This document shows, piece after piece, positions 1-64,000 of a DNA stretch of 64,000 nt; positions within the stretch are counted from its first letter, which is position 1, and each line of letters opens with the position of its first letter. A model generated the notes under the pieces. The model was not told the DNA's origin and ran no database searches. It was given only the letters and a program-made list of their open reading frames with translations. Origin of the DNA: Antitrichia curtipendula. Taxonomy: Eukaryota; Streptophyta; Bryopsida; Hypnales; Leucodontaceae. Made by a program: the position numbers and the translations under genes. The DNA lies in NCBI GenBank assembly GCA_951230915.1, contig OX579638.1, forward strand, positions 23,392,696-23,456,695, in the 5' to 3' direction.

Positions 1-966
1 TTTAAAATTGCAATAAAGAACATTAGGCTCAAATTGAGCCTTATTACCTTCAAGAAGATTAACCCATAAAGGACGCAACCCCAATGACCAAAGTACTTAC
101 CAAAATGTTTGGATTATTGAATCAATACGTACAATGGGCTACAATTCATTTACAATTTTTTAACTTCCTTGTTTATAAGACCTTAAATTATGCGATTTCA
201 CTCATCCATTGTAACTCATTGGCAACAAATCTGTGCACAAATTTTTGCAGGCACACCTAGTCTACCCCCTACAACGTTTTTTTAATTAAAAAGTCATCAA
301 CCCCATTGTGATTACTCAAGGCTTGATTACTGGGACCCCAAAACAACACTATGGCTATGCTTCCATTTACAATTTTTTGTGCCACGTTTGCAATGGCAGG
401 GAGGCTTCTCAGATTGCATGCCTATGCCTACACTTCTTTTTGAGTGCGCTTCAATTCTTGCTTTGCTCTGTCGTGATCTGATTTGTTTTTTGCTTCAAGT
501 CCACCACAATCTGGGGAGGGGTATACTTCGAGAGATCACGACCCATCGTGGGCAATTCGACAATGCTTATGGTACAATCAACTTCTCTACACAATTATTG
601 TTTACCACAGCTAATTGCCATTTCACGCTTGATTCTCCGTTTGGTGCCTTTTTCATCCCAATTTATTTTCAATTTTCTTTTTCATTTTTGAATCCTTTTT
701 ATTTCCAATTGCTTTTTGAGCTTAGTTGTCAGTATTTAATCTCCCCTACCATGTTCCATTCAATAACACTCCTAATTCAATCCCGTGAATAATTTTTAGA
801 TTTCATTACATAAATAACATTTTCATTTCATTTCATTTTGGCTTGGAATTTCTTGATTATATTACCTTACTTATGAAATTCCAATTTCTGCCATTAGATT
901 CCAATGTGGACCAAGACTTTAACCAATCATGAAAGAAGTCTAATAATTGGAATGCGGTGAGAAGGG
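1..966. other. Intergenic, no gene recognised
   Basis: AT-rich sequence with no recognisable coding homology on either strand. One open frame at 379-792 begins with GTG and has no family resemblance. The right end is the flank of the Tc1-like transposase remnant; I could not find convincing terminal inverted repeats for that element here. Confidence 0.5.
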
Positions 967-1914
967 ATGAAATGCAAGGACATTGTTGCAACACTTAAAA
1001 TGCCACACTCTACTGTCTCCATTGTCTTGACAAAGTAAAGAACAACTGGATGTTCTATGACTCAAAAACCAAAACCTCTACCCAAGAAACTATCTGATAG
1101 TGATGTGACGACCCTCTCTCAACTGGTCGATCATGATCGACACCAACGTTTGGTAATACTTGTAGCTAAAGTCCAAGTCCATCAAAACACCATTCACAAA
1201 TACATTCATAGGCTTGGGTTTGGAAACTGTGTGGCTTTGAAAAAACCATACCTTAGTATACAACATAAAGCTCAGAGACTAGATTTTGCTAAAGAACATC
1301 AACATTGGACATATGATGATTGGATGGATATCATATGGATAGATGAGTTGTCCTTTGAAGTTGGCACATGCGTACAGATTTGAATTTGGAAAAAGACGCA
1401 TGAGAAATACGCTCCACATTGTCTTGCACCTAGTTTTAAATGTGGACGATCATCAATAATGGTTTGGGGAATTTTTAGTGGGTTCAATAAATGTCCATTG
1501 GTCTTTCTACTTCAAAATGAGAGAACCGCATCACATTTTGTCCAAAATGTTTATGAAGTTGCATTAAGCAGCTTTTCTTTCATGCATGATGAGCCACAAA
1601 AATTTACACTCATAGAAGACAATGCTCCAATACATTGTAGTAAAGTTCCTAAACTTTGGAGGCTTGCTCATGGGATAAAAAAATTGAAGTGGCCTCCAAG
1701 CTCACCGGAATTGAATTCCATTGAGAATGTGTGGAAGATAGTTAAAGATCTATTGAAAGATCAACGTAAGCCACATGACAGGCAAGAAATGATCCAACAA
1801 ATTCAAGTAGTATAGAATGAAGTATCTCTGCAACTACTAAAAACTCTCATTGCCAACATGCCAGATCAAATGCAAGTTGTAATTCAGACAAAAGGTAGTT
1901 CCACTAGATGGTAG
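967..1914 (+). pseudogene. Tc1-like (DD34E) transposase, inactivated by three nonsense codons
   Basis: A single reading frame from ATG 967 to TAG 1912-1914 (about 315 codons, normal for Tc1 transposases) reads through as a Tc1/mariner cut-and-paste transposase. It is broken by three in-frame stops: TAA 1036-1038, TGA 1381-1383 and TAG 1813-1815, with no frameshift. An N-terminal helix-turn-helix-like stretch (DIVATLKMPHSTVS) precedes the catalytic core. The core shows the first Asp in IWIDELSFE, the second in EDNAPIH, and the Glu in PELNSIENVW. I count 34 residues between the second Asp and the Glu, the DD34E spacing of Tc1. The third stop replaces the Trp that usually precedes NE in this family, and the conserved tail follows it, so these are point mutations in an old copy. 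Terminal inverted repeats were not identified. Confidence 0.85.
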
Positions 1915-2768
1915 CTAGTGTACAAAAAAAATCATTAATGTTATATGATTTTGACTTCACATTGTAGTTCGCAAATCAAACAATTTTTTAGCATGAAACA
2001 ACTTCTTGAAATTTCAAGACTTTATAGTGAAAACAACCAAGATGCAAAATTCCTAAATGAAATATAGCCCACTATACATTCTTAGTTTTTATAGTGAACA
2101 ATCAATACATCCATTATACATTTTTCAACCTCAATGTCATTTAAGGCATAAGTATTATATTTGAAGCAAAAACTAATCTAACAATATCTAAGATGTAACT
2201 CAACTAGGAAGAAATCTTGCATCTTAAGTTTCATACTAGACATTACATTGTATAACCAAGCAATGGTCCTCCCCCCATGCTAGAAGTGTATTATGCTTTG
2301 CTAAATGCCAAAAAGGGACTTGTCAATTATCTCAAGGATTTTAGCAAAGCAAGGAACCACATGAGACAATTTTGTTTCCTGTAGGGGTCCCCTGCCTCAA
2401 TGGTAAACACTGTTATGAGATATATCAATATTTCTCATAGCAATAGTTAATATATTCATACATATGTGATAAAAAATGAAAATGAAAATTCACAAATCAA
2501 ACTTTTTACATAAGCATCCCTCTAAGTTCCTGTTCATAATAAATATTTACAAATCTTTACAAAACTTCAAAACAAGAGATGAGTTAAAAGGTAAAAACTC
2601 ATGAGAAGCACTGCACACCCCATAGGTCATGGATCACCCGTTTTCAGAGCAAGAGTGGCACATCAGGAGGTGTCCCATCTGGTTGTAGAATCGTGTTGTG
2701 CACACATTGGCAACAAGTTTGTTACCAACAGAGAGCAGGAATCACAAGGTCTGACACCCCCTTTTGAT
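1915..2768. other. Intergenic between transposase remnant and ERMP1 3' end
   Basis: No coding homology. The right-hand part probably contains the 3' UTR of the minus-strand ERMP1-like gene, whose stop codon is at 2769-2771. The left part would contain the missing 3' end of the Tc1 element, but no clear inverted repeat was matched. Confidence 0.4.
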
Positions 2769-5700
2769 CTAAGCTTCATAAGCTTCCTTACTGAATTCAA
2801 CTGGCAGGGTTGCCAAATAGGCCAGTGGGTAAGGTGAAGTGGACTTTCCAAAGCTGAGACACCACTCAGGAACATTCTCAAGCATCTTTGCAGCTTCAGG
2901 TGTGGTAATGTCAACATCTGTTCGCAGCTTCAGAAGCTTAGCTGCATCTAGGTCGGTTATATTCTTGGACCACTGCAGTGTAAGCAAAAAGTTTTTTGGG
3001 TCACCGGCGCCAACAAAGTTGCTTTGGATATAATACCAACCATTCACCCCATCAATATCACTGGCAGGTATCAATGGAGGAGAAGAAGAATCCGTCACAG
3101 CTGCATCGAGCTGCATCCTTGATATCTTGTTTGAACTGATGGCAAGAAACCAACGGCGAGCTTTCCCAGCATTCAACCGCACTGTCGTCACTCTTGGTGG
3201 ACCCTGATCATCATTGATCACTAATAACGAAGGTCTGTCCTTCCACAAGCTGTCATCAAGTGGAACGGGTTTCTGACATCCATATTTCACCTTGTACGTT
3301 GCGAAGTCCAGAGTGTCGTTTCGAGAGCACACAAGGTCTGCGTCGTTCATGTGTTTTGATTCTTCGCTCAAGCTGCCCATAGTTAAAGATGCCAGTGAGA
3401 GAAACGACTTTGAACCACTTCCACCTTCATCAGTGTTGATAACATGAACCACATTAATGGCTCGACCTGCGTCTGGAGTGAAGGCAGGGAAGACACTGAG
3501 GGCAATAGCTGCTAAAGACACCAGCAATAGAGCTCCAAGTGCTCCAAGAACATAAGGAAGCCCTCCTGAACGGTGAACGTATGGAAGCAGGTACACAAGC
3601 ATCAGGGTCGTCATTGTTGCACATACACAGGCTATCATCACGCTCCCCGTCCATTCCGGCAAACCACCAGGACTCCTGTATGGCAAGTCGAATCTTTGTT
3701 AGTGGACTACAGAAGATGCTTCATAAAGAACTCTTCGACCAAAAACAAAATCGGAACAAGTACTGACCGCAATCTAAAATACGGTAGAGGATTCTAAAAC
3801 CGTTAAAGGTTGCCAACAGTATATCAATTCGCACGCTTCGTTGGGTTTCAATTAGCAAGTTGGGTGTCAGTATGGCTTGGCTAAATGCGTAAGGCCATTG
3901 AATTTAAATGGAAATGGGTTTATCTTCTGTCGCTTAGAATGATCTACAACCTCTCACTTTGAATTTGCATAACTAATAAAATTTTGATCTCAACAGATTT
4001 GACTCTTGTAACCAAAGATCTCTTCACAGTTCTATACATCACCCAAAAAATCACATTCCTGAATATGTGGAAATTGTTTAAAATAGTGATTTTTCTTCCA
4101 GCTACCAAAAGCCGGGTGTCACTTGCTTACAACGAAGTAGATAACACCAGCTTCAGGTAGCTAGAAGAAAAAACTCGCTTAAGGTGAAGCAAATAGTATC
4201 CTTTACCTTAGAAGCTCAGGATTTTTTTCAATTACCTGTCAAAGTTCACAAGCATGTTGATAAGCATACGAGGAAAATGGAAGGCTGGCAAAGCCGTCAG
4301 CACAGCTGGCGCAAGCACACCCAGCCAGAATGTCAAATGTCGCAGCTGTCTCAACTCCTGTCGAGGTGAGAGGCGAATCTCCAGCAACCCGTATGCTACA
4401 GTAGGGCCAACCACCCATGCAAGTGCTAAGTAGGAAGCTCCGGCGTTTGCCCATGTGGCCAATCCAAGCACAAGTAACCATTGCATGATCCCCGCTTTGT
4501 ATAGCCATCTCTCTGCCTCCCATAGAACTGTGACCGGAGCATGTTTAACTAGGTCTTTCAGTGAACTGAGCCGACTTGATTCCGTGCTGTTTCGTTGCTC
4601 TTCATCAACGTGCCAAAGATACCCAACCAGCAGCATATGGCCAAAATGATGGCCAACCAAAGCACCAATAGCAGCCGGAATACAATACAATGGGATTACT
4701 AACCAGGGGGAAGCAAAGAACGGAATGGCCGCACTGCCTAAAGCTGGAACAATGATTGCAACGAGGAGAGTGAAACCGATGGAAAAACACCAAGTGAGAT
4801 AGATAGTCAAGAATCCTAAGCCTGCGGCAATCAGGGAAGGAATTCCTGAGAGGTAAATGGCGCTGACTTGGAGTACTGCAAGCTGACACATAACGGAATA
4901 GTGGAGTAGCTTCGCAAAGTCCTGCGTATAAGTCAACATGTAAAGCCCCAAGATATCCCAGTAAACAACGTCCATGTTCGAAAATTCCGGAGCAGATGAC
5001 AAATTACGAGATGCAAGCTCTGATGATGTGGCTACTTCGCGTAGGAAAGGAAGCATGTTGTCCCCAGAATGTTGTAATGATCCTGGTCGCAAAAGCTCCA
5101 ACTTGTCATTCTTAGTATGGTACACACCTGCATTCTCCATAAAAGCAAAATCAAGTCCTGATAGGCCTGCGATTTCTCTGAAAATCTGAAAGTCCGTAGC
5201 CGATTTCACCAGACCAGAATGGAATATATCCTGAGCAAGCATCATGGTGGCAGGCCACTTAGCCACTTTGGCGAAGGTGTCAATGAGCCACCTATCCGGA
5301 CCACCTTGAAACAGATAACTCTTTCCACCAACACCCATAGACTCCAAATCTATAGCGCCACGGATCGATTCTCTCCATGGATGCTGGGTCATAAAACTAT
5401 GCGCTCCAATTAAACCTTCTTCTTCACCTGCATGATGGGAGCCTTGCTTCGTCAAGAGTACAACGTGAGCTCCTACATCAAGATTACACGTAAGCTGGCA
5501 TTGCCACTGCTTATGTATGTAATCGTGGAACTCATCTGTAGCCATATGACGAGGTGACAAGTCATCTAGAAACTCACACAAGCCAAAAGTTTCAACAACA
5601 CTACCCTAGGAAAAGAATAAAGTCTAATGAGGAGATTTCACTTTACCTGTGTTGAAGAGAAATATGACAGAATGTTTGAAACCTTGGGCCCAGTGGGACA

Positions 5701-6825
5701 ATGCACGCACCAATTCAAGCATGACACCTACACAAGAGCTGCAATCCCCAGCTCCTTCGGCTGTGATGACTGTGTCGATATGCGAAGATACCAAAAGTGC
5801 ATTCTCCAGGGCACTATCCTCGTATTTAGGGTGTACACGCACAACTACATACTTCAATCCAGAATAAACTAAAGACCTTCCTACAAAAAGTCCTTTATTA
5901 AGTTGGATTACTCCTGCACTTGGGTGAAAGTAATCTACCTCCACTTCCACCTCTAAATTCGCTGTCTCTTGTACCTCTGTGACCTGGTCACGCACGTACT
6001 GCAGAAAAAAACACGAGAAAAACTCTACAGTTAAATTTTTCCAAACTTCATAGATTAAAACGTGACCACAGTCTCTAATGTCTGTGCTACCTGATCTAGT
6101 AAGTAGTGAAGGAAGAAAAACACTAGCCAAGAAATCGATTCTGTTGTGCTGTTCAAAAGCATGTTGCATGAAAAGCACTCCAAATCCAGGTAGAAATAGT
6201 GGTGGTTACCATCCACACCATCCGTTTTGGAAACCTGATCTCCCACAATCTCGTTCTCTCAAAAGCAGCACAGTTGAGTGATGTCAGGACGTGTTGGAAC
6301 ACCCTTTTATGCCCAGAGTTCCCCCTATGGGAAATTCAGGTACTCACAAGCCATTGAATCCTGTGAGAGTCTAATCTTCCAAATCCCCCAAATAAAAATA
6401 AAATAAAAATTTAAAAACAAAAACAAAAAAGCCCCGTGTACCTGAATAGCACGATTTAGGGCGTCACTGCCCAGCGGATGAGGTCCCAAAGAAGTAAGTG
6501 CTTTTACATGTCTGTAAGCTCGTTCTTCAGAAAAACCCCTAATTCCCGCCGCTCTCTCAGAAACCGGCGAAGGTAAAACCTCTGTCTGATATCGAAAAAC
6601 CCACCACATCCCGAACAAAAGTGACACAAGCATCGACAACCACTCCGCAGCAGCTCTTCCCCTGCTGGTCTTGTTCTTCTTTTTCATGGGATTCACAGCT
6701 TTAGAAGCACGCAAAATCACTTCAGAGGTCTCGGAAACATCGTCATCTGGCAAAGGCTGCGATGATGACGGGTTCTGGGACGTCCGCCCATGTGTCTTGG
6801 ATCGCCGCGACACAGATTTCGCCAT
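2769..6825 (-). CDS. ERMP1: Endoplasmic reticulum metallopeptidase 1-like (M28 family)
   Basis: Membrane-bound zinc aminopeptidase-like protein of the M28 family (ERMP1/FXNA type), expected in the ER membrane with a lumenal peptidase domain. Four exons (6825-6442, 5998-5647, 5427-4236, 3675-2769) have GT-AG borders and join in frame to 944 residues, close to the roughly 900 of animal ERMP1. The order is a basic Ser-rich cytosolic tail, a membrane segment at about 60-78, the M28 domain at about 129-370, then several hydrophobic segments and a lumenal C-terminus. The M28 metal-site residues are visible: H201 and D203 in SSHIDTV, D213 in GAGDCSS, the E247-E249 cluster, E274 in DLESMG and H349 in GVYHTKND. 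I chose ATG 6825 (MAKSVSRR); the upstream frame to 6852 begins with GTG. All catalytic positions are kept, so it is probably active. Intron 3 carries a repeat shared with the neighbouring fusion gene. Confidence 0.92.
3897..4205 (+). repeat. Intronic dispersed repeat, copy 1 (ERMP1 intron 3)
   Basis: About 300 bp that recurs, diverged, in three introns of the fusion gene (15360-15610, 19795-19965, 22165-22375). Shared blocks include GGAAATGGG, a block like CTACAACCTCTCACTTTGAA, CCAAAGATCTCT, and a 3' block like AGTATCCTCTACCTTAA. All four copies have the same orientation relative to the host genes. No terminal inverted repeats or coding capacity are seen. Confidence 0.7.
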
Positions 6826-8914
6826 CGCTTCAATGTAATAAGAACTAGCCACCTACCGCATCCTTAAAAAATACCTAGTGAGTAGTGAGTGTCAATCGGT
6901 TCTTGACATCCACGCCGCTTCAAGTTGTGCTTTGGGCGCAACTGGGCCTCCCCTCTGAGTGTCAAAATCAGTAAGCTTAGCAACAGAACTTCAGTGGAGT
7001 TTGATACAATTTCTCATTGCGTGCACCGCTAGACGGAAGCTTCCACGAACTCTCATACCCAACCATCACACCAAATTTAAACATGAAGACTAGTAGATAA
7101 GCAACCAAGACATAGACTTTCATGCTTCAATCTAACTTTTGGGATAATCCTAAAATCACAAACAAATAAATCGCACAAGTATTCAAATTCAGATGTGGAC
7201 AATTTATGAGCAATGCCAAAGCTGCGAGAGCCTAAACACGAGGGCAATTCTAACTCACTCTACAGAAAAGGAGGTTGTTGAGAAGAAAACACACAGAAAT
7301 TCAGCGCAGCTAGTCTTTGTCGAAGACCGCTACAAATCAGCACGTCATTTCTTCAGAGGGGGGATTTTACAGTGCGATCTAAACTTCAACTCTCAACAAC
7401 ATCAGCTAAAATCTTCCACACCTAATTGCAACGCGCCTAACTAAATTCGACACTCCAACATCTTACACAAGATTTCCATATTGATAATGAGAGCTTGAAA
7501 ATTAGAAACTCGTGTTGCGATTAGGTGTAATTACCTTTAAAGATACTGAAGAACAGTAATGAAAACTCAAGTGAACCTCATTCCTAGCAGTACTGTACAG
7601 CAGAAGACCATACCCTAAGTTAACAGTTCCTCAAAAGACACGTTAATAACAAGAGCTAGCAATGGCGACTGTAGCGCAGAGTAGCGAGAGGATGAACCCT
7701 AATACTGTAAGATTGAGGCTGGACAGGACAATGAAGAAGAAATGAGCACAAACAAATGGACAACTTTGGCCCAAACGTCCGAACTTAACCCTTAAACGGT
7801 GGGTTTGTGACTACGGAAATCATCCCTTTTGGTACCATGTGAATCATTGGCTTTAAAAAATCATCCAAGAGTGCTCATTGGAAGTCAAATTATGTGTGCA
7901 AGACCTTCCCTTTTCATACCAAATTTCAAGGATGAACATCTGTACTTTTGTCTTATACAGAAAGATTCTCTATCATTTATCGGTTGAAAATTGGCCATGG
8001 AGTTATTTAAGGATTAAAAAATGGACTGATGACCACCGTTTTGAAGCCTCACTATCCATCACTTTGTTTGTTGCCATTTTGCACTTAGATATGAGTAGGG
8101 GTTGTGACATTTTCTTCTTCTTCCCAATCTTTAGAGAAGACGGTTTACTTTCCATTGAAGACGTGGCACTCTTTCCTTGAATTGCGGAGGGCTCATTCTC
8201 TGAAGATTGAGATGGGTTTTTTTGTCCACTTGAGGTGAAGAATGGATGTGAAATTGATGTGTATTTAAGGAGGGCATGGGATTGGAGCTGGAAAGAAAAA
8301 TTGAACCCAATGGATTTTTTTCTTACTTTGAATCATCACAACCTTGATATTTCATTTTCTAAGGTAGGCATCTTGATGAAGTTTGCTTAGCCTTCTACTA
8401 TCCTTGTTATGTTAGAAAATCTCTAATGTGGAATAATTGATTTATCAAAACTTGACTTTCCACCTCCCTCCACAAGTTCTTCATTAAGGTTGTGAACAAT
8501 TGCATTTATCTTAAGTGGCTCACATTTCTATAAAGCATTAGAATTTGGTGCCAAAATTATTATGTGGTGCATCATTTTGGCATGCATTGTATCACATGAA
8601 TTGACAAAGCATCCATTGCTATAGAGAGGTCTTGACCTCAGTTGTCTTATTGAACTCCATTGACAACATTAAATGTTTTTCTAGTACATTGGAGGGTAGT
8701 TTGAGGCCTGTTTCCAATGTTGTTAACCAATCACTATTGTGAACTAGCCATTGCTAGTCAGAATTAAAACTTAAAAAAACACTTTAAAACACTTTAAAGA
8801 AAAAAAAACACTTTTATTATCATTATTTGATGTGGCAATCGCTTTGCCACATCAACATGTTGCTGTGGCCAAGTTCCTACGGTCCAAGAATTCATAGAAA
8901 TTCACAATCCTTAA
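6826..8914. other. Intergenic upstream of ERMP1-like gene
   Basis: This holds the 5' flank and presumably the promoter of the minus-strand ERMP1-like gene; no core promoter motif can be placed with confidence. No gene is recognised. A short hairpin at 8828-8854 has perfect 11-base arms (TGATGTGGCAA / TTGCCACATCA). A 27-codon ATG frame at 7662 resembles no known protein. Confidence 0.4.
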
Positions 8915-10931
8915 CCCCTAAAGGATCAAATTGTGTTTTTTTGGCAACATAGCAATTTTGGGCAGCTCACTACGGATGGATTTTTTCTTTTATTTCTTTG
9001 AAATTTCCATACAACATGTGCCTGAGGAGTAGCTTTAAGGCCCGACAATTTTTGTAACTTTTGACTACATGGTTAAAAAGTTATTGCATGATATGTGATT
9101 TTCTTTGAACTTTGGGCAGCCCAGGTAGCTCAAAAAATTTCTTTAAAAATGACTTTTAAAAAAAATAAAAATTTGAAATTGGTTTATTAGATTTTTATCT
9201 AAGTGGGAAGCTTTGGATCATCCCATTTTAATCGATGTGTCAAAAGTTATGAGGAGTTTTAGTTTGGGGGAGTTTGCCACTACACTAAAATTGGTAAATA
9301 GTATTGGGTGACAATTAGTGTTGCTCCTTGTTTTTTACCCCCAACACTATTTACCAATTCATGTGTAAATAGTGTTGGGGCATTTAGAGCATCACTACGG
9401 CTGACAAATGGGCACGCCAACTTCTTTTGTGGCGGCAAACATGCCAAACAAGCTCGCTAAGTAGGGTACACGCCCTGTGAAAGTTTTGTTGATAAAAAAT
9501 TAATTGTGAGAATTATATTTGAAGATTGTAGATTATGAAAATCCACTTTCAATTCATGTAAATTGGTCTATTGAGCTTTCAAAAGAATTTACAACTTAAG
9601 TCGATTTTTCTATTGAGAATAGTATACCTTTATATGCATGTAAAGTGGTAGGATGTTGAACAATCAATATGGTATATGCAAATTAGAATTACTAGGAGCT
9701 CAACACAATTCCTAAGTTTTGACAATGAGTGATCAAGTTTTCATTTTCAATTTATCCCATACTTTTTGAGAATCCATAATGGACAATGAGTTTTTTTTTA
9801 TAAAAGCACCTCTTCACCCTCTTAAAATATAAGGTATGCCAATGCCGTAAATTACATACATTATCAATAGATTTTTGTAAGGTGTTGTGAAATAACATTT
9901 GGCATTATCTCATTTTCTTACAACTTGTAATATTTGGATCCTAGGATTAGCAAGCTAGGAGTCACTAACTGGAGGTCAGCTGCGGGTCTTTACCTCGGGA
10001 AAGGGTTGAAAAGCACAATTTGACCATATGGTTAGTTGCAATAAAGCTCCACCATTTGGCCATGTATTCATTAAAATTTGGTGAGCCCAGTCTGTTTTTG
10101 CCTGCTATGGGGCTCTTCCCCAGGCTCCGCTTGACCATTCACCATTTTGGGCTTGTTTCGAGAGCTGCAATGGAGAAGCTCTTAACTCCCGCTGTCAAAC
10201 TCTGGTCTTTCCTTGGAAATGACCAAATTTTACTATAGAGCTTAAATAGTGTTAGAATGGATAAATAATGATCTAACACTAACCTTGCAAATCACAATTA
10301 GTGTTAGGTGGGACAATTAGTGTTGCCAACACTATTTACCAATTTTAATGTAGTTATAGAATCTATACATTACAAAAAATGTTTGAAATCTTTTATTTAA
10401 TTCAGTTTTTAATATTTTTGGAAAAACAACAACAACATTAGTTGTAGATTGTTTATTAAATTTTTTTTACCATTGGGATTGGAATTTTTCAATTCCATAA
10501 ATAAATTGTTTACAATTTAGGATTTTGGCTCATTTTCTACTTCTTTCTACTTACTATTTTTTTTTGTACATGTTGTACAATTCCAAATGATTTGAAAATT
10601 TTCAAGCATGTAGCCAACTTGAATTGAGGAATGAATCCAAAGAGTTACAACCATTTGGACTTTGTTTCATACAAATATTGCCTTCTGAAGTGCAGCTGCC
10701 CAGATTTTCGCAGTGGTAAAAAAAGGATTTTTGTAACTTCAAACACTAATATCTTGCAATCTACACGGCGGAAATTTCTGAAATTTTTTCCACATCTTTT
10801 CAAATCAGTTTACTAAAAGATCCTATGGTAAAATTTGTCCTAAATTGTTTTTTTCTAAAATTTGGTGTTTGTCTTAAAAATGACAGTTTTAGAGTGGTTT
10901 TGGTGAAAACATAGTCAAAAACCTTTAGGGG
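8915..10931 (+). mobile_element. TTAA-flanked DNA element, copy A, with nested insertion
   Basis: Flanked by TTAA at 8911-8914 and TTAA at 10932-10935. The termini are inverted: CCCCTAAAGG on the left, CCTTTAGGGG on the right. TTAA duplications next to CCC-starting termini are the hallmark of piggyBac-type transposons, but no transposase is present, so the assignment rests on ends only. Without the nested element (9280-10353) it is about 0.94 kb. The interior is homologous to the inverted copy at 41872-42720. Confidence 0.6.
9280..10353. mobile_element. Nested non-autonomous TIR element of about 1.07 kb
   Basis: The left end (9280-9302) reads CTACACTAAAATTGGTAAAT and onward; the reverse complement of 10331-10353 matches it at 22 of 23 positions. 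Internal inverted copies of the AGTGTTGG / CCAACACT motif surround both ends. The related copy at about 42430-42460 lacks this sequence and reads straight through, so this is a real insertion. The exact target duplication is uncertain; GTT or AGTT is possible from the empty-site comparison. No coding capacity is seen; 10020-10238 is an open frame without homology. Confidence 0.7.
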
Positions 10932-10935
10932 TTAA

Positions 10936-13176
10936 GACTAGCCGAATATAATCTAATGACCAAGTATTGGTTTGCCATTGAGGATGCCTAAATTAAGGTA
11001 ACTACAGCTAATTCTAACCCCTTTCTAAAATCACCTCCTATATATTCTTGCCTAAATTGTACTACATCTATTCATGAGAGCCTAAGGGCACTTTTAGATA
11101 CACCTATTTTCAAGTCTTTGAAATTTTATAGGTTACTCGAATGGTGTTCAAAAGATTCATTTAAAAAAAATCAAGAATAAACTTTTGATTTTCTAACAAA
11201 CTCAATAAAAAATGAAGCAATTTGATAATATGAATAATCCTCAATTGCTATTTCAAATGCATTTAGGTACAATTACCTAAAACAAATATTGGACAATTGT
11301 CATTTTTCTTGCCAATTTTTTTTTATTGCCATCTTATCCAATAAGCATCCAATAGGCAAACCTACAAATTGGCCTTATATGTTTAAGTCTAATCTATGCT
11401 CAGCACTTATCTATATTCAAGTTTTATCTAGGGATGTATAAATCCATTTTATTGATGCAAAAATGAAATTAGGCATTAGAAGTCATGTGAGATCTTGAAG
11501 AGGCCTTGAGTTTGTATGACAGTGAGATGGCTTTGCGAGCTAGCGAGGCCATTGCATTGTTAAGTTTGTTGGTTGCACTAACAACATTGATACATAAACC
11601 TTAAATGCAAATTGCAAAAATCATCTCTTCATCAAAATCCAATATGTAACATATCATTAAAATGGTCTTCAAAATGGATTTATAACAACAGAAAATTACA
11701 CCTTGTATTTCAAAAAATTGACAATATATGATGTCTTTAGAATTTTCTTCTAAGGATCTTAGAAAATTAAGAACAATTTGAACAATGTAAAGACCATAGA
11801 AAATGTAATGGATGACAACTCTTTGAATGCCCCAAATTCAATCTTATGTGCAAATCACCCTTGTTCCATATGTAGGAATCACAAAAGAATTATAATATTT
11901 CTACAAAATCTTAGATTTCTAATAATATTTGTATAAGACAAGGGAGTATCCTTCTTCAATAGATAATTGAACAATTGACTAAATCAACCTTAGCATTTCT
12001 AAAAATAGATTTGTCCATTGTCATTTCTAAAAATGGCAATCATGATATTGTTTTGCTTAGTTCTAAATGATTGAGTACGCCAAAGTGGCAACCAATAATA
12101 TCATTTTGAAGTTGAAATTAGATGAAATATCACTTAAAATGAATGGAAAATTTAGCAATATGAAAACAAAAATTTACTCCAAATTTAGAATTTCTAAAAA
12201 TAGACTTTACCATTTGACAATATTTCTTCAACTAAAAAAAGCTAGTACTAATAATGAAATGCCAAAACTAATAAGGTCAATCCCTACTTTCCTAGGGAAA
12301 AGCATCACAAGATTCCTTGGGATGCTATGATGGCTCCTTTAATTAAATTAACCTTGCAAGGAGGTGGCCCTCTCGTCAAGGTAATCAACCAAAAATCGTC
12401 AGATTCAAGGATGAATGGGTGCATCCTTAGATTCTACTACAGTATAGTTTCAGGGAAAGTCATTCATCAAATATCGAACTTTTAGTCCTCCACAGTGTTT
12501 CAGGGTTAAGTCTTGGTCAAAATCAGAGCAGGATATCTGAACATTTTACAACAGCCAAGGAGAACTTTGCAAACTTGTCAAATCTCAATAATAATCATCA
12601 CCATCTCTGTTCCTGCCGCAGGTCAAAAGATATTGCAACAAATATCGTCACACCCACTTGGCCATTTCAAGCACAATTAGAAAGTAAATAAACAAGCAGC
12701 TACGAGGCTCTGTTCCTGTACCTCTACCAAATCTGTTGCACACTGTAAGACTCGCTTCTAGAGTAGCAACCTATTCACTCATCCTCATGTTCACTCTCCT
12801 TGATCCAAAGTCGATGGGCTTTATTTACAACCAAAGAATGTCTCCAATCCAATAATCAAGAACTAACTTTTATCTGCAACCAATTGTAATTGAGTCTCAT
12901 CCTGAAGAATGGTATAATTCATTTGTCTTCTTGTAAAGGGTCTAAGTTCATTGTTGAGTTCATAACATTTTTGAAAAGAGTTGCTAACACATTGAACCCA
13001 TTGCTAATTCAAGGAAGAATCAAGATATCTAAGATGCCCCAAAACCTACAATCAACATTTTTCTGTAGCACAGAAGCTCTTACATCTTGAGTTTGGAATG
13101 ACCCATGAAAAGGATGGGCGATCAACACTGCCCTAGAATGGTACGTTTACATGGTGCGCGCGTGTCAAATTCAGGT
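10936..13176. other. Intergenic, no gene recognised
   Basis: AT-rich sequence. Small open frames (for example 12067-12330 and 12890-13090) have no recognisable homology or conserved motif. The right end probably contains the 3' UTR of the minus-strand fusion gene, which stops at 13177-13179. Confidence 0.4.
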
Positions 13177-16100
13177 TCAGATTGCCTGAGCTAGGTTTGC
13201 TTCAGCAACCTCCACAGTGGCGCTGTCACGGTGCTTGATGACCCAGTCCACGCGGTCAAAAGTGCCAGCCAGCAGGCTGTGGGCTTGCGACACCACCAAC
13301 ACCGAGCTCTGCGGTAAACCTTTCAGCAAGGCCACCACCCGAGCTTGGCCCTCTCCATCTAAATGCTGCCACCACATTAAAAGACGTTGTGAACTTGGGA
13401 GGCAGATAAAAAGAAGCAATAAAACCTGAACTGTACAGCATAGTATGTACTTGACTTACTGCCCTCGGTGAAGAGATCTAGCCACTCGAAGCTTTGCAGT
13501 AGCACTGCGAAAGAGAAAGAGTCTCTCACAGCATAGCTGCTCGTTGAAACAAGTTGCATAGACGACTAGGCTTCCTAATGACCACTGAAAACTGGTATTA
13601 TAAAAGGAGATTCTATCTCAAGTGTCAAGAAACACGAACCTGAAGAACTTCATCAAGAACGAGTAGGTTGCAATGAATTCCTCCACGTTGAGAGGCAAAT
13701 TCTGAATATCCCAATGCCAGAGCCAAAGCCTGTAAAAGGAGAAACAAGCAACAAAATTCTCAAAACAGGCAAGAGCATCCTCTGGTTCATGCCAGGTTCA
13801 TGTTGTTTTTCTCAAATCCTTGCAAAACAAAAGACTTGCAGACATTGCAACGTTCGTTAGGAACGAAGAGTAAGGAAGACATGCACAGCTATGCGAGATC
13901 CACAACTGCCTGACGTAGAAGTGTACTGGGTAACCAAGACATAACTTTCACCTGTAAATTAAATCAAGACCGTCAGGTTTTGGAGATCTATAGCTCTCTA
14001 AGGACGGGGTTATGACTTCAGGCACTCCTTTTTTCAACCACAATGCGCCATGTGGCGATGAAAGCAAGCGGAGAGGGTAAGGAAAGCAGAAATCTAGAGA
14101 GTGAATTCAGAGAAACTTGCCATTCGCCTCCGTTCACCGCCACTAAGTTGGCGAAGAGACCGATTTTCTAAGACCCCATTAGAAAGCCGAACCACAGCAA
14201 CCTTGTCTATAGCCTCCACAGTCACTTTACTGCTCTTGGTCACCTTTGTAGGCCGCAGCAGCAGGCCAAGTGAACCGCCAGATAACATTTCCAAGAAACG
14301 TGCTGTCCTTTCTTGCACGTCTGCCAGAGCGCCCTCCAGGATGTAACTCTGCCCACAAAACAACGGTTCAGTGTATTGCACAATGATTGTTGAATTGTCT
14401 GAGGTCCACCTCTCATTGTCTACAACCATGAGAGGTCTATAATCATGAGTTTCCTTTTTCTTAAATGCATGAGGCCTTCTTTGTTCTAGTTCTCAAACGG
14501 CGATTTTGATTTCAAGGTGCTACGACCCTAGTTTGATGAATATAAGAATGACCGAGACATTGGTTATTACCAATCGAGCGACTTCTTTATTACAAGCACG
14601 GGATCTTCTCACTCATGCTAATGATTCAGGACCTTGCATAGTGGTTATGATTCCAAGGTAGCAGGACCACAGTCCAAGCAAACCTGAGCTTACCTGAACT
14701 CCTGTCAACCCAAATGCGGTGTCGATTTGTTTGAGCCAAGCAACCTCTGCACGCCGACTACTAAGAAGCTTTTGTTTTTCCTGGTATTCGATGCCAGCTT
14801 TCGCACATAAGGTGGAAAGAACCTCATACTCAGTTTCGTAACGATTCCTTTCCTCTTTGGCAGAATGACAATTCATCTCCAGTTCTTCAGTACGCCTCTC
14901 CGTCGACACCCTTGAGTGGGCCTCTGTGTGAAGTTTCTGAATGAGGTAGAGAAAATCACGTTCCCGGTTTGTGAACTCTTCAGAATTGCCCTCAATAATT
15001 TCACTGACAGTCAATCCATCAAACCATTTCGAGGAGCTTGAGGCAGCAGGAGATTGCCCATGCACAAGAGGACGCGCACTGTTAAGAACCATCTGAGCCT
15101 CTGAAATGTGTTGCCGCATATGGTTCAGCTGCAAGACAAATAAGATTCATCAGACTCTCAGATGTTCCGGAACTTTCTGAAAAACATAGAGAGCAGTGAA
15201 GAGTGCTAAAGGTTAAAAACCAAAAAGTGAATAACACTATAAAGTAGACACTAAACCGTAAGGACCTCATCCCAGGTCCTATATTGACCCTGTTAACATT
15301 AGATGTTAACTTATCAATTCATATACGCGGTTGGATTCATTAACAAGGACTGTAAGAATGACATGGCTGAAGGTCTATGGCCACTGATCTTTGGATGGAA
15401 ATAGGGTTGTCTACATCATTATTAGTGGTCTGCAACCTCCCACTTTGAAATTGCATAAGAATTTCATGTACAGTGATAAAACATTGGTATCAAGAAATTC
15501 AGCTCTTGAACTCCAAAGGTTTCTCGTTAGCAATATACTGATCTCCCCCAAATCACACTTATTCATATGCAAAAATGCTTAAAGTGATGCAGAGAGTAAT
15601 CTCTACCGTAAGTAAAAGGTGTCTCATGATAGGTACACAAGATTGTGAGCAATAGAGAAGCCTAAAGTTTTGACATATGGAGGGCAGGAAGGACGGGCAA
15701 TTAGACCTGAGAAATAATTTTTGAGGAGGCCTGTTTGAAGGCCACTTGCACCTGCTTTGCTCTAGAAGCCTCTGCCTCTCTTGTCTTTTTCTCTAGCTTT
15801 ATGGCTTCCCGAATCTTCTGAACCTCCGATTCAGCATTCTTGAGCTCCTGCGGAATACTTCACATAAGAACACACTTCAGGAATTCAAAGAAAACAAATG
15901 CATGAGTCTAAAAGTAGATATGAAAAAAACAAGCCCAAAACTGAAGGTTCAGTTAGAATGTATTCTAGTAGCTGTAAACAGTCACTCAGGCTGCATTTAT
16001 ATGTGCAATGTCTTTAAGTAGTCTCTCACCTTCACAACAAGATCACGTTCGTCAAAAGTTGTACTCAACTCGGCTCTCAGCTGCAAAAGGCTCTGCGAGG

Positions 16101-19100
16101 AGTGTGCTGCATCAATGGGTTGCAAGCACTTGTCGCAAACTACAGATCTTGTCACATTTTCCTCAAAAGCTTCAAGCGCTTGCTCCTTCTTTTTAATTGC
16201 AGCCTCCACCATTCGCACCTGGTCAGGTAAGAAACATATATGAAGCATTGTAGTCTCACAGATGGCAGCTACAAGTCTCTCTAAAAGCAAAAAACTCGAA
16301 ACTTGATCCCTAGGCATCCAGCTATTACCTGTTGGGAGAATTCTGCATGCTTCTGCAATAATCTTTCAAAAGAATCATTAGCGGTTGCTTGTTGAGATTC
16401 GTCAATTCGAGGAGGCACTGACCAAGACTCCATTCCATCCTTCAGTGCCTGCTCTAGCTCCTTCCTCAGAACCTCCCACGCAGTCACAGTAGATGACACC
16501 TGTGCAATAGTGCTTACCAAGATAGCATTTGAGTCTTGAAGTGTCTCTTTGGCAGCTCTTAGCTCTTTCTCAATGGTTGCAACTTTATTACCCCTGCATC
16601 AACATTAAATGTCAGGCACGGACTATACAAACCAACGAATAGTTTCGTGAAGCAAATATTTATTCAATAGCTAAAATATTGATACGAATCCACTGGTGCA
16701 GCACCTGCTAACTTCCCATTCCTGTGAACGCTGCATACAGAATTCCACCTACACACATAGTTATCTGTGGATCAGAATCCCAAAACGAGTGTGTGTGGTT
16801 CACTCACCGCAGACCTAGATCATAATCAATTTCTTTGCTAGCGCCAAAGAATATTGTTAGAATTATAGCTCTCACGTTTTACATCATGTAATAATAAAAA
16901 TTATAAAATAGGTTAAATAATCAATATCAGCTTAATCGTTCACTGGATTCTTTACCTTCATGCCTAAGATCTAGAATCTCACAGTAACTTTGGCTGGATG
17001 AATGAAAATTTCCAAATCAAGAGAAAACACATACCTTCCTCTGCAACTGTTCGTACTGTTTGCCAAGCTGTTCAAGTGCACCCTCCAATTGCTCAACTTC
17101 AGTCTTTTTACTGCGAAGTTCCTTAGCACTTTGCTCCTTCGCAACCATCCAGACTTCCACGGCCATGAATTTGCTTAATTCCTTCTGCCCAATGTATCAA
17201 AACCAGTACTGAAGGACTTAGTACTCAACTCCCGCATTTTGACCAGGATTGGTTGGAGTGGAGAGAGAGGAGTCTCAAGTTGCAACAACGCAAAGCAAAG
17301 CCCGTCACCTCAACAATTTACCCTAAAAAAAAGGACCAGAAGCCCAAATTGGGCCTCATGCATTTTTAGCAATTATTGAGTAGGTCATAGAGGAATTTCT
17401 TTGTCCAATTTTTATATTTTGTTTCTGACCAACACGTGCAATGTTCGTCACATATTTCTACTGTTGTAAAATTTGCCCCATCTAAATTATATTTTCACAA
17501 TATGATCAATCAGATTGGTCATTTTCAAACCATGAACTCTTCGTCCTTTAAACATTGAGGTGCATACGAGCATACCTTGAACTCTTTGTCCGAGGCCTCC
17601 AATAACCCTCCACCTCCATGCTGTCCTTGAAATACTGTCCGATAAAGCACAGACGTGTCACTACAAAACTTGAACAAGTCAGTGCTTTCACCAGATTGTC
17701 TAGAACCAGCAGCGTGACCAGATAAATTTTCAGCAACATTCACGGGAAACTACTAATTGATAAACGGAGCTTACATAAGCTCATCAATACGAAACTGCGT
17801 CATTCGAATTTCCTGACAAGTCAAATCCTCTCCATCGTATAAGAACTTCAGACTGGCTTTCCTGCAAATCAGAAGTACAGAATGCCATTCATTGTAGTGT
17901 AACTTCAAGTCAAAATGTGAGCTGATAAAGACGATGAAAGATAAGAGTCCCAACCCTAGGCACCAAGATTACCGAAAACAAAGCTCAACAGAATACAGGT
18001 GTAGAAAAACTCTTTCAACTGCTATACCAGAAGTAACTAATGGAAACAAAATGAACCATTCAAAAACAGTACAACACACAGAATGAGCAGATTCTTCCTC
18101 TTACAGGTTCAATAAGATTTCAATATTGGACAGTCGGACCTTCATTTCAGTTAGCAGTCAGGAGTAAGAAAGAGTTAACTTATATGTGTTGACCAATTTT
18201 TTTTTATTGTTAATAAAATTGACACTACTAATTAAACCTCTTTTAGCTTTTTCCATTCACATGGCCATATTCATCCAAGCTAGGCTGATTGTTCCCAAAA
18301 GCAAAAGGAAAGAGGCAACACATTCTACCTTGTCAGTGGCTAAAATTCAACAAACAAGTTTTCAAGATTAAGTAAAACTAGCTTTTGAGATTCTAAAAAT
18401 TTAGACTAGGTTGGAAGGTGAGAAGGAAGCCGATCGCTAACCATATGGCAGTTTCGATTGCAAAACTAACATAGATAATTTAGCTTAAATGTGGCATCCA
18501 TTCTAGAGGTCCGACTGCATTCTAAACATGCAACAAAAGGTAGATGTCGAAAATTGGTTGCAGTGTGGATCTCACCTGCCAGTCGTTCTTTCCACTGTAA
18601 AAGATTTCCCATTGATTGTCCCATCAACTCGAACACGTGCACGCTTAGCAGCACTATGCACCACTTCAACTGAAGGAAGTCCACGGACTGAGTCTGGGCG
18701 TGGATCAGTTGTGCCTGAGACACCATTTATGCAAAATTCATAATATAAATTGACGATTTTGTGCACCAAGACATCAGATATTAGAATTCAGTAAGATATG
18801 GTAGGAAGAATGGTTAAGGAAACACAGCAAGTTTTTTCTGGACGAGTAATACAATGTCAAGACCGGCACCTGTAAGGGCCCAAAGGGGAGCCATAACAAG
18901 CGTGGTTTTCCCAGCACCATTGCTGTCAGCGCCCACAGTGTCCAAGTTCTTTCCAGAAACAATCCTAACGCCTCTCTGTGAGAGCGGGTACTTTGCAGAT
19001 GTCAAAAACGCCCCAAAGCCCTCCAGTTCAACAGACTCTAACTCACAGTGCACTGCAGATATCCACCATTTGGATCAGGATTCTGAAGATATAGGGAGGC

Positions 19101-22100
19101 CTCTCCATGAATTATGAAGAAGCTTCTCTTTATGATATCGTTAAAATTTTCCTGAAAATGGTTACTTTCACTAAAAACCTATCATATGCTGAAATAACCA
19201 ATCGCAATCAATCGAGGAGTGTCGATCCTGCAAGAGGACTCTCGGTGTACAATACCGCCTCTATAATATTATAATATTATCAAACTAAAGTAGCGCATGG
19301 AGACAGATTAGACAGAAGGATTTAAAGGCAGCAGGAGCGGGTTGAAACAGTCACCTTGAGGCCTCTGAATAAGTTTGGCAGGCAGGTTTAGGCTGCGAAG
19401 CATGTCCGTCGCCATTCTTACGACATTGTCATTCATATCCACGCTTTGAGCGTACAACTCAAATAGACCAAATACATCCTGAAAATGAACGTAGAGCACA
19501 GCAGAGTTTGAGGAAGCAAGTTATGAGATGTAGCAATGTTACAGCTTCATTCTCAATCTCAGTATCCTTCAAACTTAAGGGAAATTAACAAATGTGTCAT
19601 AAAACTCAGTGAGATAACCATTACAACCGTCTCTGTTGACCCTCACTCTCTCGAAGAAAACTTCAGTGAGATAGAAAGATTTATAAAAACCAGGAAATGA
19701 CTTACAAGATTCTCAGCTTCCTTGATCCGTTGCTTAAACGTAACAATCGGGAAGACTACGTCAACCGAAACTCCTCTTTCTTGAAGTTTTTCCTGGTCAT
19801 TAGTACATTGTGATAAAATTTACATTGACCTCAAAAAATTTAGCTCGTGTACCCAAAGATCTCTCCACAACTACATACATCAATCCAAAAAACAGATTCT
19901 TACGTATCTCAAAATGCTCATAAGTGACGCACATAGTCTCCTCTACCTCAATTAAAGTGCCCAGCATTGGATCAGCAGCTTAAAACAAAGAAAATTGGAG
20001 CTTACCAATTCCAATTTTACAGAGTCCTCGAGGATATTTGAAGGGAAGTGCCAGCGCACTCTATCACCCTCTTGGACGTTTTTGAAGATCTCAGAAGGAG
20101 ACTTTTCGTCCTGTGTGATAATGAAGTGTCTAGGACCGATGCTTAATGGAATTTCATCAATTTTCTGCAAACTCAATCACCCCATGGAAACTGTTAATAT
20201 CTGCCTTCGAAGGTTCTTCCAACATTGGAAAAGTCGCACCAAATGCACCTCTCAAACATTCTGTACATTGATGAATGCAAATCACATGACCATATTCGTT
20301 AAATTTGGCATGTTTCATATCGCCAGAACAATTATAATTAAGTGCAGAGATCTAAAACTAGGACTGGAATAGAACTGAAGTTCAAGCCAGGCGTCTAGAA
20401 AAGTGCCAATTTCTTGGAATCTTGCCATTATAATCAATATGAAAACATCAAGTTCATAAACTAACCAGTAAGTGTTCAGCGCAAGAGTCCTCATGCTCAC
20501 CTGCCATTCTTTATCAAGAACTAGGAAACGCTTTGTTTGATCGCATTCCCCTGCCGAAACCTGATACGGGGATCCCACATACTCGATGCGGGTGCCCTTC
20601 ACCACATGAGGCTTATGATAGTGGCCTGTGTAAACAGGCAGATCTTGTGGGAATACAGATGGTTCAATTCCCTCTTTTGCCTGACTTGCCTCATTCAAAA
20701 AAGCTCCCACCTAGATAAGAGATCACAAAAGGTTACTAGACGAAAAAACTATAAAAAAGGTAACCAATATCAATAGACTAACATTTCCCATACACGTCCC
20801 AAATACGGGCATGGTGTGAAACGTCTTTTAGCTATGGTCACAATCGATTAAATGACGGATTTCGATGGTCCAAAAAATTGAGATTCAAGTGCTCAAAAAT
20901 GGATACATTCACGTGGCCAGATCGGCATTGAGGTGGCTAATTGAACCGTTGAGCTCTAAAATCTAGGAAGAGAATAGATATGGAGTTCGACTGGGCTCCA
21001 GTTATCAGTCGGGCGACCTAAAACTGCTCTGGTTCCTCAAATCTCAGTCATTACAATGCCCACTAGTTCCATGAAATTCCACCATTTCAATGAATATGAA
21101 TCAGCTTCTACCACATTCCAAGCTTCAAAAGCAAGAGTGAAAACTAGACAAAAAAACACTAAAAGTTGAGAATTTACAATGTCCACATGAGCAAAAATGG
21201 CGTGTATCTGTCCATGCTCCAGCACAGCCTGCTCAATGACAGAGTGGTCACGCCGAAATGGCAGCCACAACGCTCCCAGGTACTCCACTGGGCTTGATAA
21301 CACTTTGATGCGAGGGTTGGCTGCTTCAAGTACTTGCAAAGCATGTATTTGCCCTTCTAAATTCACCTGAGAAAATGAATGTAAGCTTAGACTCCTCATT
21401 AGTCATTAATTCTAACTCAAGTACACGCTGCCCTCCTCAAGTACACGCTGCCCTCCTCAAGTCTTGCAATGTGAAGTCACTATTAGCGAGTACCTGTTGA
21501 AGAGATTACTACACATGAAGATGGCGCTGGATACTATAAAGCTGTACTAATAAAATTCAGTCTCTTGAATTTGTTGGCACTGGACCAAGGCGATGAAGCA
21601 TAGCACCACAAATCCATAGTGAAGAGAGAAAAATTGCGAACTTCTTATGGATAATGCTTGTTGCTACTCAAAGACGGAGTCCTAGTCCCTAACATGAAAT
21701 AAGCTGTATTAACAGTGCAGGTACACGCTGAAATAAGCTACGCCTCCTGTAGGTTTGTGGCTGCTCCACGAAAGGCAGAAAGTAGAATCGTTCCTTATTT
21801 CAACTTGACAAGTTTGCTAGTTTCATTGTCACACACCTGGTCATGGTTTCCAGGTATGAAGATGGCAGGGCACTGCCAAGACTGCAGCTCCAGGATGGCC
21901 ATATTCAGAAGCTCCACAGGTAAAGCACCTCTCGAATGCCAAAAGTCTCCCAGAAATATGATACCAGCTTTCCTGCAGCCTCCCCTTTAACTATCACCAT
22001 CTGATTGACAACCACGACCATTGGAATAACAATATTGAATCTCAATGGAAAAGTGCTCCTGCTTAATGTTCTAAGGTAGAGGATACTAAAGCAGTTGGTG

Positions 22101-23447
22101 AACTGATCCCATCTTCTATGGAGACCCCTATACCAACAGCAACTCATCAATTCATAAACTAGTCTTTGAATGGAAATGGGATTACCTACAGTCACTTATA
22201 GTGGTCTACAACCTCCAACTTTGAATGACAACATAAGGAATTCATGTGAAGTGATAAAACTTTGATCTCAAAAGGATCTTGTACCCAAAGATCTATACAC
22301 TAGAGATCTCCCAAGAATCTCACTCCTACATATGTAAAACTGCTTTGTAGTATCCTCTACCTTAATTCACACCAAATTTGTTTGCAACAGGAGAACCCGG
22401 GTGATGCTGTTGCCTCACCTTGTAAGTGCAGCAGCGTGCACGGTTTGAAGAACTTGGAGGCACACATCGCATGTGCGTCGACTTAAGTGAAGATCCGAAA
22501 ATACCACCCATGATTCAGGTTCGGCCCATACATCGGCAACCTAGAAACATCAAATGGACACCTTTATTTTAAAGTTTGAAACCAAATCAAGAAACTAGGG
22601 CTTTGTGCTACAAAGGACGAGAATATGGTCAGTAGAATGTCTAAAACTGTGTTATACTTTTAGTGCAATTCATAAGAAGAAAGTAAGGGTTTCCACTTAA
22701 AACAAAAAGGACCAAACATTCTTGAGCAGTAGTGGACTTTCGAGAACAGCGCCAACAAAAAGTTACTTCGAAGTCATGCCAACACGACTGAGAGCTCAAC
22801 TTTGGAAAATAAGGTGTCGGGGATTCCTTTCCAATTCAGAGGTTTTCTAGAATGTTATGAAGAAGATTATGATCCAGTAATTAAAACACTAAGTAAACCA
22901 CCTCCACTAATTCATAGTTGAAAATTCAACAGGGATCATTTTTTTAAAATGATAAAAATGCAACCTAAATTTCGTAATCAACTCGAAGCTCACGAAACAA
23001 GTACAGCCATTCCTCTTCCTACAGTCTACAAGGTGAACCTCTTCATGAATTGTGTGCACAACGAACTGGAATTTCGAAATATCCGAACATAATTCCGAAA
23101 TTTAAAAAAACAATTGCTCTGCGCACGCAAGCAAGCAATGTTGCAGCGAGGACTCTAATGCGCAACCAAGCAGGGAAAGAGCTTATTCAAAGGTTAAAGA
23201 AAAGACATACCACAGGCTTAGCAAGAGCTCTGACCGAGAGCGGAACGGTGGAGAAGCTCCTGGAGGTCGTTATTGTCGTTGCGGTGCGAGCTCGAATTGT
23301 TCGTCTTGGAGAGTTGTGAAGCGGATTGTGCACTCTGATGCGCAGTTGAGCACCATGATAGCGCCTGGTTGCCAAAGAAGAGTACCTTGTCTTGATGTGC
23401 AACACAAATGCGCGGACGTCGGAAAGACGCAACAAGGGCGCGGACAT
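13177..23447 (-). CDS. Single-chain SbcD-SbcC (Mre11-Rad50) fusion, putative organelle-targeted nuclease/ATPase
   Basis: 21 exons join in frame to 1156 residues: 23447-23211, 22540-22419, 21972-21837, 21366-21178, 20710-20501, 20164-20006, 19792-19706, 19478-19355, 19052-18870, 18714-18576, 17861-17775, 17660-17576, 17184-17035, 16730-16705, 16593-16329, 16218-16030, 15847-15707, 15128-14694, 14348-14121, 13729-13640, 13365-13177. Residues 1-79 are rich in Arg, Ser and Thr and nearly lack acids, like a plastid or mitochondrial transit peptide. Residues 90-330 are an Mre11/SbcD-type phosphoesterase with D95-L-H97, GDFWH 128-132, GNHD 161-164, H225 and GHYH 257-260. Residues 330-421 form a capping and linker part. 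The Rad50/SbcC-type ATPase starts at 422: Walker A GADSNGAGKTT 462-472, helical arms, zinc hook CDKC 761-764, signature LSGGERRR 1056-1063, Walker B LLVLDE ending D1090-E1091. All expected catalytic motifs of both halves are present. The likely role is ATP-controlled trimming of DNA ends or hairpins. One intron is GC-AG. Whether this plant fusion has been described I cannot tell. Confidence 0.9.
15360..15610 (+). repeat. Intronic dispersed repeat, copy 2 (fusion gene intron 17)
   Basis: Diverged copy of the repeat at 3897-4205: TTTGGATGGAAATAGGG, GTGGTCTGCAACCTCCCACT, CATGTACAGTGATAAAAC and an end resembling TAATCTCTACCGTAAG. Confidence 0.7.
19795..19965 (+). repeat. Intronic dispersed repeat, copy 3, partial (fusion gene intron 6)
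   Basis: Contains the right half of the family: CTCGTGTACCCAAAGATCTC, then CATCAATCCAAAAAACAG, and the block TAGTCTCCTCTACCTCAATT. Confidence 0.6.
21421..21460. repeat. Perfect 20-bp direct duplication in intron 3 of the fusion gene
   Basis: GTACACGCTGCCCTCCTCAA occurs twice head to tail (21421-21440, 21441-21460). Probably a slippage product; no function is suggested. Confidence 0.95.
22165..22375 (+). repeat. Intronic dispersed repeat, copy 4 (fusion gene intron 2)
   Basis: Contains TTTGAATGGAAATGGG, GTGGTCTACAACCTCCAACT, TTGTACCCAAAGATCTATAC and TAGTATCCTCTACCTTAATT, matching the ERMP1 intron 3 copy. Confidence 0.7.
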
Positions 23448-24639
23448 CGCTGGAAGCTTTGGAGTGCGACTTCACCAGCAAATTCAATGCGCAAGTCCCA
23501 TTGCAAAACCAAAAATCTCTGAAGCCATCAGCACTCTCGTAAAACCACCAGGCCCAAGACTCGTCCCCGATACTCCTCAGACTCCATCAACCTAGTGTAG
23601 TTCTAATCTAGTGTACCGTATATCTTCACAAAGGTCTAATTCCAAGTCAAAAACTATGACCTATGTAGATTTTGGGTTCAAGCCAAGCGTCTTGAACCAC
23701 ATCAAAGTAAATAATCCAATTTAACAAAATGGATGTCATATGCATTTTGTCACAACATTGTGCAACACTAAGCTACGATTCCATCCACAAAACCTCTTCA
23801 TTCTTTGAATCATTTCCTTTCCTATCCTTCCCTTTTTCTTCCTTTTATGAAGATCCGTCAAGCACAATTGCTATTATATGAGCTTAGAATCATGAGTCCA
23901 AAAGACTACAAACTTATATAATAACGATCTATATTTTAGAAACCTTCCATCACTATATGATACATATATTGTAGATAACATATATTGTAGATGTTTATAG
24001 TATAAGCACCTTCAATGGTTGTAGGATATCTACTTATACATATGCTTAAGGCTCATAGGCTTTCATTTCCATACTCACGTGCTAGCATTGTTGGTCCACC
24101 AAGCCAAATTCATGGAATTGCACAAATTTAACAAAATAGACGTTCTAGTATCCATGAACTTTCAAAGTAATCTAAGTTGTCTACTTTTTCTCTTGTCTAC
24201 TTTTCTTTTGGTCCACTTGCATCATTTTCATGCCTAGGAATGAAGAAATTAAGATGTGTTCTAGAAATAATAGATAATTCATTCATGAAAGTGAACTCTC
24301 TATCTTTACTTCAACTTCTTTTAAGAATGTTTCTATTTTTACTTCATTGCTTTGTTGGGGGTTGCGGTGTCAAGTAGAGAGGCCTTGCCTTGAAAAAATG
24401 CGAGGTTTTTAGCTGCAATTGGCTATGGTTCAAAAAATAAAAAAATTCTGTAATCATACAACTCACAAAAATAATGGCAATACTCTATGTAATGCCATAT
24501 AGACCAACATAATACCACATGCTCATATAATCCCCATAAGATACCATATAGTTTCAAAATATCTCATATATTTATAAAAAAATAGAAGAAATTATATATA
24601 AACCGCATAGACTTCCTTTGAAGAAGTAGCCAATACAAA
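23448..24639. other. 5' flank of the fusion gene and intergenic DNA
   Basis: The first few hundred bases are the 5' flank of the minus-strand fusion gene; they include a very short upstream ATG frame (begins about 23505). No promoter element can be placed securely. The rest is AT-rich; 23860-24105 resembles 27005-27415. Confidence 0.4.
23860..24105 (+). repeat. Dispersed repeat, copy 1
   Basis: Shares with 27005-27415 an opening like TGCTATTATATGAGC, a middle rich in TATATTGTAGAT-type motifs, and an ending like GCTCATAGGC...CTCACGTGCTAGCA. No coding capacity is seen. Confidence 0.5.
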
Positions 24640-25390
24640 AATGAGTGCCACAGCCAATGCACAACTCCAAAATAGGCGTGTGGTATCTTTTCAAAAAGTT
24701 GATACAAATATCTACAAACTTTTCAAATTTCACTCAAAACTAAGATACTATCTGACTTTTATAGCTGGTCAAAGTTCACTCTCTCCAATTCAAAAGCAAC
24801 TCATTATTATTATTCTCCCAAGCCCATAACTTTCACATACCAACTCCAAACTAGTTGTGTGATACTTCTTTAGAAAGCTAGCACAATAATTTGTACACCC
24901 TCCAAATTTCAACTCAAAAGATGATATTTTTTTACTTCTATAGTTTGTAAAATTTCTCTCTCTTCTAATCAAAGGCACCCTACCTCTATTTTGCTTCGCA
25001 GTCCATAACTCTCACATACTAACTCCAAACTAAGAGAATGATAGCTTTTTGAAAAGTTTACATCCCAATACATAGACACTACAAATATCAAAACAAAAAC
25101 CTTCTCACCAATTAGTTATGAGCCCTCAAAGTTTTAGCCCCCACTCTCCATGACAATCACCCCTCTCTCACCTCCTCATGCATAACTTTTACATAAAAAA
25201 TGCAAATTAAGTGAATGATATGTTTTTGGAACCACAAAAACAAGATGAAAACCTCACAAAATTTCATTGCAAAACTTTTTCTGTACAATCTGTTATGACT
25301 CTTCAAAGACACAGTTCTCCCAAGCTAACTATGAGGGGGAAGAAGAAGACCCTCTACCTTATCTTCCACCTCATCTTCCATTCCATCCAC
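24640..25390 (+). repeat. Degenerate tandem array, period about 180 bp, four units
   Basis: Units begin near 24645, 24825, 25010 and 25187 with variants of CATAACTTTCACATACCAAC followed by TCCAAA. Each unit then has a GTGTGATA-like block and a block like TTTCAACTCAAAAGATGAT. Spacing is 177-185 bp; divergence is high. The origin is unknown. Confidence 0.6.
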
Positions 25391-27416
25391 TGACGCAAGT
25401 GGATTTTAACCCTTAAAATGTCACATGGCCCACAATTCATCCATTGGCCATCCCTTTTTTTTCTATAATTATATCTTTATCTCCTACGTGACCTTCAAAA
25501 TTTTTTTTTAATAAAATCAAAGTAAAACAAATTTCACCTTTCCATTTAACAGCTTCAAATATATAAACAAAGTTTTAAATGCCTTCAAATATAAAAATAT
25601 AAGAACTAACACCAAATAGTTGTCTAATAGAGGTAAAAAATATAGAGTCCACTTTATCTAGATCTTTAAACTCCCTAAATTCCCTCTATTTGACAACAAA
25701 TATATATTTTTACATAGTGAACGAATGTACAATGCGATAGACTTGTTCTTGTAGCCGGGCCTATGAGTGTTGGGCTGGACCCTATGCTTGACATTGTAGG
25801 TTACATCAGCACGGGTCCACTTTGTAGAATGGATTGAATGTCTTGCATTCTTCTAAAGGGAATATTTGGCAAGATATTCTTCCTTTTTAGTGGAAGAAAT
25901 TGCCAAATTCCTACCAAATTTTGGAAAGGGATTGCTCTATTTTGAATGAATGTACACTCGTTTGGATGGATAAATGGATTCCTATCCATATATTGTAAGT
26001 TTAAATCATTTTCATGGATGTAAATAGCTTTGTCTCTCCCGTGAAGATTGTTTTCTATTACTTCCGTGAATAAATAAATAAAAATAACCTTGGTTGTTTA
26101 AAATTCACGTTGAGACTCACGACTAGGATGAATTGACCTCCTCATTGCCCCAAATTTGGTTGGATGGAGGATGAGGGGGCCATCCCATGTCTGTCCCCAA
26201 CCTTTAGACCTCCTCCGAATTTCCTACTCCTTTTGACCTCTATTTCCGTCTTTCCTTTCCACTATGACGTATAACTTATTGTTGTCCCAATATTGCATTA
26301 TTTTGTCCTTTTTCGAATGCTCTCATCAGATTTGTTTCAAATGTCAAAGCTTCGTGAATGTTTGAAAAAATAGAATGCTTCAACTGTCGAAACTTTCTTG
26401 TTGTTACATTATTGCATCATTTCACTCTTGTCAAAGCTACGTAAAACAAAGATTTGGAGCTCCAATAAGTTGAAGTAAGATCCGAAATTCAAAGTTTGGA
26501 GCGCCTTTCAAACGGGAGACATTCCTAGATGCTCGTGCATCCTCAACGCAATAAGTTATGAGCTTTTAAATGAATAAAAGTGTAAGTCTGAGCGTGGTTC
26601 CTATTATTGATTGCTTCAAAATTGGTGGGGATTTAGTAGCACTTGAACAAGGTACAAAATCCTTTCTATAAAAATTTATTGCAAAAATTTTCAAGGATTT
26701 AAAGTGCAACCAACTCAAAATGACCATGGGTTCAATTTGCAATATGTTGATGGTTGCTTTGTTCTAACCTTAGACTAAATTAATTATGCCTCTAATTGTT
26801 TGATGATTGACAGTCTTTGATATTTCGTGTAATTCTTTGGTTATAACTAAAAATCAAGCAAATTGGTTGTTCAAGCTTGGATTGCTCCACTCTCATGCAA
26901 TACTTTTTGGTCTTCTTATTGTACTAAAGTTACTTCATTACATGAATTATTTGGCAAATTGCATCAAATTGCATTAGTTTGAAACAATGAGTAGCCATCT
27001 AAGGGTTGCTATTATGTGAGCATAAGAATGTGATCCCATGAGCTTAGAATACTACATCAGGAACTTCAAGGCATGTGAACATGGTGCCACAATGGTGCAT
27101 TGAAATGCAATTAAGTTAATTTGGTGCCAACCTATGTACCAACTTAGTCTGGATAAAATGACACTAAAATGACTTGTATGCCGCCTTTGGTGTCAAAATG
27201 GCACCAAAACAATCTGGCCCAACTTTTCTAATGTATACACCTATATTATAGGTGTATATATTATATAAATCATCTATGATTATCATATTATAGGTGTTTA
27301 TGATACATACACCTTCTATAGTATGTAGTACCTACATTATAGGTACCTATATTGTAGGCTCAATGCTCACAAGCTCGCACTCTTGGGCTCACATACTAGC
27401 ACCGTTGTAGCCATTA
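25391..27416. other. Intergenic, no gene recognised
   Basis: AT-rich. No coding homology on either strand. The part 27005-27415 belongs to a dispersed repeat, and the right edge carries the TTAA flank of the element at 27421-27959. Confidence 0.4.
27005..27415 (+). repeat. Dispersed repeat, copy 2
   Basis: Related to 23860-24105. The interior at 27230-27350 holds short palindromic TATA-rich motifs around repeated TATTATAGGTGTAT and CTACATTATAGGTACC. Confidence 0.5.
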
Positions 27417-27420
27417 TTAA

Positions 27421-27959
27421 CCCCTAAAAGCCCAAGGGGTTTGGACAAAACACAAATGTGTTATAAAATATAAGTTCTACAACTTTTTTGAAGTTTGCAT
27501 TAAAACAAATAATGTGAAGCACGAAAAGAAGAAAATATCCGTATGGTCAAAATTATAAAATTATTCTTAGATTCTCTTCAAATGAATTTTGAAGATATAA
27601 CTTCAAAAATTCACCAAAAATACAATTTCTATCTTTAGCAATTGAATTTTTTTTTGATTGGTCAAAATTGTGGTTTCTATTGACTTGTGAAAAAATGCAT
27701 AAGATCCAGTAATGAAAACACCAACACATTCCCCAAATAGTAAGTTTTTCAACACTAGGCAATACTAGACTCTTTGTGCTATTTCTCTTATAGTTTTTGT
27801 TTGACCGTAGCGATCTTAGTTTTGAATATAAATATTGAAAGACAATCCAATCTCTTAAAAAAAAAAAAAAAAAAAAAATTGGAAAAAGTTTTTTTCTGCC
27901 CGAAAAATCTGCCCGAAGTCAGGCAGCGACCATAAAATGGTCGTTTGAGCGCTTAGGGG
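27421..27959. mobile_element. TTAA-flanked DNA element, copy C (539 bp)
   Basis: TTAA at 27417-27420 and 27960-27963 flank inverted ends CCCCTAA and TTAGGGG. The interior holds a 22-base poly-A run near 27858 and a GCCCGAAAAATCTGCCCGAA motif similar to motifs inside the 41872-42720 copy. No transposase is present; it would be a non-autonomous element of a piggyBac-like (TTAA-targeting) type if the ends are read correctly. Confidence 0.5.
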
Positions 27960-27963
27960 TTAA

Positions 27964-28935
27964 TGATTTTCAAATTTCAGACCAAATTTTCATAGACAAT
28001 CTTTGTGTGGTGGTGGATCAGATATGATGCATTTTCATATCAACAATTAATTACAATGACAGACTCAATGGAGCCCAACTTTAAAATGTATCTTAAGATA
28101 AATTTGTTTTGTATTTTTGGTTATTTGAATTTGTGTATTAGGTCTTGTGACAATAATTTTGCATTTTATTTATTCCACATTGATCAAAAATTATTAATGC
28201 ATTTGTGTGGTTGTTTTGTCATGTAGATTGTGGATGCACTGAGAGCATGGCTAATGGTTGTTGAAAATATCATCTAGACAAAAGAGGTTTATAAATTTGA
28301 ATGATGGATCACTTGTTTGCATTTCTGACACAACACTCTGTTTTGAATTTCATCCAATTACAAATGTCATTTTGCGCAAAAGAAAAAAGAATCTGCATCA
28401 TTATTAATCTCCTAAACTTATAAAAAAAGGTTCATTGGAATTGTCAAACCCAAACAAAATTGCAATTTCTTTTAATGTCATAGTGCATCCTCAAGTGCGT
28501 CTCTAGGCAAGTTATAGCATTAACTGCACACATTTCATCAAAATTTGTCAAAAGCTTACTTGGCATAATGCTAGCCAATTTTTAATATAAGTTTAGAAGT
28601 AGGACATGAAAATGTGATTAATTTGTAAATAGTGATGCCTTATTGCCATTTTAAAAATGAAAATTCAATAAAAATTTAAAATTAATCTAAAAAAATGAAG
28701 TAAGAACCAAATGGACCAAAGAAAAAATAAATTATTTTCTTTATTTACACTGAAACTCCATAATTACTAATTTTCAAAAAAAATTCAAAAAATTGAAAGT
28801 GACATTTTTTTATGGTCTAAATTTTCAAAATTAATCTATGTCTATAAACAAGTTTTGAAAATATTAGAAGTATACAATAAGTTAAAGCTCACATTGATAA
28901 CCATTCATTTGATACTTGATTGATGCCCCTCCTTG
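27964..28935. other. Intergenic, no gene recognised
   Basis: AT-rich spacer between a TTAA-flanked element and a CACTA element. The 73-codon frame at 28005-28226 shows no homology. Confidence 0.4.
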
Positions 28936-30036
28936 CACTAAAAGAAAAACATGTCCGCTACAACAAACTGAAATGCAACTACATGTCCTACGCAACTGCC
29001 CTGCAACTACAATCCTCTATATTTGCACCAACTTTGACATAGTTACATTGTAGTTGCAAAATAGTTGCAAAGTAGTTGCAACATGTAGTTACGCATACGG
29101 GAATGTAATAGAAGAGTTGATGTGAGGTACTTTACATCCAATCTTCATCACAATTGTCGATGTGGACAATTTTACGTTGTGTAGAGTCCAATGTGTCTAT
29201 CTACAGTTGCATGTAATTTAAATTCGATAGCAATTTAACTAGGATGCAATTAGATTGCAACTGGACTGCAACTATAGTGCAACTAGACTACAACTACATT
29301 GCAATTACAATTCAACTAGTGTTTGACTTAAAAACAACTAGACTTTAACTTGAAAAAAATAGCATGTAACTAGAAAACAACTAAAATGCAACTACTATTA
29401 AGTCTTTTATTAATTGTCCCACATCAATCGTCAAGAATACCATTAGGTTGAACATATAAAAATTGTAAGTTATAGCAATATTGTGTAATGAATTTTGATA
29501 ATGAAATTCTAATATTTATATATTTTGTAGATTTTTATACTTTGTAGATTTCTACAAGTTGTAGATTTTTATAATCTACAAAAATCTATAAATATTTAAA
29601 GTTTAAGATATTTCTAGATTTGGCGATATAAAAAAAAAGATAGATCTGAAATTTAGAATCTACAGATCTTTGAAATTCAAATTTCAAATCTACAAGTCAC
29701 AAAGACGCAAACTAGTTGCACATCAATCGCAAATTAGTTGCATACCAGTCGTAAACTAGTTGTAAGTCAATCGCAAACCAGTTGCACATTAGTTGCAAAC
29801 AAGTTGCACACAAATGACTTCCACGTAAGCAACCACGTCAGAAAAGTTCATCGATGAACTTTCAAGTATACTGTCAAATGATAAACAACTTTGAATTTTT
29901 TGCAACTGCTTTGCAACTCATGCAACTTGTCCACTGCAACTGCACGCTCCAAATTATCACCTAGTTGCAAACGACCTATGCAACTACAAAATGAATTGCA
30001 CAGTGTAGTTGCAAAATCCCTTGTTTTCTTGTAGTG
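28936..30036. mobile_element. Non-autonomous CACTA element (1.1 kb) with GCAACTA subterminal repeats
   Basis: It starts CACTAAAAGAAAAAC and ends (reverse complement) CACTACAAGAAAACA. It is flanked by a perfect 3-bp target duplication TTG (28933-28935, 30037-30039), as CACTA (En/Spm, CMC) elements make. Dozens of copies of the GCAACTA / TAGTTGC heptamer crowd both ends (28970-29400 and 29700-30015), the expected pattern of transposase-binding subterminal repeats. There is no transposase; the open frame at 29848-30084 is an accident of the repeats. Confidence 0.85.
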
Positions 30037-30054
30037 TTGTAGACAACTTTTCAA

Positions 30055-31240
30055 TGGAATCCAGAATGCAACCGGGGGATGCACGGTCCAAGAGATCTCA
30101 TTGTAACAAACAAAATAAACAGCTTAAGGTACGGACTAGTGTACCTTGTGCCAACCGTTGGCGTAGTTAAAATAAAAATAAAAGTAGTTTTTGCATAATT
30201 TCAGATTAAAAAATAACTCAAAAATCCATAGCTTTCACACCATAGGTACAAATGCCACAAAACAAAGACCATACACTCTTCCTTGAAAATAACTTTTTGA
30301 TGGCACTAAGAGCATGATTGGGGGATATACAGTTCCAAAGATCTCATTGTAACAAACAAACAAATCGTATTAGCTTTGTAGTGATAGCCTAAATCTTAGC
30401 TTTGAAGTAGCACTAATAATATGTAAAGAAGTTTGAGTACACTATAAGAAACCCGCATTTTAAATGCCGTTTTGAAATTTTTTCAGATGGATTTTAGGTG
30501 ATGTCAAAAAAAACAAATTATATTTTTTTGTCAATAATCATGTCCAATATAACATCCAGATGTTATATTGGACATGATTATTGACAAAAAAATACAATTT
30601 GTTTTTTTTGACATCACCTAAAACCCGTCTGAAAAAATTTCAAAACGGCACCTAAAACATGGGTTTCTTATAGTGGTAGGATATTAGTCAAAAAGCAAGT
30701 TAGTGATCTAAAGAGAGAGATTTTTAAAGAGTGGATGCTTATTAATGTATACCAGTGAGCATTTGCGCTATTGCCACATTCAAAATTAAATTAAGAATAA
30801 TTTTCTAATTTTTTAACTCATAAAAACTTTGAAATTCAATAACTTTTATACCATAGGTCCAAATGCCACAAAACAAAGCCCGTGCATCTTTTGTTGCAAA
30901 GGGCTTTTTGACATTATCAAGAATGCAATATAAAACAAATGGTTATCATTGTAACAAACAAAACAAAATAAGCAGTCTAACTTAAGGTATGGAAAAATGT
31001 GCCTTGTATTGTTGCCACAGCATAGTAAAATAAAAATAAAAGTAATTTTTAAATACATCAAAATTTAATAATTTTTACACCATAGATTCAAATGCCACAA
31101 AACCAAACCCATACACCTTTCTTCGGAGAGAGCTTTATGATGATATCAAGAATGCAATTGGGAGATGCATAATCTATGAGATTTTATCGTGACAAACAAA
31201 ACAAAACAAACAACCAAATAGTATAACTTAAAGGTATATA
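30055..31240 (+). repeat. Degenerate tandem units of about 250 bp, interrupted by a MITE
   Basis: Blocks like CACCATAGGTACAAATGCCA with ACAAAACAAAG recur at about 30240, 30850 and 31080. Blocks like GAATGCAATTGGGAGATGCA and ATTGTAACAAACAAA recur at about 30065, 30310, 30925 and 31150. A diverged single copy lies inverted at 42730-42910. The MITE at 30440-30675 is inserted in the array. Confidence 0.6.
30440..30675. mobile_element. CACTA-type palindromic MITE (236 bp)
   Basis: Nearly perfect inverted repeat along its whole length. The ends are CACTATAAGAAACCC and its complement, and the target duplication is GTA (30437-30439, 30676-30678). The transcribed arms would fold into a hairpin of over 100 bp. 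Confidence 0.92.
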
Positions 31241-31710
31241 TGTATGGGTATGGATATGAATGAATTGTCCTAAATCCTAAACCTATACATGCTCATGTTT
31301 ATATTTATATACAATTATGTGCACATTGGTTGCTTAGGGTATGCTCATAATGTATTGTAAGTATAAATCAATTTTCTTCCAAGTTTCCTTAGACATTTTT
31401 CATGTAGTGTACTATATTATAATTTTTTGTTGTTTAGATAGTATATAAGCTAAAGTTCATGACATAAGCAAATCACAAAGAAAGAATATGCTTTGTGAAG
31501 GCGTTATTTATAAGCTCTAGACAATTTGAAGACCTTTCCGACACTATATTATACGCCCAAAAATTCAAAAAATTGCGATCAGAAATTCAAAAAAAGAGTT
31601 CTGCAGTCATTTTAAGATTGCAGAGAACAATGGATAAATGAACTGCACTCAATTTTCAACAACTTTTGTTACAGTGAAACCAAGTGTACATTGGAAGAAG
31701 CGATATCCAA

Positions 31711-31927
31711 CACTAAAAGAAACCCATGTTTTTTTTGACATGCCCAATATTTTTATGACGGATTTTTTTGGACATCTATTTTGACATCTAGCTGTTTTTA
31801 TGTCAACAATAACATGTAATGAACATTATAAACAACATAAAAACAGCTAGATGTCAAAATAGATGTCCAAAAAAATCCGTCATAAAAATATTGGGCATGT
31901 CAAAAATAACATGGGTTTCTTCTAGTG
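31711..31927. mobile_element. CACTA-type palindromic MITE (217 bp)
   Basis: Ends CACTAAAAGAAACCCATG and its inverted, slightly diverged partner; target duplication CAA (31708-31710, 31928-31930). The two arms, including the CAGCTAGATGTCAAAATAGA block, are almost perfect complements. Confidence 0.92.
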
Positions 31928-34900
31928 CAAGAAAAATGGGGCTCTAACTTTGGCAAGCCCAAAGTAGCATGTCGGCTTTCTAGCCCATTGCGCTTGCGGG
32001 GCTTTACTCTTTTTGTATGTAGGTCAAGTATATTTTTGTATTTGTGTGGTCAATCAATGGTTCTAATCTATCCTACTAGGCTACTTCTGGGTGCTAGTCT
32101 TGTAAGGTAGGAGGTCCATATCCGGTGGAAACAACATTATTCAAGAAAAAATGCAAGACACAACATTTCAGAAAATCCTATTTGCTAATTGACATGTAAT
32201 GTTGTAGTTCATATTTTTTCTCGATGGCATGGTTGATTTCATTTGTGGTGGAAACAACAGTATCTTCAAGAGAATATACAAAGTACAATATTCAAGGGAA
32301 TCCAATTGTAAGATGTGAGGTTGAGAGGTTGTTTTTGCAATGAAATTCATTATCCATCATGAGTCTTTAAAAGGTGTGGGACAATTTGAAGAGGAGAGCA
32401 TAACCGCTCATTGTCAAGATAAAGAAATTGTGTTCAATGTAGAACTTCAAATCTCCATTTGGCACAAAAGAATAATTTCGTTCAAAAACTTTGAACTAAA
32501 AAAAGTTGTAAATTAAGCTAACTTTCATCTCCAAAAAATCATTGGTGAGTTTTATCCTCCAATCAAAAGTTATGGACAAAATTCAAAGAAGATGTTTGAA
32601 AATGTCAAAGAAAATGTCCATTCCAACCCCCTCTTAGTTTTTTCTGAAACTTTTGATTGGAATCTTTAAATCTCAAACAAATTTTTAGAAATGAAAGACA
32701 ACATGATTTCTCAAGTTTTGTTAGTTCAAAGTTCTTTGAGAAAATAAATTCTACTATACTAAAATGAGGTTTGAAGTTATTCATTAAACACAATTCCTAC
32801 TTTTTGACTTAACTAAACATGAGCGGTTTAGCTCTTGCTAATCCTAATTTACATATTTTATGTATTTATGTAGATTGTCTTACCTCCTATAACTCCACTT
32901 GTATAAAAAGCTTGTCTTCTCACAATGATATATTTACAATAAGTGGCTTTCAAATGTATGTGAATTGATTGTCAAGTATGTTTTAATATTTATGATTTCA
33001 TTGTTGAATTTTTAAAAAGTGATATTTTTAAGTGTGCAAATGGATTGAAGAATCCAAGACAAATCCACTGTCAACACACACACATTCTACAACTTAGTGG
33101 AGCACATAGGATAATTGCTTTTTGACCTCTCTAGCCAATAGCCAAACATGAACGCGTATTATTCAAGCAGAATATGCCTAACATGAAGCCTTCAATAGGA
33201 AAGAGCTTGTATGCACTGTAAATACATAGAACATATTCTATCCTAAGGCATAATTTCTAACCTTTAATTTAAAAATAAATAAAACTTAATCTCATAATTT
33301 GCTCCACTGACAACATTGCCAATGTATTTGTAATTTCATATTTTGTCCAATACATGAAGGTACTAGCACGAAAACATGAAATACGAGAAATGGAGGCCTC
33401 TACATCCTAAAGGGGTTAGCAATAGTTTTTCTCCTATACCCGCTCACCTTATGTGGTGATGTCAAATGCTTGGTAGTGGCTTAAAATCCAAGTACAAAGT
33501 GTTAAAAATCAAGGTTAAGGTACCCTAAACCTTAACCTTGATTTTTTTTAACACTGTCCTTGGATGCACTCAACACTCAAACCAAATTTTGCAAAAAAAT
33601 AAATGTTTGAAAATAGTCCAATGACCACCTACCACCCAACTTTTATTGATGGCAATGTGAAAGATTCACTTCATTGACATTTGATGTATATAAAGTGTGA
33701 AGAGGTTGCTTTTGTAGAAAAATGCATTGTCTATTATGAAGCCATAAAAAATATGGGATAATTTGAAGATAGTTCACTCATTGTCAAATGAGTGAAGGTA
33801 CATAACCCACATAGATTGTTAACCCTACTACTACCCAACTTGCATAAAAAGTTCTTCCACTCATCTTCTAGATCACAAAATCAAGTAAGTAGCTATTAAA
33901 AATAATTGTCTTTATCTACTAGCTTCAAAAGTCACTTAATTAGGCTTAATTGAAACAAAAATGAATTTAATTTGTTTCAATTAAGTTAAATTAAATTAAT
34001 CCAAATTAAGTGACTTAATTGGATTTAATTTGACTCAACTAAAACAATTGTCAATTAAACATCGGCTATACCAATAAAGACTTTGGATACATTTTATAAT
34101 TGCGAAAAAAATTATGGATGATTATTTTGCGCAAGTCAAACCAGCTAACAATGCACTTCAGATCCTTTTCATAGCCTCCCTACCCACTATTTAATAGCTT
34201 GGTTTGTCACTCTGAAGCAACCTTCTAGAGGCCTAAGATTTCTTCTAATGGGATGTTACAAAGAGGGTGAAGTCCAAGGATTAGACCCTAAATTTTAGGA
34301 ATGCTCCATGAGTAGGATTTACTTAAAAATAAAGCATCTCTAAATGTTTATGAAATGGATGAATATTTTATAATTTTTGGCTGCAAGAAAAAAAGACTAG
34401 AATTGACAATAATACCACAAAGTCCACTATGTTATTATAATTGACAATATTGAACTTTTTTATTTTTCTTGCAAACAGGGATATATGTAAACTCTTTTTT
34501 ACTTTTTGAAAATGTGCCAAGATGTCAACCACTTATAAACACTCTATATTTATTATTTGACCAAAAAAAACACTTTTCAATTATATTCATGCACTCTTTC
34601 ATCCAATATTGATTATTTCATCCGTATTTTAAATAAAATGAAAACCTTTTAATCGAATAATCAATATTTTGTATGACAAAAAATAAAAAATAATTTTGTA
34701 ATGGTGCAATTTGGCCCCGTTGTTGGTACCAAGGTTGTCACTATTACATCACATCTAGATGGATTTGACGATAGTATCCAAAAAAAACTGTCAATGTCCA
34801 ATAGTATCCCAATGAAAAACAGCTGGGATTGGATCATGACCAACTACAATGTCAATGTCCATCAATATCCTCCAAAAATGTCAAGGTCCGTTGAAATCCC

Positions 34901-36269
34901 CCCCCCAAATGTAAGGTTGGTCAAGTTCCAATTCCAACTGTCTAGGTTGGCAATCAGGCCACCTAGGTCGTCAATTTTTATTTTATTTTTATTGATGTAT
35001 TCGAACCAATGTTGACCAACATCCCGACATGAAAAGTCAATGTCACGTTGAAATGGATAAAGGGTCTGAAAGCCCTTTACAATTGTAAAGTATATTATGA
35101 ATTGGTCATATTTGATCAAAAAATCATTGAAAAAATATTTTTTAGTACAAAATACATTAATGAACATGATAGTATATAAATATATCTCAATTCACATATC
35201 AAACTATAATTGAAGGGTTATCAAAGGCTAAATATAAGTCATATAGAGGACTTCCAAGGACTTTTCAAAGGTTGATGGCTTCTCAGGCGTCTAATACCAC
35301 CAAATATAAATGGACATGATACCCTCCTCTCCATTTATTGGATGTCACCAAGGCATATATGTACTAATATGGACTCACCCCCCTCAATTCCTTTCTAATA
35401 TTGTTCTTCTTTGTCGTCGTGGTTTTGCCAAGACTCTGTTCATGCAAGCTCCGTTGCCTCCACAGTATAATTTTTCTTTATAAAGTGGCTCTATTTACAA
35501 GTGGAATTACGGTGGTTGGTAGTTGGATTGGAATTATGGCAACCACAATATACATGGAGCATCAAAAAGATAAACAACTTGCCCGCAAGAAGACCGCAAC
35601 AGATAAATAATTTTCAATTATTTTAATTTCAGACAATCAACTCAAATCGAGTATCATTTAATTTTTGACAATCAACTCAAAGTTGCTATGGAGGATCTAA
35701 AGTGAGAAACTAGTATTAAAATCACTAAGGCAAACAGGGAAATTGAGGCACTCAAGAATGCTCTCTTCAAGAAGCTTAAGGCACTACATTAGACGCATTG
35801 AGGCACTGAAGAATGTTGTCTTCAAGCTTGAAGGCGCTACATTAGATACACTTAGTGCTTACTCAGCTTAATTATAGCTTAGATCAAGTATGATCCCTGG
35901 AAATGATGCTTAATAGACTCTTCAGTAAAATGTACTAACTTTGAAGTTGATCAAGTTTGAATGAAAGCAATAATTTTAGGTTTGAGATTGATTGCTTGCA
36001 TCATGTGATATTGAAAACTCAATAAATATATAAATTATATTCACACTGTGCGGCTTGAATATTGATCTAAATTGAAAATCATTGTGCCATTAACTTTGAA
36101 TTTCATGAGTTGAATACCTTCCCCTACTGATTTGAATTTAATTGAAGGTATTACAGCTAGATTATTGAAGCGGGTATAGACTATAAAGCAGGGTTGACAA
36201 AAGTGAATGTCTTGGGCAAAATCATGTCCAAATTCTAGACGTGCGGAGGTAAGGGATGTTTAGGTAAAA
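31928..36269. other. Intergenic, no gene recognised
   Basis: Long AT-rich stretch without recognisable coding sequence on either strand. Open frames at 34701-35015 (+), 34862-35167 (-) and 35401-35610 (+) show no family motif. It contains one clear hairpin (33487-33564) and imperfect AT palindromes near 33940-34040. Confidence 0.4.
33487..33564. repeat. Inverted repeat, hairpin of about 78 bp
   Basis: The arms AAAAATCAAGGTTAAGGT and ACCTTAACCTTGATTTTT, extended outward through GTGTT / AACAC and TCCAAG / CTTGGA, are separated by only a few bases. Possibly a tiny MITE; no target duplication was assigned. Confidence 0.8.
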
Positions 36270-36430
36270 TGACGGTCGACAGAAATTTCCTTGGCGGACG
36301 CCCAATTTACTAGTGGACGGCCTTTTTACTGGCGGACATGCGGGCAGACAAATGATTGTTTGGCAGATGGACGATGGAGTGGCGGACAGGCGATTTTTAA
36401 GCGGACAAGCGTCGGACAGTGGACGACAAA
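36270..36430 (+). repeat. GC-rich cluster of GGCGGAC-like motifs
   Basis: Degenerate copies of GGCGGAC, AGCGGAC and GTGGACG are spaced irregularly through about 160 bp. It is compositionally unlike the AT-rich surroundings. No coding homology is recognised. Confidence 0.6.
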
Positions 36431-39400
36431 CCAGGCATGCGGAGATGGGTGGGGTGGGGTTGGTCTAGATTAGAGATGGCCTTCTAAAGCCAATGGCCCA
36501 ATCCATTTATGATTTGAAGTTAATCTCCAAAAGTTAGAATTGGGACTAACTTGGCAGAAAGTAAAAATCTTAAAAAATAAGGATGAAAATCTAAAAGATT
36601 AGGATGAAAATTTTTATGGGCCCCGTTGGAAACGCTGATGCTCCCAATGAGGGTAACGCCGCGGCCCAACGAGAGCGTGGGGAGCGTGGAACTTCGGGAA
36701 CTCACGCTGTCGCCGCGGTGATCGGAAAAACAATTAGGGTTTACGACTCCGGGCTCTACGTGTGAGGACGATGGTTTCAGTGTCGCGATAGTTGTAGGGC
36801 GATAGGAAAGATGAGCACATTGTAAGGGCGAGATGAGCGATATGAGCGTAAGCGGAGTAGGCGCGAGACCGATGGTTTCAGAGTAGGTTTCAAGAAGATT
36901 TGCCGCCTATTGAGAAAACAAAATTGCCTGTCAGCATGTTATGCAACAACCAACAATCGACCACAGTCATTCTCAATCACTCTCCCCCGAGATTTGCAAT
37001 TCCTTCGATTATAGTCGGAGTAATTCTCCTCATCCTCGTCGATGTGGCTCAATTTGATTATTTGAGGTTTTTTCTGACACCCCATGCTGCCCTTTCAAAC
37101 ACGTTGTCCGAAGCAACTGCAGCGATACCACACCACAACAAAAACAATTTGAACCCTAACTCACGCCTTCATTGATACAATCAGCAGTTCCAGATTAGTC
37201 GCCAACTTCTTCGTCGTCGTATAATATTTCTGTTAATTCATGTCTATCACTCATAAATGCATTTTCTACACAAAAAATCAAAATGAGCATTCCAATTGCA
37301 CGTATACAAAATCTTCATTCCGACAACCGCAATTTAACCCCACCATGACAAATTGCACAAAGACAGGTCTCCATAATTCAAACATGTTCAGAAAATCCTC
37401 CATTGCGACACAAATTCACGAATGTTATTGTGCATACCTCAAAATCTCAGCACCCGATTGCAAAGGGATAGCCTTCTCTATGCCACATTCATTCTATGTG
37501 AAAAATTGTGAACACAATTACGAAGCTGTACGTGTTGTAAAGTTTCACATCTTCAAGAAATTGCAACCTAAAAACCATTTACAGCTGGAGCAAAAAACGT
37601 GAAACCATGGTGTGCTGCCGTGTACCCGCCAGACCCAGGTATCAGAATGCCTGCCTAATATATATCCGCATGGGTGTTGGGACGGGTATATGTACAGTAC
37701 ACCGGTGGAATGATACAGTAAGTACACCTGTAAGCATTTGAGCACGGTTCCTATAACTTAGTTTAATTGTCTAAATTTTGTAATATATATAGATGCTTTT
37801 AAGAATGATATAGAAGTTTGATTTACATTGTGATGTTTTATATCATAATATGCAACTATAATTAAATATAAAGCATATTGTGTATTTTAGGTTTAGGAAT
37901 TTTCTTTGTTTTTTCTTCAAAAATCCATGGTTATTCTCAAAAACAATTATTTTAAGAAATTATAATTTTTTGACTTTTAGGAGGCATGTAAATCAATTTG
38001 TACAGAATTCAATCAATTAAAAAAATAATCTAACAATCAAAATGGACTTTAGAAAACAAAAATGATTTAAGCTAATTTAAGGTGTCGTGTAATCAAATTG
38101 CAAATATGTACACATGCCTAAAGAAATCTTTATACTACTAACCAAGAACTAGGATGGAGAATTGTTCAATACATGTTAGTCACAAGTATGCAAGAGATAA
38201 GTCAAATATGAGAAAAGTGAATTAATTTTTTCATTTAATTACTATTATGGTATTTCAACTTTAAATATAATGGCTACTTTTTAACTAAAGTAGTTTCCTA
38301 GTATTATCTAGTACTCCCTTCCCCTTTCTCCCCATTTTCTACCAAGTCACTATTAACTTAGATTAACTCTCAAATAGTTTAAATATTTATTATTTCCTAC
38401 TAGACCTTTTGGTTGTAGTGACTTTCAATTTCTTGGATCAAACTATTTGTACTCATGTTCATGTCTCTATTTAGATGATATTTAAAAAAGGTTGTACATT
38501 TGTCAATATATATTGTAGATTAATTGTTCATATTGATTTTACAAAGTATTTAGCTTATTCTATTAGACGACTATCAAATAAAAATATTTGTTGATGAAAA
38601 ATTGACATTGATGTTGAAAAAAGTGGGTTCCATAAAGAAAAATGTGGAAAGGTCATTGAAATCCTTGTTCATTGACTTGATGTTTCTAGTACAATTTTAC
38701 CTTCTTTGAATCTCACCACCATCTTCTATAAAGTAACTTTTCACATTCTTACTAAAATTTGTGCCTTTCACTTATTTCTAAAAAATATTAGCAGAAATAA
38801 TTCTTAAATGTAGTTTATGTAGAAGGATTCCAAAAAACAGATGGCATTGATGTTAGTTACCATTCCAACATCTAAAAAAAGGCAGAGGAAGATATGAATC
38901 CATTGACGAAAGTTCCAATAAAAACTACAAGCAAATAAAAAAGAATGTTGCAACCAATTAAGCCTTTTGTGGTGGCAAATAATAGTTGTGAACATACAAA
39001 CTTGATGCAATAGATTTACAAATATCAAGAAGATTGTGAATATGAATTCAAGACTACATTTTTGAGTCTTCAATATCAAAATTGACTCTTAAAAAGTCTC
39101 TAAATTATAAAAAAGAATGCTCAAGAAGAAAACCATTACTATTGCCAAAAAATCCCGAAGGGAGGTATTATAATTCTGAAAGGGAATACTAATAATGTAG
39201 GGATAGAAAGAAGATGATAAGTGGAAAAGATGGTCAGATGCTTGTCATGTGTTTGTAGGAGAGGAAACAGTAGTGGTAGCAATCTAGATGCCTTTCAATT
39301 CACTCCTCCATTCAATGACCCTTTTGCACTTCCACATATTAGTGACCAACATAATGTACCGCCTATAGAATCAACATATTGTACCAAGAGCAGGTTACAT

Positions 39401-40191
39401 TTCTCAACCAATATTTATTACATTTTTAGACTTTTCAAAGTGATGATAATGATAAGTGACTTATAAATATTTAATTGAAAATTGCCACAAAGATGCAATT
39501 TTGAAATTAATCTAGAATTTTTTTGTGTATTGGATGTGAAATCTATTAATACAAGGGAAATAATTTTGAAGAATCAACAAGTCCTAAATTGGATGCCAAT
39601 GATATGCATCGCATTTATGTACATGATGACGATCGTGTACTTGTCAAGGTCCAAACAACCAACTCTAAGCATTGTTTATGTGTGAATGGTAGGCATGATG
39701 TACATAATAACTATGTTTCAACTCATGCACAATCTTTTTTGTTTAATAAACAAACTTGAATTTGACAAAAATTTGCAATTTTTTAATGCATTTGAAATAC
39801 TAATTGATATGATGAGGTGCAGATTATTCATTTTGGTCATTCTAGCTCTGTAGGCATTGAATATAATAAGATAGGTGATTGGCAATTCCAACCCTTATGG
39901 TAGGCATCTTGTTAAAATTGAGACCCTCAAAAACTTTCTACTTGTATACTTGTAAAGATCATATTCATAAACTATTGAACTTCTATAATTATTGCAAATT
40001 AAAACTAATTTTTTTGAATGTAGAGCTCAGTAAGCTAGCCCACATGCTTGGATATATTTCAATCTCAAACAAATAGGCATTGTACACTAAATCATTTTTA
40101 GACACCTTGAATTTCTTTTTATAATTTAAATTTACAAAGTAATTGTAAATTTAGGGTCAAAGGGTAAAGAAAAAGCTAGCTATAGTAGGAA
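36431..40191. other. Intergenic, no gene recognised
   Basis: The first 450 bp (to about 36880) are unusually GC-rich. Unassigned frames at 36900-37175 and 37240-37602 (120 codons) have no recognisable motif. The rest is AT-rich with nothing I can name. Confidence 0.4.
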
Positions 40192-40235
40192 TTTAGGGTT
40201 TAGGGTTTAGAGTTTTTTAGGATTTTAGGGTTCAG
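40192..40235 (+). repeat. Short interstitial plant-type telomeric repeat
   Basis: Two tandem TTTAGGG units at 40192-40205, followed by TTTAG and degenerate copies (TTTAGGATTTTAGGG) to about 40235. TTTAGGG is the usual plant telomere unit. Such short runs are common in plant genomes. Confidence 0.7.
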
Positions 40236-41871
40236 GTTGAAGCTCTAGGGTTGACAGCTTAGAACTTTGGGTTCTATTGTGGTACTAAGACACAATTTAG
40301 GCTAAGTAATTGTAGCTTATTGGACTTCCAAGATGCGTGCATGAAAGAAAAATCCTAAATTCTTTTATAAAGCCAATGCAAATTAATAATTATTCCTTCT
40401 TTATGCCTACGTAAGAAGCATATTTTTTTCAAAAATTCTTGAAGACATAAAAAAAAATCAAAGCTAAAATTTCAAAAATGTACTTGAATTTGTAGGTAAA
40501 GGACTTTCTTACAAAGCAAAAAACACCTATTGATGCCAAATATATAGATCCAACCTACATAATAAGAGCAAAGGCTTGTAATTCAAATGATCATATTTTT
40601 TGTAGTATCCTTGGTAAAAATGCAATAAGAAATAATTGAGCTTTTCATGTCATTGTACATCAAATCTCGTACAAAATCTTTTAATGGAATAATATTATAT
40701 TACCAACTAAGGTCATAGTTGCTAAATTAAAAAAAATTGATATTATCATGAAAGCCAAGTATTAGATGACTAGAGGTCAATGATAAAATTAAAAAAACTA
40801 TGGCTGTTGTTTTGTTTTTTCTTGTTTTAAAAAATGAAATGGTTGCAAATATATAATTGACTTTAATAATTATTTATTTTTCAATTGTTGAATATGACAA
40901 TTGGTTGTAGGTGCATGGAGCCTTTGAAGGATACACTAACATTACAGTGGGAGTTATTAACATTCATTATTGTTTCTTGCCTATCCGCATTGTAATTAAA
41001 AAAACGCATACGATAGACCCCAATAGTATTATATATCATCAATGCATAACTTCTACATGGCAACCTGATTTCAATCCACCATTAAATGGACCATTTTTAG
41101 CGGCAATACATACATGCTTTAAGGGTTCTTTACAACCCCACCCTCCACCAGCTCGAGGTAGTGTTTGTAGGAGGAAGAAGTGACTGAATATTAACTATAA
41201 GTTTTGATGTCAATGCAATAGTTAGATAATTTCTTCAAGTTTGGCTTGAATTTTAGATATGGTACTTTTTAGTTGGACAATTATAAAAAATCTGAAGTGA
41301 TTTAGAAGAAGAAACCCCATAGTAGAGCTTAATTAGAGATACAGTTTCCTATTTACAACATTTGGGAATCTACATTGGTAAATACATCTTAATAGGTAGT
41401 GTAGTTGAAGTCTTGTATTTTTCATCTCTAGAATGCACATTTTTGAATGTGAATGAGTAAAATTTTCTATGATTAAAGCCGCTACTAACATGTATGAGGT
41501 GATTTTTTCAACATTAATTGAAATTGCTATACAATACCGGTATTTCTAATAGATTAAATTAGTCTAAATTAATTTTTATTAATAATTAATATTGGTGGAT
41601 AGAATTTATTTTAATTAAAATTTGATAGAGAACTTGAAATGAGTAATGTATTTAACCAAATATAAGTCCCATGCCTTGCACCCGATCCAAAGTTGGACCA
41701 ATATTTAAAAAAGATTAAGTGAAGAATATTATTAGCTACATTTATTTTACAAATGAATAATTGGAGAAATTGGAAAAAGATAGAGCATAATACTCTTACT
41801 AATTGTTTCTTCTTGATTTCACGCAACATCAATGCAAATCAAGAGGTTTGACTTAAAAATCAATCCATTAA
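40236..41871. other. Intergenic, no gene recognised
   Basis: AT-rich, without coding homology. A 90-codon frame at 40911-41183 has no recognised motif. The right edge holds the TTAA flank of the next element. Confidence 0.4.
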
Positions 41872-42720
41872 CCCCTAAAGTTTCATGACTTTGTTTTCAC
41901 CAAAAACGCTCAAGAACTGCCATTTTTAGTACAAGTACCAAATTTTTGAAATTTTTTTTGACACATGTAACCGTATGATCTTGTAGTATGCTGACTTGAG
42001 AACATGTGGTAAAAATTCCAGAAATTTCCACCGCGTGGATTGCAAGATATGAGCATTCAAAATCACAAAAATCATTTTTGGGGCCCTGCAAAAAATAGGG
42101 CAGCTGCACTTCAGAAGCTCAGTTTTCTATGAAAAAATGTCCTAAATGGTGGTACTTCTTTGGATTCTTTTTCCTAGACAAGTTGGCTACATGCTTAAAA
42201 AATTTCACATCATTTGGAATTGTACAACATATAGGAAAAAAATAGTAAGTAGAACAAAGTAGAGAATGATTCAAAATACAAAATTGTTAAGAATTTAGAT
42301 ATGAAATTGGAAAATGCCAATCCCAATGGTTGAAATGTTGTAATAAACAATATACATCCTATAATTTTATTTTTTTCCAAAAATATTGAAAATTAAGTAA
42401 GATAAAGAACTTCAAAGTTTATTTTAGAGTAGAGATTCCATAACTGCCCGCAAACTAAAACTCCTTATAACTTTTGACTCATTGGTCAAAATGGAATGAT
42501 TCAAAGCTTCCCACTTATATGTAACTCTAAAAAACCAATTTCAAATTTTTGTTTTTGAAAAAAGTGAATTTTTCTGATCTGCCCGAACTGCCTGGTCGAG
42601 GAAAAAGTAACATATTAGGCCATAACTTTTGACTCGTATAATTTAGTGCATATGAAAGATATTCCTTGAGCATAACTTCTATTAAAATTTCAGCCAAAAA
42701 TATGAAAATCTCTAGTCATA
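41872..42720 (-). mobile_element. TTAA-flanked DNA element, copy B (inverted, one end unclear)
   Basis: TTAA at 41868-41871 is followed by CCCCTAAAG. Its interior on the minus strand matches copy A (8915-10931): for example TGTACAATTCCAAATGAT, AAGCATGTAGCCAACTTG, CTTCTGAAGTGCAGCTGCCC and ATATCTTGCAATC. At 42430-42460 it runs through the point where copy A carries the nested 1.07 kb element. The distal CCCC end is not recognisable, so the right border is approximate. Confidence 0.6.
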
Positions 42721-42729
42721 GTTACTTGA

Positions 42730-42910
42730 CCAAATTACTCGGAAAGCCCTTGACAAGGAGGGGTGCATGGACTTTGTTTGGAGGCATTTGGACCTAGGAT
42801 GGGAAAATTATGGATTATTGAGTTATTTTTTAAACTTAAACTATCAAAAAATACTTTTACTTTTACTTTTAACACTGGCAACAGCACAGGGCACACTAGT
42901 GCTATAATAC
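42730..42910 (-). repeat. Inverted single copy of the 30-31 kb repeat unit
   Basis: On the minus strand it reads CTAGGTCCAAATGCCTCCAA, AAAATAACTCAATAATCCAT and AAAGTAAAAGTATTTTTTG, matching the array unit at 30160-30300. It directly abuts TTAA element copy B. Confidence 0.6.
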
Positions 42911-43662
42911 GGAGTGAGATTGATTTAGGTGGATAGAAGTGATTGTAAAATGAGTTATTATTGGTGACCCTTGTCAACCAAGTCTGGAGCTCTGACTCTT
43001 CCCCCGACCGCTAGACGCACACTATTCCCCCGACCGTCGATCTTCTTCCGAAACCATATCAAACTCTGAGGCGACTTCGGAACTCACCACCTTGCAGATC
43101 TGCTCACTCATGCTATTCTTACTGCAATTGTGCACATTTGCATCACTTGAATCCTGAATCAGATTCCTGGTTTCCTCGATCATAATTATACACTACAAGA
43201 AAACGAGTATTTTATGACTGCAAAAATATGACTGAGGATGACTGACGACTAGTTGCAGTCATATTCTTGAAGGCCAACACCTTGAGGAAAAATATGACTG
43301 CAAAATATGACTGTTAGTCATTTTTGGGCCTTCTACTTTACAAGTATACACTATATGACCATTAGGAACACCAAAGTACTTCATAGGGAACGTAGGGAAC
43401 ATGTTTGGGGAATGCTAAGTCATATTGTCAGTCATATTTCCATGGTAGTGTCATTTTTTTTGTTTTGGGCAACCCAAGAAAAATACGGGCAATTCAAAAA
43501 AAATTGGATAAGCCATTATTTAAGATTTTGAAATCCTACTCATCTATTTTTTAGGATTTTAAAACCTAGTCACCACTTTTTTAGGGTTTTGAAATCCTAG
43601 CCGCCATTTTTTAGGGTTTTGAAACCCTAGCCACCATTTCTTTGGGCCCTTCTTCCTTGCTT

Positions 43663-43803
43663 TTTATTGTCTCTTAGTTCATACTTGTTATTGCTTCTTA
43701 GTTGTTGTCTTTTATTGTCTCTTAGTTCATACTTGTTATTGCTTCTTAGTTGTTGTCTTTTATTGTCTCTTATTTCATACTTCTTATTGCTTCTTAGTTG
43801 TTG
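43663..43803 (+). repeat. Three 47-bp tandem units inside the CACTA element
   Basis: Units start near 43663, 43710 and 43757 with TTTATTGTCTCTTA, then CATACTTGTTATTGCTTC. They create a false Leu/Ser-rich open frame. Confidence 0.8.
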
Positions 43804-44820
43804 TCTTTTGTTGCATCTTAACTCTTCTTTCTTGTTGCTTCTTAGTTCTAATCATGCTTTTTGTTTCTTGTTGTTGCATCTAAACTCTTTCTTTCTCTAA
43901 CATTTTAACTCTTTCTTCTTCTTAGTTCTTGTTTTTTGTTTCTTCTTGTTACTTTTTAATTCTTGCTTCTTATTTCTTTTTGTTGCATCTTAATTCTTGT
44001 TTCTTGTTGTTTCTTGTTGTTTCTTGTTGTTTCTTGTTGTGTCCTAGTTGTTGCTTCTTATTTCTTATTGTATCTTAGTTGTTGCTTCTTGTTTCTTGTT
44101 GCATTTTAACTCTTGCTTGTTGTTATTTCTTATTGTGTCTTAGTTGTTGCTTCTTGTTTCTTGTTGCATTTTAACTCTTGCTTGTTGTTATTTTTTATTG
44201 TGTCTTAGTTGTTGCTTCTTATTTCTTGTTGCATTTTAACTCTTGCTTGTTGTTATTTCTTAGTACTTGTCTATTTTTCTTCTTGTTTTCTCCATCACCA
44301 TTCTTATTTTTCCTACCCTAAACTTGAGCTACATATTTTGTGTTGTTGTAAGCCTTTGAAGGTTGAGCTTTGTTGTTCATTCACTAAAAATTAACCTCCC
44401 ATTTCTTTAATTGTTTATGCAGGCACCAAAAGTTGAAACAAAGTCATTGGAGGCTACTTGCAACCCAATAGAGCCATCTTCACATTATTGTAAGAAATAT
44501 AGGTCTTATTGGATTTTGTGAAATGATTCATTGTGGTATATATATTTTGTATTGGTGACTAATAAATGTCAATGATAAGAGTTGCTTTCCTTCTTACATT
44601 CTCCCTTTCTAATATGATTATTTCTTGTATATCTCTAAAATTATATATGTTCATTTTTAACTACATGGAGTCTTTTCCAAAATATGACTTTGTATTTTCC
44701 AAAATATGACTTTGTATTTTCCAAAATATGACTGCAATTAGTCATAAACTACCAATGACATCCATATGAACTACCACATCATTCAGAAATATGACTGTAC
44801 AAAGTCATATGCCACATTAT

Positions 44821-45042
44821 CCAAAATATGACTAACCGCAGTCATATTCCACGTCAGCCAAAATATGACTGACCATAGTCATATGCCACATTAGCCAAAA
44901 TATGACTGACCATAGTCATATGCCACATTAGCCAAAATATGACTGACTGCAGTCATATGCCACATTAGCCAAAATATTACTGACCGCAGTCATATTCCAC
45001 GTCAGCCAAAATATGACTGAACGCAGTTATATTCCACATCAG
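44821..45042. repeat. Six 37-bp tandem units (CACTA subterminal array)
   Basis: Units start at 44821, 44858, 44895, 44932, 44969 and 45006. Each reads CCAAAATATGACTGACC, then AGTCATATGCCAC. Each unit contains an imperfect palindrome of ATATGACT and AGTCATAT, like paired transposase-binding sites. More diverged units lie upstream from about 44690. Confidence 0.9.
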
Positions 45043-45785
45043 CCAAAAAAATGACTACATGGAATCGCATGCCACGTAGGATTTATTTTTGTTTACCCGG
45101 GCAACTCAAAAAAAAGTCAAGCCCTCAAAGATAGTCAAAGTATACGCCTTGTTGGCAAAATACGGCTAATTATGGATAATTATACCCCCAAAAAAATATG
45201 ACTGCCAATATGACTGATGTCCAAAGCGACTCGTCGGTAATGACTCATGTCAGTCATGTTGCAGTCATCTACAATGATTTCTGCGGCCAGTCATGTTTTT
45301 CGATTTTACGACTCATTGCAGTCATATTTTGCAGTCATAAAACATTGGTTTTGTTGTAGTGATAGGTGACATTTTTTGCAATTTTTCAAAGAACTTTAGA
45401 CTTGATTGCATGGTTTGCGAGCTTTAGAGTCGAGAATGGCAAGATTTGACGCAAATTGATGGCTATGGCGATTGTATCGTCCCTTCTTCGGAGATTCTTG
45501 ATTGTTAGTTTTTCAGTACTGTTGATTTTTTAGTATTAGAGTAGTGTTTTGTGATTCACGGCTTACTTTCGATTTCCGTGCTAGTTGAGAAGTACTTCGC
45601 CTGGTCGGAATTTGACTTGTGCGCTGGACGTCTGGAAAGAGGATCAAAGTTCTGAAATCGTTGCTTGGATAGTTACATTCTATTTCGTGGCTTTGTGGGA
45701 CGAGGATACGGTAGTTGTGCAGTAGTGTGAAATGATGCTTTCAGACTAGTTTGTGTCTACGGATTACTCGATTTTATCGAGCATT

Positions 45786-45991
45786 CACTATAAGAAACTA
45801 GAATTTTTTTATGTCTAAGTTGACAGATTTTAGGTGACGTCAAATGTAACAACCTTTGTTTTTATCTCAACAATAATGTCCAACGTAACATCAAAATGTT
45901 ACATTGGACATTATTGTTGACATAAAAACAAAGGTTGTCACATTTGACGTCACCTAAAATCCGACAACTAAAACACGGGTTTCTTATAGTG
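45786..45991. mobile_element. CACTA-type palindromic MITE (206 bp)
   Basis: Ends CACTATAAGAAAC and GTTTCTTATAGTG; target duplication ATT (45783-45785, 45992-45994). The arms are near-perfect complements, with the centre around AAAATGTTACATTGGACA. Its AGGTGACGTCAAA block resembles the AGGTGATGTCAAA block of the MITE at 30440. Confidence 0.92.
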
Positions 45992-46080
45992 ATTCAATCT
46001 TTCTGACTTCCAATGTTTCAGGCTTGGCCATAGCCGGAGAGATCGGTGCGTTTGGTTGCAGATTTACCAATCATTATGAT

Positions 46081-46183
46081 TTGTTTTACTTAATCTAGAC
46101 TAAGCATCTCTGCGGTAAACCTAATTATCAGTTGTTTCTCTTAATCTAGACTAAGTATCTCTATGGTAAGTCGAATTTATCAA
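46081..46183 (+). repeat. Two-copy tandem duplication of about 52 bp
   Basis: Both copies contain TTAATCTAGACTAAG followed by an ATCTCT block (46081-46131 and 46132-46183). It lies just upstream of the L-galactose dehydrogenase remnant. Confidence 0.85.
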
Positions 46184-46525
46184 TTGTTTCACTGTCGAGC
46201 TCGGTTCAAAAAGATATGCTCGTAAGGAAATTAACTCCTCATTGTTAATTTTTCTATGGGTTTCATTAGTTTCTTATATCCCTAACAAGACACAGAAGTT
46301 TGGTACTGGTTTTAACAAAAAGCCATTTTTTTATCATAGAGATATTTGCATTTAATGTTAACAATCAGTTAAACGAAGATATACTCTCTAACCAAATCAA
46401 GCATCATGGTTACACTGTCCAATGCACTTTCTTGGATTTAGTTTGAAATGTGCACCAATGTAGATAGAAGTAGACTGCAAACAAATAAACTGTGCAACAA
46501 AGTCCAGAAATAAATAAACGTGCAG

Positions 46526-47735
46526 ATATGTGTTGGACCGCGCTCCGAAGGGAGTTGTGGAAGTGATTCTGTCCTACTGCCACTATAGCCTCAACGACAC
46601 ATCCTTGCTTGAGCTTGTGCCATACTTGCAGGACAAGGGAGTTGGCATCATCAGCGCTTCCCCCTTGTCCATGGGTCTGCTCTCTGGACAGGGGTACCTA
46701 GAGTGGCACCCTGCTCCTCTAGATCTCAAGGTTTTTCGCACTTCCTCTCTATGTATCAAATTGTATGTACTTAATTAAATGTCGTAGAGTCTACCTCAGA
46801 AGGAGGCACCTAGGATAGCCCTCACTGTCCACATCCATGGGGCGTGACCATCTCCAACAAACGTTTTACTAGGTTAAATCTAAATTTAAACTCTTAGATT
46901 GACTTTTGAATTTGGTTGATTTGTCACGTGAATCAAGAGTTATGTGAAGCAGTGCCAACGCATAAGTGACTAATCTACAATAGAACGTCCACTTTGGAAG
47001 CTAATTCTTGATTGTAGTAACTTCGAAAACGTATTTCTGTTGTTAAAATAATGTTGGGTATGATTTCTAATTTACATTAGTATATTTTGTTACATTCCTT
47101 GAAGCTTCTGCATGATTTATTTTTTACCCTTTTTGCCATTTGGTCACTTGGGGATTACCTAGTAATGCAATTCAAGTGATAGAAATGGATTGGGTTGATA
47201 CGTTGATTGTGAAACTTTCCTGCGCAGGCTGCGTGTGCTCAGGCAACTGAGGTATGCAAGGCATAGGGCAAGAGCATCGCCCAGCTCGCAGTGCAGTACG
47301 CATTAAGGAATCGCAGCAGTGCCACCACTTTGGTTGGCATGAGCTCAGTAGATGTGGTAAGTCAGAACTCCTACATTTTTTAAGACTGCTTTGCATGTTC
47401 TTGTATGGCGTAAGTGAATGTTACATTTATCATCCTTATGATTGTGAGTGGTTGAATGTGACGGTACTCGTGTGAATCATTCTGTAGTAGTTTCGGTAAA
47501 ATTAATCCAAATTTGGTTTTCTCACGTCTAAATATAGGCTATGAGATACTTTCCTACAGGGGAAAACAATAAGGTGCACTGTGCCTTGTGTGTGTAGGTG
47601 CGCGAAAATGTGAAGACAGCCATTGAGGTGGAACAGAGTGCGACCATAGACGAAGAGCTTCTGCAACAAATGGAGCAAATACTGCAGCCAGTGAAAAACA
47701 TGACCTGGTCTAGTGGTCGAGAAGAAAATAATTAG
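46526..47735 (+). pseudogene. L-galactose dehydrogenase, 5'-truncated with a nonsense codon
   Basis: Three exons (46526-46730, 47228-47356, 47598-47735) with GT-AG borders join in frame and match the C-terminal half of plant L-galactose dehydrogenase. That enzyme is the NAD-dependent aldo-keto reductase of the Smirnoff-Wheeler ascorbate pathway (L-galactose to L-galactono-1,4-lactone). Recognisable blocks are YVLDRAPKG, VILSYCHYS, GIISASPLSMGLL, LAVQYALRNRS, TLVGMSSV and ILQPVKNMTW. Exon 2 contains an in-frame TAG at 47264-47266 in the segment between VCKA and GKSIAQ, where a Gln codon (CAG) would fit. No N-terminal exons (catalytic Tyr and Lys, first half of the barrel) are found in the kilobases upstream. 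It is therefore best read as a truncated, mutated duplicate; the splice sites are still good, so it is probably recent. Confidence 0.8.
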
Positions 47736-48055
47736 CTGCATAGCGATTCCAGTAGCTTTCTGGCAAGCTGGTACTCTAGGCGACTGCCCGTGATAAATAG
47801 CCTCTGCATTCGAACCGATTTAGAAGGAATTCAAACATAATTGTTTATAATGTTTAGAAAAATTGTTTCACATTTGAAGTAGTCCTAGATGCATCTTCTC
47901 TAGCATCATCTGTGTTCAGCAAATTCCAGTTGGAAAACATCCAGGCAAGGCTTGGCAAACAATTTGAAACCTGAAAACAATTGGACTCACATGCTTCACT
48001 CAGTGTAAGAATACCTGCCCTTCAAAAGAATGGTGTTCAAATCGTTTCTGAGCTT

Positions 48056-48282
48056 CTAGAAATTACAAGGCGCCTTAAAATTGAAAGGAGTACCATTTGC
48101 ATCTCGTTCCACTTCTGGAATCTCCACGTGGCTCTCCCCGGACAATTCCTCAAGAAATCTTCCCTTCGTTTCGGGAACCAGAAACGTGCACAGGAAGCCT
48201 GCAGCATTGATGACAGACAGCAACAGAAAGGAATTTTTCACTCCGATTCCAGCCTTGTAGCCTCTCTCATGCTTGCTCTCTC
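48056..48282 (-). pseudogene. Orphan C-terminal exon of a PHT1-type phosphate transporter
   Basis: The minus-strand frame reads GYKAGIGVKNSFLLLSVINA, then LCTFLVPETKGRFLEELSGE, a charged tail and a stop at 48056. This is the last membrane segment and cytosolic tail of plant proton-coupled phosphate transporters (PHT1, major facilitator superfamily). An in-frame stop lies just upstream (beyond 48282), and no further transporter sequence is found on the minus strand up to 49.5 kb. The fragment is about 75 of some 530 residues, so it is a remnant. The usual Ser in KGRSLEE is Phe here. Confidence 0.75.
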
Positions 48283-51200
48283 AAACTTCATGGGTTGATT
48301 AACTGAATAAAAAAACTTATTATTTAAAATTATTTTTGTACGTGATTCTTGGGGGCCCACACGACTTGTTTAGTGTTAAGGTTACTATAAGAAAAATGAA
48401 AAGAGGTGGGTGCTTTGGAAGAGTATAAAAATGCACCAATTTTCCTCTTAACTCCCCCCTCCTTCTATATTATTTGGGTTTGTTGAGTCTAATTTATGTT
48501 GGATTTTTGTCATTTCAAGCTAAAAACTTGTAACGATGTTTTGGGAACCTTTTCTGCTCTTGGTGGCTTAAGACATTGACATTAGATTAGCACAACTTGC
48601 AATTTATAAACATCAACTTAGTAGTAGCTCAATTATGAGAACTATTTTAACCTAATATTAGTTCAACAAACATTAGAATTTTATCAATCTAATAGGAATT
48701 TTTCCTATACATAGGGCCTTAAGCAAAAAAATATAAAACTATCACAAAGTAACTATGTTTCAATCCACGTGTATGCATATTCTTAGCAAAGACAAAGTCA
48801 CAAAAAAAATTAATTGTCTTTGTTTTAAAAGAAGTAAAAAGAGACCATGACCTAGATATTTGCATCAATATTAATAAAAGCAACGGCAAAATCTTGAACC
48901 TCATCAAGATCCAAGTGATTTGATAATGCAAGCTTGTGGATATTGAGCACCACCTTGTCAATCTACTAGACCCCCAAAGCATAATAATTTAAAAAAATGA
49001 AACAAAGGAAATGTGCAAGGCTTTAAAAAGGATATAAAAATAAAATAGGATTTCATTGCCAATAACAAACAGATACAACCAACCACAACTCTCTACAAGT
49101 AGCCTGATAGAATATGTAAAACTTTCAACTATCAAGTCAAGAGACAATGCTACTTCACATAAATCTCCTCTTTTTGAAAGGCATTGAGTTGAATTTTCAA
49201 CATCTAAATGATCTTTCCAAAGAGAATAATCACTCACAACAACATCTGAGTGGAAATTATTCATATACACTTGTGACTACACCAAGTGTTGCATTGCATT
49301 GAAGCTCTTCAACTCCTCCAACTATGGCAATAGTGGCATGGCAATATCCTTAGAAGAAATTGAAGTAAAAATACAAACACATGTAGAAGAAGTACACCTA
49401 CCTACGTTTGTCAACAAAATGTTGACATCCGACGGGATGTCCTATAGGACCATGAATGAAAAGATGTCCTAGTCGGAAAAGAGCCTTGTTCTTTACAATG
49501 TAGTATTTTATAATATGATTTCATCCTTCCATGGTTCATGTAGAGAAGAAATACCTAAAGTACTTTATAATTTATGGCAATGCTTTAGGGTTTATGATAG
49601 CGGCTCAGAATTTAGATTTGTTCTACAACCTAGGCAACAACATCCACATGTGTTTCATTTGAAATTCAAAATGTCTTTATTTTTCAAATTTTGTACAATG
49701 AAGACAAATCAATTTATTTAGGATTCATACGACAGGTTAGGATTTGGATGTCTTCCTTCTGGACTCCCTAGCTTGTAGTCTCCATTATTCTTGAAACAAC
49801 TAAGCATATGAGTCACATATAGAGATTACAATGGAGCCTTAAAATGATATTGTAGGACGTTTCATCATACGTATGGTTATAAAACGTGTCAAAATTTGTG
49901 GTTTGTGGACTTGCTTTGTTTGTCGCTTAAATACTATTGTATAATCTTTGTCTTTTACAAGGGTTAGGATTTAGAAATCATATATTGTTGCTTTAATGTT
50001 GTTTACCGTTTGAAATAGTCACAACACTCTTAGCATTTAAGTTTGCAAGCTTTCCTAGTTTATTATATTTATCAAATAGAGTCTAGTGGTAATGATTATC
50101 CATGATATGTTTCAATTTGATTCGTTGTGTTCCACCCATATGCATGACATGGCTAATTTCTACCACATGCTAGAAAAACTATGGGCTACTTGATGTGGTC
50201 TTTCTTCAAGTGATAAGGCATGGAAGACTGTGGGGGGTCCATAACAACTAGAAAACTTGTAGTGCACATTCTTCACTAGGAATTACACAATAATGTACAT
50301 TGCAAATGTATGCATGCTAAGATTTATGATAGACAAGGTGAAGATTCTTGCCCATGTATTTTCCATTCTTCTAATCCTTGATCTTACTAAAATCTCATGT
50401 TTTGTTCTTTTACTCTGGTACAAGACTTGGTTTTTTTAGATAATATTGTGAAGACATGAGATGTACTCAAGGTTGCAATATTCCATTTTCTTTGAGGTAT
50501 CTTTGATATTTTTACAAAGTAAGGAGTAGAAGTGAGTTTGGTATAGAATATGAGACAACACAAAAGACAAGAGGAAGGTAATGACGATAGTGTCATTATT
50601 GGTGACGACGCATTTCTATTGCATCTATAATTGTAGAGGATAACAAGAGTCGTACGGGTAATAGAATGACGTCTTTCTCCTCTAGTTGGACAGAGTTGAA
50701 GAACTGAATTGTATCATATATATAAGTGTACATCATTTGGAATAGACTCATATACTCTAGACATTGTGTACGGTTGGATAATACTTTAGTACTTCACTGT
50801 ACATAATACATGGTGCCATATATATGCAGTAGGACTTTCAGAGTTTTAGTGCAATATATTATGTGAACTTTTGAAAAGTTTGATGAATGTGCTAATAAAC
50901 AAGATTTTATAAGTGGATGTCAATATAACCAATACAACCCATCAATTTGATTGTGCCGTGAAAGAAAAAAAAATGTCATTTTTGGTAATGTTGAGCATTG
51001 ATCAATAGCTAACCAAGACTATTGTGAAATGGAATTGAACTAAGGTAGGACCATCTATTTCCAACCAAGGAGCCATACCCAACCTAGAGGTTGCAACTAT
51101 TTTCAACCACGGTTGGAAGAGATTTCCAACCAAAGCTTAGAATGTGCTTTTTTTTTCCTTTTTAAAGTTGAGACTAATGAGATTATCATATATGTTCCAA

Positions 51201-52657
51201 AATGGTTCCAAAATAAGGAGTGAGTAGGAAAGTAGTTACTCTATGATCGAAATTGAAAAAGTCTAAATATTAGCTATTAGTCTGGACAACTTTTGGCTTC
51301 CAAAAATCACAGTAATTTCAATCTAGGGAATAAAATCCTGTAAAAATTTTAGTTCTAATATTTCCTATCTTTCTACATGACAAAATTTTTACTTGCCTTA
51401 GATCGCTTCTAATTTGTCTAAAAATCACATAAGTGATTATGGATGGCTCTACCTTTTATTTAAGCTTAACAGTGCAAATAAAAAACTAAAAGCCACTGAT
51501 AGCAGAGACCTACTAATAATTTCCATCCAACTAGTATAGATACCCATGGGTTAGTTCACATGATCACATGTAACCTAATACTTCAATATCTAGTTCATTG
51601 TCAAGAAGAAGGGATCCATTATTATTGCGTCTACATTTTGTCATTTGTTTGTGGAAGGCTAGATCTTTTCTATTAGAGGTTGTCATTCTATTAGTAAGAA
51701 ATAACGAAGTATCTTACAAAAAATATATGGCTTATCGAGTTAATGCCACGACACAAACAATAGCTCCCAACCCTAAAAAACATGCTCACAACAATACAAA
51801 AGACACAAACGAGATCTACTAGGTTCACCTTGATGGATTAATACCGTCTCAAACACACAAGTAGTAGTAGAATTTTACATGCATGCATAATTCTAAATTA
51901 ATTTATGGCAACAATCACAACTTGCCGAAAGCTTCCTAGCTGAAAATACATGTAAATTAAACAAAAATTAAATGAAGATTCTGTTAAACTAACCAATTGA
52001 GCTTTAGCAGCAGCACCTCGGGGGGTGCACTTAGTTCTACTACAACAAACCACGTGTGAACAAGTGGTTTCTAATAAACTATAATGTCAACCTAAAATTT
52101 TGAGCATTGTTTAATAATGACTATAAGTTTCTATTGCCAAATTTTCCAACTCAAATTAAATATGAAATGATTTCTAGAAGAGGTTGAAAATGAACTAAAA
52201 CGGCATGTTTTTCAACTCAAATAATTATAGAAAACACATTTAGATGACCATTGAATCAATATTCAACTCAAAATGAGCTTTCAATAGAGAATTATTTTTA
52301 GGAATTTTTTGTTCATTTTTTAGACAATTTTTTAAATTTAATATAGGGGTGTGAAAGTTATTTTTTAGTTCTATAGTGTATCTTTTTACTTCAAAAATTT
52401 GTAGCTAATTATTATTAACAAATAGAAATATCAATAATTCAAAATACAAATTTTCAAAGTAAAAAAGTCTATTCATATATATTTAGAATTTAGAATTCAA
52501 AAAGTATATAAGGGGTCCAAAGTTTTGTTCACAAGTGGTTTCTAATGGATACTCGAAGTGCCCCCACCCCCCCCACCCCCACCCCCGAGATCAACACCCC
52601 CAAGATCCATCCTTGATCATCTCTCCACTTGTCCAATGAATCTTGGTCCACAAATGG
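48283..52657. other. Intergenic, no gene recognised
   Basis: AT-rich. Open frames at 48719-48982 (-), 48989-49270 (-), 49515-49721 (+), 50387-50596 (-) and 51598-51822 (+) show no recognisable family. A C-rich tract lies at 52561-52586. Confidence 0.4.
52561..52586. other. C-rich tract, potential G-quadruplex on the minus strand
   Basis: Four runs of five to eight C separated by single A (CCCCCACCCC and onward). The minus strand therefore has four G-runs with one-base loops, which meets the usual G-quadruplex pattern. It is isolated in AT-rich DNA. Confidence 0.75.
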
Positions 52658-54926
52658 TTATCTTAGATTGCTCCAAAACAAACCAGTCATAGCTATCAAG
52701 AATAACTTTATAACATCAAGTATAGTACCATCTAGAAGACTCCAGTGCAAGGATTGCTCTTGTTCTGCCTTCTGATGTTGCTTTTGAACAGCAACTATGT
52801 GAGCTCCATTTTGATCAAGCAAAATCTGAGTTTCAAATTCATCAACCAAAGACATGTCAAGTGAAATTGGGAGGGTTGAAAAGTAGCATTATTTTCCTTG
52901 GCCTAGAGAGCAAGCTTATCAACAACGTGACTATCACCTTGATTTTGGGCTTGTCGCTCAAAAGAAGATCTCACACAACTATCCAAAATGCTCTTCTAGC
53001 CCTCAATGCCTTCACCAATTCTATAATTGCCTAGAACAACCTAAAATTTTTATAGTTGAATCCTTAGAAATAAAACAAACAAGATCTTGGAAGGAACATC
53101 TACAATAACATTTGCATCAATTGTCTACCGTCCAATTAAAGTATTTTTTTAAAATTTCACTGAGAAGGTTTTGTTAATGTGGGGCACGTCTTCTTCGGTT
53201 CTCAACATCAGATGATCCAAACTCCTCTATAAGAGCATTACCAAAATGAAGGACCTGCTCAGTTTCAACTTGTATCAACCAATTCCAATGGGTCAAACTA
53301 TTGCATGAGATCAAATCTAAAATACAAAGTCCCAGCTATCATGTTGATATGCTATGCTATATATTCAAAGGCATTTCCATAGGTGGCATAAGGAAATTAA
53401 ATACCACTTGAAATATTGCCATCTCTGCCAATTAAAGGTGAAGTGCAAATGGGGCCAACTTCCCTTCCAATGACATTGAAGCGGACTTGATGACTCCTTT
53501 TAGTGAGGACAAATCATCCCTACCTATCAAAAGCCACAACATTGCGCAATTAGCGTTTGTCAAATGGTCCATTAATTTTTTAATAAAAAGAGATTAAATG
53601 ATAAGCATTTTTGGTCACATTCTCAAAGTACAACAAAATCTTACTAACAAAAACAAACAAGATGAATTCAGTCGAGAAAAAACATCCCTCTTCATCAATT
53701 CAAACGAGTAATATCAAAGGAACTCATAAAAGAGGCGTAGTAGATAGATACTTTAAATAAATTTGTCTAAATGTTATTAGACGAGTCTAAAGCCTCGTAG
53801 GTTCAAGCAAAATATTTAAAGGTTAATAGAAATAGGTATTTGTAAAATGATGAGTGCATAACATAAGAAATTGGCCCTAGAATTGGCACCAAAGATTGTC
53901 TATTGCAATTAGTGCGAAGCATCACACCAGCATTTTCAAGAGTGAAGTACATGTTGTTTCTGAGTTACTTTTCTTTTGAATCCAAGGTGTCTTTCAAAAA
54001 ACTTAGTGTAAGAAGTCTCTTCAACCACAATTTTTTGTCAACACAATCATCCGACCATCCTAACAATGTGGCGTCCTTTACATGTACTTTGGCCTCAAGT
54101 TCTAATAAAGATTCTTTACTACTGGTAGGCCATGCTAGTAACTGTAATGAACTAATCTCAACAATAAAAGATGAGCCCTGACTACCTTAAATAGTCTCGT
54201 CATCCTTTGATAACTTTGCATGGGGATCATTTTCAAACTGCTTCATTGTTTATGCAAATATAAACTTTGAAAGCTTTCAATTACAACAAAAAGTTCAATT
54301 TGACTTTTTGGAATAGTAAGCCCAATGTAGTGCGTACAAAGACTTAGGTAATTCAATATATTTTCTTTGTAAGAAATCTTAAATTTTTTTGGATTAGCAG
54401 GAGCCTTGTCAAGCTCTGCATTTCGGCCAGAAATCTTGGCTGCCAATAGTTGGTCTATCAATGGCCTAATCCGATAGCTTGTCATGTTATTACTATAAAA
54501 GTCTAAGCAAACCATGCTCAAAGCACAAGTCATCAAGCCTTCTAATACTTTCACACCGTCATTGTCATAATTAGTAGTTCTAAATACTACAATCAAAAAT
54601 GTTCTAGAGACATCTTTTTTGAAAGAGGGACTAGCCACGTCACCTTTGTCCCTTTTCAAATTCCTTAAACACTTCCATTCATGGTGACCCCAAGCGTTAG
54701 AGACGTTGTCTTACCAATCATAATGTCTCTTACAAATTGAGGCCGTTTGAAGCACATATCTATTGTCTTGCAAATCTTTCAATCTACTAATCATCTTCAT
54801 TAAGTCTTTATATGGCACGCTTCTAAGTAATTGTAGAGTATCCAGAGTCTTTCTTCCATACACCATGCTGCAATGTGAGCATGTCCTTATGCAACGACTG
54901 AGAAGCAACTGCAGAGATAAGATCAA
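52658..54926 (-). pseudogene. Decayed multi-exon gene of unknown identity
   Basis: Several minus-strand pieces look protein-like rather than random. Near 54711-54926: SVPYKDLMKMISRLKDLQDN and RYVLQTASICKR, between an acceptor-like CTCTGCAG and a donor-like GGTAAGAC. At 54243-54659: VLEGLMTCALSMVCLDFYSN and RIRPLIDQLLAAKISGRNAE. At 53968-54180: GSSFIVEISSLQLLAWPTSS, ELEAKVHVKDATLLGWSDD and LKRLLTLSFLKDTLDSKEK. Near 53200: VLHFGNALIEEFGSSDVENR. Near 52870-53000: SSFERQAQNQGDSHVVDKLA. The character is that of a large helical-repeat-like protein. Stops and frame changes interrupt it. I cannot assign a family; a functional gene with small exons is not fully excluded. Confidence 0.4.
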
Positions 54927-57543
54927 CTTACTCTAGATTATTCCCTACTTCCAATATGATCTAAACTGTATTTAAGTGAAACCCTTTCAAGTGTCATATA
55001 TACTCTAGGCAAAGGTAATCCTTTTACATCAAACGTTTTTCCTGATTCACTATTGTCTTCAAGTCTTCAACATCCTAATCTGTATTAGCATCTACGGCAG
55101 ACCGACATCATCTAATATAAAAACCATCTACTAGAATAAATTTCAAAAGTTGGCCTACAATTGGGTGTAGGTGTTTTATCTTCACTGTTAGGATAAAGTG
55201 TATACAACTAGGTTCTTAGTGTTTTGTCGTAGATGATTCACTAGTAGAGGTCTAACATGTAATCCAATTATGCCTTCCAAACAATGAATCTTCTTATTTT
55301 TTTGTCTACTCCTAGTCTCCCTAATTGCAATTGCTAAGCAAATAAAATATAAATTAGTAACTATGGTTGATTTTGGCTATGACAACCAAAACTTAGAACC
55401 AATAAGGGTTAGTTAAGGGGGAAAAAAAATATATCTTAAGTTGTAGGGCTTGTTTTTCCTTTTCCAAAATGATAAAGATGATTAAGTTTAGATTGTTTCC
55501 CTAAAAATTATCTATGGATGAAGTTTAGCTTCTCAACTAACCTCAAAAATTCATCCAACATTTTTTTCTAATCTAACTATTGAAATTGGTTTTGTATTTT
55601 TGTATTATTTTTAGTTTAATTTTTTTACCAAAGTTCTAAATTTGACTTACTTTGATAAAAGATTATAGATTTTCTTCCAAATTTGTTCAAACAGGGTTGT
55701 CTTCCTCACCACCAAAAAAATGCAACAAATATATTGAGTAGAGGTCCTGTTCATCTAATAGAGTCAACTTTATCCTTTGATTTTTTCTAAAATTTACCTC
55801 TCTATGAGCTCCCAATTTGTCACTTGGTACTTATAGTTTTGTTTTTCTTCAAATTTTGTAGTTTAAGTTATAATTATATACAAAAAGGCCCCCAAAGAGT
55901 GTAGAATCAAAATAGGTATATTATATGCTAACATAGCATTTGGTCTAAAATATAATTTTATACCTAGAATATTTCAATTATCCACTTGTACATAGGTTAG
56001 AACCCCAAGTTAGTGGAAGTTAGAAGGTTTGAGTAAAAACACCCTAGTTAGTTTAAAACCTCCTAAAATCGGTGATTAATCATGGCTAATTCCGTCAACT
56101 GAATCCCAGTGATAAGTTTCAATTCTGCCAATGCATCGATGAAATAGCAAAAATCCCAATTGTAGCTTGCAGGAGTTACCACCTCAAGATAAACTGATAG
56201 AGAGAATCTATGACTAGAGAATGATGATCTAGGGGCAAGAACAAGCCAAGGAATGCAGAGTGAAGTCGATTTTTTAAGATTCTCTTACTTAAAGAAGATT
56301 CTCTAATTAACCAGTCTTAAGAAATGAAGCGGAATTTAAATCCTCCTTTGTCAAGAGTGCAAGTTTTAAATATAAACTTGCACCTATTTTGTGGAATTCC
56401 ATGAAAGGTTCCACAAAATGTCTTGAAATTATGATAATTAGAAGATGTTCTTCCGGACAAATTCAAAGAGATTAATCTTACACGATGCATAGTTTCTTAG
56501 TTGAAGTCAAGATTTTAGAAGCAATTATTGGGTTGTTCATGTGGGGGTGTTGTGGTTTAGGGTTTCTGGCTCTTCATAAGTACTCGTAGGATTTAGTATC
56601 TGTGCAAGTTTTAGTATTTGTTAGAGATTGATACTTCGCATTTCCAACTTTCACCGAACTAAAGTGAAGTTCCAGTCAGGTTTTCGGAAGTCATTCGTGT
56701 TGATGCCGAACTGTTCTTGTTACTTTTGTTGGTGGATTTAGCAGCTTGGAGAATTGATCAGACAGAGTTGAAAGGGAGCAAAAGACCTGAAGAGCTCATT
56801 TTGCATGTTATATGAATTTTTTTTATTGACTATAGCTTTGTATTAAGGCTGCATGCATCGGTATCGTTGATGTAGGAAACTGCTGGGGTGTTTTCTACCT
56901 GAACTGGAGGGTTGAGCATTTCGGAGGAGATTTCAACAAACAGAAACAGAACACATACAATTAAAGGGGTTGGAAGATTGGAAGACATAGATTCATAAAT
57001 GAAACTTTGTGTGTGGACTGAAGTGAAGTTCTACTCAATATTTTGCAATATTTTGGAAGCTGCATACAATGGAAGTTATTCGTGCTGAAGCCAAAGGAGC
57101 TATACGAAATAGATAAGTTATGGACGCAGTTGAATTGACTTAAAGATATTGGCAATCATATATGACACTAATTGTGTATGCTGGAGTCAAGTTTTGAAGC
57201 TTGTTGTGTTGTGCATTGGACGCTGCTGATGTTGAAGTTGGGGTTGCAGAAGCAAGCAAGAAAGGTTTCTACCTGCCTAGAGGTTTAGCACTTTGGAGAA
57301 GAGAATTCTTCATTTGAAAGGAGAAGATTGATACTTATTACTTTATGGAAATTTACTCAAGGTTTCAGATCTGCATGCTTTTGGAGAAAGGTATTCACCT
57401 GAGAGACTAAGAACATGCACCTGAAAGAGAGCCAAAGACTTGTAGGGATTCATTTGTACACTTTCTCTAGATACGAAGTTAGGGTTCTATTTTTGATGTT
57501 ACTTTGTCGAATCTTCTGAATTTTGTAGACATCGAACCACAAA
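54927..57543. other. Intergenic; possible 5' region of the OSB remnant at the right
   Basis: No coding homology. From about 56520 the sequence becomes T- and G-rich and leader-like. A block at 56661-56710 (AAGTGAAGTTCCAGTC, TTCGGAAGTCATTCGTG, TGATGCCGAA) returns imperfectly at 57020-57097 (AAGTGAAGTTCTACTC, GGAAGTTATTCGTGCTGAAG), suggesting an old local duplication. Confidence 0.4.
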
Positions 57544-58450
57544 ATGTCTGCATTCACTCGGCTTTCATTGCGTCATAGGCAACAAACGAGAAGCTATTTG
57601 GTGTGTGGAACCGGTGCGCAGGTGAGTGAGTGTTAGCAACATTTGTGTCCAATATATTTTTGTTCCTCCAACAACAATGTTTAATAAATAAATAAAATGG
57701 TGTTAGGTTTTTCCCCAAATTGACAGAATATGATCTTGATTTGTTGACCGTGAAACATTATGTATTAGTACTGATGAGTATCTTATGCTCAACCTGCTGC
57801 CAGTGTGATTTTTGACGCACTGTTACGGATTTGTGTGACCAGGATGCCTTTATGATGACACTCTTGAAGTCTCCATGGCTTATGCATCCTCATGTATTAT
57901 TGGTCTCATCCTCTCATAGAGGAAGAAGTAGGTCTTCATCGTCATTAGTTTGAAGAGCCCGCCTGTGAGTACTAATGCTTCAAGTATGTATCAGATGGCC
58001 GTCCCCATGGAAAGAAATGGGTGTCGTTTGTCTCTCAGAAGAATGTGACTGACATTTACAAAATAAGTTCTAGTTGAATCAAGCGAAGCACAAACAATTG
58101 AAAAAGTTTGGGAGGAGTATTTTGCGGATCGTTTCCAATGGTGGTACAACCAAGTTAACAAAGTATTACTAGGACTACCAGCACGTTGATGTTAGAAAGT
58201 TGCAAAAAGTCAATGAGGAGGTTGTTTTGTTGCTTGTGCAGCACTTTGTATAACATGTATTTCTTGATTTGGTTGTCTATATTTGATCGTGGGTTGTGGT
58301 GCCTATAGGTGAATTCCCAACTACTGGACTTTGAACACAAGGTAGCAAAGAAAGTGCTTTAGGTAGATGGTTGGTCAATTTCGCGATGGGTGAAGGCTAT
58401 GCTCAAATTGGTGATTCTAAGAAAATTACCATCCCATGTTGGTCATCACA
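57544..58450 (+). pseudogene. Organellar single-stranded DNA-binding protein (OSB-type), decayed
   Basis: OSB proteins bind single-stranded DNA in plant mitochondria or plastids and restrain ectopic recombination. The first exon (57544-57621) encodes 26 residues beginning MSAFTRLSLRHRQQTRS, basic and Ser/Thr-rich like a targeting peptide, and ends at a good GTGAGT donor. Downstream, in changing frames, are FEEPACEY, SDGRPHGKKWVSFVSQKNVT, then VWEEYFADRFQWWYNQVNK (the PDF motif of OSB proteins), LLDFEHKVAKK and WVKAMLKLV. Premature stops and frameshifts separate these blocks, and the WWDNR core is altered to WWYNQ. I infer a dead gene copy with at least one retained intron. Confidence 0.6.
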
Positions 58451-58849
58451 TGAGTGATTCTCAGAGATCATATGAGAGCATGAGTTTGTCTCCATTTGTG
58501 ATAAGATGTAGGTGCAACTCATTTTGATGTAGAAGAAGCTTTATGTATTGAAGGTGGATGTCAAACCCACACTCTGATTTGTTTCTTAGATGCCAAGTGA
58601 CTCTTGTGATTGTGCTATTTGAGGATTTGGTTTGTGCAACATTCTTTCCATTGCTTGCTTTATGATTTCTACTTCGTAGGTGTTTATTAGGTACATCTAA
58701 AGTGCAATGATATTTTGAGAAATATTGTGCAAGTATGTGTGAATCGATTGAGCAAAGGTTTCCACGATATGAAGGTTGTTCTCATGAAGAATGTATTGAT
58801 GAGCAGGTTTTCCAATGGCAATTTATAAACAAACATTTTACCCACTAGT

Positions 58850-60436
58850 GCAGGAGAGTCGAAGAAAGCTATTAAAGTTGGTGATGGCAGTATGCAAATG
58901 CAAAGCGTAAAATCCACGTGTGAAGCAATTGATCTTTTGAAGAATCGACTACAACAAGGCATTGCTATAGACTCGTACACATTTGTTGAAGTTCTACAGT
59001 GGTGCCTGAAGCAGGAAGACCATACAGCAGTAAAGCAAGTGCATGAGTTGCATCATTGAGAGTGGAAATGCAGCAGAATATCTATGTGGCAAACAACCTA
59101 TTGATTGTATACATCAGATGTGGGAGACTGAAGGATGCAGGAAGAGTGTTTGACGAGCTTAGGAGCAAGGATGTCATTAGTTGGAACGTCATGATTGGAA
59201 GTTATGCCCAGCACAGTTGTGCGAAAGATGCTATGGTAGCTTTCAATCAAATGCGCCAAGAAGGTGCGCAGCCGGATGCAGTTACTTATTTGAACATTCT
59301 GAAGGCCTCTGTAAGCCCATCAGTTTTAAAATGGGGCAAAGAGGTATATCAAAAATCATGGCTTTGAATCTGATGTGCGTGTGGGGATTGCGGTCCTTTG
59401 CGGGAATGTATGCAAAATGTGGGAGCATGAAGGAGGCAAGGAAAACTTTTGATAAGTTCGTCAGTCGCAATGTCATTTCCTGGACTGTGATAATCGGAGC
59501 ATATGCAGAAAGTGGTTGTGGTGAGGAAGCATGCCGACTCTTTCTTCAAATGAAACAAGAAGGTCTTAAGCCAGATGTAGTCACTTATGTGTGCATCTTG
59601 AATGCTTGTGCTACTGCCGGGACTTGGGATTGGGTGAAGGAGGATCACAGCCGTGCCCTAGAAGCGGAATTTGAATGGAACTTGCATGTGAGCAATGCGC
59701 TTGTCCACTTGTATGCGAAGAGTGGTAGTATTGATGCTGCGCAACTAGTTTTTGACAGAATGGAAGAACGGTATGTAGTCACATGGACTGCGATGATTGG
59801 TGGACTCTCGCAGAATGGATGTGGGTCTGAAGCTTTAGATGTCTTCACGAAGATGAATACATCCAGTGTGAAGCCTAATGGGTACTCCTTTGCGGCTGTG
59901 TTAACTGCCTGTAATCATGCAGGCCTTGTTGATGAAGGCCGTGAACTCTTCTAAGCTATACAGCAAGAATACGGCATCGTTTCTAGTGTTGCATTGGACC
60001 TGCATGGTGGATATTCTTGGGTGGGCAGGGCACTTGGAGGAAGCAAAGCTCTTGATTGATAATATGGCAGTTGAACCAGATGGAGCGATTGGGGGATACG
60101 TCTCATCCTGAAACAAATGAGATATATGCGGAGCTTAGCAAATTGACTACGATTATCAAACCGATACCTCGGCTTGTGTTGCGCGATGTTGATGACAAGG
60201 ATAAAGAGTTTTCTCTGTGCTCTCATAGTGAAAGGTTGGCAATTGCCTGTGGACTTGTCTGCGCACCTAGAGGTAAAACAATAGTCGTGTTTACAGGAAC
60301 CTTCAGGTGTATTCAGATTGTCATACAACAGCCAAAGTGATTTCCAAAGTGACTAGAAGAGAGATTGTGGGGGAGGGATGCAAATCGCTTTCCTCAATTC
60401 AAAGAGGGCTTTTGTTCTTGTAAAGATCATTGGTAA
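58850..60436 (+). pseudogene. PPR protein, PLS-DYW class, decayed
   Basis: Pentatricopeptide repeat proteins of this class bind organellar RNA and, through the DYW domain, deaminate C to U. The coding trace starts near ATG 58892. Repeats are visible as VANNLLIVYIRCGRLKDAG, DVISWNVMIGSYAQ, GAQPDAVTYLNILKA, MYAKCGSMKEARKTFDK, NVISWTVIIGAYAESGCGEE, VSNALVHLYAKSGSIDAAQ and NPNGYSFAA-like blocks. The DYW domain gives HPETNEIYAELSKL, LVLRDVDDKDKEFSLCSHSE, SDCHT and ends KDHW before TAA 60434-60436. Inactivating changes include a frameshift near 59055, another near 59345, a stop after DEGREL (59952), loss of most of the E region between EPDGA and SHPE (about 60090), a frameshift near 60290, replacement of the first Cys of CSDC by Tyr, and a frameshift near 60370. 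HSE with the putative catalytic Glu is kept. Confidence 0.85.
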
Positions 60437-63344
60437 TCACTTTGGCAATCCCAATCCCAATGCATTGGGGAGACGATGTTAAATTTCTCGATGTTTGACT
60501 ATTGACTATCGTCAATGATGTTTGACTACTTTGGATGATCATTGTGTGCATGAGAAAAAAGTTATCTCATCCCTAGTTGCCTTCTTTTAATTTTTGGTAT
60601 TGTGAACTTTTTTGAGAATGTGTTGGTAAAATGTAAATGATTCAGCATTGTTGTGTCCTAAAATTAAGTGTGACATGTGCACGTTATCTCTTGCTCGATT
60701 GTGACCACATACTACATCTGACAAGTCATGTTTGCAATTGTGGATGTGTTGATTGTGTTCTATGTAGGTTCAGAATGCATATACTCTCCATGCATTAGAA
60801 TTGCTTAGGCTTGCCATTTCCCATGGTCAATAGCTACTCTTGCAATTCCTAATCCACTTGGGTAGAGCACAAATTGTAGAAGACTACTTTGAACAAGCAT
60901 TCATAACGTGAGCCCATCTATTATTAATTGACCCTTATTCTATTTTCTTCCTACTCAAAGACAATATTGTACTCTTACAATTTCCTATTCATGTTATGAA
61001 TACCAACTCTAGATCTACATTCCCTATCCTACCAAGCTCTCTTATAGATTAACCCATCAGTGCTCCAAAAATCCATCAAATTTGAAGAATGAACAAAGTG
61101 CTCCCAAACAATGTTTCATCCAAAGTAATACACTTAAATCCATTAAAGAGAACCGTCCTTTTTTTTGACCGAGTTGCTCCAATCAGTGTGAGTAATATGC
61201 CTTGTATGCTAAGATGTTACAAGTCAGAAGCAAAACGGTCAACAGGTTAACTGGAATTTGACCATAATCATCCCAACGTCGTGCTGCGTTTTCTCGTGCC
61301 CCACTTGTGAGACACCCGGCCATCCTGAAATTCTCAACAATTCTCAACTTTTTGCTTGCGCGACAGACAGCATGATGGCATCCATCTGAGAGGAGTACCT
61401 GAAAAACGCGACAAGATAATGCACACCAAACTGACGAGAGGCTGCAGCATGAAGGCAGGGGGCCATCGATTTGATGATTGCAGGGGGAGGCAAGGAGGCA
61501 TGATTTCATTCTGACACACAGTTCGTACATGGTCGGTACCCTTGGCGCTTGGGGTTGGTTTTGGACTTTTGGAGTAATAAGTTATGCTTGTTATAACTTT
61601 GTATCAGCGATGTTGCTCGGCAAAACGACAATTTGTATGTCAGTGCACAATCTCAAAAGATACAAGAATATATGTCATACCAACAACTGAAATTCCAAAT
61701 GGAAGACAGGCAATAACATCATATGAAGAAATCAAAAGACAAAAAAAATCATCCATCATAACCTGTTGATGTGCTTACACAATCAACTGATACTCTAATA
61801 ACAAGTCGTAACCCCTGTGTTGTTGTCACAGAGCGGACAGCAAAAAGTGAGTAGCTTTTTCCTGCACTTCCCAGAGCAGACTGATTAACTTCAACGGTAC
61901 TCTTGGTTATGGAAGTTTTCACCGTCCCAAATTGCAGCCAACTCAGTGATGTGTGCCAATTAGCAATTTCCAAGAGGATCCACCTTGTGGATTTTGAGAT
62001 TACAAGGTTTGACCAACATGTGTTTTCCAAGAATCAAGGTCTTTTTTGGGTCCGCTCAAAGTTTCGGAATTCACAAACCACAAGTCAAACAAGGTAGACA
62101 AGCCTATTACCACCCTCATTTGCGATCTGACTATGTTGGAGTCAACTTCAATGGGGTCACCTATTTTTCAAAGGTGTATGCATGTTTCACGAATCAAACC
62201 CAAGTGGAATTATAATTTTCTGATGAAAATTGAAATTTCTATGAATTGTTGAAGTTGACTGTCCTGAAATTACAAATCCGCCCAAGGATTGATTTATAAA
62301 AGTTAGATCAACAACCCATTACCGCCATAGATTGTATCTATGAGTACTTGGATATCCACCAATCAATGGTAGACACGTTACCCAAGCTGAATTAATGAGC
62401 TGATTTTGTCAGAAAAATAGATGGACTTAGATGAGTTTCAGGGTGGTAATGGGGCCAAAAGTCAGATGTCGGAAATAGGAAGCTAACGGGAATAGGTTGG
62501 TTTACCTTATGCGGTTGAGCTTCGAGTATGACGTGCAGCTAACAATCCCAAGGGAAAAAAATTCTCTAAAATTCGTCAAAGTTCACTGCATGATTCGAGG
62601 CGGGGGGGTCTTTGTGCCGTTGGTACGGTTAACCTAGGGCCATGGCTGTAGAGTGCAATTATGTATTAGATAACCAATGAGCCGCACTAGTAGCAAATAG
62701 GTTATCATACAATAATTGGTTGTGCATTTTCCAATCACAACCTTTGATCTTCATAATCCAAGGGTGTAGGAAACAAGTTGAAAGGAAAGAAGGTTATGAG
62801 TTGCAAGTTGTAATGGCAATGGTGATGGGTTGCCAATGGGACGGTGACACATTAGCGTTAAAAAGTCAACAACCGGTTATGTGAAGATAAGGGAGATTAG
62901 AGGCGTGGATTGGGCTTGTACTAATCCCTAAACTATTGTTCTACGCTCCAGTACAAAGTCCGATTGAAATCTGCTCCAAAATTCCCCTCCTAAAAATTTC
63001 CAATCTTGCGCGTTTGAAAAAATGTTGACTCTAACGCACAAGGGTTTAAAAAATTGACATGCTATGCCTTCCTATATTAATTTATGAAATATGAGAATGG
63101 GATAGAATCCTAAGTCACCTATCCCCTACATTAAATATAATCATTTACTAACATGTCCCTTTGATCAACACCCTATCTTAAATATCATACTTCTAGTTTC
63201 ATATTTCATACCTTTTTTTAGAATTAACTAGGTTTGTAAATTATAATACAGAATAGGTAGTAACTGTCTCTTTTGAGTACACGGATGTCACAATGCACTC
63301 AAGAAAAAAAAAAATCGATTTTTTTTTTCAATCCCCTTTGCTGA
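60437..63344. other. Intergenic, no gene recognised
   Basis: Mixed composition. Frames at 61183-61530 (-), 61478-61690 (+), 61749-62030 (-) and 61985-62215 (+) have no recognisable family. No RNA gene or mobile element was identified. Confidence 0.4.
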
Positions 63345-63349
63345 GCTCA

Positions 63350-64000
63350 ATTAATTAAAAATTAAATAAATTATTAATTAACTAAACTATTACTTAAATA
63401 AATTATTAATTAACTAAACTATTACTTAAATAAATTATTAATTAACTAAACTATTACTTAAATAAATTATTAATTCAATAAATTATTAATTCAATAAATT
63501 ATTAATTCAATAAATTATTAATTCAATAAATTATTAATTCAATAAATTATTAATTCAATAAAGTATTAATTCAATAAAGTATTAATTCAATAAATTATTA
63601 ATTCAATAAATTATTAATTCAATAAATTATTAATTCAATAAATTATTAATTCAATAAAGTATTAATTCAATAAATTATTAATTCAATAAAGTATTAATTC
63701 AATAAAGTATTAATTCAATAGATTATTAATTCAATAAAGTATTAATTCAATAAAGTATTAATTCAATAGATTATTAATTCAATAAATTATTAATTCAATA
63801 AATTATTAATTCAATAAATTATTAATTCAATAAATTATTAATTCAATAAATTATTAATTCAATAAATTATTAATTCAATAAATTATTAATTCAATAAATT
63901 ATTAATTCAATAAATTATTAATTCAATAAATTATTAATTCAATAAATTATTAATTCAATAAATTATTAATTCAATAAAGTATTAATTCAATAAATTATTA
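63350..64000. repeat. AT-rich satellite, 16-bp unit derived from a 32-bp unit, runs off the window
   Basis: From about 63375 three 32-bp units (AACTAAACTATTACTTAAAT plus AAATTATTAATT) are followed from about 63465 by more than 30 head-to-tail 16-bp units (ATTAATTCAATAAATT). Variants at one or two positions (AAAGTATT, AGATTATT) recur in patches. The array continues past base 64000. Confidence 0.95.

Follow-up and report, generated by a model that had tools for sequence, protein, structure and literature searches.

A single-chain Mre11-Rad50-type protein with phage-type kinship in the moss Antitrichia curtipendula

The window analysed here is a 64,000-nucleotide stretch of the Antitrichia curtipendula genome (assembly GCA_951230915.1, contig OX579638.1, positions 23,392,696 to 23,456,695). 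On its minus strand lies a gene with its ATG at 23447 and a stop codon that ends at 13177. The final model has 21 exons, which join with no internal stop into one chain of 1162 residues. Nineteen of the 20 introns are GT-AG and one, between exons 19 and 20, is GC-AG; their lengths range from 110 to 714 bases. The borders of exons 7 and 12 were set from the alignment with the annotated Ceratodon purpureus protein P0001 (1169 residues). The gene limits and the exon number are those of the first-pass annotation, which had also described a single open chain but gave it as 1156 residues, six fewer than found here. A hand-made model of 23 exons and 1184 residues was dropped because two small exons and two borders were wrong according to the Ceratodon alignment; this model was nevertheless the query for the NCBIfam scores and the 67-protein search given below, and is a row in the Ceratodon alignment.

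The chain consists of a Mre11/SbcD-type metal nuclease, helices with a short linker, and a Rad50/SbcC-type ATPase whose coiled coil carries a zinc hook; the earlier claim that both activities are complete in one plant polypeptide is borne out, with all of the named motifs found. Exon 1 (23211–23447, residues 1–79) encodes a presequence-like N-terminal extension containing 13 arginines, two lysines, one aspartate and no glutamate. The nuclease begins in exon 2 (22419–22540), which includes FSDLH at residue 93, and continues through exon 3 (21837–21972; GDFWH at 128, GNHD at 161), exon 4 (21178–21366; AHVD at 224) and exon 5 (20501–20710; GHYH at 257). Exons 6 (20006–20164) and 7 (19706–19792) encode the capping region, and exon 8 (19355–19478), as read from the gene model and a Ceratodon structure model, the helices ahead of the ATPase and the start of the linker. 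The ATPase half opens in exon 9 (18870–19052), which includes the Walker A sequence DSNGAGKTT at residue 464, and its N-lobe extends over exons 10 (18576–18714), 11 (17775–17861) and 12 (17576–17660). The coiled coil is encoded by exons 13 (17035–17184), 14 (16705–16748; 44 bases, placed by the gene model and the Ceratodon alignment) and 15 (16329–16593) and, beyond the zinc hook CDKCLQPI of exon 16 (16030–16218; CDKC at 767), by exons 17 (15707–15847) and 18 (14694–15128). The C-lobe with the signature LSGGE (1062) lies in exon 19 (14121–14348), Walker B LLVLDE (1092) in exon 20 (13640–13729), and the D-loop region through the stop codon in exon 21 (13177–13365).

The moss protein is identical to the Ceratodon protein at 934 of 1162 residues (80%), and only one residue of the window protein lacks a Ceratodon counterpart; it lies in exon 1. 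Identity per exon, counted without Ceratodon-only residues, ranges from 49% in exon 1 to 100%, the value for exon 20. At the junction of the two halves, exon 8 is 93% and exon 9 84% identical, both gapless on the window side. That two neighbouring genes were wrongly joined, or that the gene is decayed, is very improbable indeed in view of this junction, the frame that stays open across 21 exons and the one-chain proteins of several independently annotated genomes. When the whole genome was searched with the Ceratodon protein, all 20 matches fell at C6:23405875–23416136, approximately window positions 13180–23441, and exon 14 was the sole exon without a match. The fusion gene is a single locus in the genome.

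Separate canonical-type MRE11 and RAD50 genes coexist with the fusion. All five matches of the MRE11 model TIGR00583 are on C10 (12 candidates scored) and all seven of the RAD50 model TIGR00606 on C1 (nine candidates scored); in this genome search neither model matched the fusion gene. The first-pass statement that known complexes are built from two separate gene products is thus incomplete, since fused Mre11/Rad50 proteins, including A9RK34_PHYPA of Physcomitrella, were published in 2011 by Yoshida, Claverie and Ogata (PMC3175470). In the part of that paper considered here, the Physcomitrella protein is placed in a 'moss-diatom-prasinophyte group' outside the canonical clades, transfers through unidentified intermediates are suggested, and there is no mention of the chloroplast or of organelles (PMC3175470). 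As described there, the Physcomitrella fusion resembles ours in having one chain, nuclease then ATPase, with separate MRE11 and RAD50 alongside. The moss single-chain Mre11-Rad50 is therefore a kind of fusion already known from 2011. The present analysis concerns another moss and brings in further green lineages, a brown alga, Chromera and an adjoining virus gene pair; what is added is the spread from green algae to a lycophyte, the phage-type kinship of both halves and the common N-terminal extension.

In a fold search (Foldseek), the top PDB match was Rad50 of the Chaetomium Mre11-Rad50-Nbs1 complex (E 1.4e-19, TM-score 0.24), and S. aureus SbcD (7dog) covered the nuclease half. The canonical eukaryotic complex, with which the fusion has its domain types in common, is thus the best fold match, whereas its nuclease and ATPase are separate genes elsewhere in the moss genome. 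We also note that many SMC proteins are among the Foldseek matches and that overall TM-scores were low.

Searching the protein against other proteomes, as the first-pass annotation had proposed, found one-chain relatives in mosses, liverworts, a lycophyte and algae. Both GNHD and the motif NG[AST]GK[ST] are present in 60 of the 67 proteins of the similarity search, and the named one-chain sources include Ceratodon, Physcomitrium, Sphagnum, Marchantia, Riccia, Calypogeia and Diphasiastrum. The range runs from green algae through bryophytes to one lycophyte, in an order that roughly matches the relationships of the organisms; a brown alga and Chromera are also carriers. No fern or seed-plant name occurs among the matches listed, many of which are unnamed proteins (about 8000 candidates were scored per search).

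Both halves fall among phage pairs of the gp47/gp46 type. The Ceratodon and Ostreococcus fusions both match the phage SbcD/SbcC-like families phrog_100 and phrog_77, the best family matches of both halves, with the Ceratodon protein scoring 109.3 and 188.9 bits, respectively. With the 1184-residue model as query, the cellular SbcC model TIGR00618 gave 29.4 bits (cut-off 478.5) and the SbcD model TIGR00619 gave 26.5 bits (cut-off 77.65), both below threshold; the PHROG models are broad and their bit scores are not strictly comparable with these. A eukaryotic nuclease profile scored 341 bits on the virus contig L086, 34–171 bits on the remaining loci L071–L090 and 16.6–38.0 bits on eight of nine cellular SbcD proteins, the ninth having no match. 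The corresponding ATPase profile scored 421 bits on L086 and 24.5 bits on one of nine cellular SbcC proteins, with no match to the other eight.

The trees contain 19 eukaryotic rows, namely 18 hand-picked proteins from the searches and the window protein. Ten viral rows were removed from the nuclease tree and seven from the ATPase tree as long branches or near-duplicates; the latter tree was also built without L079 (no Walker pattern), L089 and L099 (incomplete ATPase stretch) and L090 (not taken). L086 groups with the 19 fusions at 100/100 (nuclease) and 100/99 (ATPase). Nine cellular SbcD/SbcC pairs, one of them cyanobacterial, stand apart at 100/99 and 100/100; the rows exclude canonical eukaryotic and archaeal Mre11/Rad50, so that the separation is shown against these nine pairs. 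In the nuclease tree with L086, monophyly of the 19 fusions, absent from the best tree, was not rejected (p 0.417). In early trees without L086 the nuclease half adjoined phage genes L007 and L008 at 100/99 and the ATPase half had no resolved sister; joining it with L007 and L008 was not rejected by the AU test on these early data (p 0.425). Named phages were set aside as nearest relatives, with tblastn of the moss halves giving only 20–30% matches, as were plasmid fusions, with no plasmid place covering 80% of the Ceratodon protein.

The first-pass annotation had proposed fusion of an acquired operon. Since each half separately groups with L086 among phage pairs, this is supported in a phage-type form, and not for the bacterial sbcD-sbcC operons then envisaged. 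Descent from a bacterial sbcDC operon, or from that of the plastid ancestor, is improbable. E. coli SbcCD shares gene order, as do other bacteria, and also motifs and fold class with the moss fusion, some cyanobacterial SbcC proteins are among the weak matches, and one relative (L099) lies in a Myxococcales assembly. However, the E. coli genes are separate and distant in sequence, L099 groups among virus contigs in the nuclease tree, and two scans of genome contigs confirmed none of 99 candidates and one of 50. Both trees reject the bacterial origin, as does the AU test of a tree that keeps the nuclease half of the eukaryotic fusions with cellular SbcD (p-AU 0.0146).

In L086 the nuclease and the ATPase are encoded by two separate genes with a four-base overlap. 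Seven of its ten ORFs have a PHROG match and it carries a recombination gene set. Since no terminase match was found in the contig, it is counted as viral on the strength of its IMG/VR classification and this gene set; no close named relative was found among 23 and 990 records, all below 60% identity. Phage genes of this type are mostly two adjacent genes, whereas the moss has a single, intron-containing fusion. A second virus contig, L105, has a single fused ORF of 957 residues beside the eukaryotic clade, and its addition to the nuclease tree places L086 inside the eukaryotes (95/69); 16 and 12 rows (long branches or near-duplicates) were removed from the two trees with L105. With L105 fused, the fusion may have either preceded the transfer or followed it. 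That the two genes were first joined in a virus of eukaryotes and passed on ready-fused, with L086 a later split or side line, seems to us rather unlikely. L105 itself would fit such a course, as would Mimivirus R555, which is reported as a fusion in the moss order and falls in a separate group of the 2011 study (PMC3175470), outside the trees built here. Against it, L105 is long-branched (1.53 and 2.15) and could itself be host-derived, and its neighbouring genes have almost no Pfam match.

An extension of 43–416 residues precedes the nuclease in all 19 eukaryotic proteins examined and is absent from L007 and L008. The first 50 residues of these proteins contain 0–5 acidic residues (median 1), compared with 5.7–7.5 per 50 overall, and residues 1–80 of the Ceratodon structure model have pLDDT below 50. 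In being mostly acid-poor the extension resembles an organelle presequence. Composition is a weak test, and six of the 19 proteins (Riccia, Parachlorella, Tetraselmis, Auxenochlorella, Ostreococcus and Volvox) have 2–5 acidic residues there, although the predicted start may be incorrect in some of them. The same protein might instead be a nuclear back-up to canonical MRE11-RAD50, its N-terminus a variable disordered tail. Those six N-termini and the low conservation of exon 1, the least conserved exon, are in keeping with this, and the organelle location is itself a prediction from sequence; the complete canonical-type pair and an extension found in every eukaryotic protein examined but in neither phage gene speak against it. 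We consider a nuclear back-up unlikely, if by no means far-fetched. The retention of separate MRE11 and RAD50 together with the presequence-like start makes an organelle the likeliest workplace.

In our view, the gene probably encodes a single-chain Mre11-Rad50-type end-processing nuclease of phage-pair descent, with organelle DNA as its likely substrate; we hold this with some confidence, activity and location being deduced. By analogy with the Mre11-Rad50 family, the working form would be an M2R2-like dimer, its two chains joined at the ATPase heads and hooks and every ATPase supplied with a nuclease of its own. In this dimer, the entry of DNA ends or hairpins to the nuclease would be controlled by the binding and hydrolysis of ATP. 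The protein's putative place would be the plastid or mitochondrion, where it would process DNA ends and take part in the recombination of organelle DNA. The ancestral gp47/gp46-type gene pair was probably taken up early in plastid-bearing eukaryotes and then inherited in green plants mostly by descent. The full history, in which a phage recombination nuclease operon became an organelle-imported single-chain machine that was kept in green algae, bryophytes and a lycophyte and lost in later vascular plants, is a tentative proposal to which we give rather less than even credence. The moss gene would be a clear example of viral recombination genes that became a lasting component of plant cells, while the two genes can still be seen next to each other in a virus. 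Relatives are present in Physcomitrella and Marchantia, both of which can be edited, so that a part in organelle genome upkeep and the working of a two-activity chain would be directly testable.

The fused Mre11-Rad50-type gene lies on the minus strand, from the ATG at 23447 to the end of the stop at 13177, and its 21 joined exons encode 1162 residues without an internal stop; the introns are GT-AG in 19 cases and GC-AG in one. The exon borders were set with guidance from relatives and then compared with the Ceratodon purpureus protein, to which 934 of the 1162 residues are identical (80%), with one residue, within exon 1, opposite a gap. This protein has 20 matches in the whole 400 Mb genome, all collinear at this locus. 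These similarities mark the source as a moss. The nuclease motifs (FSDLH, GDFWH, GNHD, AHVD and GHYH) precede those of the ATPase (Walker A DSNGAGKTT, zinc hook CDKC, signature LSGGE and Walker B LLVLDE), confirming the first-pass annotation of a complete nuclease and ATPase in a single plant chain. In a preliminary 1184-residue model of the gene, Metallophos, AAA_23 and SMC_N exceed their Pfam cut-offs and SbcC_Walker_B scores slightly below its own. We note two intronic 40-base copies (15454-15493 and 22232-22271; 83% similar), which are probably parts of a dispersed repeat. The window also contains Tc1/mariner-type transposase pieces (HTH_Tnp_Tc3_2 and DDE_3, two frames; 1039-1812, plus strand), two exons of an M28-family peptidase gene (4235-6205, minus strand) and a pentatricopeptide-repeat protein fragment (59181-59951, plus strand).

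The structure model of the Ceratodon protein (mean pLDDT 76, pTM 0.55; pLDDT below 50 for residues 1-80) has two helices at 386-413, N-terminal to the ATPase, and an extended coiled coil. The best Foldseek match is Rad50 of the Chaetomium Mre11-Rad50-Nbs1 complex (E 1.4e-19), followed by numerous SMC proteins; the TM-scores are low, as expected for a long and flexible chain. The nuclease part is matched by S. aureus SbcD (7dog).

A search with the full chain, in which 7990 candidates were scored, gave 67 proteins, only part of which carry species names. The named sources are mosses, liverworts, a lycophyte, charophyte and chlorophyte algae, a diatom, brown algae, Chromera and Eimeria, all plastid-bearing lineages; the names of ferns and seed plants are absent from the 67, many of which are unnamed. 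Slime molds lack plastids. The tree positions of the green sequences mostly track organism relationships, which suggests that the distribution within green plants is largely by vertical descent. Such fusions are already known as a kind: the available part of Yoshida, Claverie and Ogata (PMC3175470) describes 13, including Physcomitrella A9RK34, with a 'moss-diatom-prasinophyte group' (91% bootstrap) and slime mold fusions outside the moss group, so that two-gene complexes, taken as the rule in the first-pass annotation, have published exceptions. That part proposes a viral source, names no specific donor and does not mention organelles. Nothing later on plant fusions turned up in the open-licence library searched.

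The nearest virus pair, L086, is an 8.8 kb stretch (15153-23926 of 42722) of the IMG/VR contig IMGVR_UViG_2716884848_000001, which measures 42.7 kb. Its nuclease (L086:3977-5005) and ATPase (L086:5002-7083) genes are unfused, overlap by four bases and are flanked by UvsX-like recombinase and RuvC-like resolvase genes. Identity to the moss halves is 38.5% over 330 positions (nuclease) and 32.9% over 758 (ATPase). Treed separately, both halves of the 19 eukaryotic fusions join L086 (support 100/100 for the nuclease and 100/99 for the ATPase), as predicted by capture of one gene pair. Nine cellular SbcD/SbcC pairs stand apart. A nearby ORF (L102:8959-10932) has DNDCDGLVDE-type repeats of the kind known from Myxococcota-like proteins, a hint to the host of this virus.

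Profiles of the eukaryotic halves were applied identically to virus loci and the nine cellular pairs. The nuclease profile gave 341 bits for L086, 34-171 for the remaining L071-L090 loci and 16.6-38.0 for eight of nine cellular SbcD; the ATPase profile gave 421 for L086 and 24.5 for one cellular SbcC, the other eight having no match. The Ceratodon chain matches both phrog_77 (SbcC-like) and phrog_100 (SbcD-like), and the preliminary model scores far below the cut-offs of both the SbcC and the SbcD model of cellular proteins. A grouping of the eukaryotic nuclease halves with cellular SbcD was rejected by the AU test (p-AU 0.0146). Judged from these sequence comparisons, the source of the halves is phage-type, an origin newly supported by a specific virus gene pair; the acquired operon proposed in the first-pass annotation fits as a captured pair, but of phage type rather than bacterial sbcDC. 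Separately, of 50 candidates for a phage nuclease relative in bacterial genomes only one was confirmed (L099; CP070713.1, Myxococcales assembly), and it falls among virus contigs.

The two genes are usually adjacent in virus loci: 41 of 68 in the last scan have both halves, which lie no more than 1.5 kb apart in 36 of these and are fused in two (L105 and L170). Three fusions from an earlier scan (L009, L013 and L015) are placed away from eukaryotes, and fusion therefore arose more than once. The 957-residue fused ORF of L105 (L105:3992-6862; 79.7 kb virus contig IMGVR_UViG_2716884565_000001, with genes on both strands and neighbours almost without Pfam matches) adjoins the eukaryotic clade on long branches. 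On its inclusion the nuclease tree places L086 within the eukaryotes (95/69), and the ATPase tree loses resolution; a nuclease clade of the 19 fusions excluding L086 is not rejected (p-AU 0.417). The source is therefore read as phage-type, yet fusion may have come before or after transfer, and L105 may reflect transfer from virus to eukaryote or the reverse.

In this genome the matches of the MRE11 model TIGR00583 are confined to C10:20725946-20728854, and those of the RAD50 model TIGR00606 to C1:42582332-42595016; separate canonical genes are likewise kept by the organisms with published fusions (PMC3175470, in part). In the phage genes L007 and L008 the first motif lies within a few residues of the start, relative to which all 19 eukaryotic fusions have 43-416 extra N-terminal residues; the first 50 residues contain one acidic residue at the median. 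Import into plastids or mitochondria would agree with an extension poor in acidic residues and with separate MRE11 and RAD50 genes having been kept; from these sequence features we infer that the fusion protein may be imported into one of these organelles, where a function is plausible.
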